A stretch of DNA of 64,000 nucleotides from Gemmatimonadota bacterium (lineage in GTDB: Bacteria; Gemmatimonadota; Gemmatimonadetes; Gemmatimonadales; GWC2-71-9). Of the stretch, positions 1-64,000 are shown piece by piece. Every line of letters starts with the position of its first letter. Position 1 is the stretch's first letter. The position numbers and the translations under genes are program-made. Below the pieces are notes generated by a model. It did not search any database. It saw nothing but the letters and a program-made list of their open reading frames with translations, and was not told where the DNA came from. Location: contig VGVQ01000001.1 of the NCBI GenBank assembly GCA_016874005.1, positions 496,001-560,000 of the forward strand, in the 5' to 3' direction.

Positions 1-1163
1 TCGGGAGCCTCGACGACGTCGATCCCAAGATCCGAGAGACTTACGACAAACTCGGGATTCCGCTGACCGAACAGAAGATTCTTTCGGGAGTCGCGGTCGA
101 CGCGGTGTTCGACAGCGTTTCAGTCGGAACGACGTACAAGAAGCAGCTCGCCGAACTCGGTATCGTCTTCTGCTCGTTCTCGGAGGCGGTTCGCGAGCAT
201 CCGGACCTGGTGCAGCGGTACCTGGGGTCGGTGGTGCCCTCGAGCGACAACTTCTTTGCCGCGCTGAACTCCGCTGTGTTCAGCGACGGGTCGTTCGTGT
301 ACGTGCCGAAGGGCGTTCGCTGCCCGATGGACCTGTCGACCTATTTCCGGATCAATGCCCAGAACACCGGTCAGTTCGAGCGAACGCTGATCATCGCGGA
401 TGAAGGCGCAACGGTCAGCTACCTCGAGGGGTGTACCGCGCCGAAGCGGGACGAGAACCAGCTCCATGCGGCGGTCGTCGAGCTGGTGGCGCTGGGGGGC
501 GCGACGATCAAGTACTCCACGGTACAGAACTGGTATGCCGGAGACGAGCAGGGGCGGGGCGGGATCTATAATTTCGTCACCAAGCGCGGAAAATGTGTCG
601 GCCCCCGGAGCAAGATCTCCTGGACTCAGGTCGAAACCGGATCCGCGATTACCTGGAAGTACCCCAGCGTGATCCTTCAGGGCGACGGCTCGGTTGGCGA
701 GTTCTACTCGGTGGCCGTCGTCAATGGCCGCCAGCAGGCCGACACTGGCACCAAGATGATTCACATCGGCCGCGACACCAAGAGCACGATCGTATCGAAG
801 GGCATTTCCGCTGGGCGCGGCCAGAACAGCTATCGGGGGCTGGTCAAGGTAATGCCCCGGGCGGAACGAGCCCGCAACTACACCCAGTGCGATTCCATGC
901 TGATCGGCAACGCCTGCGGGGCGCACACCTTCCCGTACATCGACGTCCGGAGCCGGACGGCGGCCGTCGAGCACGAGGCGTCGACGTCGAAGATCGGTGA
1001 AGATCAGATCTTCTATCTCAAGCAACGCGGCCTCAACACCGAGAACGCGATTTCAATGATCGTCAACGGCTTCTGCAAAGAAGTCTTCCGTGAGCTGCCA
1101 ATGGAGTTTGCGGTCGAGGCCCAGAAGCTCCTCGGCATCAGCCTCGAAGGCAGCGTCGGGTAA
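1..1163 (+). CDS. sufB: Fe-S cluster assembly protein SufB (5' truncated by window edge)
   Basis: The frame is open from the first bases of the window, so the true start lies upstream. The visible part, about 387 residues, is the conserved beta-helix core of SufB, with recognisable stretches such as [20 protein letters not shown] and the C-terminal FYLKQRGL. SufB is the scaffold subunit of the cytosolic SufBCD complex, which builds Fe-S clusters with sulfur delivered from SufS. It is followed 16 bp later by sufC and is the first visible gene of a sufBCDSU operon. Family assignment is secure; only the N-terminus is missing. Confidence 0.97.
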
Positions 1164-1179
1164 CCAAAGGAAGCGGACC

Positions 1180-1953
1180 GTGGCTTTACTCGTGATCAAG
1201 GATTTGCGGGCGGCAATCGACGAAAAAGAAATCCTCAAGGGCATCAACCTGACGGTCGATGCCGGCCAGGTTCACGCCATCATGGGGCCCAACGGGTCAG
1301 GAAAGAGCACCCTGGTTCAGGTGATCGCGGGTCATCCGGGGTATCAAGTGACCTCCGGTGAGATCTGGTTCAAGGGTCAGAACCTGTTGGACCTTGAACC
1401 TGAGGAGCGGGCCCAGGCCGGGGTTTTCCTTGCCTTTCAGTACCCGGTCGAGATTCCCGGGGTTACCAATGCCTACTTCCTCCGGGCGGCCTACAACGAA
1501 CAGCGCAAGGCCCGGGGGCTGGAGGAGGTCGATCCGATCGATTTCCTCGACCTGTTGGAAGCGAGGCTCCGGTTGGTCGAATGGGGTCCGGAGATCATGC
1601 AGCGTGCGGTCAACAGCGGCTTCTCCGGCGGCGAGAAGAAGCGCAACGAGATTCTCCAGATGGCGGTGTTGGAGCCGACCCTCGCCTTGCTCGATGAAAC
1701 CGACAGCGGCTTGGACATCGACGCCCTGCGGATCGTGGCACAAGGCGTCAATGCCCTGAGGCGCCCTGACAATGCCTTCGTGCTGGTCACCCACTACCAG
1801 CGCTTGCTCAACCACATCGTCCCTGACGTGGTGCACGTGCTCGCCGACGGTCAAATCGTGCGATCGGGCGGCAAGGAGCTCGCCCTGGAACTCGAGGCGC
1901 GCGGTTACGACTGGACGACGGAGCGTGCAGCGACCGCGGGAGCGGCGAGGTGA
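1180..1953 (+). CDS. sufC: Fe-S assembly ATPase SufC
   Basis: ABC-type ATPase of the SufBCD complex, 257 aa. The Walker A motif GPNGSGKST is at residues 36-44, the signature SGGEKKR near 149-155, Walker B LALLDETDSGLD near 168-179, and the switch His in VTHY. These positions and the EKKR signature are typical of SufC. I chose the GTG start at 1180 because an AAAGG ribosome site (1166-1170) sits 9 bp upstream; the longer open frame runs back into sufB. Its end overlaps the sufD start (GTGA), which suggests translational coupling. Confidence 0.97.
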   Translation: MALLVIKDLRAAIDEKEILKGINLTVDAGQVHAIMGPNGSGKSTLVQVIAGHPGYQVTSGEIWFKGQNLLDLEPEERAQAGVFLAFQYPVEIPGVTNAYFLRAAYNEQRKARGLEEVDPIDFLDLLEARLRLVEWGPEIMQRAVNSGFSGGEKKRNEILQMAVLEPTLALLDETDSGLDIDALRIVAQGVNALRRPDNAFVLVTHYQRLLNHIVPDVVHVLADGQIVRSGGKELALELEARGYDWTTERAATAGAAR

Positions 1954-3242
1954 TCGAGCCCTATCTCCGTCAGTTCGACGCGTTCGCGGCGAACGGCGGA
2001 TCGACCAGCCCCGCCTGGCTCCAACAGCGCCGAGCCGCCGCGATCGAATCGTTCCGCCGGAGCGGTTTGCCTTCCACCAAGGACGAGGACTGGCGCTTCA
2101 CCTCGGTGGCGCCCATCAGCCGCGGCGACTTTTCGAAGTCGCCGGAGCCGAGCCGAGTCAGCTTGGCCGAATTGGAGCCGTACCTCTTCGGGCAGCCGGA
2201 CTGGCCCCGGCTGGTGTTCGTCAACGGAATCTTCGATCCAGGGCTTTCGACGGAGCACCCCCGCCAGACCAGTCTGCGGCGAGGCCTCGACACCGCGCCG
2301 GCGGATCTGGAGCCGCATATCGGCCGCCACGGGCCAACCGACACGACACCCTTCTCGAGTCTCAACCTCGCCCTGGCCAAAGACGGGGCCTGGATTCGAA
2401 TCCCGGCGGGCGTTGTCGAACCCGCCCCGATACACCTGTTGTTTGTGACGACCCCGGAGGCCAGCGACGCCGGGGTCCACTCCCGCTCGGTCATCGTCGT
2501 CGAGGCCAAGGCCCGAGCGCAGTTCGTGGAGAGCTACCTCACCCTGCGGGGGGCACCCCGGCACCTGACCAACACCGTGATCGAGATGTCGATTGGCGAG
2601 GGGGCCTGGGTCGAACACAGCAGAATCCAGCGCGAGAGCGAAGCCGGGTTCCATATCGGTCTCACTCACGTCGATCAATCGGCGGATTCCCACTATCGCT
2701 CCTTCTCGCTGGCCATGGGCGCCTCCCTCGCCCGGCACGACCTGCAAACCCGACTCAACGCCCCCGAGGCCGAGGCGCTCCTCTACGGCTTGTACCTCGG
2801 CAACCGTGATCAACTGGTCGATAATCACACCAGCATCTTTCACGATCATCCCCGCTGCCGGAGCTGGGAGGTCTACAAGGGGATTCTCGACGACCGGGCC
2901 CACGGCGTGTTCAACGGCAAGATCTTTGTCACCCCGCTGGCCCAACAAACGGACGCCAAACAGACGAACCGCGCCCTGCTGCTCTCGGATACTGCCCGGG
3001 TTGACACCAAACCTCAACTCGAGATCTTCGCCGACGATGTCAAATGCACTCACGGAGCGACCGTGGGGCAGTTGGATCCGATGTGGGCGTTCTACCTGCG
3101 AAGCCGGGGGATTCCGGCCGACCAGGCGCATCGTATGATGGTTGCGGCTTTCGCCGCCGAAGTCCTCGACGAGATAGCCTCAGAACCGGTCCGGGAGGCG
3201 CTCCGGGGTGTGGTGGCTCAACGGCTGGACCGGCTGGGATAG
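1950..3242 (+). CDS. sufD: Fe-S cluster assembly protein SufD
   Basis: 430 aa, SufD paralogue of SufB and third member of the SufBCD scaffold. The C-terminal beta-helix half carries conserved signatures including LLSDTARVDTKPQLEIFADD and the downstream CTHGATVGQLD. The N-terminal region contains the typical PSTKDEDWRFT stretch. The GTG start overlaps the sufC stop by 4 nt. Seven bases separate it from sufS. Its length is normal for the family. Confidence 0.97.
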   Translation: MIEPYLRQFDAFAANGGSTSPAWLQQRRAAAIESFRRSGLPSTKDEDWRFTSVAPISRGDFSKSPEPSRVSLAELEPYLFGQPDWPRLVFVNGIFDPGLSTEHPRQTSLRRGLDTAPADLEPHIGRHGPTDTTPFSSLNLALAKDGAWIRIPAGVVEPAPIHLLFVTTPEASDAGVHSRSVIVVEAKARAQFVESYLTLRGAPRHLTNTVIEMSIGEGAWVEHSRIQRESEAGFHIGLTHVDQSADSHYRSFSLAMGASLARHDLQTRLNAPEAEALLYGLYLGNRDQLVDNHTSIFHDHPRCRSWEVYKGILDDRAHGVFNGKIFVTPLAQQTDAKQTNRALLLSDTARVDTKPQLEIFADDVKCTHGATVGQLDPMWAFYLRSRGIPADQAHRMMVAAFAAEVLDEIASEPVREALRGVVAQRLDRLG

Positions 3243-3248
3243 GACCGG

Positions 3249-4511
3249 ATGTCTCGGTCGGTAATGTCGGCGTCGGCGGACCGGGCCCTGGCCTGGGATG
3301 TCGATCGGGTCCGGGCCGACTTCCCCGCGTTGCGCCGCTCGGTCCGAGGGCACCCGCTTGCCTACCTCGACAACGCCGCGACGGCACTGAAGCCGGAATC
3401 GGTGATTGCGGGTGTCGCCGAGTACTACACTCAGGTGAGCGCCAACGTCGCTCGCGGTGTCCACACCCCGAGCCAGGAAGCGACCGCACGGTTCGAGGCC
3501 GTTCGAGAGCGCGTCGCCGCTTTCATTGGGGCGGCCAGCCCGGCCGAAGTCGTCTTTACCGCGGGCACGACCGCGGGGCTCAATCTGGTGGCGCAAAGCT
3601 ATGGGGCGGCGATGCTCGAACCCGGGGACGAGATCCTGGTCACCGAGATCGAGCATCACTCCAACCTCGTTCCCTGGCACTTGGTCGCCGCGCGCACCGG
3701 GGCGGTGGTCCGGGGAGTTCCGCTCACCGAGGACCTGACGCTCGACCTCGACCGCCTCGAGCAGATGCTCTCCGATCGAGTCCGGGTGGTCGCGGTTTGC
3801 CACGCGTCCAACGTGCTCGGAACGGTGCTGCCAATCAAACAAATTGCCGCGATGGCGCACCGCCGCGGAGCGGTGGTGGTGGTGGACGGGGCGCAGGCCA
3901 TTCCCCACCTGCCGGTTCGAGTCGGCGATCTCGGGTGCGACTTCTACGCCTTCTCTGCCCACAAGCTGTTTGGGCCGACCGGCCTGGGCATCCTGTGGGG
4001 TCGGACGGAACTGCTCGCCAAGATGCCCCCGTGGCAGGGCGGCGGAGGGATGATTGCCCAGGTCGAGCTGACTGGATCGACCTACGCGCCGCCTCCGATG
4101 CGATTCGAGGCCGGGACTCCGCCGATCGCCGAGGTCTATGGGCTCGGGGCGGCCCTGGACTATCTGGACGGTTGGGATCGAGTGGCCGCGACCCGGTACG
4201 AGGACGCCCTTGCCGACGAGGCCGCCGAAAGGCTGGCCGGGTTGAGCGGGGTGACCGTCTACCGCCCGCGGGGTCCTCGGGTGTCGGTCGTCACGTTCAC
4301 GGTCGCCGATATTCACCCACACGACATCGGCACCGCCCTCGATGCCAAAGGCGTCGCGGTCCGGGCCGGGCACCACTGCGCTCAACCGCTGATGCGCCGG
4401 CTCGGAGTTCCTGCCACGGTCCGGGTGTCATTCGCCCCCTATAACAGTCCCGCCGATATCGATGCCTTGATCACTGGTGTCGGGCACGCCCAGAGGGTCT
4501 TCGGGGCATGA
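3249..4511 (+). CDS. sufS: Cysteine desulfurase SufS
   Basis: 420 aa, PLP-dependent class-V aminotransferase fold. It converts cysteine to alanine and passes persulfide sulfur to SufU. The PLP lysine is in FSAHKLFGP (about K239) and the active-site cysteine is in RAGHHCAQP (about C377). The short stretch around this cysteine matches group II desulfurases (SufS), not IscS. The start ATG lies 7 bp after the sufD stop, and the gene end overlaps the sufU start by 4 nt (ATGA). The operon position supports the assignment. Confidence 0.97.
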   Translation: MSRSVMSASADRALAWDVDRVRADFPALRRSVRGHPLAYLDNAATALKPESVIAGVAEYYTQVSANVARGVHTPSQEATARFEAVRERVAAFIGAASPAEVVFTAGTTAGLNLVAQSYGAAMLEPGDEILVTEIEHHSNLVPWHLVAARTGAVVRGVPLTEDLTLDLDRLEQMLSDRVRVVAVCHASNVLGTVLPIKQIAAMAHRRGAVVVVDGAQAIPHLPVRVGDLGCDFYAFSAHKLFGPTGLGILWGRTELLAKMPPWQGGGGMIAQVELTGSTYAPPPMRFEAGTPPIAEVYGLGAALDYLDGWDRVAATRYEDALADEAAERLAGLSGVTVYRPRGPRVSVVTFTVADIHPHDIGTALDAKGVAVRAGHHCAQPLMRRLGVPATVRVSFAPYNSPADIDALITGVGHAQRVFGA

Positions 4512-4978
4512 GCGATCTGGATGAGCTCTACCAAACCCTGATTCTGGAGCACAACAAGTCGCCCCGGAATTTTCGCGCCTTGGCTGGCGCCTCGGGGCAT
4601 GCCGCCGGGCGGAATCCGCTCTGCGGAGACACCTTCGACGTGTGGGTCAAGGTTCGTGACGGCTTGGTCGAGGAAGTCAGTTTTCTCGGTCAGGGTTGCG
4701 CGATCTCGAAAGCGTCGGCCTCGATGATGACGACAGCGGTCAAAGGGAAGACGGTCGCCGACGCCGACGCCCTGTTCCGGCGATTCCATCAGGTCGTCAC
4801 CGGACATGCCACCGATTCAGCGGACCTGTCCGACCCCAAACTCACCCTCGGTTGCCTGAGCGCCTTCGCGGGCGTTTCGGCTTTTCCGATCCGGGTCAAG
4901 TGCGCCACGCTGGCTTGGCACGCGCTGATGACGGCGATCCATTCGCCGGACGCGGGTGTCAACTCAACCACACCTTGA
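4508..4978 (+). CDS. sufU: SufU-type sulfurtransferase/scaffold
   Basis: 156 aa, IscU/NifU-N fold of the SufU type. The zinc/sulfur ligands are visible: C39 and D41 in NPLCGD, C64 in GQGCAIS, and C132 in VKCATLAW. The extended spacing between the second and third cysteines is characteristic of SufU rather than IscU. SufU activates SufS and accepts its persulfide sulfur. The start overlaps the sufS stop (ATGA). An extra cysteine (C116, LTLGCLSAF) is present and is not a known ligand. Confidence 0.95.
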   Translation: MSDLDELYQTLILEHNKSPRNFRALAGASGHAAGRNPLCGDTFDVWVKVRDGLVEEVSFLGQGCAISKASASMMTTAVKGKTVADADALFRRFHQVVTGHATDSADLSDPKLTLGCLSAFAGVSAFPIRVKCATLAWHALMTAIHSPDAGVNSTTP

Positions 4979-4995
4979 GAGAAGAGTGACTGGCA

Positions 4996-5418
4996 ATGCC
5001 TTACGATGAACGAATGGTGGCCCCGATGCGGGCCGAGGTCACCCGCCTGGGAGTTCAAGAGCTGCGAACCGTAGCCGACGTTGACGGCGTACTCGCCAAT
5101 CCCGCCGGGACCCAGATGGTCTTCGTGAACTCGGTGTGTGGCTGTGCCGCAGGGGCGGCCCGCCCGGGGCTCAGTCTGGCGCTTCAGAATCCGGTCAAGC
5201 CCGCGGCGTCGTACACGGTGTTCGCCGGCCAGGACCTCGACGCCACGGCCAGGGCCCGGAGCTACTTTGCCGACTACCAGCCGAGCTCGCCGTCCGTCGC
5301 GCTGCTCAAGGATGGTGAGGTCGTCTACTTCATGCACCGCTATCAGATCGAGGGCCGGGGTCCCGACGCGATCGCCGCGGATTTGCGGGCCGCCTTCGAC
5401 GCCCACTGCAAGAGCTGA
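4996..5418 (+). CDS. Bacilliredoxin, BrxA/BrxB (DUF1094) family
   Basis: 140 aa thioredoxin-fold protein. The family's CxC motif is present as NSVCGCAAG (C48, C50), with the conserved RPG following. BrxA/BrxB proteins remove bacillithiol mixed disulfides from proteins, including Fe-S assembly enzymes. A GAGAAGAG-type purine stretch precedes the ATG. It lies 17 bp after sufU on the same strand, so co-transcription with suf is likely. Family assignment is firm. Whether this organism makes bacillithiol cannot be told from the window. Confidence 0.93.
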   Translation: MPYDERMVAPMRAEVTRLGVQELRTVADVDGVLANPAGTQMVFVNSVCGCAAGAARPGLSLALQNPVKPAASYTVFAGQDLDATARARSYFADYQPSSPSVALLKDGEVVYFMHRYQIEGRGPDAIAADLRAAFDAHCKS

Positions 5419-5424
5419 GCGAAC

Positions 5425-5697
5425 GTGTCCGGTCACGTGTTCCATCCCGGTCACCAAGAGCTTCATGGTGTCACCGTATTAGTCCGGACCAGAGATGGAG
5501 GCACCATCTTGGGCCGGTTTCACGAGCAGAACGACCGCGGACTGCTGATGCGAGATGTCGCCGTCCACGAGGTCGGCGCTGGCGACCTCGAAATCTGGCT
5601 CGAAAAGCAGCGGAAGTTCGGCGTTGCCGCGACCCATCGGACGTTCCGGCTCGCAAGCGAAGAGGTTGTCGAGATCCGCCGTTTCTCCCCGCCTTAG
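5425..5697 (+). CDS. Small conserved-looking protein of unknown function
   Basis: 90 aa from a GTG start 6 bp after the bacilliredoxin stop. The composition is that of a soluble beta-rich domain: a repeated pattern of short strands such as VTVLVRTRDGGTILGRFHE and a charged end, EEVVEIRRF. No cysteines and no membrane segment are present. I do not recognise a family. Tight spacing and host-like codon use support its being the last gene of the suf/bacilliredoxin unit. Opposite-strand frames over the same bases look like shadows. Confidence 0.65.
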   Translation: MSGHVFHPGHQELHGVTVLVRTRDGGTILGRFHEQNDRGLLMRDVAVHEVGAGDLEIWLEKQRKFGVAATHRTFRLASEEVVEIRRFSPP

Positions 5698-5704
5698 GTT
5701 TGAC

Positions 5705-5735
5705 AAGTATCCTTGACAATAAGTCAAGGATACTT
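5705..5735. promoter_or_regulatory. Perfect 13-bp inverted repeat, candidate operator
   Basis: The arm AAGTATCCTTGAC (5705-5717) and its exact complement (5723-5735) flank a 5-nt AATAA spacer. TTGACA hexamers at 5700-5705 and 5713-5718 could serve as -35 elements. The palindrome ends 12 bp before the small membrane protein start and two genes before an Xre-type regulator, so autoregulation by that regulator is the simplest reading. An intrinsic terminator is less likely because no T-run follows. Confidence 0.6.
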
Positions 5736-5746
5736 TAGTGTCGGCC

Positions 5747-5965
5747 ATGAACTGCCGGCCCGCCTCTGATCGCCCTGTTCTTCAAGATCGCGACCTGGCT
5801 CCGCGGTTTCCTGTAACCGGTATCCTCGTCATGGCGTATACCATTCTTGCCAGCGCCGGCGTTCTCCCCACCCTGCCGGCCTCGAAGGCCCTCCCGTTGG
5901 TCTGGATCACCTTGTTCGCCCTGTGGGCGGGGGGGATCCACTGGGTGCGCCGGCGGTATCCGTGA
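5747..5965 (+). CDS. Small two-segment membrane protein paired with an Xre regulator
   Basis: 72 aa from ATG 5747; an in-frame GTG at 5738 is an alternative. Two hydrophobic segments are visible (about residues 24-44 and 48-65), ending in the basic tail VRRRYP. The stop overlaps the GTG of the following HTH gene (GTGA), so the two are translationally coupled. Short membrane proteins followed by about 70-aa Xre regulators are a recurrent bacterial pair, but the function is unknown. It sits directly behind the perfect palindrome at 5705-5735. Confidence 0.6.
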   Translation: MNCRPASDRPVLQDRDLAPRFPVTGILVMAYTILASAGVLPTLPASKALPLVWITLFALWAGGIHWVRRRYP

Positions 5966-6183
5966 ACAACCGGCTCAGGGTGCTGAGGGCCGAGCGGGGG
6001 TGGTCCCAAGCGGAGCTGGCGGCCCGCCTGGGGGTCTCACGACAAACGGCCAACGCGATCGAGACGGGCAAGTATGACCCGAGCCTCCCGCTGGCCTTCG
6101 CCGTCGCCAGGCTGTTCGGGCTTCCGATCGAGGGCGTGTTCCTGCCCGACGAAAGCCCGGGGTCATCTGGGCGACTACCGTAG
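5962..6183 (+). CDS. Xre-family helix-turn-helix regulator (short type)
   Basis: 73 aa consisting almost entirely of a Cro/C1-type HTH, with the recognition region SQAELAARLGVSRQTANAIE and the NKYDPS-like turn GKYDPSLPLA. This short class usually works as a dimer on a palindromic operator. The start is GTG 5962, overlapping the stop of the membrane protein gene. The ABC ATPase gene begins 31 bp downstream, so the regulator may control the exporter together with itself. Whether 5705-5735 is its site is inferred from position. Confidence 0.88.
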   Translation: MNNRLRVLRAERGWSQAELAARLGVSRQTANAIETGKYDPSLPLAFAVARLFGLPIEGVFLPDESPGSSGRLP

Positions 6184-6214
6184 CGAGCGGGCACACAGCA
6201 AAGGGATTCCAAAC

Positions 6215-7171
6215 ATGGCAGAAACCGTGGTGGCCGTCAGCGGGGTGACCAAACGATTCGCCGGGCACGTGGCGGTCGACAACCTGTCGCTCGTGGTGCC
6301 GAAGGGCGGGATCTTCGGGCTGCTGGGCCCGAATGGAGCGGGGAAGTCCACGACGATTCGAACGATCATGAACATCATCGTTCCCGACGGCGGCCGAATC
6401 GAGCTGTTCGGGCGCCCCGGTCGCGGTCGCGACCTTTCGGAACGAATTGGGTTCCTTCCAGAGGAGCGCGGCCTCTACAAGAAGATGCAGGTGCTCGACC
6501 ACCTGATCTTCCTGGCCGAGACCAAGGGCCTCAGCCGGTCGGTCGCCCGCGCCAAAGGAGCCCAGTGGCTCGAGCGACTTGGCCTCTCGGACTGGACCAA
6601 GCGCAAGGTCGAGGACCTGTCGAAAGGGATGCAGCAGAAGGTCCAGTTCATCGGCACGCTCCTCCACGAGCCCGAGCTGGTGATCCTCGACGAGCCCTTC
6701 AGCGGGCTCGATCCGGTCAATAGCCGGACGATGCGCGAGGTGGTGGTCGAGGTGGCTCGGGCCGGCCGTACGGTGCTGTTCTCGACTCACATCATGGAAC
6801 ACGCCGAGCAGATGTGCGACCGGATCGCGATCATCGCCCATGGGAAGAAGGTGGTCGATGGCGCTCTTGCCGATATCAAGCGGGACTTCGGTGGTCGGCA
6901 CCTCGACCTCACGTTCACGAGGAATGCCGACCGGGCGATCGCGATCCTCAAGGACCCCACGATGGTCGCTCGGCTCGCCGACCACGGCGCCACCGCGGAG
7001 GCGGAGCTGTCACCCGGAGCCGATCCGGAGCAGTTGCTCATTCAGTTGGTGCAGGCGGGCGTAGGACTGGCCAAGTTCGAGGTCGCCGACGCGTCGCTTC
7101 AATCGATCTTCATCGCGAAGGTGGGCGTCGATGGAGCGAAACCGTACGCTGTCCCGGAAGGGAGCCAATGA
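6215..7171 (+). CDS. ABC-2 type exporter ATPase (NatA-like)
   Basis: 318 aa. Walker A GPNGAGKST is at residues 38-46, signature LSKGMQQK about 136-142, Walker B ELVILDEPFSGLD about 154-166, and switch His in STHI. The C-terminal extension of about 90 aa resembles the DUF4162 tail of NatA-type exporters. I chose ATG 6215 over upstream in-frame starts because it begins the typical N-terminus. It overlaps the permease start by 4 nt (ATGA). The substrate is unknown; sodium or drug efflux are only family-level guesses. Confidence 0.93.
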   Translation: MAETVVAVSGVTKRFAGHVAVDNLSLVVPKGGIFGLLGPNGAGKSTTIRTIMNIIVPDGGRIELFGRPGRGRDLSERIGFLPEERGLYKKMQVLDHLIFLAETKGLSRSVARAKGAQWLERLGLSDWTKRKVEDLSKGMQQKVQFIGTLLHEPELVILDEPFSGLDPVNSRTMREVVVEVARAGRTVLFSTHIMEHAEQMCDRIAIIAHGKKVVDGALADIKRDFGGRHLDLTFTRNADRAIAILKDPTMVARLADHGATAEAELSPGADPEQLLIQLVQAGVGLAKFEVADASLQSIFIAKVGVDGAKPYAVPEGSQ

Positions 7172-8493
7172 CGATGCAGAAGATCATCGCGGTGATTCGG
7201 CGGGAGTTCGTGGAACGGGTCCGTACCAAGGCGTTCATCATCGGCACGGTCCTCGGGCCGGTGTTTTTCGGCGCCATGGCCATCATTCCAGGTTTGATCT
7301 TGAGTCGCCAGAGCACCGGCCAGCGAATCGTGGTGGTTGACGGCACTACGGCCGAATTCGGCCAGCGGATCGAGCGGGTCCTGGCGCAGGCCCAGCTGGG
7401 CAGAGGGGAGAACGCCAAAGGCGTCTACCTGCCGGTTCGGGTGGCCGCGGTTGGGCGAGTTCAGGAGGTGGTCGACTCGTTGGTACCGCTGACAGGCCTC
7501 TCCAAGAACCGGGGGACGGTCGACGGTATCCTGATCGTCGATGAGGGCGCGACGACGACGGGGAAGTTGCGCTACTACGGCAAGAACGTCGGCAGTCTCA
7601 GCGACGTCCGAGAGTTGCAACAGGCCCTGACGCCGCTCATGGTTGCCGAGCGACTTCGCGCGGTTGGGGTCGACCCTGCGGTCGCGATGGGGGCGGCCGT
7701 CCCGGTGGCCTTGGAAACCCGCAAGGTCGCCGACGGCAAGCTCACGACGGAAAGCGGTGCCAGCACCTTCTTCCTGGCCTATGCGATGGGGATCGTGTTG
7801 TACATGGCCTTGGTGCTCTATGGGACTCAGGTCATGACATCGGTGATCGAGGAGAAGACCAATCGGATCGTCGAAGTATTGGTTTCGAGCCTGACTCCGT
7901 TTCAGATGATGCTCGGCAAGGTCGTTGGCGTCGGCCTCGTCGGTCTGACCCAGCTCGCCATTTGGGCGGCTGCGTTTGTCGTCCTCCAAAAGAACCAGGG
8001 GCGGATTCTCGGGTTTTTTGGGGCGGCCGGGGCTGGTGGCGCCGCGTCGCTGTTGCCAACGACCGATCCTCGGCTCCTGGTGGTGTTTCTGGTGTTCTTC
8101 GTCCTCGGGTTTCTGTTCTACTCATCCGCGTACGCGGCGATCGGATCGATGTGCAACACGGCCCAGGAGGCTCAGCAGCTGCAGTCGCCCATCATGGTGA
8201 TGACGGTGGCGGGATGGTTCAGCGCTTTCGCGCTGCTTCGCGATCCGACCAGCACATTCGCGCAGGTCGCGAGCTTGATCCCGCCGCTCGCTCCGTTCGT
8301 CGTGCCAGTCCGGTACTCGATCGCCCAGATCCCGATGCCGGAGTTGCTGCTCTACCTCGCCGTCATGGTGTTGGGGTTACTGGTCATGGTCTGGTTGACG
8401 GCTCGAGTGTATCGAGTCGGGATCCTGATGTACGGAAAACGTATGAGTTTCGCTACTATCATGGAAATCATACGGTTACGCCGTTCTGATTGA
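7168..8493 (+). CDS. ABC-2 type exporter permease (NatB-like) with element-derived C-terminus
   Basis: 441 aa. One N-terminal membrane segment (about 20-45), a large extracytoplasmic region, then about five segments between roughly residues 200 and 420, as in NatB-type permeases. It pairs with the ATPase that overlaps its start. The last about 20 residues after MYGKR are encoded by the integrated island, not by host DNA: GC and codon use change at 8436. The original ending YGKRASFGDLVRWIRTA is found 11,667 bp downstream at 20098-20151. The gene stays open because the element restores a stop after a substitute tail. Activity is probably retained but untested. Confidence 0.9.
   Translation: MTMQKIIAVIRREFVERVRTKAFIIGTVLGPVFFGAMAIIPGLILSRQSTGQRIVVVDGTTAEFGQRIERVLAQAQLGRGENAKGVYLPVRVAAVGRVQEVVDSLVPLTGLSKNRGTVDGILIVDEGATTTGKLRYYGKNVGSLSDVRELQQALTPLMVAERLRAVGVDPAVAMGAAVPVALETRKVADGKLTTESGASTFFLAYAMGIVLYMALVLYGTQVMTSVIEEKTNRIVEVLVSSLTPFQMMLGKVVGVGLVGLTQLAIWAAAFVVLQKNQGRILGFFGAAGAGGAASLLPTTDPRLLVVFLVFFVLGFLFYSSAYAAIGSMCNTAQEAQQLQSPIMVMTVAGWFSAFALLRDPTSTFAQVASLIPPLAPFVVPVRYSIAQIPMPELLLYLAVMVLGLLVMVWLTARVYRVGILMYGKRMSFATIMEIIRLRRSD
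8425..8452. repeat. attL of the integrated island
   Basis: CTGATGTACGGAAAACG (8425-8441) followed by AGTTTCG at 8446-8452 matches the right junction (20092-20119) at 21 of 28 positions with a constant offset of 11,667 bp. The 7-bp identity TGTACGG (8429-8435) is the likely crossover region: bases before it are host permease sequence and bases after it are element-like (GGA AAA CGT, where the host copy has GGG AAG CGG). Confidence 0.8.
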
Positions 8494-8497
8494 CAAA

Positions 8498-8519
8498 GTT
8501 TAGTGACTAGTTTAGTATT
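8498..8519 (+). repeat. Left pair of GTTTAGTRAY-type repeats (candidate recombinase arm sites)
   Basis: Two direct copies, GTTTAGTGAC (8498-8507) and GTTTAGTATT (8510-8519), lie 12 bp apart between attL and the integrase start. The same arrangement with the same 12-bp period occurs near the right end at 19991-20012. Arm-type binding sites of tyrosine recombinases have this kind of layout; the binding itself is inferred. Confidence 0.55.
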
Positions 8520-8524
8520 TCGGT

Positions 8525-9760
8525 ATGAAGGGAACCCACAGAATCACGAAGGTCGTCCGTGGAAGACGGGTGAAGGTGGGGTCGTACATCATCCAGATTA
8601 CGACACGGTTCCCATCGTGTAAGCGACTTCAACTCACCACGTCAGTCTATCCAGAGACGAAGAACGCTCCAACCGTCATTCAGGAAATGAAGTTGATGTT
8701 GAAGGAGATGAACCGAAACGGAGACGTTGAACGGTTCCTTCAACTCAAGAACGGGAAACTCAAACTCATTGACGTCTATCACGCCTATAAGGCTGGTCGT
8801 GAGCACCTTCTTTACGGGAATGAAGGTAAGAATCTTCTCGCAGAGTTGATGGCATATACAGAAAGTGGCATCCACGCTGAGTACACGACAAAGACGACGA
8901 AGGGGTGGTTGGCAACATTTAAGAAATACGGATTGATCTCAGACAATCATGTCGTTGCGGACTTGCCGAAGGTTGTTCAAGGTGCCTACAACTACTACAA
9001 GCCGCGCAAGAAACACGACATGTTCAATCTTTCCCGAGTGTATTTCCTCGGGTTCTTGAAGAATCATTGCCAGCATTCGTCTCAGTCGCCGTTGTACCAA
9101 GCAATTCAGCGAATTGAACGACTTAAGGTCACAGTTCGCAAGCAGCATAATCCGCTCTCAACACCGCACGATCTTTTCGCGCTGATTCAGCAAGTTCTTG
9201 ACGATAAGAACGTCCCTCAAGAACGCCGCGAGTGGTATGCGGAAGCCATATTGATGATGACGCTCCATCCGTTTAGACCAACGGAGTTTTTCCAGTTGAA
9301 GTGGGAGCGTGATACTCTCACGGGACATCTTCGCATCAAAGGCACAAAGACAATTCAATCAAATCGGGTTGTCCCTTCTCTCGTCTATCCGCAGCACTAT
9401 CGCGAATCCCGTTTAAATGGTTTTCGCCTCGCGGAACCTCGCCTGAACAAGATTCTTAGAAAACTGAAGTCACCCGTTCGCAGTAGGGACTTCAGGCGGA
9501 CCTATTCTATTTGGGCAGAGAAGGCTGGCATTGAAAGAAGTCATCTTCTCTCTTACATGGGTCACGTCGGACGATCTCAGACGGACCTGTATCAGCGACG
9601 AGCGCTGACTCGGGATGAACTTGATACCGATCTCGTCAAGTTCCGAACGTTCATTGAGAATGAACTTAAGAAGGCTCCCGCAGTGAAGCAGTCGCATTTT
9701 GCACCCACGTCGGAGAAGGCAATCAAGACGTTCCTTCAATCCATTGAAGCTGATTCCTAG
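8525..9760 (+). CDS. Tyrosine recombinase (island integrase)
   Basis: 411 aa. The catalytic C-terminal domain shows Arg I (R251, LHPFRPTEFFQLKW), a beta-hairpin Lys (K275, IKGTKT), the second box RDFRRTY (R324; the usual His of HxLR is Arg321), H347 in YMGHVG and the nucleophile Y356 (TDLYQRR). The N-terminal half should hold the arm- and core-binding domains. Codon use is AT-rich, unlike the flanks. It starts about 90 bp from attL, the usual place for an integrase. The His-to-Arg change in box II is tolerated in some members of the superfamily, so activity is likely. Confidence 0.88.
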   Translation: MKGTHRITKVVRGRRVKVGSYIIQITTRFPSCKRLQLTTSVYPETKNAPTVIQEMKLMLKEMNRNGDVERFLQLKNGKLKLIDVYHAYKAGREHLLYGNEGKNLLAELMAYTESGIHAEYTTKTTKGWLATFKKYGLISDNHVVADLPKVVQGAYNYYKPRKKHDMFNLSRVYFLGFLKNHCQHSSQSPLYQAIQRIERLKVTVRKQHNPLSTPHDLFALIQQVLDDKNVPQERREWYAEAILMMTLHPFRPTEFFQLKWERDTLTGHLRIKGTKTIQSNRVVPSLVYPQHYRESRLNGFRLAEPRLNKILRKLKSPVRSRDFRRTYSIWAEKAGIERSHLLSYMGHVGRSQTDLYQRRALTRDELDTDLVKFRTFIENELKKAPAVKQSHFAPTSEKAIKTFLQSIEADS

Positions 9761-10199
9761 ACTTTGGCTTCTTCATATGGGTCCAGACTAACTAGTGAAC
9801 GAATGAGGGGGGGGTACTCCGGAATTCCTGGGGTCACCCCCTCTCATATCGGGGACCAGAATTTTCCTATAGGTCGATTTGTTTGAAGGTCTTTTCGACC
9901 CCCATGGTCCTCGGAAGGTGATAAAACTTCGACCAAACCCAGTTAGGTACCACATTCTGGGTTTTATCACCCGTTCCTCACCCTGTTCGGAACGGTCCCC
10001 ACCGATAGGGTAAGAGGGACATCAGAACACACCCAGGATGCGTCAGGACTGTCCCAGGACTGACATTCCTGGTTCTGGGGTGGGTCAGGTGACCCCTCTC
10101 AGCGTGGACCTCCCCCTCTCACCAATCGATCTTGACCCCCTGAACTGATCTGTTACCTGTCCTGAAACGAGGGTAACTGGAAATGTCACGGAGGGGGAA
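9761..10199. other. Non-coding recombination-control region between the two recombinase genes
   Basis: 440 bp without a credible gene. It holds three copies of CCCCTCTCA (9838-9846, 10093-10101, 10113-10121; the last two 20 bp apart). It also has an 11-bp perfect inverted repeat GGTGATAAAAC / GTTTTATCACC (9917-9927, 9961-9971) with a nested AAACCCAG/CTGGGTTT pair, and two direct CAGGACTG copies near 10050-10070. This layout would fit a res-like or regulatory site for the serine recombinase encoded just downstream, but no known site is recognised. Confidence 0.5.
9917..9971. repeat. 11-bp perfect inverted repeat with nested arms
   Basis: GGTGATAAAAC at 9917-9927 is exactly complementary to 9961-9971. 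Inside it, AAACCCAG and CTGGGTTT form a second complementary pair, so the whole 55-bp segment could form a cruciform or RNA hairpin. It lies in the spacer between the tyrosine and serine recombinase genes. Confidence 0.6.
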
Positions 10200-10874
10200 A
10201 TGGACCAGGTTCGAAAGTGTGTGTCGTACTTAAGAGTCTCCACCACCCGTCAGGGGGAGTCGGGACTGGGGATAGAAGCCCAGCGGAACTCGGTGGAGGG
10301 GTTCTTGAGGGGAGATAGCTGGAAGATTGTTGGAGAGTATGTAGAGGTCGAAAGCGGGAAGAACAACCATCGACCTGAACTTCAGAAGGCAATTACAACC
10401 TGTCGCATCCATAACGCGACTCTTGTCGTTGCTCGACTCGACCGACTAGCAAGAAACGCACACTTCCTCCTCGGTCTGAAGGAAGCGGGCATTGATATCC
10501 TCTGTGTGGATATGCCCTCAGCCAACGCATTGACCATCGGTATTATGGCGATGGTAGCGCAAGAGGAAGCACGTCTCATCTCTGCACGAACCAAGGCGGC
10601 GCTACAGATGGCGAAGCAACGAGGGGTCAAGCTTGGCTCCCCGCGTCCAATGACTCAAATGACCCAGCAGCTTGGGGTGGTCAGAAGTGGTCATGTTCGA
10701 AGAGCGAAGGCACAGCGGTGGATGAGCGATGTCCGACCCACCGTTGAGCAAGCGATGAACACCTGTAAATCACTTAGAAGCACCGCACGAGCTCTCTCGG
10801 AGGCTGGGATACCTGCTCGTCGGGGTGGTGTATGGACAGCCACTCAAGTCAGCAGGGTCCTGAAAGGCTTTTGA
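10200..10874 (+). CDS. Serine recombinase of the resolvase/invertase type
   Basis: 224 aa. The N-terminal catalytic domain has the nucleophile serine in YLRVSTTRQ (S14), and the conserved RLDRLAR (about residues 79-85) and QEEARLISARTKAAL helix E region. A C-terminal HTH-like segment (about 180-220, ARALSEAGIPARRGGVWTAT) resembles the Tn3/Hin-type DNA-binding domain. A strong ribosome site (GGAGGGGG) immediately precedes the ATG. Such enzymes resolve dimers or invert segments. As a partner of the tyrosine integrase it may act on repeats upstream at 9761-10199. Confidence 0.9.
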   Translation: MDQVRKCVSYLRVSTTRQGESGLGIEAQRNSVEGFLRGDSWKIVGEYVEVESGKNNHRPELQKAITTCRIHNATLVVARLDRLARNAHFLLGLKEAGIDILCVDMPSANALTIGIMAMVAQEEARLISARTKAALQMAKQRGVKLGSPRPMTQMTQQLGVVRSGHVRRAKAQRWMSDVRPTVEQAMNTCKSLRSTARALSEAGIPARRGGVWTATQVSRVLKGF

Positions 10875-11643
10875 GGTGATCTACAAATAAGACCCTACCG
10901 TAGACCCTTGGTAAGCTTTCCCGCTAAGTCAGAAGCCAAGTGTGCGCAAATGAATTGGATTCCTGTGGTCGATTCACGGGTCTCAATCCGAGCCAACAAC
11001 CCGAAAAGACTATCCGTTAATACACCGCCTTTTCAAAAAGTGATGGTTTGGTTCTGCTGGTCACTACTTATTCATATACGGGTCTTCGAACTTCGTTTTC
11101 GTCGTGAGAGTAATCCACGACTTTCGCCCACCGTGACTTTCAATGGTCCAACAAAAAACGACGACTGGTGCCGACAAGGAATGACCGTCCCGCACCCTCA
11201 TTGAACGACAATGGTTTGACTTGTTCTAGTCCATCTCGGAGACGGGACCGTAAGTGCTACGAGAAAAGAACATTAAAGTGGTAGAAGACAGGGTTTGGCG
11301 TACTCCCCTGACCGTAAACGAAAAGTACGAGGTGGTGTTGGTGTCACTTTCAACAATATGAGATGACACTGACGAGGAATACGAGGGCTGATACTCCACC
11401 AAATGGACATGCTGCTGTATCGCAGCGGGTGATGACTCTTCATTGAGTTCCTACTACATCTTCTACTGAATCACTTTCCTATATTGACCAACTATACATA
11501 TCGGATTCCGTGATTCACTCCCACTTACTGATGTTCGGGTCAACCACCCTACATCACCCGTCCTAACCCCTCGTGTACCCATACCTCAAGTTATGAGGAT
11601 ACAGCACTCATAATCACATACCTATCTAGAAGGAGAAGCCTGG
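10875..11643. other. ORF-poor 769-bp region of the island
   Basis: No open frame here looks coding; a 98-codon plus-strand frame near 10908-11204 lacks a ribosome site and coding character. The segment 11440-11600 is unusually G-poor on the plus strand. An inverted repeat TTATGAG / CTCATAA (11591-11597, 11607-11613) lies 30 bp before the excisionase-like gene and could be an operator. A replication or transfer origin is possible but no iterons or nick-site motif was recognised. Confidence 0.4.
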
Positions 11644-11883
11644 ATGACAACTACGCAAATGAACAATACCGTATACATTGAACAAGACCTCGTGAACGTC
11701 TTCACCATCGCAGACCACTTCAATGTCCACTATAGAACCGCACAACGATGGACCCGAAACAAGTGGATACCCCACTACAGAATCGGAAAGTCGGTTCGGT
11801 ATAGTCTGAAGGAAGTAATGGACGCGACCGCATCACCACGCCAAGTAACAAGAGCAATAGCAAGTGTTGCCGAACGAAACTAA
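11644..11883 (+). CDS. Excisionase-like helix-turn-helix protein
   Basis: 79 aa with a MerR/excisionase-type winged HTH (HTH_17-like): FTIADHFNVHYRTAQRWTR followed by the wing IPHYRIGKSVRYSLKEVM. Such proteins act as recombination directionality factors (Xis) or small regulators. A clear AGAAGGAG ribosome site precedes the ATG. Location in an island with a tyrosine recombinase favours the Xis role, which is inferred. It overlaps the next gene by 20 bp. Confidence 0.8.
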   Translation: MTTTQMNNTVYIEQDLVNVFTIADHFNVHYRTAQRWTRNKWIPHYRIGKSVRYSLKEVMDATASPRQVTRAIASVAERN

Positions 11884-12142
11884 GGGGATTGGTCGCAAAA
11901 AGGTCGTTTGGGGATTGGGACAATTATTGCCCCACCTGAAACACACCATCGATACTTCACGCTTCATTCCCACAGATGAAAAGGACAGCCTCTACCAACA
12001 AATCGAGGACACGTATCAGCAGCTTGATGATGCGATAAAGCGAGAGTTCGGAGCGGTACCCATTACACCAGCAAAAGAGAAGGAATGGAAGGACAACATC
12101 AATAAAATGCGAAGAAGGCTAGGGAAGGAGCCGCTACCGTAA
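11864..12142 (+). CDS. Unknown small helical protein of the island
   Basis: 92 aa from a GTG inside the end of the HTH gene (20-bp overlap). The sequence is charged and helix-rich, with a likely coiled segment around TDEKDSLYQQIEDTYQQLDDAI, and lacks cysteines or membrane segments. I do not recognise a family. Overlap with the HTH gene implies co-expression, so a role in element control is plausible but unproven. Confidence 0.55.
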   Translation: MLPNETKGIGRKKVVWGLGQLLPHLKHTIDTSRFIPTDEKDSLYQQIEDTYQQLDDAIKREFGAVPITPAKEKEWKDNINKMRRRLGKEPLP

Positions 12143-12229
12143 TGAAGAGGGCATCTCATAAGTGAGCGTTTAATGGTGGACGCACTCATTGAGGCAATCC
12201 TAGAGCGATAGGCGGGAATTGGTCTCACC

Positions 12230-12258
12230 TTGACAATTCGCAAATACGAAGCAATAGT
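12230..12258 (+). promoter_or_regulatory. Sigma70-type promoter for a small RNA
   Basis: Consensus TTGACA (12230-12235), a 17-bp spacer and AATAGT (12253-12258, 4 of 6 matches to TATAAT). Transcription would begin about 12264, directly before a series of hairpins ending in an intrinsic terminator, with no start codon or ribosome site between them. Confidence 0.6.
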
Positions 12259-12263
12259 AAGGG

Positions 12264-12369
12264 CGCGTAGCGATTTCCCGACTTGACGGGCTACGCACCT
12301 CCACGTGGAGGAACCAACCGTCTAAGTCGAAGGCGATAAGCCTCCGACGTAAGGGTCGGGGGCTTTTTG
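12264..12369 (+). ncRNA. Candidate structured small RNA of the island
   Basis: About 105 nt between a near-consensus promoter and a terminator. Predicted by eye: hairpin 1 pairs GCGTAG (12265-12270) with CTACGC (12291-12296) and CCCG with CGGG inside it, loop ACTTGA. Hairpin 2 is the perfect palindrome CCTCCACGTGGAGG (12298-12311). Hairpin 3 is the terminator stem. AAGTCG (12324-12329) can pair with CGACTT (12279-12284) in hairpin 1, a possible pseudoknot. No known RNA family is recognised and no open frame fits. Confidence 0.55.
12339..12369 (+). terminator. Intrinsic terminator of the small RNA
   Basis: Stem AGCCTCCGAC (12339-12348) pairs with GTCGGGGGCT (12355-12364), 10 bp including one G-U, loop GTAAGG, followed by a T-rich run. 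Confidence 0.85.
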
Positions 12370-12553
12370 TTACTCGGTCACCTCCGTCTCGGTGACCACC
12401 ATGCAGAAGACGGCGAGAGTATCGGCTCCCAGACCCGTCTACCAATCCGTCGCTCCCCTCACCTCTGAGGATGACGGTGGTCCAGCCGACCAGTCGACAA
12501 CGACTGGAGCCATGGGCGAGTGAGACGGCACGTCTATCGCAAGGAGCGTAGGT

Positions 12554-13021
12554 ATGAGCCGCTGGCACAAACCAGACCCAATCGACCCGAACTTTCCAGA
12601 GGACGGTCTAGACGTACCTCGGATTTCGGAACGAGAACATCAGAGGAGAATGTATCTCCGATATCTCACAGATTTGGAATCGGTTTCAAAGAACGTACTC
12701 CGTACACTTGGCATCAGCACCGACAATCTTGAGCAGTACATTTGGAAACCCTACGAAGGGATGGGGCTATTCAGTAGGCTTCTCCATGCTTACGAGCGGC
12801 GTACAATGCCCAAGGGATATCTGCGTCCTATCGACAACCCTGACTGTGCTCAATATGAACTTCCCCCACACGTGAGAGAGAAACTCTTCGAAGAAGTCAC
12901 CCAGCGGGATATCCGCAATGGAACTCCACTTACACCCATGCAGGAAGAGTGGTTGAAGTCGCGGAATCCACAGCCTGAAGGGGAAGTGGATACGAACACG
13001 GCGTCGGAGGGCGGCTTATGA
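12554..13021 (+). CDS. Unknown protein of the island
   Basis: 155 aa. AAGGAGCG lies 6 bp before the ATG, a good ribosome site. The sequence is hydrophilic and mixed helical (REHQRRMYLRYLTDLESVSK; EKLFEEVTQRDIRNG), without membrane segments or metal motifs. I do not recognise a family. It overlaps the next gene by 4 nt (ATGA), so the two are probably translated together. Confidence 0.6.
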   Translation: MSRWHKPDPIDPNFPEDGLDVPRISEREHQRRMYLRYLTDLESVSKNVLRTLGISTDNLEQYIWKPYEGMGLFSRLLHAYERRTMPKGYLRPIDNPDCAQYELPPHVREKLFEEVTQRDIRNGTPLTPMQEEWLKSRNPQPEGEVDTNTASEGGL

Positions 13022-13350
13022 GCACCCACGACGACGAATGGTTCTATTGTATCGGCGGAGAGCAATCGTGGCAACGAATCCGCCACTTTCAAGACGGAAG
13101 TGAACCCGCTAAGGAATGGCAATGTTCTAACTGTGGGAACTGGTATCCAGAATTCGGTAGCTGTGTGGGAAGAACACAGTCGATAAGAAAGGGCGTCTGG
13201 TCCCAGCCACAGTGCTCCATCTGCTATCCCCCACCTTCGGGACTGCTGGGCGCATGCATCATTGGCTTCAACCACAGCAACAACCCTTGGAAAAGGTGGG
13301 CTGATCGACAAAACGGGAACAATCCACCGAAAGTCAAGGAAGGTGAGTAA
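13018..13350 (+). CDS. Unknown zinc-ribbon-like protein of the island
   Basis: 110 aa with two CxxC pairs, QCSNCGNW (about residues 36-39) and QCSICYP (about 65-68), spaced as in a zinc ribbon. The remainder is aromatic-rich (EWFYCIGGEQSWQR). It overlaps both neighbours by 4 nt and 1 nt, so three genes form a coupled string. Function unknown; nucleic-acid or protein binding through the zinc knuckle is a guess. Confidence 0.6.
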   Translation: MSTHDDEWFYCIGGEQSWQRIRHFQDGSEPAKEWQCSNCGNWYPEFGSCVGRTQSIRKGVWSQPQCSICYPPPSGLLGACIIGFNHSNNPWKRWADRQNGNNPPKVKEGE

Positions 13351-13766
13351 TGGCCTCCAGCGACGCCGGAAGTTCACTGTACAAAGGAGAACGCTTCACC
13401 AAGGCTGGACGCCTCCTTATCACGAGCCGCCAATTGATGGCCCTCAACGCGTTACTAGATACGCCACACGGTGAGGTTGGCTCTTTGGCAGAATGGTTTC
13501 GGTTGGTACAGAGATATGAGGAGTATCTTCACCCCGACTCAGTATGGCGGCTTCCTATCAGTTGGGCTAGAACAAAGTCGCGAGGAAGGCGAATTGGTGC
13601 GAGAATCATATCGAGACCCCATCACGACATTCGCAACAAACGTCATGGGCACAGTGCATGTTTTAGAGGCAGCAAGGCAAACAAAATGCACGAGGGCAAT
13701 GGTAATCGTCACCTCAGACAAGTGTTACGAAAACAGAGAATGGGTATGGGGATACCGCGAAACTGA
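13350..13766 (+). pseudogene. Unknown island gene with its 3' part replaced by rfbG sequence
   Basis: The first about 70 codons (SSLYKGERFTKAGRLLITSR, LAEWFRLVQRYEEYLHPDS) look like a genuine small protein, coupled to the gene before it. From about 13,590 the DNA belongs to a CDP-glucose 4,6-dehydratase gene read in a different frame, so the rest of the frame is nonsense. The original C-terminus is lost at a recombination junction. Family not recognised. Confidence 0.5.
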
Positions 13767-14385
13767 AGCGCTGGGGGGCTACGATCCGTACAGCAGCAGC
13801 AAGGGATGCTCGGAATTGGTAACCAGTGCGTATCGAAGATCGTTCCTGCTTCAGGCGGATATACCGGTTGCAACGGCGCGCGCTGGCAATGTGATCGGCG
13901 GAGGGGATTGGTCTGAAGACCGTCTCATCCCCGATATGATAAGAAGCTTCATAAAGGGGAAAACAGGAGCTATCCGTTATCCAGAGTCAACGCGTCCCTG
14001 GCAGCACGTCCTCGAGCCGCTCGCAGGGTATCTTCTGTTGGCAACCAAACTATTTGCCGAAGGTCGCGAATATGCAGATGCATGGAATTTTGGACCCGAG
14101 CAAAATGATGTGAAGCAGGTGAGGTGGATGGCAAATGAACTTGTCGCTTTGTGGGGCGAGGGTGTGAATTGGAAAAATGTTAATGACAACAGCTCCCACG
14201 AGGCAAAACTGTTGAGCCTTGATATTTCAAAGGCAAAAAACCTGCTCAATTGGAAACCAAGGTGGACCTCCGCGACCGCTCTAAACAAAACGGTGGAATG
14301 GTACCGAAGCTGGCAGGCAAAGGATGACATGCGAAGCATAACGTTACATCAGATTGCCGAGTACGAATCAAGCCAAACAGAATAG
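13594..14385 (+). pseudogene. rfbG: CDP-glucose 4,6-dehydratase, N-terminally truncated
   Basis: Sequence from LVRESYRDPITTFATNVMGT to the end matches the C-terminal about three quarters of RfbG, a short-chain dehydrogenase making CDP-4-keto-6-deoxyglucose. The catalytic Tyr-Lys (YDPYSSSKGCSE) and RAGNVIGGGDWSEDRL are present. The NAD-binding GxxGxxG and about 90 N-terminal residues are missing, replaced by unrelated island DNA. A start at ATG 13471 would give a 304-aa chimera that could not bind NAD normally. It directly precedes rfbH, its usual partner. Confidence 0.85.
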
Positions 14386-14412
14386 ACAAATCACTTAACA
14401 CTAAGAATTCGC

Positions 14413-15768
14413 ATGACGATAGAAGAAACACTTGAGCATAAACGCAATCAAATCAAAGCCCTTGTAAAGGAATACGCTGACGCGGCGTTTGCAGCAAAGC
14501 CGTTTGTACCGGGTGAAACTTTTGTACCCGTATCGGGAAAAGTGATCGGTGCACCTGAATTACAAAACATGGTGGATGCTTCTCTGGATGGCTGGCTGAC
14601 GACGGGCCGATTCAACGAGAGTTTCGAAAGGCGTCTCCGAAAGTATGTTGGAGTTAAACACGCACTAACGGTTAACTCCGGCTCTTCTGCGAATCTCGTC
14701 GCGTTTTCAACTTTAACTAGCCCAAAACTTGGAGACAGGGCAATTCAGCCTGGCGATGAAGTAATTGGAGTCGCAGCTGGATTTCCAACTACCATAAATC
14801 CAATCATCCAATGGGGAGCGATACCGGTATTCGTAGATGTTGATCTAGCAACGCACAACATCGACGTGGAAAAGATTGAATCGGCTATTAGTCCACGGAC
14901 GAAAGCCATTATGTTGGCACATAGCCTAGGTAATCCTTTTAATCTAGACGTTGTGACTAAGCTATGCAAAAAATACCAGCTGTGGCTCATCGAAGACTGT
15001 TGCGATGCGCTTGGAGCAATGTACAAAGGCAAAATGGTTGGAACGTTTGGTGACATGGCCACACTGAGCTTCTATCCCGCACATCACATTACGATGGGTG
15101 AAGGTGGCGCAGTATTAATAAACAATGGGAAGCTAAAGCTGATTGCTGAATCTTTTCGTGACTGGGGACGCGACTGCTTCTGTCCGCCAGGAAAGGATAA
15201 TACCTGTGGAAAGAGATTCTGTTGGACCAAGGAAAAGCTTGGCGGACAACTTCCAGATGGGTACGATCACAAATATACATACAGCCATCTTGGTTACAAT
15301 CTCAAGATTACAGACATGCAAGCCGCCTGTGCACTAGCACAGATGGACCGACTTGGCGAGTTCATTTCGGCACGACGCGCGAACTTTAGGTATCTTCTCC
15401 AGAAACTCCAAGGCTGTGCCGACTTTCTGATACTGCCCCAGGAGACGCCTAACTCTGAACCATCGTGGTTCGGGTTTCCGGTTGTTCTTCGATCAAACAC
15501 GGGTATTGGACGGACGGAACTACTGTCGCACTTAGATAATAAAAGAATTGGAACGCGATTACTCTTCGCCGGGAATGTAACCAAGCAGCCATATATGGCT
15601 GGAAAGAATTATAGAATTAGCGGCACATTAACGAACACCGACATCGTGATGAATCAGACTTTCTGGCTAGGAGTATTCCCGGGCTTGACTCAGCAGCATA
15701 TCGATTATGTCGCAGACACGATTGAAAAATATCTCAAGCTTAAATGCTACCAACGCGGCAAGACTTAG
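14413..15768 (+). CDS. rfbH: CDP-4-keto-6-deoxyglucose-3-dehydrase (E1), RfbH family
   Basis: 451 aa, PMP-dependent Fe-S dehydratase that removes the C3 hydroxyl on the way to 3,6-dideoxyhexoses. The usual PLP lysine is replaced by His in [12 protein letters not shown] (H224/H225), the family hallmark. The [2Fe-2S] ligands follow the exact C-X57-C-X1-C-X7-C spacing (C197, C255, C257, C265). It needs an E3-type reductase, which is not in the window. AT-rich codon use shows transfer. It lies 27 bp after the truncated rfbG. Confidence 0.93.
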
Positions 15769-15845
15769 ATTGTCCAGGCGCCTATTGAAAAAGCTGAAAA
15801 CAGCGCACAGCCAGCAAAAGCACCCTTAAAAGTAATGGAGAAAAT

Positions 15846-16733
15846 ATGACGACCTCGGGAACGGCCGTTGGAAACGGCACCAGGAGAAAGGTAACTCTTG
15901 GCACATTGCGATCAATGAAAGCTCAACAAGTTCCGGCATCATTCGTGACGGCATACGATTATCCATCTGCCGCATTCGCGGAAGCAGCAAATATTGATAT
16001 GATTCTTGTGGGCGATAGCGGCGGAATGACGATGCTGGGATACCATAACACGATGCCGGTTACCATGGAAGAAATGATGTTCTTCTCAAAGGCTGTTTGC
16101 CGTGGAGCCAAAAAAGCGTTCGTCATCGGAGATATGCCATTCCTGTCATATCAGCTGTCCAATAAACTGGCGATGCAAAACGCCGGACGGTTCATTTCCG
16201 AAGCGGGCTGTGATGCGGTGAAACTTGAAGGGGGGAAGCGAATGGCGAAGAGGATCAGAGCAATCGCAGACTCGGGGGTGGCGGTAATGGGTCACCTAGG
16301 CCTCACCCCGCAAAGCATCTCTTTGGCCGGCGGATATAAAGTCTACGGCAAGACCAAGAAAGAATTTGAATCGCTTCGAGAAGACGCCATTGCCGTCGAA
16401 GACGCAGGAGCATCATTCATACTTCTTGAGGCCATACCCGAGGAGCCAGCAGGGTACATTCGAGAATCGGTCAGTATCCCTGTGTACGGAATCGGAGCAG
16501 GGAAGAAGCTTGATGGGCAGCTGTTGATCTTACATGACCTAATTGGTGCGTTCGTTGGAGATATAAAGCCAAAATTTGCGAAGAGATATGCAAATATCGG
16601 AGAACAAATCACAAAAGCGCTTCTGGCGTATGGGGACGAAGTTAAGTCAGGCCAGTTTCCAAATCTGGAGCATACGTATCCCATTGAGCAGCACGAACTA
16701 GGGGCAATTCGCGAACTTGTGCAAGGTGCCTGA
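15846..16733 (+). CDS. PanB-like ketopantoate hydroxymethyltransferase in a sugar cluster
   Basis: 295 aa, PEP mutase/isocitrate lyase superfamily. The PanB motifs are intact: metal ligands D57 (VGDSGG), D96 (GDMPF) and E128 (VKLEGG), catalytic E195 (LLEAIPEE), and MGHLGLTPQS with GGYKVYGKT. PanB transfers a hydroxymethyl group from methylene-tetrahydrofolate to 2-ketoisovalerate. Here it stands between rfbH and a ThDP enzyme, so a cargo-specific substrate is possible. A GGAG site precedes the ATG. AT-rich like its neighbours. Whether it acts in pantothenate or polysaccharide synthesis cannot be settled from sequence. Confidence 0.85.
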   Translation: MTTSGTAVGNGTRRKVTLGTLRSMKAQQVPASFVTAYDYPSAAFAEAANIDMILVGDSGGMTMLGYHNTMPVTMEEMMFFSKAVCRGAKKAFVIGDMPFLSYQLSNKLAMQNAGRFISEAGCDAVKLEGGKRMAKRIRAIADSGVAVMGHLGLTPQSISLAGGYKVYGKTKKEFESLREDAIAVEDAGASFILLEAIPEEPAGYIRESVSIPVYGIGAGKKLDGQLLILHDLIGAFVGDIKPKFAKRYANIGEQITKALLAYGDEVKSGQFPNLEHTYPIEQHELGAIRELVQGA

Positions 16734-16778
16734 TAGGAATCCGGCTGTTCTTTAGATAACCGAATGGAGACAATCGCG

Positions 16779-18590
16779 ATGCGCCAGATACGAGTGAGCG
16801 ACTATATAGCATCGCACCTCGAAAAAATCGGGGTGACTCATATTTTCCTCCTGTCAGGTGGGGGAATGATGCATCTTCAGGACGCTGTGTTTCGAAACGA
16901 AACACTGAAGTATATTTGCTCGAATCATGAGCAGTCTTGCGCATATGGGGCAGAAGCCTACGCTAGAACAAAACAAGGACTTGGAGTCTGCTATGCCACA
17001 AGTGGCCCCGGAGGCGCGAACACTGTAACCGGGATCATTCAGGCGTGGCTAGATTCTGTTCCAGTATTGTTTATCACGGGACAAGCAAAGTCATCCGAAA
17101 CAATTCGCGGATCAGGGTTGTTCGGATTACGTCAATTTGGGACCTTTGAAGTAGACATAATCCCAATAGTGCAGTCAATAACTAAATATTCTGTATTTGT
17201 TGATGATCCAGGCACGATAAAATACCATCTCGAAAAAGCAATTGCCACAGCTCAGACGGGCCGTCCCGGACCGGTACTACTTGATATTCCACTCAATGTT
17301 CAGGGGGCGCTGATCACCCCTGAGAGTCAATCAGGTTTTTCTGAAAGCGGTAATGACGAACCAGAACTGAGTCCCAAATTCGTGGACGAAATTATAGAAA
17401 AGTTACAGCAAGCACAGCGTCCGCTAATTCTCGCTGGTCACGGTATACGTGCCGCAGGCCAAGTAACAGAGTTTCGTCAGGTAGCAGCAGCCTTAAATGT
17501 ACCCGTATCTGCAACACAGCTTGCTAACGACCTGCTGCCCCATGAGCACCCTCTGTTCGTAGGCCGACCAGGAATCAAGGGTGATCGCGCTGGTGGGTTA
17601 GCTGTCCAGAACGCAGATCTAATACTAACCCTTGGTTGCTCATTGCACTCGATGACAACGGGGTACGAGTTAGATCTCTTTGCCCCTTCAGCGTACAAGA
17701 TACAGGTCGACATTGATAAAATGGTGCTAAAGCGTGAAAATGTAGGGGTAAATCTAAAAGTTAATGCATCGGTCAACTCCTTTATAAAAGCGCTCAACAT
17801 CAGCCTAGAAAAGACAAAAAGAACTCCGGTTGTGCCACGTGGTCAATGGCACAACCCATGTTTAGAATGGAAACGCGATCTTGCCATTACAAATGAAGCA
17901 CGTAACACACCGGCGGGTGAAATTGATTACTACGATGTAATTAATTCATTGAGCGAGCTGTGTGAGGGAACGGAAATAATCGTTGCCGATGCTGGCTCTG
18001 CTTTTTACGTAACAGGCCAAGCATTTAGATCGAAAGAACGCCAGCGTGTTATTCTGGCCGGTGCTATGGCGCAAATGGGTTATACGACTGCCGCAGTCGT
18101 GGGAGCAAGCGTTGCTGCTCCGGAGCGCCTAGTCATTGGCATTACGGGTGACGGATCTTTTCAAACTAACATGCACGATTTGGGGGTTATTGCGTATCAT
18201 AATCTAAATGTAAAGTTAATAGTTGTTAACAACGGCGGATACGTGTCAATTCGCAACACTCAGAATAACTACTTCCATGGAAAAATGGATGCAGTAGACT
18301 CAAAAACCGGTGTGTTCATGCCGCGAATAGATAGGCTATGTGATGCTTATGGAATACCTTACACCTATTGTGAAGATCCAAATATGCTTCGATTGGAATT
18401 GAATCGCGTGCTAGGTCAATGTGGGCCTCAAGTGTTTGAAATAAGAACTGCCTATAGGCAAGAAATTATTCCGTCTGTTATGTCAGAGCGTTTGGCTGAT
18501 GGCACGATGCAATCACGACCACTTCAAGACATGTATCCCTACCTGCCTAGCGAACAACTTGCGGAATATATGAAAGTATCTAGTGACTAG
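16779..18590 (+). CDS. ThDP-dependent enzyme of the acetolactate synthase/YerE type
   Basis: 603 aa from ATG 16779, chosen because GGAG lies 9 nt upstream; ATG 16764 is in frame. Three-domain acetohydroxyacid-synthase fold: catalytic Glu in SNHEQSCAYGAEAYAR, a central domain, and the ThDP motif GDGSFQTNM...VVNNGG near residues 460-490. In rfb-type clusters such enzymes (YerE) add a two-carbon unit from pyruvate to a CDP-3,6-dideoxy-4-ketosugar, giving branched sugars. Context with rfbG/rfbH supports this over valine synthesis, but sequence alone does not decide. Flavin use is not apparent. Confidence 0.82.
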   Translation: MRQIRVSDYIASHLEKIGVTHIFLLSGGGMMHLQDAVFRNETLKYICSNHEQSCAYGAEAYARTKQGLGVCYATSGPGGANTVTGIIQAWLDSVPVLFITGQAKSSETIRGSGLFGLRQFGTFEVDIIPIVQSITKYSVFVDDPGTIKYHLEKAIATAQTGRPGPVLLDIPLNVQGALITPESQSGFSESGNDEPELSPKFVDEIIEKLQQAQRPLILAGHGIRAAGQVTEFRQVAAALNVPVSATQLANDLLPHEHPLFVGRPGIKGDRAGGLAVQNADLILTLGCSLHSMTTGYELDLFAPSAYKIQVDIDKMVLKRENVGVNLKVNASVNSFIKALNISLEKTKRTPVVPRGQWHNPCLEWKRDLAITNEARNTPAGEIDYYDVINSLSELCEGTEIIVADAGSAFYVTGQAFRSKERQRVILAGAMAQMGYTTAAVVGASVAAPERLVIGITGDGSFQTNMHDLGVIAYHNLNVKLIVVNNGGYVSIRNTQNNYFHGKMDAVDSKTGVFMPRIDRLCDAYGIPYTYCEDPNMLRLELNRVLGQCGPQVFEIRTAYRQEIIPSVMSERLADGTMQSRPLQDMYPYLPSEQLAEYMKVSSD

Positions 18591-18890
18591 GCAAACGGTA
18601 CACCAATTAGTAGTAATGATAAAGCTAATCCCAAGAGATGTCAGAAACCATAATACTCCATTCCAGTAAGATTCTGCTCCGAAACGGCCGGTGACTAAGG
18701 AAACAAGTACAGCAAACGGATATGGAAGCATCCTGTTTGCGATATCGGATTGGTTCCGCACTAAGCATTCCGAAGTTGACTTCCAAGCACGCCATCTTCC
18801 GCGAACCTTAATCAGCAGCGGCATGAGGTTTTTTAGTCCCAGGATTCTTCCGACACCTCCCCAGATGGATTGTACGCGTGTAGTTGCGCC
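18591..18890. other. 300-bp spacer without an assignable gene
   Basis: The minus strand can be read as a hydrophobic stretch (around NRMLPYPFAVLVSLVTGRFG) that might be a scrap of a membrane protein, but no start, ribosome site or family match is visible. The 10-mer TAGTGACTAG at 18581-18590 is identical to part of the left arm repeats (8501-8510). Confidence 0.3.
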
Positions 18891-19652
18891 ATGCCACTGA
18901 TGCCGACCGCCGCATCCGAGCATCCGATCGTGCAGTCCGATCTCGAACGGATTGCCAGTGCTTCGCTCCCATGGGATCGCCTTGCGGGACGCACTATCAT
19001 GATCACCGGTGGCGGGGGGTTCTTGGCCGCCTATCTGATCAAGGCACTCTTGCATGCCGGGGATTACCACGCGCTCGGCCTACGCGTTATTGCCGTCGCG
19101 CGTTCGGCGGGGCGGCTCTTGCCTCGTTTGTCGGCACAGATCGCGCGACCCACGCTGGTTGTAGTTGAACAGGATATCGCTGCCCCTTTGGCGCCGGCGT
19201 TCCCGCGCGCCGATTTCCTCATCCACAGCGCAAGTCCCGCGAGTCCGCGGTTCTATGGGAGCAATCCGGTGGGGGTCCTCAACGCGAACGCTATCGGAAC
19301 AACGCAGCTTCTCGGTCACGCCGTCCGGCACGAGAGCGAGCGCTTTCTCTTCATGAGCAGTGGAGAGGTGTATGGCGTTCCGCGCGATCCCACCGTGCCG
19401 ATCACCGAGGATAGCTATGGCGATCTTGATCCAATGCAGCTACGTGCCTGTTATGCAGAAGGCAAACGGGTCTCCGAGACTATGTGTGTGGCCTGGGCGC
19501 ATCAGCACGGGGTGCACGCCACCGTGGTGCGACCCTTCCACACCTATGGTCCAGGCCTAGCACTGGATGACGGGCGCGTATTTGCCGATATAGTGGCTGA
19601 CGTCGTTGTGGGGCGGGACATCGTCCTCACGAGTGAGGGGACGGCACGGCGC
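18891..19652 (+). pseudogene. UDP-glucuronate decarboxylase/epimerase-like SDR, C-terminally truncated
   Basis: Extended short-chain dehydrogenase: NAD site TGGGGFLAAYL, HSASPASP, active Ser-x-Y region SSGEVYG and YAEGKRVSE (Tyr-Lys), then VRPFHTYGPG. Similarity runs to TSEGTARR, where an intact protein would continue with the substrate-binding C-terminal domain. At about 19,651 the DNA switches abruptly to an antisense TonB-receptor fragment, and the frame then runs on to a chance stop at 19787. GC is higher than in the rfb cargo, so it came from a different source. Confidence 0.8.
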
Positions 19653-19847
19653 GACCCGCATCACGATCGCCCGCCCTGGCGCGTCGGCGAACTCCTTGTA
19701 GCGGCTCATGTAGTCGCGGTATCGCGTGTTCGTGATGTTGCGCAGCGTCACGTCGACAGTGAGCAGCCGCGCGGGAATATCCAATAGTCCGCTCACGGCA
19801 CGTGCAGCGAATTCCACCCTCAAGAACCACTTCTGTCTCATCCTCAT
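19650..19847 (-). pseudogene. TonB-dependent receptor fragment (near the C-terminus)
   Basis: Read on the minus strand, about 66 codons end in LRNITNTRYRDYMSRYKEF followed by APGRAIVMRV, the typical penultimate beta-strands of a TonB-dependent receptor barrel. The final strand and everything upstream are missing. It abuts the truncated SDR at 19,650-19,652, so this is debris from recombination. Confidence 0.65.
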
Positions 19848-19925
19848 CCCAACGGTTGAGTCGGATTGGGTGAAGGTTGGTCAGTTGATTGAGGACTAGC
19901 AGCAGTTGCTTTTCTGTTTGTTTAG

Positions 19926-19968
19926 AGCGGGGAGACGATTGTTTCCCCGTTCTTTTTTCTTTTTTTAC
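19926..19968 (+). terminator. Strong intrinsic terminator near the right end of the island
   Basis: Stem of about 11 bp with the GATT tetraloop at 19937-19940 (AGCGGGGAGAC against GTTTCCCCGTT with G-U pairs), followed by a long T-rich tract. Oriented for plus-strand transcription; no intact gene lies directly upstream. Confidence 0.85.
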
Positions 19969-19990
19969 TAGATCCTTAGTTCTACCGTAA

Positions 19991-20012
19991 GTTTAGTAAT
20001 TTGTTTAGTGAT
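19991..20012 (+). repeat. Right pair of GTTTAGTRAY repeats (candidate arm sites)
   Basis: GTTTAGTAAT (19991-20000) and GTTTAGTGAT (20003-20012), same orientation and 12-bp spacing as the pair at 8498-8519. A further variant CTTTAGTGGT lies at 20080-20089, seven bases before the attR core. Confidence 0.55.
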
Positions 20013-20091
20013 TTTGTCATTGCAACGGTTCTTTCTCTGGCATTTAAGTTTTGTAAGTTGTTGATTTACAACACTTATACTTTAGTGGTCA

Positions 20092-20119
20092 CTGTTGTAC
20101 GGGAAGCGGGCCAGTTTCG
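20092..20119. repeat. attR of the integrated island
   Basis: CTGTTGTACGGGAAGCG (20092-20108) and AGTTTCG (20113-20119) repeat the left junction. The core TGTACGG is at 20096-20102. Sequence to the right has host GC and continues the permease reading frame. Confidence 0.8.
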
Positions 20120-20151
20120 GCGATCTGGTTCGCTGGATTCGGACGGCGTAG
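20096..20151 (+). pseudogene. Displaced native 3' end of the ABC-2 permease gene
   Basis: Translating from TAC 20098 gives YGKRASFGDLVRWIRTA and a TAG stop (20149-20151), the expected ending of a NatB-like permease. The upstream gene reads MYGKR at the same position before diverging. An intrinsic terminator follows. This proves the uninterrupted gene once ran through the att site. Confidence 0.85.
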
Positions 20152-20175
20152 CCCCCGGGCTGGGAGGTGTCTTGA

Positions 20176-20205
20176 CGGGCGAGCCCCCTGGGCTCGCCCG
20201 TTTTG
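20176..20205 (+). terminator. Intrinsic terminator, native to the exporter operon
   Basis: Perfect 11-bp stem CGGGCGAGCCC (20176-20186) with GGGCTCGCCCG (20190-20200), loop CCT, then TTTTG. It follows the displaced permease end, so before the insertion it closed the exporter operon ahead of mnmG. Confidence 0.9.
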
Positions 20206-20238
20206 TTTCGGGAACTACAGCGAGCTAGCTTGACGGAC

Positions 20239-22086
20239 ATGGGGCGAGTCGATGTGATCGTGATCGGGGGTGGGCACGCCGGGGCCGAGGCGTCGGCGAT
20301 GGCGGCGCGGATGGGCTGCCGAGTCCTGTTGCTCACCCAGAACCTCGAGACGATCGGGCAGATGTCGTGCAATCCGGCGATCGGCGGGATTGCAAAGGGC
20401 ACCGTCGTGCGGGAGGTTGACGCTCTCGGCGGCATCATGGGCCGGGCCGCGGATCGGGCGCGGATCCAGTTCCGGATGCTCAATCGGAGCAAAGGGCCGG
20501 CGGTGTGGTCTCCCCGGGCTCAATGCGACCGAGGGCTCTACCGCCGGGCCGTTCGGGAGGAACTGGAGCGGATTCCCGGGGTGAGGTTCGCCCAGGGGAA
20601 CGTCTCTCGGCTATTAACGGGGAATGGATCGGTCTTGGGGGTCGAAACGAGCGACGGCCGCCGGTTTGAGGCGCCGGCGGTGGTATTGACGGCGGGGACG
20701 TTCTTGCGGGGCCGGATTCACATCGGGCTCTCGACTCAAATCTCGGCCGGAAGAGCGGGCGAGCCTCCGTCGGTAGAGATAGCACAAAACCTTGAAACAC
20801 ATGGACTTACAGTAGAACGTTTCAAAACTGGTACCCCGCCCAGGGTCGACGGCCGCACAGTGAATCTGGCAGGGCTCGAGCGACAGGACGGAGACCGCGA
20901 GGGCTTTTGGTTTGGTCATTTCGAACGGGTGCGGCACCCTCGGCAGCTGCCATGTTACGTGACCTACACGGGCGACCGGCTTCGAGATATCGTCGAGGCG
21001 AACCTCGCCGAGTCGGCCATGTATGGTGGAGCGATCAGCGGCCGAGGGCCGCGATACTGTCCTTCAATCGAAGACAAGATCGTCCGGTTCCCGGACGCGG
21101 CGCGGCACCAGGTATTCCTGGAGCCGGAAGGTCTCGACACGGCGGAGATGTATGTCAACGGCCTGTCGACCTCGCTACCGCCGGCGGTTCAGCTCGACTA
21201 TCTGCGGACGGTCCCTGGTTTAGAGCAAGTCGAGATGACCAGGCCTGGGTACGCGATCGAGTACGATTACTACCCGCCGACCCAATTGGATCGCTCCTTA
21301 CAGGTTCGGGCCATTCGAGGTTTGTTCCTCGCGGGCCAGGTGAACGGAACCACGGGCTACGAGGAGGCCGCGGGTCAGGGGGTGGTGGCTGGGGTCAATG
21401 CTGCGGCGTTCTCGTTGAATCGCGAGCCGGTGGAGTTCCCTCGGGAGCAGGGGTATCTCGGTATTCTGGTCGACGACCTGACCACCCGGGGTGTTGACGA
21501 GCCCTATCGGCTTTTCACGTCGAGGTCGGAGTTCCGCCTGACCCATCGTCAAGACAACGCTTTGCGGCGGTTTGCCTCGCTCGCGGATCGCCTTGCCTTG
21601 CTGACGGACGACGAGCGTCGAGTTCGTGACCTGCGGCTCGACGCCGAGGATTCGGCGGTCAGGTCGGCGCACGGGGTCACGATTGCGCCGGAGGTCGCGA
21701 ACCCCCATCTCGAGTTGTTGGGGGAGCAGCCGATTGGGGCGCCAGCTCGACTGGCGGATTTGGTCAAGCGTCCTGGGGTGTCCTTGGCGGTGCTGCTCAC
21801 CGCGGTGGGGGTCGAGACGCCTGACGAGGCGGCAGCATGGGGGGAAATCGAGCTCCGTTACGCTGGGTACATCGAGCGCGAGTGGGCGGCCGCCCAGAGA
21901 CTGCGGACCCTCGAGGAATGGGAGATTCCATCTGAGATGGATTTCTCGAGCTGTTCTTCGATCTCATTCGAGGCCCGCGAAAAGCTCGCTGTTCGGCGCC
22001 CCACGAGCCTCGGGCAGGCGGCGCGGATTCCGGGGCTCACGCCTAGCGACATTCAGGCAATGGCGGCTGCGATGAGGAGGAGCTAG
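20239..22086 (+). CDS. mnmG: tRNA uridine-5-carboxymethylaminomethyl modification enzyme MnmG
   Basis: 615 aa FAD protein. The Rossmann motif IGGGHAGAEA is at the N-terminus, followed by MSCNPAIGGIAKG, GTFLRGRIHIG and the C-terminal helical domain that binds MnmE. With MnmE it modifies the wobble uridine of several tRNAs. I chose ATG 20239 because it begins the usual N-terminus; an in-frame TTG lies 9 nt upstream. Position next to parS-parAB is typical of origin-proximal chromosomes. Length is normal. Confidence 0.97.
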   Translation: MGRVDVIVIGGGHAGAEASAMAARMGCRVLLLTQNLETIGQMSCNPAIGGIAKGTVVREVDALGGIMGRAADRARIQFRMLNRSKGPAVWSPRAQCDRGLYRRAVREELERIPGVRFAQGNVSRLLTGNGSVLGVETSDGRRFEAPAVVLTAGTFLRGRIHIGLSTQISAGRAGEPPSVEIAQNLETHGLTVERFKTGTPPRVDGRTVNLAGLERQDGDREGFWFGHFERVRHPRQLPCYVTYTGDRLRDIVEANLAESAMYGGAISGRGPRYCPSIEDKIVRFPDAARHQVFLEPEGLDTAEMYVNGLSTSLPPAVQLDYLRTVPGLEQVEMTRPGYAIEYDYYPPTQLDRSLQVRAIRGLFLAGQVNGTTGYEEAAGQGVVAGVNAAAFSLNREPVEFPREQGYLGILVDDLTTRGVDEPYRLFTSRSEFRLTHRQDNALRRFASLADRLALLTDDERRVRDLRLDAEDSAVRSAHGVTIAPEVANPHLELLGEQPIGAPARLADLVKRPGVSLAVLLTAVGVETPDEAAAWGEIELRYAGYIEREWAAAQRLRTLEEWEIPSEMDFSSCSSISFEAREKLAVRRPTSLGQAARIPGLTPSDIQAMAAAMRRS

Positions 22087-22091
22087 CCGCC

Positions 22092-22107
22092 CGTTTCACG
22101 TGAAACA
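22092..22107. promoter_or_regulatory. parS site 1
   Basis: Contains the perfect palindrome GTTTCACGTGAAAC (22093-22106) plus a trailing A: 15 of 16 matches to the widespread chromosomal parS consensus. It is the loading site for ParB, six bases after the mnmG stop. Confidence 0.93.
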
Positions 22108-22128
22108 AGGAGCTGGCGGGTCGATCGA

Positions 22129-22144
22129 GGTTTCACGTGAAACA
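22129..22144. promoter_or_regulatory. parS site 2
   Basis: GTTTCACGTGAAAC at 22130-22143 followed by A, again 15 of 16 to the consensus. Centre-to-centre distance from site 1 is 37 bp. Both lie upstream of parA. Confidence 0.93.
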
Positions 22145-22252
22145 GGGCGAATCGACTCGATCCTCCGTTCCCGCCAAACCCTCCTCGGGTTTACGGTTCT
22201 CTACTCGGGCCATATATTTACCACATCGCAAAGGACGGGTCACGTATTATCA

Positions 22253-22281
22253 TGTAACTGATTGTAATACAATCAGTTACA
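22253..22281. promoter_or_regulatory. 29-bp perfect palindrome upstream of parA
   Basis: Arms TGTAACTGATTGTA (22253-22266) and TACAATCAGTTACA (22268-22281) around a single A. It ends 16 bp before the parA start codon and overlaps the probable promoter (TATTAT near 22245). It does not resemble parS and has no T-tract, so an operator for an unidentified regulator is more likely than a terminator. Confidence 0.6.
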
Positions 22282-22297
22282 GGAATGTGAGATCTCG

Positions 22298-23101
22298 GTG
22301 ACGGCGCGGGTCATTGCAATCGCCAATCAAAAGGGCGGGGTCGGCAAGACGACGACCGCCGTCAACCTCGCAGCTTCGCTCGCCATTTCCGAGCGGAAGA
22401 CGCTGCTCGTCGACGCCGATCCCCAAGCCAACGCGACGAGCGGGGTCGGGGTAGGGAAAGAAGTCGATCGCCCGTCGCTCTACGATGTCCTGGTCGACGG
22501 TCGGGATCCCCGAGAGGTCATCGTGCCGGACCGCGAGCTTCCCTACCTCTGGACCCTTCCCTCGAGTCAAGATCTCGTCGGTGCGGAAATCGAGCTGGTC
22601 AACGCCGCGGATCGAGAAACGAGGCTCTGCGAGGCATTGAGAGGCGTCGTTGAGGAGTATGAATTCATACTAATCGACTGCCCGCCTTCGCTCGGCCTCA
22701 CCACTCTCAACGTGCTGACGGCAGCCAAGGGCGTCCTGATCCCGATTCAGTGCGAATACTACGCCCTCGAAGGCATCTCGCAGCTCCTCAACACGGTCCG
22801 GTTGGTTCAGCAGAATTTCAACCCGGACCTCGCGATCGAGGGGGTTCTGCTCACGATGTACGACGCCCGCCTCAACCTCTGCCGGCAAGTAGCCCAGGAG
22901 GCCAAGGAGTATTTCGGCGCAAAGGTGTTCCGCACCGTGATCCCGAGAAATGTTCGACTTGCCGAAGCCCCCAGCTTTGGCAAGCCAATCCTGTTGTACG
23001 ACGTCCAGTCGGTCGGAGCCAAGAGCTACCTGTCCGTCGCCCAGGAGCTGGTGCGGCGGCGCGAGAGCGATCCCGTCGGTGTCGGAGGGGACCCTTCATG
23101 A
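22298..23101 (+). CDS. parA: Chromosome partitioning ATPase ParA (Soj)
   Basis: 267 aa, deviant Walker [10 protein letters not shown] at residues 12-20, Walker A' DADPQANAT, and Walker [11 protein letters not shown]. With ParB and parS it drives segregation of the origin region. GTG start; the upstream region has two parS sites and a palindrome. The stop overlaps parB (ATGA). No rsmG lies between mnmG and parA, unlike the common order. Confidence 0.97.
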
Positions 23102-23970
23102 CGGAGCAGCGCCGACTCGGCCGGGGACTCGAGGCGCTCCTCGGCCCCATTTCCAAGGAGCAGGCCCAGGCCCAAGGCGCGCTTCGCGAAGTGCCACTTC
23201 GGGCCATCGATCCCAACCCGTATCAGCCGCGCCGAGATTTCGATCCGACAGCGCTGCAGGAGTTGGCGGACTCGATTGCCGTGTCCGGACTTCTCCAGCC
23301 GATCGTGGTGCGGCCCAAGGCCGCGGGGCGGTTCGAACTCGTCGCGGGCGAGCGGCGACTCAGAGCGGTTCAGATGCTGGGATGGTCCGCGGTGCCCGTC
23401 GTCACCAAGGAGATCGACGACCGGTCGATGCTCTCGCTCGCGCTGATCGAGAACCTCCAGCGAGACGATCTGTCGGCAATCGATGAGGCCCGGGGGTATG
23501 ACAGGCTCGTCCGCGAGTTCGATCTGGGCCAGAGCGAAGTGGCGCGCCTGGTCGGGCGGGACCGAACGACGGTCGCGAACACCCTCCGCCTCCTCAAGCT
23601 GCCCGAGCGGGTGCAGCAGCAGATTCACTCGGGCGCCCTTTCGGAGGGGCATGGTCGGGCACTGCTCGGCCTGGCTGACCCCAAGGGCATCGCGAAGCTG
23701 GCGCAGTCCGCAGCCGAGCAAGGCTGGTCGGTCCGGGAGCTCGAGTCGCGGGTCCGGGGCACCGGGCAACCGCGTGGCAAGGGCAAGACCGATCGGCAGC
23801 TCCAACCAGAAGTTAGACGAGTCGAGGATGCCCTTCGGCAGCGACTCCAAACCGACGTTCGGGTCACCGCGCGTCGGAAAGGCCGCGGCTTCATCTCGGT
23901 GGCATACTATTCCAACGACGACCTCGCCAGACTCCTGGAGCTCGTCCTTGGCGAGCCCTTCGGCGGATGA
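23098..23970 (+). CDS. parB: Chromosome partitioning protein ParB
   Basis: 290 aa CTPase. The N-terminal [10 protein letters not shown] box (ParA interaction), the NPYQPR box, the CTP-binding GERRLRA (84-90), the central HTH ([26 protein letters not shown]) and a C-terminal dimerisation domain are in order. Start ATG 23098 overlaps the parA stop and begins the typical N-terminus; the longer open frame upstream is a shadow of parA. The end overlaps the M23 gene by 4 nt. Confidence 0.97.
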
Positions 23971-24761
23971 CCGAACGGGGCCGTTGGGTGACCGTCTCGG
24001 TCCATCACGATGGGCGAGTGTCGGCCTCGACCTATCGGATTCCGGCAATCGTCTACCGGGCGGTGTTCGCGATTGCCGTCGCCGGGGGGCTTCTGGCGAT
24101 CCTCGCGGTCGCGGTCTCCGCGCCGGTGGCCAGGGCGGCGGCTCGGGTCCCCGGACTCGAACGGGAAATCGCGCGACTGGCGGCGGAGAACCAGCAGATC
24201 GGCGAGCTGAGCAACGCGCTCGATCAACTCGAGTCGAACTACGCCCGGCTTCGCGAGATGGTTGGAGCCGATCTCGCGCCCGATCCATTGCGGCTTGCCT
24301 CGAGTCCCCAGGTTGCCCCCGCGGTGGTCGTCTACCCCGATGAGATCGCGCCACGCTACGAGCTGGGGCCGTCGCTGCCGACTCATTGGCCCCTCGACGA
24401 TCCCGGTTACCTGACTCAGGGCCAAGTACCGATCGACTCCGCGGACGGAGCCCATCCGGGCGTCGACGTGGCGCTCGCGGCCGGGACCCTGGTTCGGGCG
24501 GCTGGTGGCGCGACCGTGGTCGCGGTTGGAAGCGATCCGGAGTACGGCCTCTATGTGCGGTTGGAACACCCCGATACCCACGAGTCGATGTACGGACACC
24601 TCTCGCGGGCGGTGGTGCGAGTCGGAGATCGGGTCGGGGCCGGTCAGGTCGTGGGCCGATCCGGGAACACCGGCCGGTCTTCGGCTCCGCACCTGCATTT
24701 CGAGATTCGCAGGGGGGGTACCTCCGTCGATCCCATGTCCGTCATTCGCAAAGGGCGGTGA
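23967..24761 (+). CDS. M23 (LytM-type) metallopeptidase, membrane anchored
   Basis: 264 aa. One transmembrane segment (about 31-51), a coiled coil (about 62-98), then a LytM domain with H163-x3-D167 (HPGVDVAL), H211 (YGHLS) and HLH at 242-244 (PHLHFEI). The zinc ligands are complete, so it is probably an active endopeptidase of periplasmic peptidoglycan. It overlaps parB by 4 nt and is followed immediately by a bactofilin, a common pairing in which the bactofilin positions the enzyme. Confidence 0.93.
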   Translation: MTERGRWVTVSVHHDGRVSASTYRIPAIVYRAVFAIAVAGGLLAILAVAVSAPVARAAARVPGLEREIARLAAENQQIGELSNALDQLESNYARLREMVGADLAPDPLRLASSPQVAPAVVVYPDEIAPRYELGPSLPTHWPLDDPGYLTQGQVPIDSADGAHPGVDVALAAGTLVRAAGGATVVAVGSDPEYGLYVRLEHPDTHESMYGHLSRAVVRVGDRVGAGQVVGRSGNTGRSSAPHLHFEIRRGGTSVDPMSVIRKGR

Positions 24762-24762
24762 C

Positions 24763-25164
24763 ATGAGCATCTTTTCCGGGTCAGCTTCGGCAACCAGCGC
24801 CAACGCCACGAGGCGTCGCGCCGAGGGCAATACGATGTCGATCATCGCGCCGGACCTCGTGGTGACCGGCGATCTGGTTGCGAGCGGGGTCGTTCGGGTC
24901 GAGGGTCGGGTTCACGGCAGCGTGATCGCCGAGCAACAGATCTTGCTCTCGCAGGGGGGAGCCGTCGCGGGCGACATGCGCACTCGCGAAGCGGTGCTCG
25001 CGGGCGAGGTCAATGGCTCGGTCACCGCGACCGACCGGATCGAGGTCCAAAGCAGCGCCGTCGTCAACGGCGACATCGTGACGCCCCGACTCCTGATTCA
25101 GGAGGGCGGCCGGATCAACGGAGCGATCCGGATGGAATCGGTTACGACGGAGGCCACCGAGTGA
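24763..25164 (+). CDS. Bactofilin
   Basis: 133 aa. The central domain is a regular right-handed beta-helix with repeating G-V/I-hydrophobic steps (VVTGDLVASGVVRVEGRVHG) typical of bactofilins (DUF583), which polymerise into membrane-associated filaments. The ATG is one base after the M23 stop codon, and the stop overlaps the next gene's GTG. The association with the M23 peptidase suggests a cell-shape role. Confidence 0.93.
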   Translation: MSIFSGSASATSANATRRRAEGNTMSIIAPDLVVTGDLVASGVVRVEGRVHGSVIAEQQILLSQGGAVAGDMRTREAVLAGEVNGSVTATDRIEVQSSAVVNGDIVTPRLLIQEGGRINGAIRMESVTTEATE

Positions 25165-26138
25165 GGATCACACTGTTGCTGCTGCTGGTGACCCTGGTTG
25201 CCTGCGGCCGCGCCAGACCGGCTGGAGACGGGGCCGGCGGCGAGACGTTTCGGGTCGGCCTGATCACCCCTGGCTCGGTCGCCGATGCGGCCTGGAACGA
25301 AGGTGCCTATCGAGGCCTGATGGCCATCAGGGACTCGCTCGGGGTCGAGGTGAGCCACGTCGAAGCTCGGACACCGGGAGAGCAAGAAGAGGCGCTTCGG
25401 GCCTATGCCGCCCAGCGCTACCAGTTGGTTTTCGGCCACGGGTTCGAGTTTCAGCAGCCGGCCGAACGGATCAGTGCCGAGTGGCCCAACACGGTGTTCA
25501 TCGTCACGTCGGGCGAGCGGGTGCAGGGCAACGTCGCCCCGTTGGTCTTTCGAATCGAGGAGGGGACTTACCTCGCGGGCCTGGTGGCGGGCGGGCTCTC
25601 GAAAACGGGCAAGATCGGGTTCGTCGGTGGGATCGAGTTGCCGCCGATTCGGCGAGGCTACGAGGGATGGGTCAACGGCGCCCGGCGGATGAACCCCGGC
25701 ATCGAGACTCGGCTGACCTACCTGAACACGTTCGACGATGCCGCGGCGGGGAGGGAAGCAGCGCTGGCCATGATCCGAGTCGGTGTCGACATGCTCCACC
25801 ACAACGCCGATGCGGCCGGTGTCGGCCTTTTTCAGGCGGCCAAGGAACAGCCGGGGGTGTTCGTCTTCGGGGCGAACGCGGATCAGAGCCGGCTGGCGCC
25901 CGACCGGGTGGTGGGATCAGCGATCATCGACCTACCCCGCGCCTTCCTCACCGTGGCTCGGGAGGTCAAAGACGGCCGTTTCTCTCCGAAGGTGGAGTCG
26001 TTCGGCTTGGCCGGCGGGGTGATCCGGTACCTCGCCAACCCGAGCCTCGACAGCCTGCTCCCGGGGACGGTTCGAACGGCGCTGGCGGCCGCTGCGGATT
26101 CCATCGCTGCCGGCACGTTATTACCCGTTCCTCGCTGA
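25161..26138 (+). CDS. BMP-family substrate-binding lipoprotein (nucleoside importer)
   Basis: 325 aa. Signal peptide with lipobox LVAC (Cys15). The body matches BmpA/Med-like periplasmic binding proteins (FRVGLITPGSVADAAWNEGAY, FGHGFEFQQPAERIS, IGFVGGIELPPIRRGYEGW). Family members bind purine nucleosides. GTG start overlapping the bactofilin stop. It heads a transporter set completed by the ATPase and two permeases at 26,931-30,208. Confidence 0.92.
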   Translation: MRITLLLLLVTLVACGRARPAGDGAGGETFRVGLITPGSVADAAWNEGAYRGLMAIRDSLGVEVSHVEARTPGEQEEALRAYAAQRYQLVFGHGFEFQQPAERISAEWPNTVFIVTSGERVQGNVAPLVFRIEEGTYLAGLVAGGLSKTGKIGFVGGIELPPIRRGYEGWVNGARRMNPGIETRLTYLNTFDDAAAGREAALAMIRVGVDMLHHNADAAGVGLFQAAKEQPGVFVFGANADQSRLAPDRVVGSAIIDLPRAFLTVAREVKDGRFSPKVESFGLAGGVIRYLANPSLDSLLPGTVRTALAAAADSIAAGTLLPVPR

Positions 26139-26157
26139 GGCCCCCGGCTACCGCTCA

Positions 26158-26934
26158 ATGATCCAACTCGACGAGCTAACCGGCTATCTCGACGGGTTCC
26201 TTCGGATCGGCGACGTTCCCGACGAGCCGGGTGCTGTCAACGGCCTCCAGGTCGCCAACGCGAGCGGATCGGTGCGGCAGATCGTCGCCGCCGTGGATGC
26301 CTCGCTCGCGACCATCGAGGGAGTGATCGCCGGAGGTCGGGCCGAGGGCACCATGCTCCTGGTGCACCACGGAATGCTCTGGGATGGCAACGTTCCGGTG
26401 ACGGGCCGGCGATTTCGGCGGCTGGCGGCCCTGCTTCGACACGATATCGCGCTGTATTCGGCCCACATTCCCTTGGACGTTCACCCCGAAGTGGGGAACA
26501 ACGTTATGCTGGCGCACCGGCTCGGATGCACCGATCTGGTGGCGTTCGACAGCTACAAAGGTGCTCCCCTGGGGGTTCAGGGGCGGCTGGCCGGCGGCGC
26601 GGTGGCTCGGCGCGAGTTGGCCGATCGCCTGGACGCCGCCTTGGCCACCACGACACGCCTCATTCCGGGCGGCCCCGAGCGGGTGGAGACGGTGGCGATC
26701 ATCACCGGCGGCGCGGGCGGACGGGTTGGCGCGGCAGGTGCCGCCGGCGTCGACGCGTTCGTCACCGGCGAGGGGGCTCACTACACCTATTTCGATGCCA
26801 TGGAGTTAGGCGTCAACGTCTACTTCGCTGGGCATTACGCCACCGAGACGCTCGGGGTCCAGGCCCTCGCGACCCACCTCGCGGCGCGCTTCGGGCTGCC
26901 GTGGGCTTTTCACGACCACCCCACCGGGTTGTGA
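26158..26934 (+). CDS. Nif3-like dinuclear metal centre protein
   Basis: 258 aa. Nif3/YqfO family: HH pair in LLVHHGMLWDG (H70-H71), SAHIPLD, and the C-terminal GEGAHYTYFDAMELG with FAGHYATE. It is widely conserved, forms hexamers with a two-metal centre, and its biochemical role is unsettled (GTP cyclohydrolase-related hydrolase has been suggested). Here it lies between the BMP lipoprotein and the importer ATPase and overlaps the latter by 4 nt, so it is transcribed with the nucleoside importer. Confidence 0.92.
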   Translation: MIQLDELTGYLDGFLRIGDVPDEPGAVNGLQVANASGSVRQIVAAVDASLATIEGVIAGGRAEGTMLLVHHGMLWDGNVPVTGRRFRRLAALLRHDIALYSAHIPLDVHPEVGNNVMLAHRLGCTDLVAFDSYKGAPLGVQGRLAGGAVARRELADRLDAALATTTRLIPGGPERVETVAIITGGAGGRVGAAGAAGVDAFVTGEGAHYTYFDAMELGVNVYFAGHYATETLGVQALATHLAARFGLPWAFHDHPTGL

Positions 26935-28340
26935 CGGCCGCCCTAGCGCTGCACGGCGTCAGCAAGGCCTTTGGAACGAATCGGGCGTTGAACGACGTGA
27001 GCTTCGCGGTCGGGCGCGGGGAGGTTCACGCCTTGGTCGGCGAGAATGGGGCTGGGAAATCGACCCTGATGCGGGTGGCGTTCGGCTTGATCCCGCCGGA
27101 TGCGGGCGAGGTCACCATCGATGGCAACGCGGCGCGAGTCGAGAGCCCGCGAGTCGCCAGAGCGGCCGGCGTGGGGATGGTGCACCAACACTTCACCTCG
27201 ATCGGCTCGTTCACCGTCGAGGAGAACCTCTGGCTCGCCGCGGGCCGGGTCGGCCATCCGTCGGGGCGACCGCCGATCTCGAACGCAACCGCGGTGGACG
27301 AGTTGCGCGCCGCGCTGTGGCGAGGACTCGACCGAACGGCAGCGGCCGAGACCCTGCCGGTCAGCGCCAAACAGCGGCTCGAGTTGCTGCAGGCGCTGGC
27401 GACGGGTGCGGACATCCTGCTCCTGGACGAACCGACCGCGTTGCTCGCCCCGGCGGAGATCGAGGCCCTGCTCGCCCTGCTCCGTTCCTTCGCGCGCGGG
27501 GGCGGCGCGGTCGTGCTGATCAGCCACAAGCTGAGCGACGTCTTCGCCGTTGCCGACCGGATCACCGTCCTGCGTCGGGGTAGGGTCGTGCTCGAGGGCC
27601 GGCGGTCGGAGTTGACCAGCCCGGAAGTCGCGGCGGCCATGGTTGGCGGAGAAATCGAGCCGCCGCCGGCTCCGGCAGCGACCGGAGCCGTCCGGATCGA
27701 GGCGGGCCCGCTCAGGGTCCAGGCGGGCGAAGTGGTCGGGATCGCGGCGATCGAAGGCAATGGGCAGCGCTCGCTGCTGCGGGCCCTGGCCGGACTCGAG
27801 CCGATGGCCTCGGGATGGCGATCCGAGGCCCCGGTGGCCTTCCTGCCTGGCGATCGCACCACGGAGGGACTGATCGCCGGATTCTCGTTGACCGAGAACC
27901 TGGTGCTTGGCCACGATCGGGACGCACGGTGGACACGGGGGCCATGGATCGACTGGGGCGAGGCGGAGCGGTGGATGGGCGTATTGATCGACCGTTTCGA
28001 GATCAAGGCCGGGAGCCCCCGAGTGCCGGTGAGTTCACTGAGCGGAGGAAACCAGCAGAAGGTTCTCTTCGCGAAGATCGCGGCGTCGTCTCCGGCCGTG
28101 GTGATCGCGGAGAACCCAACGAGGGGACTCGACTTCAAGGCCACGGTCGAGCTGCATCACGAACTCCGGCGGCTCGCGTCGACCGGGGTAGCGGTCCTGT
28201 TTCACTCGCCGGATCTCGATGAAGTGCTCAGTCACTCGGACCGAGTCGTGGTGCTTCGGGGTGGTGAGCTGCTGCCGGTCAGGTCCACAGCGACCAGAGC
28301 CGAAGTAGGCACGATGATGGCGGCGGGAGTGGGCGGATGA
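26931..28340 (+). CDS. Nucleoside ABC importer ATPase (two tandem domains)
   Basis: 469 aa from GTG 26931. Domain 1 has Walker A GENGAGKST (37-45), a degenerate signature (VSAKQRLE) and LLLDEPTALL. Domain 2 has a Walker A lacking Lys (IEGNGQRSLL) but a canonical signature SLSGGNQQK. This asymmetry is normal for the RbsA/YufO class. It overlaps the Nif3-like gene and the first permease by 4 nt each. Confidence 0.93.
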   Translation: MTAALALHGVSKAFGTNRALNDVSFAVGRGEVHALVGENGAGKSTLMRVAFGLIPPDAGEVTIDGNAARVESPRVARAAGVGMVHQHFTSIGSFTVEENLWLAAGRVGHPSGRPPISNATAVDELRAALWRGLDRTAAAETLPVSAKQRLELLQALATGADILLLDEPTALLAPAEIEALLALLRSFARGGGAVVLISHKLSDVFAVADRITVLRRGRVVLEGRRSELTSPEVAAAMVGGEIEPPPAPAATGAVRIEAGPLRVQAGEVVGIAAIEGNGQRSLLRALAGLEPMASGWRSEAPVAFLPGDRTTEGLIAGFSLTENLVLGHDRDARWTRGPWIDWGEAERWMGVLIDRFEIKAGSPRVPVSSLSGGNQQKVLFAKIAASSPAVVIAENPTRGLDFKATVELHHELRRLASTGVAVLFHSPDLDEVLSHSDRVVVLRGGELLPVRSTATRAEVGTMMAAGVGG

Positions 28341-29356
28341 CGGCGGTTTGGCGAGCGATCGGGGTGGGGCTCATCGCGTTGGGCGTGCTGGCGGCGACCC
28401 TCGCGGTGTTGGGGTTCGACCCGGTCGCTGGCCTCGCGGCGCTGGGGCGCAATTCGGTCGGCTCCTGGTATGCCTGGAGTTCGGCAACGTTGGTTCGGGC
28501 GATCCCGCTGATAATCATCGGTCTGGGGTTGGGACTGGCGTTTCGGGCGGGAGCCTTCAACATCGGTGCTGAGGGCCAGTTCGCGGCCGGTGCGATCGCC
28601 GCGACCGGAACCGCGATGGTGATGGGGTCGTGGCCTGGTCCGGTGTCCTGGGTCGCGACGGCCGCGGTCTCAACGGTGGCCGGCGCCCTCTGGGTGCTGA
28701 TCCCGGTGGTCCTCAAGCTCAGGCTCGGGGTCCTCGAGGTCATCAGCACGCTGCTGCTCAACTTCGTCGCCGAGCAGATGGTGAGCTGGATGGTCCAAGG
28801 GCCGCTTCAGGAGCCGCAGGGGATCTACCCGCAGTCCGCCCCCATCCCCGCGGACGTCCGGTTGCCGGTGCTGGCCGGGACGCGGCTCCACCTCGGGGTG
28901 GTCTGGGTAATCCTGCTCGGGACCGTGCTGTGGATAGTCATTGGGAGGACGCGCTGGGGATTCCGGCTCCGGGCGGTCGGCGAGGCGCCGGTTGCCGCCT
29001 CGGTAGCTGGTCGCATTCCAGTGGGAGGTGTCCAAGCCGCGGCGTTGCTGCTGTCGGGTGGCCTTGCCGGCCTTGCGGGCGGACTCGAGGTGACCGGAGT
29101 AACCTATTCGTTGTATCAAAACCTTTCACCTGGTTACGGGTTCACCGCGATCGCGGTGGCCTTGATAGCGCGGCTGCACCCGCTCGGGATCATCGTGGCC
29201 GGTGTGGGCTTCGGCGCCTTGGAGGCGGGCGCCAGCGGGATGCAACGCGAAGCCGGGATCCCGGCGGTGGCGGTGAACGTGGTCCAGGCCACGATCATCA
29301 TCGTGGCGTTGCTGGCGCTCCGGAAACGTCGCGTGGCCGCGGTGGCGGAGGCCTGA
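28337..29356 (+). CDS. Nucleoside ABC importer permease 1
   Basis: 339 aa, BPD_transp_2 (YufP/NupP-like) with about nine membrane segments and the characteristic FNIGAEGQFAAGAIAA motif and GINGRE-like WGFRLRAVGEAPVAA loop. It overlaps the ATPase stop (ATGA). Forms the heterodimeric channel with the next gene. Confidence 0.93.
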   Translation: MTAVWRAIGVGLIALGVLAATLAVLGFDPVAGLAALGRNSVGSWYAWSSATLVRAIPLIIIGLGLGLAFRAGAFNIGAEGQFAAGAIAATGTAMVMGSWPGPVSWVATAAVSTVAGALWVLIPVVLKLRLGVLEVISTLLLNFVAEQMVSWMVQGPLQEPQGIYPQSAPIPADVRLPVLAGTRLHLGVVWVILLGTVLWIVIGRTRWGFRLRAVGEAPVAASVAGRIPVGGVQAAALLLSGGLAGLAGGLEVTGVTYSLYQNLSPGYGFTAIAVALIARLHPLGIIVAGVGFGALEAGASGMQREAGIPAVAVNVVQATIIIVALLALRKRRVAAVAEA

Positions 29357-29359
29357 CCG

Positions 29360-30208
29360 ATGGACCCAACCGTCGACTTCCTCGCCGCGGCCATCCGGAT
29401 CGCGACTCCGCTCCTGCTCGCCGCTCTGGGGGAAATGCTGACCGAGCGTTCGGGGGTGCTCAATCTTTCGGTCGAGGGGGCGATGCTGGCGGGCTGCTTG
29501 GCTTCCGCACTGGGGGCTCACTGGTCCGGCAGTCCATACTTCGGCTTGGCCACCGGGGCGCTCGGCGGGTTGGCGGTGGCGACGGTGTTCTCGCTGGTGG
29601 CGATCCGCGGGCGGGTCGACCAGGTGATCGTCGGGACGGCGTTGACGCTGGGCACGATCGGCGTCACCGGGCTCTGGTACCGCTGGGCCTTTGGGGCGGA
29701 GGGGCTCGGTCTGACACTGCCGACGGTGGTGTGGACCCCGACAGTCATCGCGGGGGCGCTGGTGGTGACCGTCTCGGTGCTTCTGCGGAGCACGATCGGG
29801 CTTCGGCTGCGCGCCGTGGGCGAGTCCGCGGTGGCTGCCCGGGCGATTGGAATCGGGGTGGAGCGCTACCGGGCCGCCGCGACCGCGGTCGGAGGGCTGT
29901 TGGCCGGGCTTGGGGGCGCGACCCTGGTGCTGGGGCAGGTGGGTACCTTCGCCGAGCGAATGACCGCTGGTCGTGGGTTCATCGCCATCGCGATCGTCGT
30001 GTTGGGCCGATGGCACCCGATTGGGGTCATGCTCGCCGCGGTCGGTTTTGGCGCGCTGACGGCACTGCAGTTCGCCTTCCAGGCAGTCGGGATCGCGCTA
30101 CCCTACCAGTTGTTCCTGATGCTCCCCTACCTCGTCGCGCTGGCCGCGCTGGCTGGCTTCGGCTGGAGGGCCCGAGCTCCGGCTGACTTGGGCCGCTCGC
30201 TGAGCTAG
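29360..30208 (+). CDS. Nucleoside ABC importer permease 2
   Basis: 282 aa, BPD_transp_2 (YufQ/NupQ-like), about eight membrane segments, with LTERSGVLNLSVEGAMLAG and the LRAVGESAVAARAIGI loop. It starts 3 bp after permease 1 and is the last gene of the operon. The end overlaps the convergent DmpA-type peptidase gene by 4 nt, with no clear terminator between. Confidence 0.93.
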   Translation: MDPTVDFLAAAIRIATPLLLAALGEMLTERSGVLNLSVEGAMLAGCLASALGAHWSGSPYFGLATGALGGLAVATVFSLVAIRGRVDQVIVGTALTLGTIGVTGLWYRWAFGAEGLGLTLPTVVWTPTVIAGALVVTVSVLLRSTIGLRLRAVGESAVAARAIGIGVERYRAAATAVGGLLAGLGGATLVLGQVGTFAERMTAGRGFIAIAIVVLGRWHPIGVMLAAVGFGALTALQFAFQAVGIALPYQLFLMLPYLVALAALAGFGWRARAPADLGRSLS

Positions 30209-31407
30209 CGGCGGCCGTACTTCGCCAGCGCGGCCGTGAGCCGGTCGTGGGGAAGGGCGAAAACGGTCCGCCCGTCGGCACCAACCATGGTTTCGGCGGC
30301 GAGCATTGCGTTGAGAATAGCCTCGCCGGTCGCTTCGATGGTGGCTTCGAAGACGGGGTTGATCGCCTCGTTGGGGATCGCCGTGAGTTGGGCGAGCCGG
30401 TCGCCGCGGTCGGCTCCGACGTTGGCGGTGGAGAACGCCACGAAGATGTCGCCGGAGGAGTTTTCTCCCATTCCGCCCATCCGTCCGATGCCGAGGGCGG
30501 CTCGTTTCACCACCCGCTTGAGCTGGTGCGGCAGGAGGGGCACATCGGTCGCGACGACGACGATGATCGAGCCATCGCCCTCGCCGTCAGGCCTGGTGGC
30601 GGAGAGGCACGACGGGGTCCGGGTGGTCGACCCATCGCCGGTCGGGCGGTAACAAGGGAGCAGGTCGGGGATCTCCTGGCCCACGGGCACCCCGGCCACA
30701 GTGAAGCGGCGCCGGCTCCCGTAGTTGCATTGGACCAGCACGCCGACGGTGTAGCCGGTTCCGAGTACGGCGATCTGACGGGAGGATGTCCCGGTGCCGC
30801 CTTTGAATTGGTGGCAGGTCATCCCGGTCCCGCCGCCGACATTGCCTTCCAGGACCGGCCCTCCCCGAGCCCCTTCGATGGCCGCGACGACGTGCTGGCG
30901 GGTGACGTGGAAGCCGTTGATGTCGTTGAGCCCGCCGTCCCAGGTCTCCGCGACCAACGGGAGGGACCAGTCGAACGCCCGGCCTTGCTTGACCACCCAA
31001 CCGATCACCGCGTCGTGGACCGCGCCGACGCTGTGGGTATTGGTGATCATGACCGGTCCGCCGAGCAAACCGGACTCCTCGAGCCAGGTGGTTCCGGTCA
31101 TTTCGCCGTTGCCGTTGAGTGAAAACCAGGCCCCGAACACGGACTCGGTCGCGGCTTTGCCTCGGGGGAAGACGGCGGTCACGCCGGTACGAACCGGTCC
31201 TTGCCCGACGATCAGCTTGCCGTCGCCCTTGATGATGGTGGACATTCCCACCTCCACCCCGGCGACGTCGGTGATGGCGTTGAGTGGTCCGGTGGAGCCG
31301 TTGAGGGGAACGCCGAGCGCGCGGGCGCGCGGTTTGGGCTGGGCGGCGAGGCCCGGGAGGTCGAGCAGGGCGAGCGCCGCGACGAGGAGCCGGCGGGGCA
31401 GGATCAT
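30205..31407 (-). CDS. P1-family (DmpA-type) aminopeptidase, secreted
   Basis: 400 aa. Signal peptide about residues 1-22. The body shows the DmpA/BapA pattern TDVAGVEVGMSTI, TNTHSVGAVHDA, GNVGGGTGM and the autocleavage region FKGGTGTSSRQ (Ser208/209 as the new N-terminal nucleophile). Such enzymes release N-terminal D- or beta-amino acids. Length matches the unprocessed precursor. It is convergent with the importer operon. Confidence 0.92.
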   Translation of the reverse strand: MILPRRLLVAALALLDLPGLAAQPKPRARALGVPLNGSTGPLNAITDVAGVEVGMSTIIKGDGKLIVGQGPVRTGVTAVFPRGKAATESVFGAWFSLNGNGEMTGTTWLEESGLLGGPVMITNTHSVGAVHDAVIGWVVKQGRAFDWSLPLVAETWDGGLNDINGFHVTRQHVVAAIEGARGGPVLEGNVGGGTGMTCHQFKGGTGTSSRQIAVLGTGYTVGVLVQCNYGSRRRFTVAGVPVGQEIPDLLPCYRPTGDGSTTRTPSCLSATRPDGEGDGSIIVVVATDVPLLPHQLKRVVKRAALGIGRMGGMGENSSGDIFVAFSTANVGADRGDRLAQLTAIPNEAINPVFEATIEATGEAILNAMLAAETMVGADGRTVFALPHDRLTAALAKYGRR

Positions 31408-31512
31408 GGGCGGGAGGGGTTAGGGCCGACCGAATGTAGCCCCCCAAGAGGCGGGACGCAGGCCGGTGGCGGAATGACTGACTGGCCGCGAGATTTGGCG
31501 GTGAGGAACTCC

Positions 31513-32421
31513 ATGGCGCTCGAACTCGACAACGTCGCGATGCTACCCGATGGTCGGTCGATCGGGTATTCCGTCGTCGGCGACCCCGCCGGGTTGCCGG
31601 TGCTCGCGTTCCCGGACTGTTTCGGATCGCGTCTCGATCTCGCCGCCCGAGAGTTCGAATCGGCCGCGGCGGCCACGGGAGCGCGCCTCATTTCGCTCGA
31701 GCGACCCGGTATCGGACTTTCGGACCCAAGGCCCGGAGGGACGATTCTGGACTGGCCGGTCGACGTGGTCGCGGTGGCCGAGGCGCTGGGGCTGAGCCGC
31801 TTCTCTCTGGTGGGGTTCGGCGGCGGGGGAGCCTACGCGCTGGCGTGCGGCCTGCGAATTCCCCATCGACTGAAGAGCGTTGGCGTGGTGGGCAGCCCGG
31901 TTCCGCCTGGGGTACCTGGGGCGCGGGAGGTGATGAGCGGCGAGCAGCGGACCCTGTCTCGCCTGGCCCAATACGTCCCGTTTCTTCTCGAGCGGCGCGT
32001 TCGCCAGATCGCTCGCCTGGCGGTTATCGGCTCGGAGCGGCTGATCGAGCAGCAGTCGCTCGGATTGGCCGATGTCGATCGAGCCGTGTTGCAGCATCCG
32101 GCGAGACGTGCCCATCGTCTGACCAGTCTTCGGGGCGCGTTCAGAAAAGGCGAGCGCGGCGTGTCGGACGACCTGTCGCTGGTGTATCGACCGTGGGGCT
32201 TCTCGCTCGCCGACATCCCGATGGTGGTGAACCTCTGGTTCGGTGGCCGGGACGTCCGGGCGGCGGCCGCGGGGAACCTGCTGACCGACTTGCTCACCCG
32301 TTGTGAAGCGAGGATCTACCCGGACGAGGGCTCTCTCTCGCTCGTCTGGCACCGGCTGGAGGGGGTGCTGCACGGTCTCGTGGCCACCGCCGAACGGGAG
32401 GCCGGCCGGCCGGTTGGCTAG
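31513..32421 (+). CDS. Alpha/beta hydrolase-fold protein lacking catalytic Ser and His
   Basis: 302 aa from ATG 31513 (GTGAGG upstream); ATG 31474 is in frame. The fold is clear: SIGYSVVGDPAGLPVLAFP, ISLERPGIGLSDP, a nucleophile elbow and a late acid in FGGRDVRA. The elbow reads GFGGGGAY, where close family members have G-[YF]-S-G-G-G, so the Ser is Gly. The usual EGHLS near the C-terminus reads EGSLS, so the His is lost too. It is therefore probably a non-enzymatic or repurposed member. Convergent with the aminotransferase gene, 4-nt overlap. Confidence 0.8.
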   Translation: MALELDNVAMLPDGRSIGYSVVGDPAGLPVLAFPDCFGSRLDLAAREFESAAAATGARLISLERPGIGLSDPRPGGTILDWPVDVVAVAEALGLSRFSLVGFGGGGAYALACGLRIPHRLKSVGVVGSPVPPGVPGAREVMSGEQRTLSRLAQYVPFLLERRVRQIARLAVIGSERLIEQQSLGLADVDRAVLQHPARRAHRLTSLRGAFRKGERGVSDDLSLVYRPWGFSLADIPMVVNLWFGGRDVRAAAAGNLLTDLLTRCEARIYPDEGSLSLVWHRLEGVLHGLVATAEREAGRPVG

Positions 32422-33575
32422 CCGGTACGAGCGAGTTTGCCAATGCGCTCCACGGCGGCGTTGAGCATCGCTTCGGTCTTGCAGAAGGCGAAGCGGGTGT
32501 AGTCGCGGCCGTCCGCGGGGTCGGCGAAGAAACTGGTACCAGGCACCGTGGCAACGCCGCCTTCGACGGTGAGCCAGCGAGCGAACTCATCGGATGGCAT
32601 CCGTTTGATCGCGGTGAAGTCCGCGAGAACGTAATAGGCGCCCTCGGGGGGCACGCAACGAAATCCGCTCGAGGTGAGCGCCCCGATGAGCAGGTCCCTC
32701 CTGGCCCGATACTCAGCTTCTAGGTTTGTGTAATACTCCTTGGGGAGCGTCTCCATGGCGACAGCCAGGGCTTCCTGGAGCGGCGCTGGAGCACCGACGG
32801 TCAGGAAGTCGTGGACCTTGCGAATCGCGTCGGTGACGCTCGGGGGTGAGACGATGGTACCGATCCGCCACCCGGTGATGCTGTAGGTCTTCGAGGCGCC
32901 GCTGATGGTGATGGCCCGCTCGCGCATTCCGGGCAAGGTGGCCATCGGAATGTGCTCGCCTTGGTACTTGATGTGCTCGTAGATCTCATCGGTGATCGCC
33001 CAGCTGTCGTGCCGCTGACAGAGATCGGCGATGCCGGTCAGTTCTTCACGGGTCAGGACTCGGCCGCTCGGATTGCCCGGGGTGTTGACGATGATCGCCT
33101 TGGTTCGGCTGGAGAATGCCCGGGCCAAGCGGTCGAGATCGAGCGGTTGGCCGGGTTGGAGGGGGACGAACACCGGTTTGGCGTCGCAGAGGATCGCATC
33201 GGGACCGTAGTTCTCGTAGAACGGTTCGAACACGATGACTTCTTCGCCAGGGTTGACGATGGCGAGGAGGGTGGCGGCCATCGCTTCGGTGGCGCCGCAG
33301 GTGATCGTGATCTCCGTTTCGGTGTCGAGCGCCAGGCCATACCAATCGAGGTATTTCTTGGCGAGGGCATTGCGGAGGCGCTTGGCGCCCCAGGTAATGG
33401 CGTATTGATTGATGTCGTCCCGAATGGCCTTGGCCGCCGCCTCCTTGAGGATGTCCGGGGTCGGGAAGTTGGGGAAGCCCTGAGCGAGGTTGATGGCGCC
33501 GTGTTGGTCGGCCAGGCGGGTCATTCCCCGGATGACCGATTCGGTGAAAGTGTGGGTGCGTCGCGCGGTCGCCAT
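32418..33575 (-). CDS. PLP-dependent class I/II aminotransferase
   Basis: 385 aa. Fold-type I aminotransferase: INLAQGFPNFPTP at the N-terminus, TCGATEAMAA, NTPGNPSGRVLT, DEIYEHI, and the PLP lysine K229 in SGASKTYSITGWRIG. Closest in style to the kynurenine/methionine aminotransferase group; the substrate is not decidable. Start ATG 33575 is the natural N-terminus; the frame is open much further upstream but that part overlaps the divergent M20 gene. Confidence 0.92.
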   Translation of the reverse strand: MATARRTHTFTESVIRGMTRLADQHGAINLAQGFPNFPTPDILKEAAAKAIRDDINQYAITWGAKRLRNALAKKYLDWYGLALDTETEITITCGATEAMAATLLAIVNPGEEVIVFEPFYENYGPDAILCDAKPVFVPLQPGQPLDLDRLARAFSSRTKAIIVNTPGNPSGRVLTREELTGIADLCQRHDSWAITDEIYEHIKYQGEHIPMATLPGMRERAITISGASKTYSITGWRIGTIVSPPSVTDAIRKVHDFLTVGAPAPLQEALAVAMETLPKEYYTNLEAEYRARRDLLIGALTSSGFRCVPPEGAYYVLADFTAIKRMPSDEFARWLTVEGGVATVPGTSFFADPADGRDYTRFAFCKTEAMLNAAVERIGKLARTG

Positions 33576-33702
33576 GGAGTCTCGAGCGAAAAAGTCGGGA
33601 GAATATACTGCCGGCTGCGGGAGTTGACGGGGGTTCCCGCTGGTCCGGGCCGATGCGGTCGGGGTTGGTCGGCGGTCGGGGTTCCCTATTAACCTACTGG
33701 AC

Positions 33703-35136
33703 ATGATCAAGCAAATACTTGGGCTTGCCGTGCTCATGGCGGGCGGGGCTGCCCAGCTGGTTGGGCAAACCACCGACACCCAGCGGGCGGCGGCCGCGGA
33801 CGTTCTGAAGCAGATCGAGGCCCTCCAGAACCGGCTGGCGCCGGCGAAGCTGGCCGAGCGGTTGACGGCGGCCCGCAACCCGGATCGGGACCAGGTGATG
33901 GCCAGGGCAGCGGGGATCTGGGACTCCGGCATGGGGGCGTTGAGCGACTGGATCGGGCGCAATCCCGAAGTCGGCTGGAAGGAGTTCAAGGCGGTTGACA
34001 CCCTCACCAAGGTCCTCGAGACCCACGGCTTCGCGGTCGAGAAGGGTAGCGCCGGTCTCGCCACGGCGTTCGTCGCCAAGTGGCAATCCCCGGCCGGCAA
34101 AGGCTTGGTGCTGGGTGTGATCGCGGAATACGACGCGTTGCGTGACACCGAGGGGGCGTTTCACGGGGATCAGCATAATGCCCAGAGCCCGATCGCGATC
34201 TCGGCGGCCGTCGCGATGCAGGAGTGGCTCCGGGACTCCGGCACTCCGGGGACGATCGTGGTATTCGGCACCCCGGCCGAGGAGGTCGGTCCACCGGCGA
34301 AGAAGATCATGTTCGATGCGGGCGTGTTCAACGGTACCGATCTGATCGTTCGCAGTCACGCCTCGACATCGACCTCCCGGGCCCGGGCCGGATTCGGGAT
34401 CTGCTGCCTGAACATCAACGAGGTGAAATACATCTTCAGTGGAACTCCGTCCCATCAGCTGACGTCGTGGTATGGGCGAAACGCGCTGGCGGCCGCGGTG
34501 CATTTCTACAGCATGGTCGATGGGCTGCGGAGCAGCTTTCGTCCCGAGGCCTCGATTCAGGGTGTCATTCCCGAGGGGGGAGTCGCGCCCAACGTGGTTC
34601 CGCAGCGGGCGGTGGTGGATTACTACATCAGGTACCCGGACGGGGTGTACCTCGAGCATATCACCCGGATGGTCGACAACGCCGCGAAGGCCGCCGCGCT
34701 GGCCACCGGCACCGAGCTGAAGATCGACCGGTACGGGGAGTTCCGCGACGGCATCACTTTCGGGACGTTGGAGGAGTTGAGTTTCGGCTATGCTCAGAAG
34801 CTCGGAGCGCCCGCCGTGGAGCCCGAGCCGCAGCGCCCGTCGGGGTACGAAGAAACCGGGGTCCTTTCGCGAATCGCGCCCGGTGTCGGGGTCAGCATCT
34901 ACAGCTCCCGGGGATCGTACCACACCCGGGGCATGCTGGCCGACACCTTCAGCGAGGTCGGTCACCGGGCGTTCCGAATTGCCGCTCAGGTGATGGCGGC
35001 CGTGATGTTCGATTTCACCAAGGACGGCGCGTTCCGATCGGCGGTCCAAACCGAGCACGCCACGATGAAAGGGTTGTTCGATCAATACCAGGACGCCCTG
35101 AAGCGGGCGTACGCATCCGAGATCGGTCAGCAATAG
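33703..35136 (+). CDS. M20-family amidohydrolase, secreted (AbgB-like)
   Basis: 477 aa. Signal peptide about 1-22 (LMAGGAAQLVGQ). Metal-binding residues are visible in FHGDQHN, PAEEVGPP and IVRSHAS, with a dimerisation domain in the middle. It resembles the p-aminobenzoyl-glutamate hydrolase B/indole-acetamide group of M20D, which cleaves amide-linked side chains. It is divergent from the aminotransferase gene and 4 bp ahead of the DUF5916 gene. Confidence 0.9.
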   Translation: MIKQILGLAVLMAGGAAQLVGQTTDTQRAAAADVLKQIEALQNRLAPAKLAERLTAARNPDRDQVMARAAGIWDSGMGALSDWIGRNPEVGWKEFKAVDTLTKVLETHGFAVEKGSAGLATAFVAKWQSPAGKGLVLGVIAEYDALRDTEGAFHGDQHNAQSPIAISAAVAMQEWLRDSGTPGTIVVFGTPAEEVGPPAKKIMFDAGVFNGTDLIVRSHASTSTSRARAGFGICCLNINEVKYIFSGTPSHQLTSWYGRNALAAAVHFYSMVDGLRSSFRPEASIQGVIPEGGVAPNVVPQRAVVDYYIRYPDGVYLEHITRMVDNAAKAAALATGTELKIDRYGEFRDGITFGTLEELSFGYAQKLGAPAVEPEPQRPSGYEETGVLSRIAPGVGVSIYSSRGSYHTRGMLADTFSEVGHRAFRIAAQVMAAVMFDFTKDGAFRSAVQTEHATMKGLFDQYQDALKRAYASEIGQQ

Positions 35137-35140
35137 CCGC

Positions 35141-37468
35141 ATGATCATGGCGCTGGTGATGGCCGCCGTGTCGGTCCAGGACACGGCCCGGGTTCATAGT
35201 GGGGTCCGCGGCGAGATCGAAGTCTCATTGCCCCGATTCGACTCGACCGCGCTCATCGACGGACGGCTCGACGAAGGCGTCTGGAGCCGGGCGGCCCGGC
35301 TGGTCGACTTCTCGCAATATCAACCGGTGGACGGCCGGCCCGCGGAGGACCCGACTGAGGTGCTGGTCTGGTATGGGCGGGATGCCATCTACTTCGGGGT
35401 TCGGGCCCAGGAGCGGCACGGCGAGGTAGTTCGGGCCACCCGGGCGAATCGCGACAACATCGGCAGCGAAGACCAGATCCAAATCCTACTCGACACCTAC
35501 AACGATCGACGAACCGCGTTCCTCTTCGGGGTGAACCCGCTCGGTGTCCAGCAGGACGGAACCCGGAGCGACAATTTCTCCGGCGGAGCGGGTGGCCGGT
35601 TCGACGGGGGCGGAGGGGTCGGTAACGTCAACCCGTTGGAAGGCACTGTCGACCTCAACCCCGACTACGTCTTCGAGTCCCGAGGTCGGCTGGTCGACGG
35701 TGGGTACGAAATCGAGGTCCGAATCCCGTTCAAGAGCCTTCGATACCAGGAGGGCGCCACCCAGGCCTGGGGGCTCAACGTACTCCGCCGGGTCCAGCAC
35801 TCGGGTTTTCAGGATTCCTGGACCCCGGCGGTCCGCGGCAACGCCTCGTTTCTCGGACAGTCGGGTACCCTGACGGGGTTGCGAGACCTGCATCGTGGTT
35901 TGGTTCTCGAGCTGACCCCGACCGTCACCGGCCGGCTGGTCGGCTCCCGATCGCCGTCTGGCCGGTGGGATTACGAGGGCGCCAGGGATCTCGGCGGGGA
36001 TGTCCGCTGGGGAATCAGCCAGAACCTCTCTCTCAATGGCGCCATCAACCCGGATTTCTCCCAGGTCGAGGCGGACGTCGGCCAGGTGACGGTCAACGAA
36101 CGGTTCGCGCTGTTCTTCCCGGAAAAGCGGCCGTTCTTCCTCGATGGGCTGGAGCTGTTCGACACGCCAGGCCAGCTCATCTACACTCGGCGGATCGTCA
36201 GCCCGGATGCAGGTCTCAAGCTCGCGGGCAAGGTCGGCCGACTCAACATCGCGACACTGGTGGCGGCCGATGGCGCCTCGCAGTCGATCGACCGCGAGGG
36301 GAATCCGATCTTCGGCGTGACTCGGCTGCGAACCGACCTGGGGCGGAACTCGACGCTCGGCGGGGTATTCACGACCCGCGAGGACGGAACCGACCATTCA
36401 CGGCTGGTGGGCGCCGACCTGCGGTTGTATCACTCCAAGCTCTACTTCGTTCAACTGCAAGCGGTCCAGTCGTGGACCAAGGCGGGGTTGGGCGGGGCGG
36501 TCTCGGGTCCGCTGCTCTCGGTGATGTGGGATCGGACCGGCCGTGGCTGGGGCTTCAACTACCAACTGCGGGCGGTGGGGCCGGATTTCAACGCGGCGGC
36601 GGGGTTCGTCAACCGCACCGACCTCGTCGAGGCCACCGCCTTCAACCGTTTTTCTCGGTACGGTAGGCCCGGCGCCCTGGTCGAGACTTACGGCGCCTTC
36701 ATCGGGGTGCAGCGGCTCTGGAGCTACTCGGACCCGGGAGCAGGTCCTCGGGAAGGGTACGAATCGGTGTTCCCGTCGGCGACGTTGCGGGGCGGCTGGC
36801 AAGTGGGTGGTAGTGTCAATCGCAACTTCTTCTCCTACAACCCTCGCTCGTACCAAGGGTACGCGGTCGAGGTTCCGGGCGGCACCGTTTCCTTCAGCGT
36901 CCCCGCCAGTGAACGGGGGTTGGTCAGCGGTTCGGTGCGGGTGACCACGCCCACCTTTCAGCACCTAACCGTCACGGCCAGTCTGGGCCTCGGTGATGCC
37001 GCCATCTTCCGAGAGGCCATCCGGGGCCGCCAAGTGCGATTCGATATCACGGCGGATCTGCGGCCAACCAGCGCCCTCCGGGGTGCCCTCCAGTTCACCA
37101 GACTCTCGCTCGACCGAGGCCGAGATGGCTCGAGATTCTCGACCGAGACAATTCCCCGTCTCAAGGTGGAGTATCAGCTGAATCGTGCCGTGTTCGTCCG
37201 GCTGATCGGCCAATACACGGCGCGAACCGTGAGCCCGCTGCTGGATCCGCTGGGACGACGAATTCTCCAGAATGGCGTGGTCGACCAAGGGAAAAACACC
37301 AACGAGCTTCAGCTGGACTGGCTATTCAGCTACCGGCCCACTCCAGGCACGCTGGTCTACTTCGGTTACGGATCGACGTCCTCGGAGCCCGAGAGCTTTC
37401 GATTCGGGCGGCTCGAGCGCCGGGAGGACGGCTTCTTCGGAAAGGTGAGCTATCTGTTTCGGATGTAG
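35141..37468 (+). CDS. CBM9-like/DUF5916 outer-membrane barrel protein
   Basis: 775 aa. A short signal (MIMALVMAAVSVQ), then a carbohydrate-binding family 9-like domain (about 25-210, STALIDGRLDEGVW; QILLDTYNDRRTAFLFGVNP), then a long DUF5916 region rich in alternating beta-strands, with VNERFALFFPEKRPFF. The final residues (FFGKVSYLFRM) resemble an outer-membrane beta-signal. Abundant in Bacteroidota and Gemmatimonadota; function not established. No metal or catalytic motif seen. Confidence 0.88.
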   Translation: MIMALVMAAVSVQDTARVHSGVRGEIEVSLPRFDSTALIDGRLDEGVWSRAARLVDFSQYQPVDGRPAEDPTEVLVWYGRDAIYFGVRAQERHGEVVRATRANRDNIGSEDQIQILLDTYNDRRTAFLFGVNPLGVQQDGTRSDNFSGGAGGRFDGGGGVGNVNPLEGTVDLNPDYVFESRGRLVDGGYEIEVRIPFKSLRYQEGATQAWGLNVLRRVQHSGFQDSWTPAVRGNASFLGQSGTLTGLRDLHRGLVLELTPTVTGRLVGSRSPSGRWDYEGARDLGGDVRWGISQNLSLNGAINPDFSQVEADVGQVTVNERFALFFPEKRPFFLDGLELFDTPGQLIYTRRIVSPDAGLKLAGKVGRLNIATLVAADGASQSIDREGNPIFGVTRLRTDLGRNSTLGGVFTTREDGTDHSRLVGADLRLYHSKLYFVQLQAVQSWTKAGLGGAVSGPLLSVMWDRTGRGWGFNYQLRAVGPDFNAAAGFVNRTDLVEATAFNRFSRYGRPGALVETYGAFIGVQRLWSYSDPGAGPREGYESVFPSATLRGGWQVGGSVNRNFFSYNPRSYQGYAVEVPGGTVSFSVPASERGLVSGSVRVTTPTFQHLTVTASLGLGDAAIFREAIRGRQVRFDITADLRPTSALRGALQFTRLSLDRGRDGSRFSTETIPRLKVEYQLNRAVFVRLIGQYTARTVSPLLDPLGRRILQNGVVDQGKNTNELQLDWLFSYRPTPGTLVYFGYGSTSSEPESFRFGRLERREDGFFGKVSYLFRM

Positions 37469-37487
37469 TGGCACGAGCAGGCCGCGC

Positions 37488-37832
37488 TCATCCCTTTCGG
37501 CGGCAGGGCACTCGCCAGAACACCAACAGATCGCCGAGTTCCCGGTCGAACGCCTCGTATCGCTCGACGTTTCCGCTCGGTACCGGTTCCCAGCCTTGCA
37601 TCGACACCGGGAGAGAGTCCGGGAGGTCGCGCTGCACGCTCTCCGGAGTCTCATCCCATTCCATGACGAGACCAGGAAGCTGCTCGAGGCGCTTTGGGAA
37701 GGCCGCGACCGGGATGCGTTTGACGAGGCCGAAGTAACGAATCTCGGCCGAGGTGGCCGGGGCATGCTCTTGGGTGACCGCCTGCCAGAACTTGCGGGCG
37801 ACGACCTCGGGTTTGGTGCGACGCTTGGGCAT
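37488..37832 (-). CDS. Small unknown protein
   Basis: 114 aa from ATG 37832; a longer in-frame start overlaps the next gene and looks wrong. Hydrophilic, with a plausible compact domain (EVVARKFWQAVTQEHAPA; DLPDSLPVSMQGWEPVPSG) and no membrane segment. Family not recognised. It lies 23 bp downstream of the amidohydrolase on the same strand, so it may be co-transcribed. Convergent with the DUF5916 gene. Confidence 0.6.
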   Translation of the reverse strand: MPKRRTKPEVVARKFWQAVTQEHAPATSAEIRYFGLVKRIPVAAFPKRLEQLPGLVMEWDETPESVQRDLPDSLPVSMQGWEPVPSGNVERYEAFDRELGDLLVFWRVPCRRKG

Positions 37833-37855
37833 GGGTGACCTCGGCCGCCTATCGG

Positions 37856-39379
37856 TCAGGGTTTTCGTTTGCTCCCCTCGGCCCGGGCCTTGGCCACCAG
37901 ATCCTTCACCTCGGTCATCAGCCGGGGCCCGTGGTAGGGGATTCCGTCCTTGATGGTCCACTCGACGCCGCCGGCGCGAACCTCCTTGCCGTCCTTGACG
38001 GCGGACGTTCCGGTCGGATAGAGCACCTTGAGATCCTCGAGCGGGTTGCCGTTGACGATGATCACGTCAGCCCGGTGCCCAACCCGAATCCGACCGATCT
38101 CAGTCTCGACGCCGAGCATTTTGGCATTGTTGAGGGTCGCGTGTTGAATGACCTTGAGGGGGTGGAACCCGGCCTCTTGGTGCAGTTCCATCTCCCGGAT
38201 CACGCCGAACCCGTACATCTGATAGATGAACCCGGCGTCCTCGCCGACGCCGATCAGGCCGCCGTATCGATCGAAGTCCCGGAGGGCCGCCATCCAGATC
38301 CGGTAGTTCTCTTTCCAGAACGCTTCGTCAGTCGACGACCATCCCAAGAAGTACGAGCCGTGGTTCGCCGGATTCGGCCGGAAGAACTCCTCGAGGGTCG
38401 GGTGGAGGTAATCCTTGAACCACGGCTGATTCTGAGCCCGCTGGAGATCTCGGCTCGCTTCGTAGATCACGAGGGTCGGGTCCCAGGCCACGTTGTTGGC
38501 CGCCATGGCACGGAGAATCTCCTGGAGACGTTCGCGGTCGGCCTCGCGCCAGATTCTCCCGGCGTAACGGAAGCGGTGGGTTTCGTCGTTGTAATTGAAA
38601 TTCGAGGGAAAGTTCTGCACCCCGTCAGGGAAGGCCGCGTCGGGAACCCCGTACCAGTGTTCGATGGAACGGGTTCCAAACCGGACGTCGTCCCACGCCG
38701 TGGTCTCTTCGACCCCGATGTGATGGGCGATCGGGAGGTCGAGCAGCTGGGCTTCGTCCTCCATCGCTGCCATGATGTCGCGATCGAGGCCACCGATCTT
38801 GATGCCGTCGACTCCGATTGTCTTGAGCTCCCGCACCCGGGCCCGAGCCTGGTCGGGCGTCCGAGGAACCGGGGGTCTGGTGTAGCCCGCGTACACGTAG
38901 ATCCGGGGGGCCTCCAGTAGTCCGCGGCGGCTTTGCTCCTTGAGCTCGAGGAACGCTTTGGGGTCGCCACCCGAACTGACGTCGCGGATGGTGGTGACGC
39001 CCGAGGCGAGCCAGAGCTTGAACTGATACTGGTACGGTTGAGGAAGCCCGCCGCGTTCGTTCTGGAGGTGGGCATGGGCGTTGATGAGTCCCGGGAGCAG
39101 GTAGCGTCCCGCCGCGTCGATCTCCGCGTCCGCGGGAGGACGTCTGGCTCGGCCGTCCTTGAGGGCCACCGGGTCGAGTCCGGTCATTTCAACGATGCGG
39201 CCGTTCTCGAGAACGACGTCGTAGGGCCCTTCGGCCGGCGTTCCGTTGCCGGCCACGACCATGGCGTTGCGGATGGCGAGCCGGCCTCCGGGCCGTTTGC
39301 CATGTTCGACGTTGTTGGTCTGGGCGGTCGCGGTGGTTGCGATCAGGGCGAGCAGCATCAGCCAGAGGAAATGGGTCAT
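37856..39379 (-). CDS. Amidohydrolase family protein, secreted
   Basis: 507 aa from ATG 39379. Signal peptide MTHFLWLMLLALIATTATAQ. Metal-dependent hydrolase fold: LINAHAHLQN (first metal site), IPVLYRG-like strand, IKIGG (carbamylated Lys position) and HHIGVEET (His ligand), then the closing IGRIRVGHRADVIIVNGNP. Substrate unknown. It overlaps the phosphatase stop by 4 nt and belongs to the same unit. Confidence 0.9.
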   Translation of the reverse strand: MTHFLWLMLLALIATTATAQTNNVEHGKRPGGRLAIRNAMVVAGNGTPAEGPYDVVLENGRIVEMTGLDPVALKDGRARRPPADAEIDAAGRYLLPGLINAHAHLQNERGGLPQPYQYQFKLWLASGVTTIRDVSSGGDPKAFLELKEQSRRGLLEAPRIYVYAGYTRPPVPRTPDQARARVRELKTIGVDGIKIGGLDRDIMAAMEDEAQLLDLPIAHHIGVEETTAWDDVRFGTRSIEHWYGVPDAAFPDGVQNFPSNFNYNDETHRFRYAGRIWREADRERLQEILRAMAANNVAWDPTLVIYEASRDLQRAQNQPWFKDYLHPTLEEFFRPNPANHGSYFLGWSSTDEAFWKENYRIWMAALRDFDRYGGLIGVGEDAGFIYQMYGFGVIREMELHQEAGFHPLKVIQHATLNNAKMLGVETEIGRIRVGHRADVIIVNGNPLEDLKVLYPTGTSAVKDGKEVRAGGVEWTIKDGIPYHGPRLMTEVKDLVAKARAEGSKRKP

Positions 39380-40947
39380 GGTCGTCGAAGAGCCTCGAGA
39401 AGCGGAACGCCGTCGATGGGTTCGGCCGGGGTGAGTTGGAGCAACCGCGCCAGCGTCGGAGCGATGTCGACCGTTCGGACCGGGCGTCGGTATCGTCCGG
39501 TCCGGAAGGCCTCGCCCCACAGAATCAGCGGCACATGGGAATCGTAGCGATGGGGCGACCCGTGGGTCGCGACGATCGGGTAGTCGAAGATGTTTCCGGG
39601 CTTCAACGTGACCACCGCGGCTGGGAGCATGTCGTCCGGAAACATGTTGAGCCAGCGGCGGGCGATCTCGTCGCGAGCAGGGTCCTTCGACTTCAGGTCG
39701 GCGAATCGGTCGACTCGCAGGACGGTGGCGATCGATCGGGCGGCTTTCATGAAGGCATCGACCACGGCGGCTTCGGAAGCCGTGCCGAGCTTTTCGGTTT
39801 CGACGAACAACGCGCCACTCTCGAAGTCGACGGCGGTGGTGTCGCCGTTATTGGCGCGGAGAACGGCTCGAGCCGCCGCCATGGCCGGCTCCCACTTGAC
39901 TCGAGAATGGCCGTGGAGCTCCGGGATCAGACCACCCCCGTGGTCGGCCGAGACGACGATGGCAATGCGGCGGGGGTCGCGGAGGGTGAATAGCGTGTCG
40001 AGGAATGCCCCGAGCACCCGATCGAGTCTCAGGATCTGATCGTGTTGCTCCACCGACTCGGGGCCGAAGAAGTGGCCGACGTAATCCGTTGCCGACAGCG
40101 ACACGGCCAGCAGATCGGTGGTCGGGCCGCGGCCGAGGTCGAGCCTGCGGACGCCTTCAAGGGCAAAGCCCAGAGTGAGCTCGTCGATGAGGGGGGAGAA
40201 ACGGAACTGTGCCGCCGCCGCCGCCGAGTCGGCCGGGAAACGATGGGGGAAGGCGATTCGCCGACCGAAGGCTTCGTAAGGGACGCTATCGCGTTCCGGG
40301 TAGTGGCTCCGGGGCATGAGGGTGTTCCATTCCCGGCCCGCCATTCGGTGGGGGACTCTTCGAGCGTTGAACGCGGCGACCCAATCCGGCAAGGTGTCCC
40401 GATACCAGGTGCTGGTGGAGAAGAGGCCGTTGTTGGTGTACCAGTAGACCTGTTGCTTCGACGATCCCACCGGGAGAATCGCGGACCGGTCCTTCGCCGA
40501 TGCCGAAAGGGCGCGGGTCGCGGGGTCCCGCGCTCGGAGCCAGTCGAAGACCGTCGTGCCTCGAAGCCGAAAGGGCGCCGCGCCCAGGTCGTTGGACCAT
40601 AGCACTGGCCAGCGTGGGTCGTTGACTCCGGCCAGATTCCTGGTGATCCCGGTGCCGCGCGGGAAGCGGCCGGTCAACAGGGTGGCGTGCCCGGGCGCCG
40701 TTTCCGTGATGGCGTGGTCGTGGTGGGCATCCGTGAAGTTGGCGCCTTCTCGCCACATTCGAGCCAACCCCCCGGTCAACTCGCGCTCGAATCGGTCGTA
40801 GTAATCCGGGCGCATCTGGTCGATCGTGATGAGCAGCAACAGACTCGGCTGCCAAGCGGGCGCCAGCGGGTCCGGGGGTGGCGAGCCGGCGCACGCGGCA
40901 CCGAGGATAGTGGCGCTCGAGATCCCAAGGCGGTGGAAGAGTCGCAT
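39376..40947 (-). CDS. Alkaline phosphatase-superfamily enzyme (nucleotide pyrophosphatase type), lipoprotein
   Basis: 523 aa from ATG 40947. N-terminal hydrophobic segment ends in ILGAAC (possible lipobox, Cys19). Metal/nucleophile region: LLITIDQMRPDYYDRF and TETAPGHATLLTG (Thr nucleophile, about position 75), SATDYVGHFFGPES, and ADHGGG. These match the PafA-like/type I phosphodiesterase group. Removes phosphate or hydrolyses phosphodiesters outside the cytoplasm; substrate unknown. Confidence 0.9.
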   Translation of the reverse strand: MRLFHRLGISSATILGAACAGSPPPDPLAPAWQPSLLLLITIDQMRPDYYDRFERELTGGLARMWREGANFTDAHHDHAITETAPGHATLLTGRFPRGTGITRNLAGVNDPRWPVLWSNDLGAAPFRLRGTTVFDWLRARDPATRALSASAKDRSAILPVGSSKQQVYWYTNNGLFSTSTWYRDTLPDWVAAFNARRVPHRMAGREWNTLMPRSHYPERDSVPYEAFGRRIAFPHRFPADSAAAAAQFRFSPLIDELTLGFALEGVRRLDLGRGPTTDLLAVSLSATDYVGHFFGPESVEQHDQILRLDRVLGAFLDTLFTLRDPRRIAIVVSADHGGGLIPELHGHSRVKWEPAMAAARAVLRANNGDTTAVDFESGALFVETEKLGTASEAAVVDAFMKAARSIATVLRVDRFADLKSKDPARDEIARRWLNMFPDDMLPAAVVTLKPGNIFDYPIVATHGSPHRYDSHVPLILWGEAFRTGRYRRPVRTVDIAPTLARLLQLTPAEPIDGVPLLEALRRP

Positions 40948-41073
40948 GGCCGAATCCTGGACGGGTGGCTGGGGTGGTGATAATAGGGGAAAACGGGGCG
41001 GATCGGTACCAACCCTCGCGAGGGCCGAGCCTCCGTGGTACAATAAACGACCCCACCCAGAGGCGATCGTTCG

Positions 41074-42126
41074 ATGCGTGCTCCGGCGCTCGCAGTTCTC
41101 ATCATCGTCGCGGGTTCACCCGCTCAGGCCCAGTCAGAATCCGACACCCCGAAGACGGAACCGGAACGCCTCTTCCGCAGTCGGGCGCCGATCGAGTTCG
41201 TTCTTCGAGCGGATTTCGACGAGCTGTTCAAGGACCGCGACACGATCAAGGTCAAGGAGCTGCCCGGGACGATCGCGATCACCGATGAGCGGAAAGGGGC
41301 GGTCGAGTTGCCCGTGACGCTGGAGACCCGGGGGCACTTCCGGCTCCGCCGCAATACCTGCAGCTTCGCGCCCCTCAAGGTGAAGTTCGACAAGGCCGCG
41401 GCGAAGGGGACGGTCTTCAACGACCAGGGCAGCCTCAAGCTGGTCACTCATTGCCAGGGCGGGTCTCGGTACGAGCAGAATCTCCTGGTGGAGGAGTCGA
41501 TCTATCGGATGTACAACGTCCTCACGCCGCTGAGCCACCGAACTCGACTGTCTCGCATCAAGTACGTCCCGGCCAAGGACACCACCAAGGCGGTGACCAG
41601 ATACGCCTTTTTCATCGAAGACGACGATGACATGGCTAAACGCAACGGCGGGAAGGTGTTGATGCAAACCGGGGCGGCGTTCTCCGACATGGAGCCAAGC
41701 CAGATGGACCTGGTCGCCACCTTCCAGTACCTGATTGGCAACACCGATTGGTCAGTGTTCGCGATTCACAACATCCGAATCATCGATGTCGGTCCAGCGG
41801 CTGGCGGTTTCTTCTTCCCGGTTGCGTACGACTTCGATTTCTCGGGGCTGGTCGGGGCCGCCTACGCCGTGCCGGATGAGCGGCTCCCGATCAAGAGCGT
41901 CAAGGCACGGCTGTACCGAGGTCCCTGCCGGAGGCTCGAGGAGCTCCAGCCGACGGTCGACCTGTTCCGGGGCAAGGCGGACTCGCTGTACGCCGTGTTC
42001 AAGGCGTCGGAGGTGCTCGAACCGGGGCGCCAGAAACAGGCGGTGGAGTATCTCGACGGTTTCTTCGAGACGATCAGGCGGCCAAAGGGGATGAACGACG
42101 CGATGGGGTACGCCTGTCGCGGTTGA
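41074..42126 (+). CDS. Unknown secreted protein
   Basis: 350 aa. Signal peptide (LAVLIIVAGSPAQAQ) is clear. The sequence has a possible two-part structure: a beta-rich N-terminal half (LPVTLETRGHFRLRRNTCSF) and a helical/aromatic half (MDLVATFQYLIGNTDWSVFAIHN). The phrase around YLIGNTDWS recalls CotH-like kinases, but the catalytic signature is not evident, so I do not assign it. Divergent from the phosphatase. Confidence 0.7.
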   Translation: MRAPALAVLIIVAGSPAQAQSESDTPKTEPERLFRSRAPIEFVLRADFDELFKDRDTIKVKELPGTIAITDERKGAVELPVTLETRGHFRLRRNTCSFAPLKVKFDKAAAKGTVFNDQGSLKLVTHCQGGSRYEQNLLVEESIYRMYNVLTPLSHRTRLSRIKYVPAKDTTKAVTRYAFFIEDDDDMAKRNGGKVLMQTGAAFSDMEPSQMDLVATFQYLIGNTDWSVFAIHNIRIIDVGPAAGGFFFPVAYDFDFSGLVGAAYAVPDERLPIKSVKARLYRGPCRRLEELQPTVDLFRGKADSLYAVFKASEVLEPGRQKQAVEYLDGFFETIRRPKGMNDAMGYACRG

Positions 42127-42134
42127 GGGAGCGA

Positions 42135-42163
42135 CCCCGCGCGGACCGGTTGGCCGCGCGGGG
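42135..42163. terminator. Bidirectional stem between convergent genes
   Basis: Perfect 10-bp inverted repeat CCCCGCGCGG (42135-42144) / CCGCGCGGGG (42154-42163) between the ends of the unknown secreted protein gene (+) and korB (-). No T-run, so its termination activity is uncertain. Confidence 0.5.
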
Positions 42164-42178
42164 CTGGAGATGCGGGCG

Positions 42179-43201
42179 TTACCCGGCGACGGTCCAGGTC
42201 CTGCCGGTTCTCATCAGGCTGGCCAGGTCCTGGGGACCTTTGCCGGCGGCGGCGTTCATCTGGTCGAAGACGACCTGTTCGTAGCTGGCCGCGGGGCTGC
42301 AATACAAGACCCCGAGCACTTGTGGAAACTCGGGCGGATGGAGCGACCCGAGAAGGTTGGCGAGGGTGCGGTTGGTCTCGTCGTGCACCAGGATGTCACC
42401 CTCCGAGACGCCAGCGGCGCCGATCGTGACGACCTCGAGGTCGAGGGTCCCCGGCTTGAGTCTGAGCCCGCGATCGCGGTCCTTTCCGAAAACCAGTGGT
42501 TTCCCGTGCTCGGCCAGGAGCTGCCGGTCGGCCGCGACACTCCGGTCGGTGAACTCGTCGAAGACGCCGTCGTTATACACCACGCAGTTCTGGAAGATCT
42601 CGACGAAACTCGCTCCCCGATGGGCGTGAGCTCGCTTCAGCACACCGACCAAATGGGCCTGTTGGGTGTCGACCGACCGGGCGACGAACCGGGCGCCGGC
42701 TCCGAGCGCGAACAACGAGGGCGTCACCGGAAGGTCGAGCGATCCCATGGGCGTGGATGGTGACCGGGTCCCCACCCGAGAGGTCGGCGAGTACTGGCCT
42801 TTGGTGAGGCCGTAGATCTCGTTGTTGAACAGCATGATGGTGAGGTCGACGTTCCGTCGGAGCACGTGCAGCAAATGGTTGCCGCCGATGGAAAGCCCAT
42901 CCCCGTCGCCGGTCACGAGCCAGACGTCGAGTTCGGGGTTGGCGAGCTTGAGTCCGGTAGCGACCGCGGGTGCTCTGCCGTGAATGGTGTGAAACCCGTA
43001 GGTCGACACGTAATACGGAAACCGTGACGAGCAGCCGATACCCGAGACGAAGACGGTGTTCTCCGTCCGGGCGCCGACGTCGGCCAGGGTGCGCTGCACC
43101 GCCTTCAGGATTGCGTAGTCGCCGCAGCCGGGGCACCACCGAACCTCTTGATCGGATTCGAAGTCGCTCGGCTTGAGCGGTGTTGGCATCGTCGCGGTCA
43201 T
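42179..43201 (-). CDS. korB: 2-oxoacid:ferredoxin oxidoreductase beta subunit
   Basis: 340 aa. ThDP-binding motif GDGDGLSIGGNH (98-109) and NNEIYGLTKGQ are intact; the N-terminal WCPGCGDY holds cluster cysteines (C23, C26), with C57 also present (GIGCSSRF). With KorA it converts 2-oxoglutarate (or a related oxoacid) to the acyl-CoA while reducing ferredoxin, an oxygen-tolerant replacement for 2-oxoglutarate dehydrogenase. ATG 43201 overlaps the korA stop by 4 nt. Confidence 0.94.
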   Translation of the reverse strand: MTATMPTPLKPSDFESDQEVRWCPGCGDYAILKAVQRTLADVGARTENTVFVSGIGCSSRFPYYVSTYGFHTIHGRAPAVATGLKLANPELDVWLVTGDGDGLSIGGNHLLHVLRRNVDLTIMLFNNEIYGLTKGQYSPTSRVGTRSPSTPMGSLDLPVTPSLFALGAGARFVARSVDTQQAHLVGVLKRAHAHRGASFVEIFQNCVVYNDGVFDEFTDRSVAADRQLLAEHGKPLVFGKDRDRGLRLKPGTLDLEVVTIGAAGVSEGDILVHDETNRTLANLLGSLHPPEFPQVLGVLYCSPAASYEQVVFDQMNAAAGKGPQDLASLMRTGRTWTVAG

Positions 43202-45078
43202 GATTGTTCCTCCAAGCGAGCGCGGAACGCCGAGACCAACTCGGAAATCTTGAACGGCTTGCCGGTGACCTTGGCGAGTTTCTTGGCTGGGACTAGGTAC
43301 TCGGCCCGGAGCGCGGTGACCAGCTGGCCGTTGTTCATCTCGGGCACCAGGACCCGATCGAACCGTTTCAATAGGTCGCCGAGGTTCCTCGGAAACGGTT
43401 TCAGGTAGCGAATGTGGATCTGGGAGACCCTCTGCCCTTCGGCGAGCAGCTGACGAACAGCTTGATGAATCGGTCCGTAGGTCGAGCCCCAACCGACCAC
43501 CACCAGCGGCCCGTGGTCCTCGCCGAGCGCGACCGTTTGCAGGGGAATGTCGTTGGCGATCCCATCGATCTTGGCGGCCCTGGTGTCGGTCATCCGCTGG
43601 TGGTTTTCGGGCTCGTACGAGATATGTCCGGTGTCGTAGTCCTTCTCGATGCCGCCGATCCGGTGCTCGAGTCCAGGTGTTCCGGGAATCGGCCAAACCC
43701 TCGCCAAAGTGTCGGGATCCCTCAAGTAGGGTTGGAATCCGGTCGGATCGGTGTGAAAGGTGACGGGGAAACGCGGTAACGCGTTCGTATCAGGGATGCG
43801 CCACGGCTCGGAGGCGTTGGCGAGGTAACCGTCGGTCAGCAGCATCACCGGGGTCATGTACTTGGTAGCCAGGCGGACCGCCTCCACCCCCACCTCGAAG
43901 CAATCGGATGGTGTCGCGGTCGCGATGACCGGAAGCGGCGTATCGCCGTTGCGGCCGTATACCGCTTGATAGAAGTCGGACTGCTCCGTCTTGGTCGGCA
44001 ATCCGGTGGAGGGCCCCCCGCGCTGGTTGTTGAGGATCACGACCGGCAGCTCGGTCATCGCGGCCAATCCGATCGCCTCGGTCTTCAACGCGATCCCCGG
44101 GCCCGAACTCGAGGTTACTCCCAGGGCTCCCCCGAAGGAGGCGCCGATCGCCGCGCACATCGCCGCGATTTCGTCTTCGGCTTGAAAGGTGACCACCCCG
44201 AACTGCTTGAGTCCCGCCAAGGTGTGTAACACCGGCGAAGACGGGGTAATCGGGTAGGACGCCATGACGACCCGTGCCAGGCCCGCCGCCTGCGCCCCCG
44301 CCACGATACCCCAGGAAAGGGCCTCCGTCCCGGTGACCGTGCGGTAGATCCCGGGGCCCACCTTGGCAGGGGCGACGCTGTATGGGACTACCGACGTCAG
44401 CTCGGCCGTTTCGCCGAATGCATGGCCGGCGTTGAGGGTCGCCACGTTGGCTTTGGCGATCTCCGGCTTCTTGGCGAACTTCCGTTCCAGCCATTCGATC
44501 GCTGCGTTTCGTTCGCGGCCGAACATCCACAGCATCAAGCCGAGGGTCCACATGTTCCGGCACCGGACCGCCTCTTTGGCACTCAACTCGAACGGCTTGA
44601 CAGCCTCGGCGTTGAGCTTGGTGACGTCGAGCCTGAGGACCCGGTAGTCGGAGAGCGATCCGTCGTCCAAAGGGCTCACCGTGTAGCCGGCTTTGGTCAG
44701 ATTTCGAGTGTTGAACGTCGAAACGTCGCAGACCAGGACTCCGCCGTGTCGGAGGTCCTTGAGGTTGGTCTTCAGGGCCGCGGGGTTCATGGCCACCAGG
44801 GCATCGAGCTCGTCCCCCGCCGTCATCACCTCGCGACTGCCGAAGTGGATCTGGAACGCGGAGACCCCGAAGGTCGTGCCGGCGGGGGCGCGGATTTCCG
44901 CGGGGTAGTCGGGGAAGGTCGCAAGGTCGTTCCCGGCCAGGGCCGTTTCGGCGGTGAATTCGGATCCGGTGATCTGCATCCCGTCGCCGGAATCGCCGGC
45001 GAACCGGACCACGACGGACTCGCGCGGCTGGCGCTGGATGGGAGGGACCGGAGGGGCGGTGGTCGAGGGTGTGTCCAT
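43198..45078 (-). CDS. korA: 2-oxoacid:ferredoxin oxidoreductase alpha subunit (gamma-alpha fusion)
   Basis: 626 aa. The N-terminal gamma domain (VVVRFAGDSGDGMQITGS) is fused to the pyrimidine-binding and C-terminal parts (YPITPSSPVLHTLA; EDEIAAMCAAIGASFGGALG; TSSSGPGIALKTEAIG). This two-subunit layout is typical of the KorAB type found in aerobes. It is followed by korB and preceded by a DinB-like gene on the same strand. Confidence 0.94.
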   Translation of the reverse strand: MDTPSTTAPPVPPIQRQPRESVVVRFAGDSGDGMQITGSEFTAETALAGNDLATFPDYPAEIRAPAGTTFGVSAFQIHFGSREVMTAGDELDALVAMNPAALKTNLKDLRHGGVLVCDVSTFNTRNLTKAGYTVSPLDDGSLSDYRVLRLDVTKLNAEAVKPFELSAKEAVRCRNMWTLGLMLWMFGRERNAAIEWLERKFAKKPEIAKANVATLNAGHAFGETAELTSVVPYSVAPAKVGPGIYRTVTGTEALSWGIVAGAQAAGLARVVMASYPITPSSPVLHTLAGLKQFGVVTFQAEDEIAAMCAAIGASFGGALGVTSSSGPGIALKTEAIGLAAMTELPVVILNNQRGGPSTGLPTKTEQSDFYQAVYGRNGDTPLPVIATATPSDCFEVGVEAVRLATKYMTPVMLLTDGYLANASEPWRIPDTNALPRFPVTFHTDPTGFQPYLRDPDTLARVWPIPGTPGLEHRIGGIEKDYDTGHISYEPENHQRMTDTRAAKIDGIANDIPLQTVALGEDHGPLVVVGWGSTYGPIHQAVRQLLAEGQRVSQIHIRYLKPFPRNLGDLLKRFDRVLVPEMNNGQLVTALRAEYLVPAKKLAKVTGKPFKISELVSAFRARLEEQS

Positions 45079-45128
45079 TCGCGAATCTCGCCTCAGCTGG
45101 GTCGTCTCAAGGGACCGACCGTAATGTA

Positions 45129-45650
45129 CTAGAGGTAACGGGCTTTCATGATCTCGAGGTGGTGGGCGACGTGACCGTACATGATGAAGCCCAACGCCCT
45201 AACCGAGATCTCCCGACCGCTGGCCGTGCCGCGGCGGGTCGGTGCGTCGGCGGGGAGGCCGTTCACCATCGCAATCGTGGCGCGGCGGGCCGCGATCAGT
45301 TCGTCCAGCAAGTTCGTCAGGGCGCGGTCATTGAACTGACCGGCCGGGGTCCAGGCGTTGTCGTCGAAGGCTGGGAGGGGCGTCGCGTCGTGCCGGGCAA
45401 ACGTCAGCATTCGGTAGCCAAAGACCCTCTCACCATCCGCCAGGTGACCGATCACCTCGTTGATGGTCCATTTCCCCGGGGCGTAAGCGAAGGTCCCCAG
45501 ATGCGGGGGCAGGGGCCGAAGAGTGGCCTCGATGTCGTCGATCTGGCGGTCCAGCAGCTCGGGGAGGGCACCCTCGGGCACCTTGGCTACGTATCCCGCG
45601 TAGAAGGGGGCGAACTCATCTGCTGCTGGCCGGGTGAACACCGCGGGCAT
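45129..45650 (-). CDS. DinB-family protein
   Basis: 173 aa, four-helix DinB_2 fold. The three expected metal ligands are suggested by NEVIGHLADGE and HVAHHLEIMK. Members include thiol-S-transferases and proteins of unknown role; bacillithiol transferases belong to this fold, which is of interest with the bacilliredoxin at 4,996. Two bp after the serine hydrolase stop on the same strand. Confidence 0.85.
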   Translation of the reverse strand: MPAVFTRPAADEFAPFYAGYVAKVPEGALPELLDRQIDDIEATLRPLPPHLGTFAYAPGKWTINEVIGHLADGERVFGYRMLTFARHDATPLPAFDDNAWTPAGQFNDRALTNLLDELIAARRATIAMVNGLPADAPTRRGTASGREISVRALGFIMYGHVAHHLEIMKARYL

Positions 45651-45652
45651 GA

Positions 45653-47293
45653 TCAGTTTCTCCGAGTGAAGCGAAGGTTGCGAACCCGCCCGGCAAACAG
45701 GGTGAAACCCGTGGTGCGAGTCCCCTGTCGAGTAAACCGCAGGCCGAGGCCTCCGGGCGCAGCGAACAGGTCGGTAGCGTGGCGAACCAAGGCTTGTTCC
45801 GGGCCGTTTGCAATGGTCAGGAGCAGGGTGGTGTCGCGCTGAGTCAGCCGATACACCACGTCGAGCTCGTCGCTGTAGTACGAGCCCGGATACCGGGCCA
45901 ACTCGACCGCAGTGGTTCGGGGCGGATCAACTCGGAGGTAGATGGCGGAGTCGGCGTCGACCGACCGGGTCACCAGGCGGGTAGCCCTGCCGTCCACCAG
46001 ATCGAATCGGAGTTCCAAACCCGACGGACCCGTGAAACGGTTCGGACCGGCCGGCACCAGCGCAAACCCGGAGCCGATCGCCAACCGAAGTCGTCCCTCA
46101 TGGCCGGTAATGGTGAGGATCTGCTCGGCTTCGGGGTCGCGCCAGGTGCCCGTGTAAGGGGTCGGGTCGACTGCCGTGGTCGTCGCGGCCGCCACGTCCT
46201 TGGTCGGCTCCGGCCCGAGAAACAGGTCGAAGACCTGGTGGGCGAGCCGCTCGGGATCGGCAGTTGCGTAGTTGCACAGCACGGCAATCGAGATTGCTCG
46301 ACCTGGCAGCCGACCGAGATAGGTGCGGTAGCCGCCGGTGGCCCCGGTGTGAGACACCTCACGCTCACCCCGGTACGATCCGACCACGAGCCCCAGGGCG
46401 TACTCCAAGACGCGGCCGCTGTCGAGCCGCCCTGGTCGTTCGAGGTTTTCGACCCAGGGGCGTCCGGTGAGGGAAGGATTACTGAGCTCGTCGTTCCACC
46501 GAAGGAGATCGCCGACCGTGGTGAGCAAGCCGCCCGCACCATAGACGCTCATGAACGGCATCTGCACCTGCCATCCGTCCTTCGTGGGCTCGTACGCCGT
46601 GGCACGGTTCCGCACCACCCGGTTCCAATCGTTCCGCCACTGGGTCTCCGACATGCCGAGTGGCCCGAAGAACACGTCCCGCGAGTACTCCGCCAGCGAT
46701 TTCCCGCTGATTCGCTCGACGACATCTGCCAAAAGGAGATAGCCGGAGTTGCTGTAGAGATACCGGCTGTTCGGCGCGAAGTTGAGTTCGCGCTGCCGGT
46801 AGACGATCCGCTTGACCTGGTCCATGGAGAAAAGCACCGTCCCCGCAGGCCGCCCGGCCAGGCCAACCAGGGTCCACATGTCACGGAGGCCGCTGGTGTG
46901 GTTGAGCAGCATCCGAACGGTGATCGGGGCGCCGTAGTCCGGCATCTCGGGGAGGTACTTGCGGACCGGATCGTCGAGATCGAGGCGGCCAGCCAGGGCC
47001 AAGTGGGTGATCGCCCCGGCGGTGAACTGCTTGGCCACCGAGCCGGATTCGACCACCGAGTGCTCGGACAGCGGAACCGCGAACTCCAGGCTCGCCATGC
47101 CATAACCCCGGCGATACAGGGGTCTGGCGCCGCGATTGACGCCAAGCACACAGCCGGGGGCATCGGTGCGGTCGATCCCGGCGAACACCAGATCGATGCG
47201 CCGAGCGGTGTCGGCGGATACCTGGGCTACCGCTGGCGGCGGTACCAGCGCGCCGACGGATAGTACGACGGGAAGGACGAGGGCTCGGAGCAT
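45653..47293 (-). CDS. Serine hydrolase of the beta-lactamase class C/penicillin-binding type, secreted
   Basis: 546 aa. Signal peptide about 1-23. Active-site motifs SVAK (S85, K88), YSNSGY (about 170) and HTG (SHTGATGGY) are all present. The C-terminal about 180 residues form a lipocalin-like extra domain common in this group. Likely a D-aminopeptidase/esterase-type enzyme; not clearly a resistance lactamase. Confidence 0.92.
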   Translation of the reverse strand: MLRALVLPVVLSVGALVPPPAVAQVSADTARRIDLVFAGIDRTDAPGCVLGVNRGARPLYRRGYGMASLEFAVPLSEHSVVESGSVAKQFTAGAITHLALAGRLDLDDPVRKYLPEMPDYGAPITVRMLLNHTSGLRDMWTLVGLAGRPAGTVLFSMDQVKRIVYRQRELNFAPNSRYLYSNSGYLLLADVVERISGKSLAEYSRDVFFGPLGMSETQWRNDWNRVVRNRATAYEPTKDGWQVQMPFMSVYGAGGLLTTVGDLLRWNDELSNPSLTGRPWVENLERPGRLDSGRVLEYALGLVVGSYRGEREVSHTGATGGYRTYLGRLPGRAISIAVLCNYATADPERLAHQVFDLFLGPEPTKDVAAATTTAVDPTPYTGTWRDPEAEQILTITGHEGRLRLAIGSGFALVPAGPNRFTGPSGLELRFDLVDGRATRLVTRSVDADSAIYLRVDPPRTTAVELARYPGSYYSDELDVVYRLTQRDTTLLLTIANGPEQALVRHATDLFAAPGGLGLRFTRQGTRTTGFTLFAGRVRNLRFTRRN

Positions 47294-47302
47294 GAACCCA
47301 AT

Positions 47303-50110
47303 CTACGGCGTAGACCGGCCCTCCGGGAGCAAGGTGATCCGGACGTAGTTTCCGCGGTCGAGGTACTGAGCCGCCGCGGACCGGACCCGATCGGCGGTGA
47401 GCAGCGGAAGGAACTCCGATTGTCTCAGGATGATGGAGGGGTCTTCGCCGTTTTGGTCGACCGCGGCCAATTGGCCGAGCCAGAACCCGTTCTCCTTGAG
47501 GTCCGTTTCCCGGGTCCGAATGGTCGTTTCGCGGACTTTCGCCAGATCCTTCTCGGCCGGCCCGATGGTAGTCAAGGTGTCGATCTGGGCGAAGATCGCG
47601 GCCACCAGGGTCTCGACTCGGTCCGGTGCCGAGCCGAATCGAATCGAGAGATTGTACTCAGGCTCGGGAATCCGGTTGGCCCCGGGGCTCACGGAGACGC
47701 CGTAGGTTCCCCCGAGATCTTCCCGCAATACCTCCCGCAACTTGATCTCGAGTATTTCCGCGATGCTACGCAGCAAAAACCGATCTGACCGCGCGAAGCT
47801 GAACGGCCCCGTAAAGACCAGCTCGGTCTGGCTCTTCGGCTCGATGCCCCGACGAACCTCGCGGGTCACCACCCCTCGGGGCGCCCGAAGCCCAATGTCT
47901 CGCCACTTTTCGCCCCGCCGGGTCGCCGGGAGGTTGCCGAGATACCGGCTCGCCAGCGCCGCCACCGAGTCCACGCTGAAGGTGCCAACCATGACGAAGG
48001 TGAAGTCGGAGGCGTCGGCAAAGCGATCGCGATAAACGGCCAGCGACCGATCGAGGTCGAGGGAGTCGATGATGGCGCTGGTGATCGGTCGGCTCCGGGG
48101 GTGGTGCTGAGCCATGGTGACCACCAATGTGTCGCGAAAAGCGACCATCGGGTTGGCACCCCAATTGGCTACCGCGGCTCGGGCGTTGGTGGCAAAGGCC
48201 TGGGCGGCCTCCGGATCGCGGCGGGGGGCGGTGAAATGGAGGTAGATCAGCTGGAACAGGGTCTCGAGATCCTGAGGGGAGGCGCGCCCGCTCAGGCCCT
48301 CCTGGAAGGCGCCGATGAACGGCGACACCGATACCGCTTTGCCACTCAGTTTCTTCTGCAGGTCGATCGCCGAGAACTCGCCCAGTCCACTGACACCGAC
48401 CATCTGGGCGGCGAACATGGCCGAGACGAAAAGACTGTCGGGCACCAGCGAGTTTCCGCCCGGGCTGTACGCCGTGAAGAGAACTTCGTCGGCCTTGAAT
48501 GTGGTCGGCTTGAGCAGCAATCGGACCCCGTTGTCGAGCACGAGCCGGGTGACGCCGAGCGTCGAGTCCGTAGTTCGCGAAACGGGGGCGCGCGGCTCGA
48601 GTCCTGGCGGTACCAAGGGCGCCTCCGACAGCTCCTCCTGGTAAGCTGCGACGTCGATATGGCGGACCCGGTCGACCAGGCCGAGGAGCTCGGTGGCGGA
48701 CGGGACGACAACCGACGGCTTGGCCGGCGCGTTGACCGTCAAGACGCGATCCCGAAGGGAGAGCCAGGCATCGGCCGCCTGGTTGACTTCCCGGATCTGG
48801 ATTGCTGGAAGCAGTCGCTTGACCAGGGCGAACTCCGCGGCAATGCCGGGGATGGGCTCGCGGGAGAGGAAGTGGCGGATGTATTCCTCGGCGTACTGGC
48901 CCGACTCGGTCTTTTCCCGTTCGGCGTACGCCTGCTCGTAGGCACGGAGGAAGTCCCTCTTGGCTCGATCGAATTCGCCGGCGGTGAACCCGTGGCGGCG
49001 AACCCGTTCGACTTCGGTCAGGACTGCCTCGAGCCCGCGGCTGATCCCGGTATCGGCGACGGCGGCGGCCAGCGAGAACGTCTCGACGGTGCGGACCAGG
49101 GCGCCTTCGCCCCCGCCGGCGCCAATGAACGGCGGGTTGGCCCGCTGGGTGAGTTCATCGAGTCGCTGGTTGAGCATGCGCGAGTAGAGCCCGGCGATCA
49201 GGGATCGGCGGTAGCCCGCGACCGTGGGGTCGACCCGACGGGGCCGAAAGAGGTACATCCCCACCGTGGTGCTGGAGGCTTCCGGGTCGGTGGCGATGGC
49301 GATTCCGGTCGAGTCGCGCGGGGGCACGGTGACCGGGATGCGCGGTCGTCGCCGGGGACCCGCTGACCTGAGTCCGACGAAATGGCGCCGGATCAGCCGT
49401 TCGACTGCGGCCGGTTGGAAATCTCCGACGGCCACGACCGCCATCAAATCGGGACGGTACCAGTCGCGGTAGTAGCGACGGAGCGCGGCCGGGTCGAATT
49501 GCTCGAGTGATTCCTTGGTCCCGATCGGGAGTCGGTCGGCGTACCGCGAGCCACGAAAGAGCACCGGCAGCTGTTGCCGCAGCATTCGCGAGGAAGCGCC
49601 CTGGCCGAGCCGCCACTCCTCGATGACCACGCCGCGCTCTTTGCGAATCTCAATGGTGTCGAAGGTGATGCCATGAGCCCAATCCTCGAGAATCTGGAAT
49701 GCGCGCCGGAACTGGTCGGCGCTATCGGTGGGGACCAGGAGCTGGTAGATGGTCTCGTCGAACGAGGTGCTGGCGTTGAGGTGGGCACCAAATCGCATCC
49801 CGATGCCCTCGATGTAATCCACCAGGGCCTGCTTCTCGAAATGCCGGGTCCCGTTGAACGCCATGTGCTCGACGAAGTGAGCGAGGCCCCGCTGGTCATC
49901 GTCCTCGAGGATCGAGCCGGCGTTGACGACGAGCCGAAGCTCGGCGCGCTTTTCCGGCCTGGTGTTCCGCCGAATGAAGTAGCGGAGTCCGTTCGGCAGG
50001 GTGCCCCGTCGCACCGCGGGATCGAGCGGGAGTCGCTCGGCCGCCGGCTGCGGAAAGAGATCGCCGGCCAGGAGGGTGAGCGATAGGAAGGTCAATAACG
50101 AAGCGCGCAT
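47303..50110 (-). CDS. M16-family zinc peptidase (two-domain), secreted
   Basis: 935 aa from ATG 50110. Signal peptide about 1-22. The inverted zinc motif HxxEH is at H78-F-V-E-H82 (GLAHFVEHMAFNGT), with the distal Glu in RGVVIEEW. A second, non-catalytic M16 half follows (about 500-930), as in PqqL-like peptidases. The downstream serine hydrolase starts 9 bp later in the same direction, suggesting a unit. Confidence 0.93.
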   Translation of the reverse strand: MRASLLTFLSLTLLAGDLFPQPAAERLPLDPAVRRGTLPNGLRYFIRRNTRPEKRAELRLVVNAGSILEDDDQRGLAHFVEHMAFNGTRHFEKQALVDYIEGIGMRFGAHLNASTSFDETIYQLLVPTDSADQFRRAFQILEDWAHGITFDTIEIRKERGVVIEEWRLGQGASSRMLRQQLPVLFRGSRYADRLPIGTKESLEQFDPAALRRYYRDWYRPDLMAVVAVGDFQPAAVERLIRRHFVGLRSAGPRRRPRIPVTVPPRDSTGIAIATDPEASSTTVGMYLFRPRRVDPTVAGYRRSLIAGLYSRMLNQRLDELTQRANPPFIGAGGGEGALVRTVETFSLAAAVADTGISRGLEAVLTEVERVRRHGFTAGEFDRAKRDFLRAYEQAYAEREKTESGQYAEEYIRHFLSREPIPGIAAEFALVKRLLPAIQIREVNQAADAWLSLRDRVLTVNAPAKPSVVVPSATELLGLVDRVRHIDVAAYQEELSEAPLVPPGLEPRAPVSRTTDSTLGVTRLVLDNGVRLLLKPTTFKADEVLFTAYSPGGNSLVPDSLFVSAMFAAQMVGVSGLGEFSAIDLQKKLSGKAVSVSPFIGAFQEGLSGRASPQDLETLFQLIYLHFTAPRRDPEAAQAFATNARAAVANWGANPMVAFRDTLVVTMAQHHPRSRPITSAIIDSLDLDRSLAVYRDRFADASDFTFVMVGTFSVDSVAALASRYLGNLPATRRGEKWRDIGLRAPRGVVTREVRRGIEPKSQTELVFTGPFSFARSDRFLLRSIAEILEIKLREVLREDLGGTYGVSVSPGANRIPEPEYNLSIRFGSAPDRVETLVAAIFAQIDTLTTIGPAEKDLAKVRETTIRTRETDLKENGFWLGQLAAVDQNGEDPSIILRQSEFLPLLTADRVRSAAAQYLDRGNYVRITLLPEGRSTP

Positions 50111-50124
50111 TGGCAAGAAGTCTT

Positions 50125-51774
50125 TCACCGCTCGAGTTCGATGGGTAGCTCGGTTGCCTGCTGGTATCCCGGGGTGCGAGCGGTCAGCCGGATGTGGTAG
50201 CGTCCGGGCGCCAGGCGGGAGAGGTCGAGCTCCACGGCCCGGCCCTCGGGGACTTTGGGGATCATCCCCGCCTGCCACTCGAGGGAAAGCGGCGCCCGCC
50301 GATTGCTCAACGCGAGGCCCTGGGCGACCCGGCCCAGCAGCCCTCGGCGGACGGGCACGGCCGCTATCGTCACCGCGATCGAATCAGGGACGCTCGCCGA
50401 CCACTCCCAGTAGACGCCGATCGGTCGGGTCCGGGCGATCCGCCTGCCGGCGATCGCACGGGGTAGCACCTGATCGAGGGCACTCGGGAGGGCCGAATCG
50501 ACGGCGAACAACAGCAGGTCGGACAAGGACAGGGGACTGATGCTCCGTCGCTCACGATAGACGCGATGACGGAGGAATCGGTGGCCGTCGTCTTCGGCCT
50601 CGAGGCTCACCAAGCTGGGTTGACCGGCGACTCGAAGCTCGAGGGTCGATCCGAGGGCGGAGGCCGTCCTCCGGGACACGTCCGGCGAGTGGCTCGGGGC
50701 GCTACTGGCGCCGAGCGCGAGGTTCACGGTCGTGACGCCGCGGTTGGGCCAGGCACGGGCGCCGAAGCCTGCCACCACGATGGTGGAGTCTCCCCGAGGG
50801 AACAGCGCGATGCTGGCATCGTCGGAGAGGTCGAGTCCCCGAAGGTATGCCGGGGCGTACCGCGATGCGGGGCGATCAGCGTCGATTGCCCACCGCCACG
50901 CCGCAGCGGAGTCCCCCCTGATCGGGAAGAACCAGTACGCCGGAGGCCGGTCGTGTCCCACCAGGGACGGCAATTCCATCGCGGCCGACGGGAAACTGGT
51001 CAGGGACCAGCGGCGCGACCAACCGTATCGCAGCATTAGCTCCTCGAGGTCGTTGCCCCAGGAGACCAGGTGCGGCGGGACGGCGGCCGCCTGAATCGCG
51101 GCCATCACTCGGCGTGACAGCAGCTCGGTTCTGAGGTCATTCCCGTCGATGGCCAGCAGCGGCTGGCCGAGCCAGAAAAGGGTGTCCATCAGCGCCCAGC
51201 GCCGGTCGCAGCCGGCGGGATCGTCGCCGCGGAGGCGTCTGTCGCCGACGACGGCTTCCCAGTCGTTCCAGGCGCACCGGGTAGTGTCGGGCATCGCGGC
51301 GAGGGATAACGCGAACGCCGAGTCGGCGGCGCGATAGCGGCCGGCCGCGTGCAAACTCATCCCGGAGAGGGCCAGGCACCACCAGGGCGAGCCGCCACAC
51401 CCGGCGAGCTCTCGCCAGGCGGAGTCAGGGAGCTCATGATCGATGAGGTATCGAACCCGCTGTCCCCAAAGCCAGTCACTGGCGGGAACGGAATCGGCGG
51501 CCCGCTCGAGGGTGGTCAGAAGGCGCTCGCGCTCGCGTCGGACCGCGGGGGGCTCGGCGGGCAACGCCGTGTCGGCGTCGTCGTACCAATAGCAGAACCG
51601 GCCGATCCGCGCGTCGCAGCGACCCCCGCCGCCACCGGTGACCGGGAGGAGCTGACGGCGGCCGCGTTCGAACCGGGCCTGCCCCAGCACGGCTTCCTTG
51701 AGCGCGGGTTCCGCCGGCTTCGGAACCTGCCCGGCGGCTTGGAGCCATGCCGTTATCAGTAAGCCAGCGATCAC
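50125..51774 (-). CDS. Unknown secreted protein
   Basis: 549 aa if started at GTG 51774, which gives the signal-like MIAGLLITAWLQAAGQ; an ATG at 51807 is also open. The first half has a helical, TPR-like feel (Cys-rich WRELAGCGGSPWWCLALSG; RYRAADSAFALSLAAMPD), the second half is beta-rich and ends in a likely Ig-like region (LDLSRLAPGRYHIRLTA). Family not recognised. It lies 14 bp upstream of the M16 peptidase gene, so both are probably co-expressed. Confidence 0.65.
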   Translation of the reverse strand: MIAGLLITAWLQAAGQVPKPAEPALKEAVLGQARFERGRRQLLPVTGGGGGRCDARIGRFCYWYDDADTALPAEPPAVRRERERLLTTLERAADSVPASDWLWGQRVRYLIDHELPDSAWRELAGCGGSPWWCLALSGMSLHAAGRYRAADSAFALSLAAMPDTTRCAWNDWEAVVGDRRLRGDDPAGCDRRWALMDTLFWLGQPLLAIDGNDLRTELLSRRVMAAIQAAAVPPHLVSWGNDLEELMLRYGWSRRWSLTSFPSAAMELPSLVGHDRPPAYWFFPIRGDSAAAWRWAIDADRPASRYAPAYLRGLDLSDDASIALFPRGDSTIVVAGFGARAWPNRGVTTVNLALGASSAPSHSPDVSRRTASALGSTLELRVAGQPSLVSLEAEDDGHRFLRHRVYRERRSISPLSLSDLLLFAVDSALPSALDQVLPRAIAGRRIARTRPIGVYWEWSASVPDSIAVTIAAVPVRRGLLGRVAQGLALSNRRAPLSLEWQAGMIPKVPEGRAVELDLSRLAPGRYHIRLTARTPGYQQATELPIELER

Positions 51775-51895
51775 GTTACGACCTTCGGCGGAGATTCCAG
51801 GTCCCACCGGATGTGCCGCCGCCGTATCATTATCGCGGCACGGGCCTTGCCTGACCTGGCTAGGCTACTCTCAACGATAACATTGACCTAACAAA

Positions 51896-53665
51896 ATGAC
51901 CTGGCAAGCCTGGTTCACGCTGGTGGTCGCGATTGGGACGATCGTCTCGTTGGCGAGGGATCTGATCAGCCCGGTGACGGCCATGATGGGGGCCGCGGTT
52001 GCGTTGCTGATCGCCGGGATAGTCAGTCCATCGGAGGCTTTCGCCGGATTCGGCAACCCGGCTCCGATGACGGTCGCCGCGTTGTACATCATCGCTCGCG
52101 CGGTCGAGAAGACCGGGCTGCTCAACCCAATGGTCTACGGTCTCCTCGGTCACGGGGGCGATAGTCGGGCGACTTTGGCGCGGCTGGTGATTCCGGCCGC
52201 GGCGGCCTCCGCCTTTCTCAACAATACGCCGATCGTGGCGATGTTGATTCCCGTGGTGCTGGTGTGGTGTGACCGGCACCGCGCCTCGCCGTCTCGCTAT
52301 CTGATGCCGCTGTCGTTCGCCGTGGTGCTCGGCGGGGTGACAACCGCGATCGGGACATCGACCAACCTGGTGGTCAGCGGGTTGATGGAAGCGCAAGGGA
52401 TGGCCCCGATGGGCCTCTTCGAGATCACCCCGATCGGGCTTCCGGTAGCGCTCTTGGGTGTCGGGCTCCTGGTCTTGACGGCGAAGTGGCTCCTCCCCGA
52501 ACGGACTCCGGTCGGGGATCGCCTCGAGGAGGACTTCCGGGAGTTCATCGTGACGATGGAGGTGGAACCGGAAGGCCCTCTGGCGAACAAACCGGTGGAA
52601 GCCGCGGGGCTCCGGAACCTCCAGGGTGTCTTCTTGATCCAGATCGAGCGATCCGGTGAGCTGATCGCGCCGGTGGGCCCCGACACCGTGCTTCGGGCCA
52701 ACGATCGACTCGCCTTCGTGGGCCGGGTCGACATGATCGTCGATTTGCAGCGGATGCGTGGCCTGACTTCGACCGAACAGCGCCAGTTGACCCATTTCGA
52801 CACCAGCCGACACTCCTTCAGCGAAGCGGTGATCGGGGCCACCTCGCCATTGGTTGGTCGCACGGTCAAGGAAGCGGAGTTCCGCAGCCGCTACCAAGCG
52901 GCGGTGGTCGCGATCCATCGATCCGGCGAGCGGATCAACGCCAAGCTCGGCGAGGTCAAGCTCAAGGTCGGCGACACCTTGTTGCTCCTCGCGGACCACG
53001 GCTTCTCGTCGCGGTGGCGGGATCGAAGCGACTTCCTCCTGGTCGCGCCCCTTGGCGGAACACCGCCTGGAGTGACCAAGAAGGCCTGGCTGGTCGGGTT
53101 GATCACCCTGGCCGTGGTCGGCATCGCGGGGGCCGGACTTCTCCCGATCCTCCAGGCCGCGCTGCTTGGGGTGGCCGTGCTGGTGGCGACCGGGCTTCTC
53201 ACCGCCGGAGAGGCCCGCAACGCGGTGGACCTGGATGTGATCATCGTGATCGCCGCCTCGTTCGCGGTCGGGACCGCGATCGAGAAGTCCGGGCTTGCCG
53301 CGCACTTGGCCGATGGCATCGTCGGTGTGTCCGGCGGGGCTGGCCCGATCGCGGTGCTCCTGGGCGTCATTCTGGCGACCGTGCTGCTGACCGAGCTGAT
53401 CACCAATAATGCCGCGGCTGCTCTGATGTTCCCGATCGCGTTCGCGGCCGCCCAGCAACTCGGCGTCGACCCGCGCGCCTTCGCGATCGGGATCGCCGTG
53501 TCCGCCTCGAATTCGTTCTTGACGCCGATCGGGTACCAGACCAACACCATGGTGTACGGACCGGGTGGGTATCGGTTCGGGGACTATCTCCGGCTCGGGT
53601 TGCCGCTCACGGTCGCGATGATCATCGTCACCGCCGTGACCATCGCCTTTCGGTGGAATCTCTAG
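51896..53665 (+). CDS. SLC13/DASS-type transporter with two RCK_C domains
   Basis: 589 aa. Two halves of membrane segments (about 1-205 and 395-585) flank two TrkA-C/RCK_C domains (about 210-300 and 310-390; for example LRANDRLAFVGRVDMI and LKVGDTLLLLADHG). Signature loops SAFLNNTPIVAMLIPVV and TELITNNAAAALMFP are the paired SNT-type motifs of the DASS fold. Likely imports an anion such as sulfate or a dicarboxylate. Confidence 0.9.
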   Translation: MTWQAWFTLVVAIGTIVSLARDLISPVTAMMGAAVALLIAGIVSPSEAFAGFGNPAPMTVAALYIIARAVEKTGLLNPMVYGLLGHGGDSRATLARLVIPAAAASAFLNNTPIVAMLIPVVLVWCDRHRASPSRYLMPLSFAVVLGGVTTAIGTSTNLVVSGLMEAQGMAPMGLFEITPIGLPVALLGVGLLVLTAKWLLPERTPVGDRLEEDFREFIVTMEVEPEGPLANKPVEAAGLRNLQGVFLIQIERSGELIAPVGPDTVLRANDRLAFVGRVDMIVDLQRMRGLTSTEQRQLTHFDTSRHSFSEAVIGATSPLVGRTVKEAEFRSRYQAAVVAIHRSGERINAKLGEVKLKVGDTLLLLADHGFSSRWRDRSDFLLVAPLGGTPPGVTKKAWLVGLITLAVVGIAGAGLLPILQAALLGVAVLVATGLLTAGEARNAVDLDVIIVIAASFAVGTAIEKSGLAAHLADGIVGVSGGAGPIAVLLGVILATVLLTELITNNAAAALMFPIAFAAAQQLGVDPRAFAIGIAVSASNSFLTPIGYQTNTMVYGPGGYRFGDYLRLGLPLTVAMIIVTAVTIAFRWNL

Positions 53666-53668
53666 CCG

Positions 53669-54145
53669 TCACGAGAGGAACAAACTTTCGAACCGCCGCT
53701 TGAATTCGGCTTTCCGGGTGGTCGCGTCGCGCGCTCGAAGTCCGCGGCACCGGCGAGCGGCGTGGCTGTCCCAACCGTCCGGCCAGGAACGGAACACCAA
53801 GGTCCGACAGGCGGGACAGCGAACCCTCCGCCCCACGACTTGTTGGGCGCCGAGTTCCTCTGCGTTGACGATCACGCCGCCGGCGTCGAGGCTGGGTAAC
53901 AACGAGGCTTGGGCGACTGGCGGCTCCAGCGGGACGGTGCTCAGGAGCGATTCAAGTCCCAACGCGCAGGCCGCGCCGATCTGGTCGGAGGATACCTCGG
54001 GGTATCGTCTGGCGAACCCCTCGAGTGAGCCACCCCGGTCGAGGTGGTCGATCAGGGCGCGAACCGGGACCCGAGTCCCCGTGAAGACCGCCACGCCGCG
54101 GCGGACTCCCGGTTGGCGAACCACGATCTCATGAAGCGGCCGCAC
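53669..54145 (-). CDS. DUF433 protein with a zinc-finger-like tail
   Basis: 158 aa. The N-terminal about 75 residues fit DUF433 (VAVFTGTRVPVRALIDHL; SSDQIGAACALG), a small fold related to toxin-antitoxin antitoxins. The tail has CPAC (RVRCPACRTLV) plus a downstream His and Cys (DSHAARRCRGL), a possible zinc site. No PIN-type partner toxin is adjacent. Convergent with the SLC13 gene. Confidence 0.75.
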   Translation of the reverse strand: MRPLHEIVVRQPGVRRGVAVFTGTRVPVRALIDHLDRGGSLEGFARRYPEVSSDQIGAACALGLESLLSTVPLEPPVAQASLLPSLDAGGVIVNAEELGAQQVVGRRVRCPACRTLVFRSWPDGWDSHAARRCRGLRARDATTRKAEFKRRFESLFLS

Positions 54146-54160
54146 CGAAGGAACTCGCGA

Positions 54161-54538
54161 TCAGTGGGATCGGAGCGACTTGGCGACCAACCCGAGACCC
54201 GCCGCGAGCAGCCCCAGCATCATCAGGGTGTTGAAGAGGCTGGTGGGGCGGAAGAAGATCTGCAAGTTGGCGATGATGCCGACGAAGATGATGATGGTTC
54301 CGGCGGCGGTGAGAAACCAGCCGGGGACCGATTTCCCGTTGAAGAACAGGAACCCGATGCCGAGCAAGAGCGGCACCAGCGACAACCCGAAGGCATTGTA
54401 GCCAAACAGATTCCAGGTTCCGCCGCCGACACTCACCTGGTTCAGCACCAAGTACCCACCGGCCACGACGAGTCCCAGGCCGAGGAGGAACTCACCCAAG
54501 CCGCCAGGGGTGCCACCGGGACCGCGAGAACTGGTCAT
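54161..54538 (-). CDS. Small membrane protein of unknown function
   Basis: 125 aa, with about four hydrophobic segments (17-33, 48-65, 74-95 and 100-120) separated by short glycine-rich loops. Overlaps the following upstream gene by 4 nt. Family not recognised, though the composition resembles small DUF-type membrane proteins. Confidence 0.7.
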   Translation of the reverse strand: MTSSRGPGGTPGGLGEFLLGLGLVVAGGYLVLNQVSVGGGTWNLFGYNAFGLSLVPLLLGIGFLFFNGKSVPGWFLTAAGTIIIFVGIIANLQIFFRPTSLFNTLMMLGLLAAGLGLVAKSLRSH

Positions 54539-54984
54539 TGCGCCTCCATCGGAGCGAGGGTTGTGGTTGTGGCAGCTTTATGTGTCAGGTAGCGGCGATA
54601 CACGTCGAGTCGGCCTTCGGCGTCCGGCTGGGCCAGCACTAGTCGCTCGAGATTGGCGAGGTAATCCGGGAGCCCGGAGCGACGCCGCAACTCGGTCAAG
54701 AAGGGCTGCAACTTGGCGAATACCCCGTTGTGCTCGGTGTTGGCATCGTGGAACATCGCTGGGTCGATGGCACCGTGATTGACGAGCGAGGCCGCCATGT
54801 CCCAGTATGTCGTGACCATGCGATATTGGGCGCTGTTCGGTCCCATCCACACGCTAAAGACCTCTTGGGCGGACCGCGGGTGGAAACGGGTGACGAACCA
54901 GTCGCGGGCGTCGCGAAGCGCCGGGTCCCGCCGTAGCTCGTAGAGGCGGAGGATGAGGTTCGCGGAATCGGCCTTGCTGATCAC
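54535..54984 (-). CDS. Small unknown soluble protein
   Basis: 149 aa, helical and charged. A possible start-to-end domain: LILRLYELRRDPALRDARDW, YWDMAASLVNHGAIDP, FAKLQPFLTELRRRSG. No motif or membrane segment. It overlaps the membrane protein gene (ATGA), suggesting the two are linked in function. Confidence 0.65.
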   Translation of the reverse strand: MISKADSANLILRLYELRRDPALRDARDWFVTRFHPRSAQEVFSVWMGPNSAQYRMVTTYWDMAASLVNHGAIDPAMFHDANTEHNGVFAKLQPFLTELRRRSGLPDYLANLERLVLAQPDAEGRLDVYRRYLTHKAATTTTLAPMEAQ

Positions 54985-55030
54985 CGGCAGACCTTGGGGT
55001 TGGTGCGGGGACGTTAGCTCGGAGGTTCAG

Positions 55031-55762
55031 GTGACGGCAAGGGGCCAACGACCATTGGTCGAGGTGGCGGTGGACAGCGTGGAGGCCGCGGTGGCCGCGG
55101 AGGCGGCCGGGGCCGACCGAATCGAGCTGTGTCAGGCCCTGGAGCTTGGCGGACTGACGCCGAGCGCCGGCCTGATCGAGGAGGCGCTCCGGACGGTGGG
55201 GCTCCCGGTGTTCGCCATGATCCGGCCGCGGCCAGGCCCGTTTGTTCTTGGTCCCGGCGACTTGGCCGTCATGAGGGCGGACCTGGCACGAATCCGCGAC
55301 CGGGGAGCCGCGGGGGCGGTCGTGGGGGCGTTGACCGCCCAGGGGACGATCGATCGCGACGCGCTGGTCGGCCTGGTAGAAACGGCGGCCGGCATGGACC
55401 TGACCTTTCACCGCGCGTTCGACTCGCTCGCCGCGCCGGTTACGGCCGCGATGGCCGAACTACGGGCCCTCGGAGTAACCCGAGTCCTCAGCTCTGGCGG
55501 CGCCGCGACGGCATCCGGTGGCCGGGGGCAGCTCGCCTCACTGGTCCGGTGCGGCACCCCGATCGTCGTGGCAGCCGGCGGGATCGTCGCCGAGACGGTG
55601 GTCGATCTGGTCCGGACAACCGAGGCGCGCGAGATCCACCTCTCAGGGGTGATGACGGTCGGGCCGAGCGCCGGGTTCGGCCGGGCCAGCGTTGCCAACC
55701 TGCCGCGGCTGCGAGCCGTGCTCGCGGCGCTCGACGCGGAGTTCGGGCCCCGGTCTATCTGA
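55031..55762 (+). CDS. cutC: Copper homeostasis protein CutC family
   Basis: 243 aa TIM-barrel. Typical CutC segments: EVAVDSVEAAVAAEAAGADR, IELCQALELGGLTPSAGL, MIRPRPGPFVL, TFHRAFD and VAAGGIV. GTG start 55031 has GGAGG six bases upstream; the longer frame is not supported. The role of CutC in copper handling is disputed. Its end overlaps the convergent S9 gene. Confidence 0.92.
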   Translation: MTARGQRPLVEVAVDSVEAAVAAEAAGADRIELCQALELGGLTPSAGLIEEALRTVGLPVFAMIRPRPGPFVLGPGDLAVMRADLARIRDRGAAGAVVGALTAQGTIDRDALVGLVETAAGMDLTFHRAFDSLAAPVTAAMAELRALGVTRVLSSGGAATASGGRGQLASLVRCGTPIVVAAGGIVAETVVDLVRTTEAREIHLSGVMTVGPSAGFGRASVANLPRLRAVLAALDAEFGPRSI

Positions 55763-56753
55763 GGTGTTTGGCCAGGAACGCCCAGATCTCCCGGCGGGAT
55801 TCGCGGGCGAGTTTGGTGTCGATGGTGTTGAAGGCGTGCCCGCCGGGTGCGTCCTGGTAGATCTTGTACTCGAACGTCTTTCCGGCCGCCTTCAGGGCGT
55901 CGATGAGGTGCTGCACCTCCATCACGTTGACGTCTTCGTCATTGGTATTGGTGTGGACCAGCAACGGGGTCGCGAGCTTGTCGACGTGATTGACCGGTGA
56001 ACGGCGCCGGTACTCCATCGGGTTATCCTCGGCCGACTTTCCGATGAAGCTAGCGAACAGGTCGCGGTAGCCCTGGGATTTGTAGCCCATCCGCTGGACG
56101 AGGTCACTCACCGGGACGCCGGCGTAGGCCACCTTGTAGTCCGCCGGCCAACGAAAGACGTTGAACAGGGCGTGGTAGCCGCCGTGGCTCCAGCCGATGA
56201 TCCCCACTTTCGTCGGGTCGACCTGGGGAATGTTCTCGACCGCCCAGTCGCGGATGTCGTGGGTGTCGTCGATCTCGGTGCCACCGTAGTCGATCTGATC
56301 GTAGAATTCGCCGCCGTACCCGGTACTGCCGCGGTACTCCGGCGCCGTCACCACATACCCCTGCTCGAGCAGCTCGCGGAGGATGTGAGCGAAGCCGGTG
56401 TCGAAATCCCCGTGGACGCCGCCGTGTACGAACACGATCAGGGGCGCCTTCTTGGCGCCGAGCGACTTGGGCACGAAGGTATAGCCGTAGATGAGCAGGG
56501 GGTTCCCGGCGCCCTGACCGGTGGGATTGCTCATCCGGATCGGCTTGCTGGCCGCGATGGTGATCTTGTCGATCTGAGCGATGTCGCCAACCTTGAAGTG
56601 CCAGTAGACGTCGTCGATGGCCTTCGACACCGATTCGAAGCGTCTGGCCGCGGCTCGCTCCGAGAGTGGGGTCGGCGGGCGGCTCGGTTCCTGGGCGCCG
56701 GCGAGGGGGGCCGAAGCGATCACGGCAAGCGCCAGCAGCGGACGGGCAATCAT
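55755..56753 (-). CDS. S9-type prolyl oligopeptidase-like hydrolase, secreted
   Basis: 332 aa. Signal peptide about 1-20. Catalytic domain only: HGGVHGDFDTG (oxyanion), nucleophile in GWSHGGYH, acid in NTNDEDVN, His in PGGHAF. No beta-propeller, so it is shorter than classic prolyl oligopeptidases and closer to dipeptidyl-peptidase-like esterases. Last gene of the minus-strand unit that begins beyond the window. Confidence 0.92.
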   Translation of the reverse strand: MIARPLLALAVIASAPLAGAQEPSRPPTPLSERAAARRFESVSKAIDDVYWHFKVGDIAQIDKITIAASKPIRMSNPTGQGAGNPLLIYGYTFVPKSLGAKKAPLIVFVHGGVHGDFDTGFAHILRELLEQGYVVTAPEYRGSTGYGGEFYDQIDYGGTEIDDTHDIRDWAVENIPQVDPTKVGIIGWSHGGYHALFNVFRWPADYKVAYAGVPVSDLVQRMGYKSQGYRDLFASFIGKSAEDNPMEYRRRSPVNHVDKLATPLLVHTNTNDEDVNVMEVQHLIDALKAAGKTFEYKIYQDAPGGHAFNTIDTKLARESRREIWAFLAKHLR

Positions 56754-56771
56754 GAACTCTCCGTTTGGCCG

Positions 56772-57392
56772 TTAGGCAAGGCCGAGGTGCCGGAGCACCT
56801 CGGGCGGGGGGCCGTCGAACTTCTGGAGCGGGACGTTCCCGAGGTATCGCAAGTCCGCCATACCCTCTCGGGTGGTGTAGAAACCGGTCGCGGTGAGGTC
56901 GCGCACCAGGTCGAACATCCGGGCGGCCGCGAGATACTCGGGTTGGACTCGAGGCTCGTAGCAGATCTGGTCGGCGATGGCGGCCTGCTCGGCCGGGCTC
57001 GCGGACGCGAACGACTTGCCATGCCGGCGCGCCGACTCATTGTTGAGCCAAACCAGGCCGCCTCGCAGCTGGATCAGCACGCTCCGCTGGTAGTCGTAGG
57101 GCGCGCTGACCCACTCGTTGATGAAGTCGGGCACCCCGACGGCCGAGGCGCTGGGGCTGGTGTCGTCCGCCGGGATGATCAGGTCGCACAACGCCGACAA
57201 GGTGACCAGCTCGCCTTCGGTGAGCTGCTTGGCCCAGGTGACCGTGGGTCGGAGGAGATCGGGGTCCGAAGGAGTTCCCGCGGGTCCTCGCCGGCGTTCC
57301 GGTTGGCCTCGAGGCAGGGGAGAGGGCGAGCGGGGGATCAGCGGCGCCACCGTGCCCGCGCCGAGGACCTTGAGAACGATCCGCCGTTTCAT
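56772..57392 (-). CDS. Gluconate 2-dehydrogenase subunit 3-like protein (GMC partner)
   Basis: 206 aa from ATG 57392. N-terminal MKRRIVLKVLGAG resembles a Tat-type signal. The body matches Gluconate_2-dh3 (LTEGELVTLSALCDLIIPADD; GVPDFINEWVSAPYD), the small partner of membrane or periplasmic GMC dehydrogenases. Its ATG shares one base with the GMC stop (TGATG), so the two are coupled. Confidence 0.92.
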   Translation of the reverse strand: MKRRIVLKVLGAGTVAPLIPRSPSPLPRGQPERRRGPAGTPSDPDLLRPTVTWAKQLTEGELVTLSALCDLIIPADDTSPSASAVGVPDFINEWVSAPYDYQRSVLIQLRGGLVWLNNESARRHGKSFASASPAEQAAIADQICYEPRVQPEYLAAARMFDLVRDLTATGFYTTREGMADLRYLGNVPLQKFDGPPPEVLRHLGLA

Positions 57393-59182
57393 CAGACGTT
57401 GCCCCGTTTCATTTCGGCGACGATGTGGTCCGAGGTCCGCCAGGCGAGCGCGAGAATCGACAGGGTCGGATTCTTGTCGGCGTTCGACACGAAAGGCGCT
57501 CCGTCGGTGACGAAGAGGTTCTTGACGTCCCATGCCTGGCACCACGAATTGAGCACGGAGTCACGCGGGTTGTCGCCCATCCGAACAGTGCCGACCTCGT
57601 GGATGATCTGCCCGCCTTGGGCGATTGCCTTGGCGCCGTCGGTCTCGGGCTTTCCGACCACGGAGCCGCCCATGGCGTCGATGATCTGGGTGAAGGTCTT
57701 GACCATATGGGCCGCCTGACGGGTTTCGTAGTCGCTCCACGCCCAATGGAACCGAAGGACCGGAATGCCCCACTGATCCACCTGGGTCGGATCGAGCTCG
57801 CAATAGGAACGGTCGTTGGGGACCATTTCGCCCCGGCCGTCAAAGAACAGGAACGAGCCGTAATATCGACGGGCGGCCTCCTTGAAACGGCGCCCGTATG
57901 CTCCGGCGGTGAAGTGCTCCAGTCCCCAGAAGATGCCCGGCCCCGGCATCCGCCGACCGCCGCCGAACTCGATGTGATAACCGCGGGGAAAGTCGAGTTT
58001 CCCCGCCAGCTGCTCGCGGTACAACCACCAGGGCATGTAGAGATGCTCGCCGGACGCACCGTCTTCGTTGTGGGCGGGGGTGTTCTCGAGGGCCGGGATT
58101 TGGCCCTGGACCCCGGCGCCAACCGTGTCCATCAAGTACTTCCCGACCAGCCCGCTCGAATTGGCCAGACCGTTGGGGAACTGGCCGCTCTTCGAGTTGA
58201 GGAGGATCCGGGCAGTCTCACAGGCGCTCGCGGCGAGGACCACCACCCGAGCACTCGCGTGCTTGTCGGTTCGGGTGAGCTTGTCGATGTAACTGACGCC
58301 GGTGGCACGGCCGGACCGATCCACGGTGACCTCGCGAACCATCGCGTCGGTAACGAGGTCCACGTTGCCGGTGGCCATCGCGGGCGGGAGCAACACCGTG
58401 GTGGATTGGAAGTTGGCCCGGGTGGAGCAGCCGCGGCCGCAGTCGGTCGCCCAGAAACAAGCCTGGCGGCTCCGCATCGACTCGGCCAGGACGCGCTGCG
58501 CCAGGGGATTACCAGGGTGCAGCCGGGCCGGTAGTCGATCGGCATCTTGCCGCTCGGTCAGGATAGCGAGGTGGATCGGAACGACGGGGATTCCCAAGGG
58601 CGCACACCGAGCTTTGACCAGACGCTCGAAGCCGCGGGCCGCGGGCGCGGGCAGCAGGACCCCCGCGGGGGAATCGGGCGTGTTCTCGAGCCCTTCGGCC
58701 GATCCGAAGACCCCGATCAATGCTTCGGTCTTGTCGTAGTACGGAGCCAGGGTCCGATAGTCGATCGGCCAGTCGAAGCCGACCCCGTCACGGGTCCGCG
58801 GCTTGAAGTCATAGGGGCCCATCCGGAGCGAGATCCGGCCCCAGTGATTGGTCCGGCCGCCGAGCATCCGGGACCGCCACCACATGAAGTTGGACCCTGG
58901 GGCGTTGGTGTACGGCTCGCCCGGGACGCGCCAGCCGCCATCGACCGTGGCATCGTAGAATCCGAACGGCTTGTCGGGTGTGCTGTCGCCCCGGAGCGGA
59001 GCATCCTTGGGGAGCTGGAACATCGGCGTCTCGCGGACCGGGTCGTAGTAGCGCCCAGCCTCGAGCACCAACACCTTGAGCCCCTGAACGGCCAGTTGGT
59101 AAGCGGCCATTCCCCCGCCGGCCCCCGAGCCGACCACGATGGCGTCGTAGCGCGTTTGGGTTTTGCCTCGCGGAGTGGTCAC
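57392..59182 (-). CDS. GMC-family FAD oxidoreductase
   Basis: 596 aa. FAD motif VVGSGAGGGMAAYQLA at the N-terminus, a GMC insert (WWRSRMLGGRTNHWGR) and the C-terminal active-site His/Asn region (IIHEVGTVRMGDNP; FVTDGAPF). Probably a periplasmic sugar or alcohol dehydrogenase acting with the subunit-3-like protein and, usually, a cytochrome c that is not in view. Start overlaps the stop of the 93-aa gene. Confidence 0.93.
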   Translation of the reverse strand: MTTPRGKTQTRYDAIVVGSGAGGGMAAYQLAVQGLKVLVLEAGRYYDPVRETPMFQLPKDAPLRGDSTPDKPFGFYDATVDGGWRVPGEPYTNAPGSNFMWWRSRMLGGRTNHWGRISLRMGPYDFKPRTRDGVGFDWPIDYRTLAPYYDKTEALIGVFGSAEGLENTPDSPAGVLLPAPAARGFERLVKARCAPLGIPVVPIHLAILTERQDADRLPARLHPGNPLAQRVLAESMRSRQACFWATDCGRGCSTRANFQSTTVLLPPAMATGNVDLVTDAMVREVTVDRSGRATGVSYIDKLTRTDKHASARVVVLAASACETARILLNSKSGQFPNGLANSSGLVGKYLMDTVGAGVQGQIPALENTPAHNEDGASGEHLYMPWWLYREQLAGKLDFPRGYHIEFGGGRRMPGPGIFWGLEHFTAGAYGRRFKEAARRYYGSFLFFDGRGEMVPNDRSYCELDPTQVDQWGIPVLRFHWAWSDYETRQAAHMVKTFTQIIDAMGGSVVGKPETDGAKAIAQGGQIIHEVGTVRMGDNPRDSVLNSWCQAWDVKNLFVTDGAPFVSNADKNPTLSILALAWRTSDHIVAEMKRGNV

Positions 59183-59460
59183 AGGGACCCGGCCGCCCGG
59201 AGGAATCGCTCGGCCAGGGTGACGATCCTGTCGTCGCCACGCTCGTCGGCCTCGTTCCGGAGTCGAGTTATCTCGCCGAGGAGCCGCTCGTCGCCCCAGC
59301 CGTACCCGGTGGCATTCTCGGCGCTCGCGGTATCTCCCTGGTTCGCGCCGGCCAGCAGGGCCCGGGCGGCCGCCAGCGGATATTCGGGGCTGTCGCGGGT
59401 GGGCAAGGAGTACCGCGGCTCGGCTCCGCCGGCATCCTCTTTGACGAAGGCGCGCGACAC
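59179..59460 (-). CDS. Small SRAFVKED-type protein of unknown function
   Basis: 93 aa from GTG 59460. It opens with SRAFVKEDAGG, a motif I associate with small proteins related to the N-terminal part of Gre-type transcription factors, followed by a charged helical region (EITRLRNEADERGDDRIVTL). Frame open further upstream, but that is antisense-like. It sits between an amidohydrolase and the GMC gene with 2-4 nt spacing or overlap. Relationship to Gre factors is tentative. Confidence 0.65.
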   Translation of the reverse strand: MSRAFVKEDAGGAEPRYSLPTRDSPEYPLAAARALLAGANQGDTASAENATGYGWGDERLLGEITRLRNEADERGDDRIVTLAERFLRAAGSL

Positions 59461-59462
59461 CG

Positions 59463-61109
59463 TTAGGCCTCGTACACCCAGCGCCCGCCGACCATGGTGC
59501 GCTCGATGGGAATCGATACCAGGCTGGCCGGCGGCTCCCGATACGGATCGCGGCCGAGCACGACCAGATCGGCCAGCTTGCCGGCCTCGAGCGAGCCCTT
59601 CTGGCTCTCCTCGAAAGAGGCGTAGGCTCCGTGCACGGTCGCGACCCGGATGGCCTCGTCCACGGTGATCCGCTGCGACCCGCCCCACACGGTCCCCTTC
59701 ATGTCGGTCCGGGTCACCATCGACTGGAGACCCATCATCGGCTCGAACGGCCCGGGCGGGTAGTCCGACGCGAACGTCGGTCGGACCCCGGCGTCGATCA
59801 AACTCCGGAGGGCGAACATCCGTTCCAGCCGGTCCGCGCCGTACTCACGCATCTTCTCGCCGTGCCAATAGACGTAGCTGCTGAACGGGGTCGGGATCGC
59901 CCCCAGGGCCTTGATCCGGCGAACCAGGTCGGGCGTGACCAAGGTGCAGTGTTCGATCCGGAACCTCGGGTCGGCCCGCGGCGCCTCGCGCTGGAGCCGC
60001 TCGTAGAGCGACAAGACGATATCGATGCCGACGTCGCCGTTGGCGTGAATCCCGATCTGCAGCCCCGCGCGGTGGACCTTGTCGGCCACCGGCCAGAGCT
60101 GCTCGGCCGTCGAAACCAGGATACCGCGGTCGTCGGGGCGGCCGACATAGGGTTCCGACATCCGGGCGGTACGCTCGGAGATCGATCCATCGCAGACGCA
60201 CTTCACGCCGCCCAGGCGAACCCACTCGTCGCCGAGTCCCCGCCGGCTGCCGGCGGCGATCACCTGGTCGATCTCGCCGTACCAGATCAAGGCGTAGATC
60301 CGAGTGCCGAGCTCCCCGTTGGCGCGGGCATCTTGATAAGCGCGCCAGTCGGCGATCGAGGCGCTGGCGTCATGGACCGAAGTGATCCCTGCCTTGGCCA
60401 GCGCCCGGGAAATGAACTTGACTCCCTCGCGGCGGCGGTCGGGTGATTCGTCCTCGGTGATCATCCTGGAAGCCAGGTTCACCGCGGTCTCGGCGAGACG
60501 CCCGGTTGGCCGTCCAGCGCCGTCGCGATCGATGTGGCCACCAGGAGGATCGGCCGTGGACTCGGTGATGCCGGCCAGGTCGAAGGCCTTCGAGTTGAGG
60601 TAGGCCGTGTGGCCGCCCCGGTGCTCGATCAGCACCGGATGGGTGGTCGACGCGTGATCGAGATCCGAGCGGGTGAGCGGCCGGCCTTCTTTGGTCTTGG
60701 TGTCGTCGTACTTGAAGCCCAAGACCCACTGACCCGGCGGCGTCTGGGCGGCTCGGGCCCGGACGGCGGCTTGGATGTCGGCGATGGACCGAAGGTCGCA
60801 GTCGATCCGGGTCAGGTGCTGGAGCCCCGAGCTGGCCGGATGAGAATGGGCGTCGATGAAGCCAGGCACCACGGTGCGACCACCCAGATCGACCCGCCGG
60901 GTCGTCGGACCGGCCAGCCGAAGGATTTCCTGGTTCGAACCGAGCGCCAGCAGACGATCGCCGAGAATCGCGACCGCTTGGGCTCTCGGCGCGGCGGGAT
61001 TCATGGTCACGATGGAACCGCGGTGGAGGACCAGCGTGGGGGATTGCCAGGCCCGGCGGGTGAGCGCCACGCTCGCGGCGGCGGTCAGGAAGTCGCGTCG
61101 ATCAGCCAT
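59463..61109 (-). CDS. YtcJ-like amidohydrolase, Tat-type signal
   Basis: 548 aa from ATG 61109. N-terminus MADRRDFLTAAASVALTRRA resembles a Tat signal. Metal sites: FIDAHSHPASSG, HGAYASFEES region, CDGSISERTA, and GIHANGDVG; end LADLVVLGRDPY. YtcJ-like family of exo-acting amidohydrolases (N-substituted formamide/urethane-type substrates). Tight spacing with its neighbours marks one operon. Confidence 0.92.
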   Translation of the reverse strand: MADRRDFLTAAASVALTRRAWQSPTLVLHRGSIVTMNPAAPRAQAVAILGDRLLALGSNQEILRLAGPTTRRVDLGGRTVVPGFIDAHSHPASSGLQHLTRIDCDLRSIADIQAAVRARAAQTPPGQWVLGFKYDDTKTKEGRPLTRSDLDHASTTHPVLIEHRGGHTAYLNSKAFDLAGITESTADPPGGHIDRDGAGRPTGRLAETAVNLASRMITEDESPDRRREGVKFISRALAKAGITSVHDASASIADWRAYQDARANGELGTRIYALIWYGEIDQVIAAGSRRGLGDEWVRLGGVKCVCDGSISERTARMSEPYVGRPDDRGILVSTAEQLWPVADKVHRAGLQIGIHANGDVGIDIVLSLYERLQREAPRADPRFRIEHCTLVTPDLVRRIKALGAIPTPFSSYVYWHGEKMREYGADRLERMFALRSLIDAGVRPTFASDYPPGPFEPMMGLQSMVTRTDMKGTVWGGSQRITVDEAIRVATVHGAYASFEESQKGSLEAGKLADLVVLGRDPYREPPASLVSIPIERTMVGGRWVYEA

Positions 61110-61132
61110 CGGTCCCTCTCGTCGTCGTGGTG

Positions 61133-63190
61133 TCACGGGGTGGGCCCGGCGCGGTATCGGCGGATCGCCCCCCGCTCGACGTCGGGCCTGCTGAAGCGCA
61201 CCGCCTTGAAGTCCCCGGCCGCGAACCGCTCCGCTTGATCGCCGAAGAACGGCGAGTCGGGATGGTCGCTCTGGCCGTAACTCAGTACCGAATAGGCCCG
61301 GGGAAGGGAGTCGAACTCGACCGCCAGCACCCAGCCGTCCCCACCGCGGACCCGTCGCCGGCCGTCGGGGTCGTCGCCGAACCAGAGCACCCGGAAGCAA
61401 CCCAGGTCACCGCGACAGCCGCCGACCGGGAGATCGCGGTTCCCGATCCGAATTCGGTGGACATCGCCCCAAGCCACATCGAGGCGACCGAAGCGTCGTT
61501 GCACGGAGTCCGCCGCCTGCAGCAATGCGACGATCGCCTGGTCAGGATCGGCCAATCCGTGGGGGGTCGTCATCGGTTCGGCGGGCGACCAGGGGGTCGC
61601 GAACGGCGACTTGACGGCCCGCTGATAGAGCCGCCACCACATCTCGAACAAAACGCCGCCCCGCGAGGTGGCCGCCACCGACCGGTCCCAGGCTTCGAGG
61701 ACCTTGATGGCCTCCGGTACCGGGATCGGTTGCCGTTGGGTGGCGATCTCGAGCAGCGCCGGGAGTATCCGCTCGGCCAGCAACATCCGATAACTGTGCT
61801 TGAGCAGGACGACATCCTCAAGGGATAGCGTGTCGGCTGGGAACCGGATCAGATCGAGACCGTGCTGCGATCGGAGACCGAGGCTCGGCCGTTCGACGTT
61901 GGGAGGCAGCGCGGCGGAGTCGAGGGGCGCCTCGAGATTGGCCCAGTGTGGCGAGTCGTTCTCGTTGTGGAGGTACCCGGTGGCCGGATTGAGCACCATC
62001 GGAAGCGAATCCCACGGCACCATCCGGCTGAAGATGTCCCGCCGCCGCCGGGCGACGATGGCCACGGTATCGCCGCCCGACGGTCGGGGGAGGGCGGGCA
62101 AGGCCCCGTTCCAGACGTAGAAGACGTTCCCGTCCCGATCGGCGTAGGTGAGGTTCGAGGTGGCCCTGGCGCGAATTTTCATCGCGGCCTGCCACTGGGC
62201 CAGCGATCGTGCCTCCATCATCTTGAGGAATTGTTCCCCGCCGCGGAACTCGCCTTCGCCGGCCGTCTTGAGGATGTAGGCGGTGCCATTGCGACGGTCG
62301 ACCACCGGCCCGAACGGCGATCGCCATACCTCACGACGTTCGAGAGAAGTTCCTTGTGGCGTCCAATAGGGGACAGTCACGGTGTGTCGGGTGAGCGGGA
62401 TGGCTCGGCCATCCAGGACGATCTGGTCGGGGCGCTGTCGGGCCAACGGGATGGCGTACAGCTCATCGGGGTCGACCGCGTTGTTGGTCGTGGCCCAGCC
62501 GAGATACCGGTTGAAGCCGCCGACGACGGCGAAGGCGCCGCCGATCCGAAAATCGCCATAGAAGTCGAGCACGCCCGGAATGACAACGTGGGCCTCGTAA
62601 TAGCCCGCGTCCCAGTCGAGGTGGGGGTTCCGCAGCAGGATGGCTCGGCCCGACCGGGTCCGGCTCGGCGCCAAGGCCCAAGCGTTCGATCCGGGCTCCC
62701 GGGTCGACGGTGCGCCGGAGGGTCTCGTCCGATCGAGGATCCGGCGGGCCCCGCGGAGGTTCGGGGAACCGATCTCCCTGGCGAGGACATCCCATCCCGC
62801 GAACCGCGGCTCGACTCGCGGGTACTGATCGGCCCGGGATTTGACGAAGTCGTTGACCGCGGCGGCGAACCCCTGGTACATCCGGCGAGTCGCCGGTTCG
62901 AGCCGGGGCCAGACTGTTTTGGCGTGGGCGTGAATCGGCCGCTGGCCGAAGTCCTGTTCGATGCTGTCGCGGCCATAGACCAGGCCCATCTCGCCGCGGC
63001 CTCCGATCAGGGCCCGGACGACTCGCGGGCCATAGTCCTCCAACTCGACCCAGGCGAGACCATAGCCCGCGGCCCAGTGATCGGCGGCATAGATGTGCGG
63101 CACACCATGTTCGGTCCGGATGATTTCCGGTTTGACCGACCCGACCTGGAGCGTCGCGGCGATCGCGAGCAGCGGTCCCGTCACGCCCAT
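61133..63190 (-). CDS. Penicillin acylase-family N-terminal nucleophile hydrolase, secreted
   Basis: 685 aa. N-terminal hydrophobic signal. The autocatalytic Ser is S168 in EPGSNAWALAP, the start of the beta subunit after processing; downstream NPHLDWDAGYY and NNAVDPDELYA match the family. Members hydrolyse acyl amides, including acyl-homoserine lactones and beta-lactams. Substrate unknown. Confidence 0.93.
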   Translation of the reverse strand: MGVTGPLLAIAATLQVGSVKPEIIRTEHGVPHIYAADHWAAGYGLAWVELEDYGPRVVRALIGGRGEMGLVYGRDSIEQDFGQRPIHAHAKTVWPRLEPATRRMYQGFAAAVNDFVKSRADQYPRVEPRFAGWDVLAREIGSPNLRGARRILDRTRPSGAPSTREPGSNAWALAPSRTRSGRAILLRNPHLDWDAGYYEAHVVIPGVLDFYGDFRIGGAFAVVGGFNRYLGWATTNNAVDPDELYAIPLARQRPDQIVLDGRAIPLTRHTVTVPYWTPQGTSLERREVWRSPFGPVVDRRNGTAYILKTAGEGEFRGGEQFLKMMEARSLAQWQAAMKIRARATSNLTYADRDGNVFYVWNGALPALPRPSGGDTVAIVARRRRDIFSRMVPWDSLPMVLNPATGYLHNENDSPHWANLEAPLDSAALPPNVERPSLGLRSQHGLDLIRFPADTLSLEDVVLLKHSYRMLLAERILPALLEIATQRQPIPVPEAIKVLEAWDRSVAATSRGGVLFEMWWRLYQRAVKSPFATPWSPAEPMTTPHGLADPDQAIVALLQAADSVQRRFGRLDVAWGDVHRIRIGNRDLPVGGCRGDLGCFRVLWFGDDPDGRRRVRGGDGWVLAVEFDSLPRAYSVLSYGQSDHPDSPFFGDQAERFAAGDFKAVRFSRPDVERGAIRRYRAGPTP

Positions 63191-63220
63191 TGGGCTGCGC
63201 TCCCGGTGCTCACGCCAGGG

Positions 63221-64000
63221 TTACCGCACCGGCTTGTCATCTGACTTGAGCGCATCGGGAATGACCCAGTAGCCCGTTCCGTACTTCCGCTGTCGCGGCC
63301 ACACCTCGTCGAGGGTCTCGTCGTCGTAGACCACACCGCCTTTGACGACGTACTGGATGTCGGCGGTGTTGCGAATGTTGACCAGGGGATTGGAGTTGAG
63401 AACCATGAAATCGGCGAGCTTCCCGACCTCGATCGAGCCGAGGTCCTTCTCCTTGCCGATGAAACGGGCCCCGTGGAGGCTCGCCACTTCGAGCGCGCCC
63501 ATCGGTCCGGTGGCCGCGGCGGCCATCCAGGTCTCCCAGTGGGAGCCCAATCCGTTGTGTTGGCCGTGGGCGCCGATGGCACCGTAGCCGCCGGCGGCGA
63601 TGACATCGGCCATACCGAGGGCAATCCACGGATAGCTGTAGTCGGTGACCGGACGCAGCATCCGTTCCCGGGTTTGGGGGATGAACTGAACCCAGGGCAG
63701 GAATCGGCGGGTCTTCTGGTCCTTCCAGACCTCGGTTTCCTGGTAGAAATACTCCTCGTTCCAGGGGCCCGGGCCGCCGACCATGAAGGTCGGCGAATAG
63801 GTGGCTTTGGCCAGACCGAGGAAGGTGGTGAAGTCCGAGTACATCGGGGTATAGCTCATCGGGTGCTCGAAGCCGGTGTGGCCGTCCATGATCATGCCGA
63901 GGGTGTATTCCAGGTCGTTGTTCTCGGAGGTGACCTGGAGACCCACCTTGCGGGCGACATCGGTGACCCACTGGCGCTGCTCGCGGCGAGGCTGGAGATA
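63221..64000 (-). CDS. Amidohydrolase (3' part; gene continues past the window end)
   Basis: The frame is open to the last base of the window, so the start lies outside. About 259 C-terminal residues are visible: DGHTGFEH (late metal-site region), GYGAIGAHGQHNGLG (His ligands), and IEVGKLADFMVLNSNPLVN. This is the amidohydrolase half often fused behind a TolB-like propeller, but that part would be outside. Same strand as the penicillin acylase, 30 bp apart. Confidence 0.88.
   Translation of the reverse strand, partial: YLQPRREQRQWVTDVARKVGLQVTSENNDLEYTLGMIMDGHTGFEHPMSYTPMYSDFTTFLGLAKATYSPTFMVGGPGPWNEEYFYQETEVWKDQKTRRFLPWVQFIPQTRERMLRPVTDYSYPWIALGMADVIAAGGYGAIGAHGQHNGLGSHWETWMAAAATGPMGALEVASLHGARFIGKEKDLGSIEVGKLADFMVLNSNPLVNIRNTADIQYVVKGGVVYDDETLDEVWPRQRKYGTGYWVIPDALKSDDKPVR

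Follow-up and report, generated by a model that had tools for sequence, protein, structure and literature searches.

A candidate SAM-II/SAM-V-type riboswitch ahead of an S-box-like element in the leader of accessory genes in a Gemmatimonadota island

The window analyzed here is a stretch of 64,000 nucleotides from a Gemmatimonadota bacterium (assembly GCA_016874005.1, contig VGVQ01000001.1, positions 496,001-560,000) that contains an island, probably a mobile one. In this island lie genes for an integrase (8525-9760), for a serine recombinase (10200-10874) and for an excisionase-like protein (11644-11883); five genomes of the same genus lack the integrase. Downstream of these genes, on the forward strand, a 5' leader precedes three close or overlapping genes (12554-13021, 13018-13350 and 13350-13766), which are presumed to form a regulated operon (12554-13766) and for which Pfam, NCBIfam and PHROGs gave no match. 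At the island's end, ahead of an rfbH-like gene, stands a sugar-nucleotide dehydratase/epimerase-like gene (13471-14385), which is missing the N-terminal portion of its Pfam profile and may have been cut by the island.

The leader begins with a sigma-70-type promoter (12230-12258), in which TTGACA (12230-12235) and AATAGT (12253-12258) are separated by a 17-nt spacer. The RNA that follows, on the same strand, contains a 7-bp helix P1 (12265-12296; 12265-12271 with 12290-12296), the segment L1 with the sequence GATTTCC (12272-12278), and an 11-bp pseudoknot helix P2 (12279-12329) formed by 12279-12289 (CGACTTGACGG) and 12318-12329 (CCGTC-T-AAGTCG), with U12323 bulged. A hairpin, P3 (CCTCC-ACGT-GGAGG, 12298-12311, -8.1 kcal/mol), coincides with the 14-bp palindrome CCTCCACGTGGAGG. 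An antiterminator hairpin (GTCGAAGGC/GCCTCCGAC, 12326-12348) is predicted at -11.2 kcal/mol with 8 of 9 pairs, and it overlaps an intrinsic terminator (12339-12368) whose 10-bp stem (12339-12364) and T run reach -19.3 kcal/mol. The folding z-score of the 105-nt RNA stretch is -3.7. A first-pass annotation, made from the sequence, had described the promoter, the palindrome, a bulged stem and a strong T-tailed terminator, and each of these is present. It had also proposed a structured RNA of about 105 nt with its own promoter and terminator; this holds, but the unit is only the first half of the leader, which extends past 12369 across another structured element as far as the ATG at 12554.

The annotation had recognized no known RNA family, in agreement with an Rfam scan of the window at gathering cut-offs, which assigned none to 12230-12369. 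A permissive scan of the RNA (E up to 10) returned no SAM-II or SAM-V match, weak SAM-IV and anti-hemB matches appeared in the Rfam scans, and a search for tRNA or tmRNA gave none. Within its own genome (a 3.9-Mb draft) the RNA is single-copy, and it is absent from five same-genus genomes. Of the 288 genomes in the order, 20 gave blastn matches. When 84,980 species were scanned with a pattern strict enough that distant relatives outside Gemmatimonadota could escape it, 16 loci were returned, all from Gemmatimonadota, Gemmatimonadetes, Gemmatimonas or relatives except one labeled Candidatus Kuenenia, which is taken as a mislabeled bin. With a covariance model (R1) built from 21 sequences (alignment A1), matches were obtained in 67 of the 288 genomes of the order and in 60 of 395 genomes sampled across the phylum, with two additional families of the class represented. 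Altogether, 77 covariance-model matches were aligned (A2), mostly one per genome and all in Gemmatimonadota; one of them (L168) is a false positive and was dropped, and another (L047) is degenerate. The plasmid collection yielded one insignificant 25-nt match and the viral contigs none, and a literature search, with subscription journals outside its scope, found no link of Gemmatimonas or Gemmatimonadetes with a SAM riboswitch. The family is apparently an undescribed relative of SAM-II and SAM-V, so far seen in Gemmatimonadota only.

The alignments bear out conserved stems, with compensatory changes in both P1 and P2. In P1, compensatory double changes occur at all 8 alignment pairs and 96.1% of cells are paired. 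P2 had been left out of the structure of the covariance model, yet across the 77 sequences 99.5% of P2 cells are paired, 4 of the 11 pairs are changed on both sides, and the covariation exceeds that of all 500 shuffles and all slid controls. For example, GACGG/CCGUC is replaced by GAUGG/CCAUC, GGUGG/CCACC, GUUGG/CCAAC or GAAGG/CCUUC. A pseudoknot had been suggested earlier between 12279-12284 and 12324-12329; it is real and covarying, and that version was too short, the helix actually having 11 bp (12279-12289 with 12318-12329). Every credible member has one bulged U in the P2 3' strand, with C before it and AA after it, and by inspection most homologues carry a hairpin of variable sequence (P3) between P1 and that strand. 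Together, P1 and P2 make up an H-type pseudoknot. A local hairpin inside P1 (CCCG-N6-CGGG), favored by the minimum free energy fold, was rejected: its sequence is constant and hence uninformative, and it is incompatible with the covarying P2. At the degenerate locus L047 (6597-6673), P1 is intact, the P2 3' strand is altered (CCGTCTGTCTTG) and no leader gene was found; this copy looks like a decaying riboswitch.

This architecture can be compared with that of known SAM aptamers, on the understanding that the mapping onto the SAM-II/SAM-V core rests on sequence and topology. In the SAM-V structure, the SAM adenine is held by pairing to U47, the third strand consists of U8-U10, U20:A48.U9 lines the sulfonium, and A50 with A18 holds the methionine end; P3 sits between P1 and P2, and SAM-II binds SAM almost identically without P3 (PMC6061858). 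The new RNA resembles SAM-V (RF01826) in its H-type pseudoknot, in a P3 between P1 and the P2 3' strand, and in a UUU third strand. In L1, this UUU is constant in all credible homologues, with GAUUU the commonest context and GGUUU, AGUUU or GUUUU in some, and the segment would be equivalent to the SAM-II/SAM-V GAUUU, its role being taken from the SAM-V structure (PMC6061858). Likewise, CUAA stands opposite UUG in P2 in all homologues except the false positive and the broken L047, and by analogy its U would pair with the SAM adenine. The new RNA differs from SAM-V at the methionine end, where the third A of UAAA (A47 in SAM-II, A50 in SAM-V) is G in every homologue that keeps CUAA and the A18-equivalent partner is C or U, an A.A contact thus being replaced by a G-Y pair. 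P2 is also longer, with 5 bp on the P1 side; a terminator is used, whereas SAM-V masks the ribosome site; and SAM-V belongs to marine alphaproteobacteria and RF01826 does not match the Gemmatimonadota RNA. With SAM-II (RF00521; RF01726 for the long-loop form), it shares the binding core, a transcription-terminator platform and a position upstream of met genes, and the two occur in tandem in Gemmatimonadota. SAM-II differs in having no P3 (PMC6061858) and in its consensus (GCUAAA versus CUAAG in the new RNA), and neither RF00521 nor RF01726 detects the new RNA.

The genes downstream of the homologues often belong to SAM or methionine metabolism. Eighteen of the 77 matches lie directly before metK and 29 before metY/metX, nearly all of the latter with a canonical SAM-II riboswitch next (six loci above the Rfam cut-off, 26 by motif). 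In view of these 47 met-gene leaders, often in tandem with SAM-II, and of the SAM-II/SAM-V core, the RNA is best read as a cis-acting riboswitch, and the earlier idea of an independent RNA that controls copy state, immunity or integration is not upheld. The window copy precedes genes of other kinds: it is among about 25 matches before unknown or cut-off genes, most of which follow an S-box (SAM-I)-type second element. In its own genome, judging from gene names read from translations, two methionine-synthase-like (homocysteine methyltransferase) genes are preceded by SAM-II and a threonine-synthase-like gene by a weak SAM-II match; the new RNA is absent upstream of metK there. At one locus (L147, 2501-2570), unlike all others, the aptamer stands before a peroxiredoxin-like gene, as read from its translation.

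The same gene associations bear on the identity of the ligand. An aptamer of this architecture made selective for SAH, or for some other derivative of SAM, by the altered methionine-end contact would be in keeping with the invariant UAAG in place of UAAA and the Y in place of A18, and close aptamer variants with a switched ligand do exist, such as the spermidine-binding SAM-I variants (PMC10853860). Nevertheless, a ligand other than SAM is considered unlikely: metK, metX and metY are repressed by SAM via riboswitches in other bacteria, the tandem partners are SAM-II and S-box elements, and SAH is disfavored by the retention of the U pair that detects the charge on the sulfonium.

Regarding the expression platform, 67 of the 77 matches have their best -35/-10 pair equally far from the RNA start, about 30-36 nt ahead of P1, so that transcription is expected to begin at P1 or close to it. 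In nearly all homologues the core is followed by GC-rich hairpins with T-rich tails. The sequence GUCG-Y-GG downstream of P2 complements CCGCGAC in the terminator's 5' arm, where CGAC is conserved in 67 of 74 homologues. The antiterminator complementarity averages 17.8, versus 15.6 +- 0.4 for shuffled sequence; downstream regions swapped between loci score equally, so that it is the shared CGAC motif, and not a locus-specific antiterminator, that beats the shuffles. The predicted fold of the window transcript ending at 12350 contains the antiterminator. Since P2, antiterminator and terminator are mutually exclusive, the layout is that of a ligand-induced terminator. At one locus (L163), metK starts a few nt from the aptamer, which is probably a translational version.

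In the proposed mechanism, abundant SAM would sit in the P2 triplex, with U12323 pairing with its adenine and the UUU strand and U:A pairs lining its sulfonium. The SAM-bound P2 would take up AAGUCG (12324-12329) and thereby preclude the antiterminator, allowing the terminator to fold and transcription to stop after about 105 nt. At low SAM levels, GUCGAAGGC (12326-12334) would instead pair with the 5' arm of the terminator, and RNA polymerase would read into the S-box-like element. The terminated RNA of about 105 nt would still accumulate as a riboswitch product and could have a secondary trans role. That the RNA is primarily a free-standing, trans-acting small RNA of the island appears very improbable. 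Its own promoter and strong terminator would suit such a role, and the terminated SAM-II leader of S. meliloti is the sRNA RZ (PMC9373788); against this, the RNA keeps its place ahead of a metK, metY or metX gene read in the same direction in different families, a pure sRNA would have no use for the antiterminator pairing, and the aptamer core is the most conserved part.

The second element (12376-12556, forward strand) begins with a hairpin, P0 (12376-12397), whose arms covary, followed by an S-box (SAM-I)-like element (12399-12515) closed by P1 (CCATG/CATGG, 12399-12403 with 12511-12515) in the consensus fold of alignment A3. The ribosome binding site AAGGAG and the ATG start (12554) of the first leader gene lie at 12541-12556. 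This region matches 15 other loci (A3), with L049, L138 and L153 among the loci that carry the S-box variant; in the consensus fold 13 pairs are changed on both sides, and an A-AAGG motif is conserved. Against the RF00162 cut-off of 44.4 bits, L153 scores above (48.5), and L067 (37.7), L138 (36.1) and another member (27.9) fall below; the window element itself gave a weak SAM-IV match (15.7 bits) in the Rfam scan. The element shares its overall fold and core with SAM-I/S-box riboswitches, one homologue passing the Rfam cut-off and most members remaining below it, whereas its P3 begins GCC/GGC rather than GGC/GCC and P0 is an addition. The P0 loop (12384-12390, CCGTCTC) is paired to the 3' tail (12522-12528, GAGACGG), in the stretch just before the ribosome site. 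The loop-tail complementarity is 19.75, compared with 15.4 +- 0.9 after swapping of loops and tails, and none of 2000 swaps scored as high; CCGUCUC/GAGACGG in the window is replaced by UGCGCCUCG/CGAGGCGCG in L040, CUGUCCC/GGGACAG in L041 and CCGUUCC/GGAACGG in L048. This pairing is a new feature for an S-box-like element, and its position beside the ribosome site suggests that the element acts as a translational switch, by which translation would probably be checked too.

Such an arrangement has a known parallel in a terminating SAM-II ahead of a translational SAM-V (PMC9481103). The tandems described there, SAM-II/SAM-V and SAM-II/SAM-I-IV, similarly place two SAM riboswitches in series with a terminating one first. 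In the present case, the first aptamer is instead a new variant, and the second is SAM-II at met genes or, at orphan genes, an S-box element with an added 5' hairpin and loop-tail pseudoknot.

Taken together, these data make it very likely that 12230-12369 comprises the promoter, aptamer and terminator of a SAM-sensing transcriptional OFF switch of the SAM-II/SAM-V type, placed ahead of an S-box-like element that probably acts at translation. Points against a SAM riboswitch are that neither SAM-II nor SAM-V is matched in Rfam, that G replaces the methionine-end A, and that the window genes are not methionine genes. Alternatively, the family would be a riboswitch but the window copy a decayed or passenger one that regulates nothing useful in the island, as the orphan downstream genes, the same-genus genomes without the RNA and the broken P2 of L047 might indicate. 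Such decay is nonetheless distinctly unlikely, given that no P1 or P2 pair is lost in the window, that the bulged U, the promoter, the terminator, the antiterminator and the second element's loop-tail pairing are all retained there, and that two of its gene products resemble products of other leader genes. If the SAM-sensing OFF switch is real, the SAM-II/SAM-V aptamers would gain a branch specific to one phylum, and the natural change at the methionine-end contact would make SAM recognition directly testable. The loci also show new tandem combinations of distinct SAM aptamers.

The accessory genes themselves are partly shared among loci rather than random neighbors, as two observations indicate. 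The window genes at 13018 and 13350 encode products similar to those of leader genes in L039 and L043 (27%, 3e-4; 29%, 1e-5), and products from four other loci (L045, 584-1252; L148, 2703-3494; L138, 2770-3456; L054, 5729-6229) form one family whose genes recur after the riboswitch. This family has no NCBIfam or PHROGs match, nor a Pfam match for L045 and L054, and no homologues of the L045 leader gene were found on plasmids or phages. It is conceivable, if rather doubtful, that accessory genes have recruited the conserved two-riboswitch cassette so as to be switched on by SAM shortage, for instance against phages or elements that destroy or consume SAM. Tying SAM sensing to families of uncharacterized accessory genes would offer a first handle on their function. 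A defense-gene reading was rejected, PADLOC having given only insignificant Cas5a matches for the window genes. An assignment of the SNF2 protein of L048 as ZorD/DpdE was also discarded, the helicase domain being alike and the score far under the NCBIfam equivalog cut-offs. The gene for this SNF2 helicase with a SWIM zinc finger lies directly behind the tandem riboswitch in L048 (7510-9339), and such a gene is the second one in L045.
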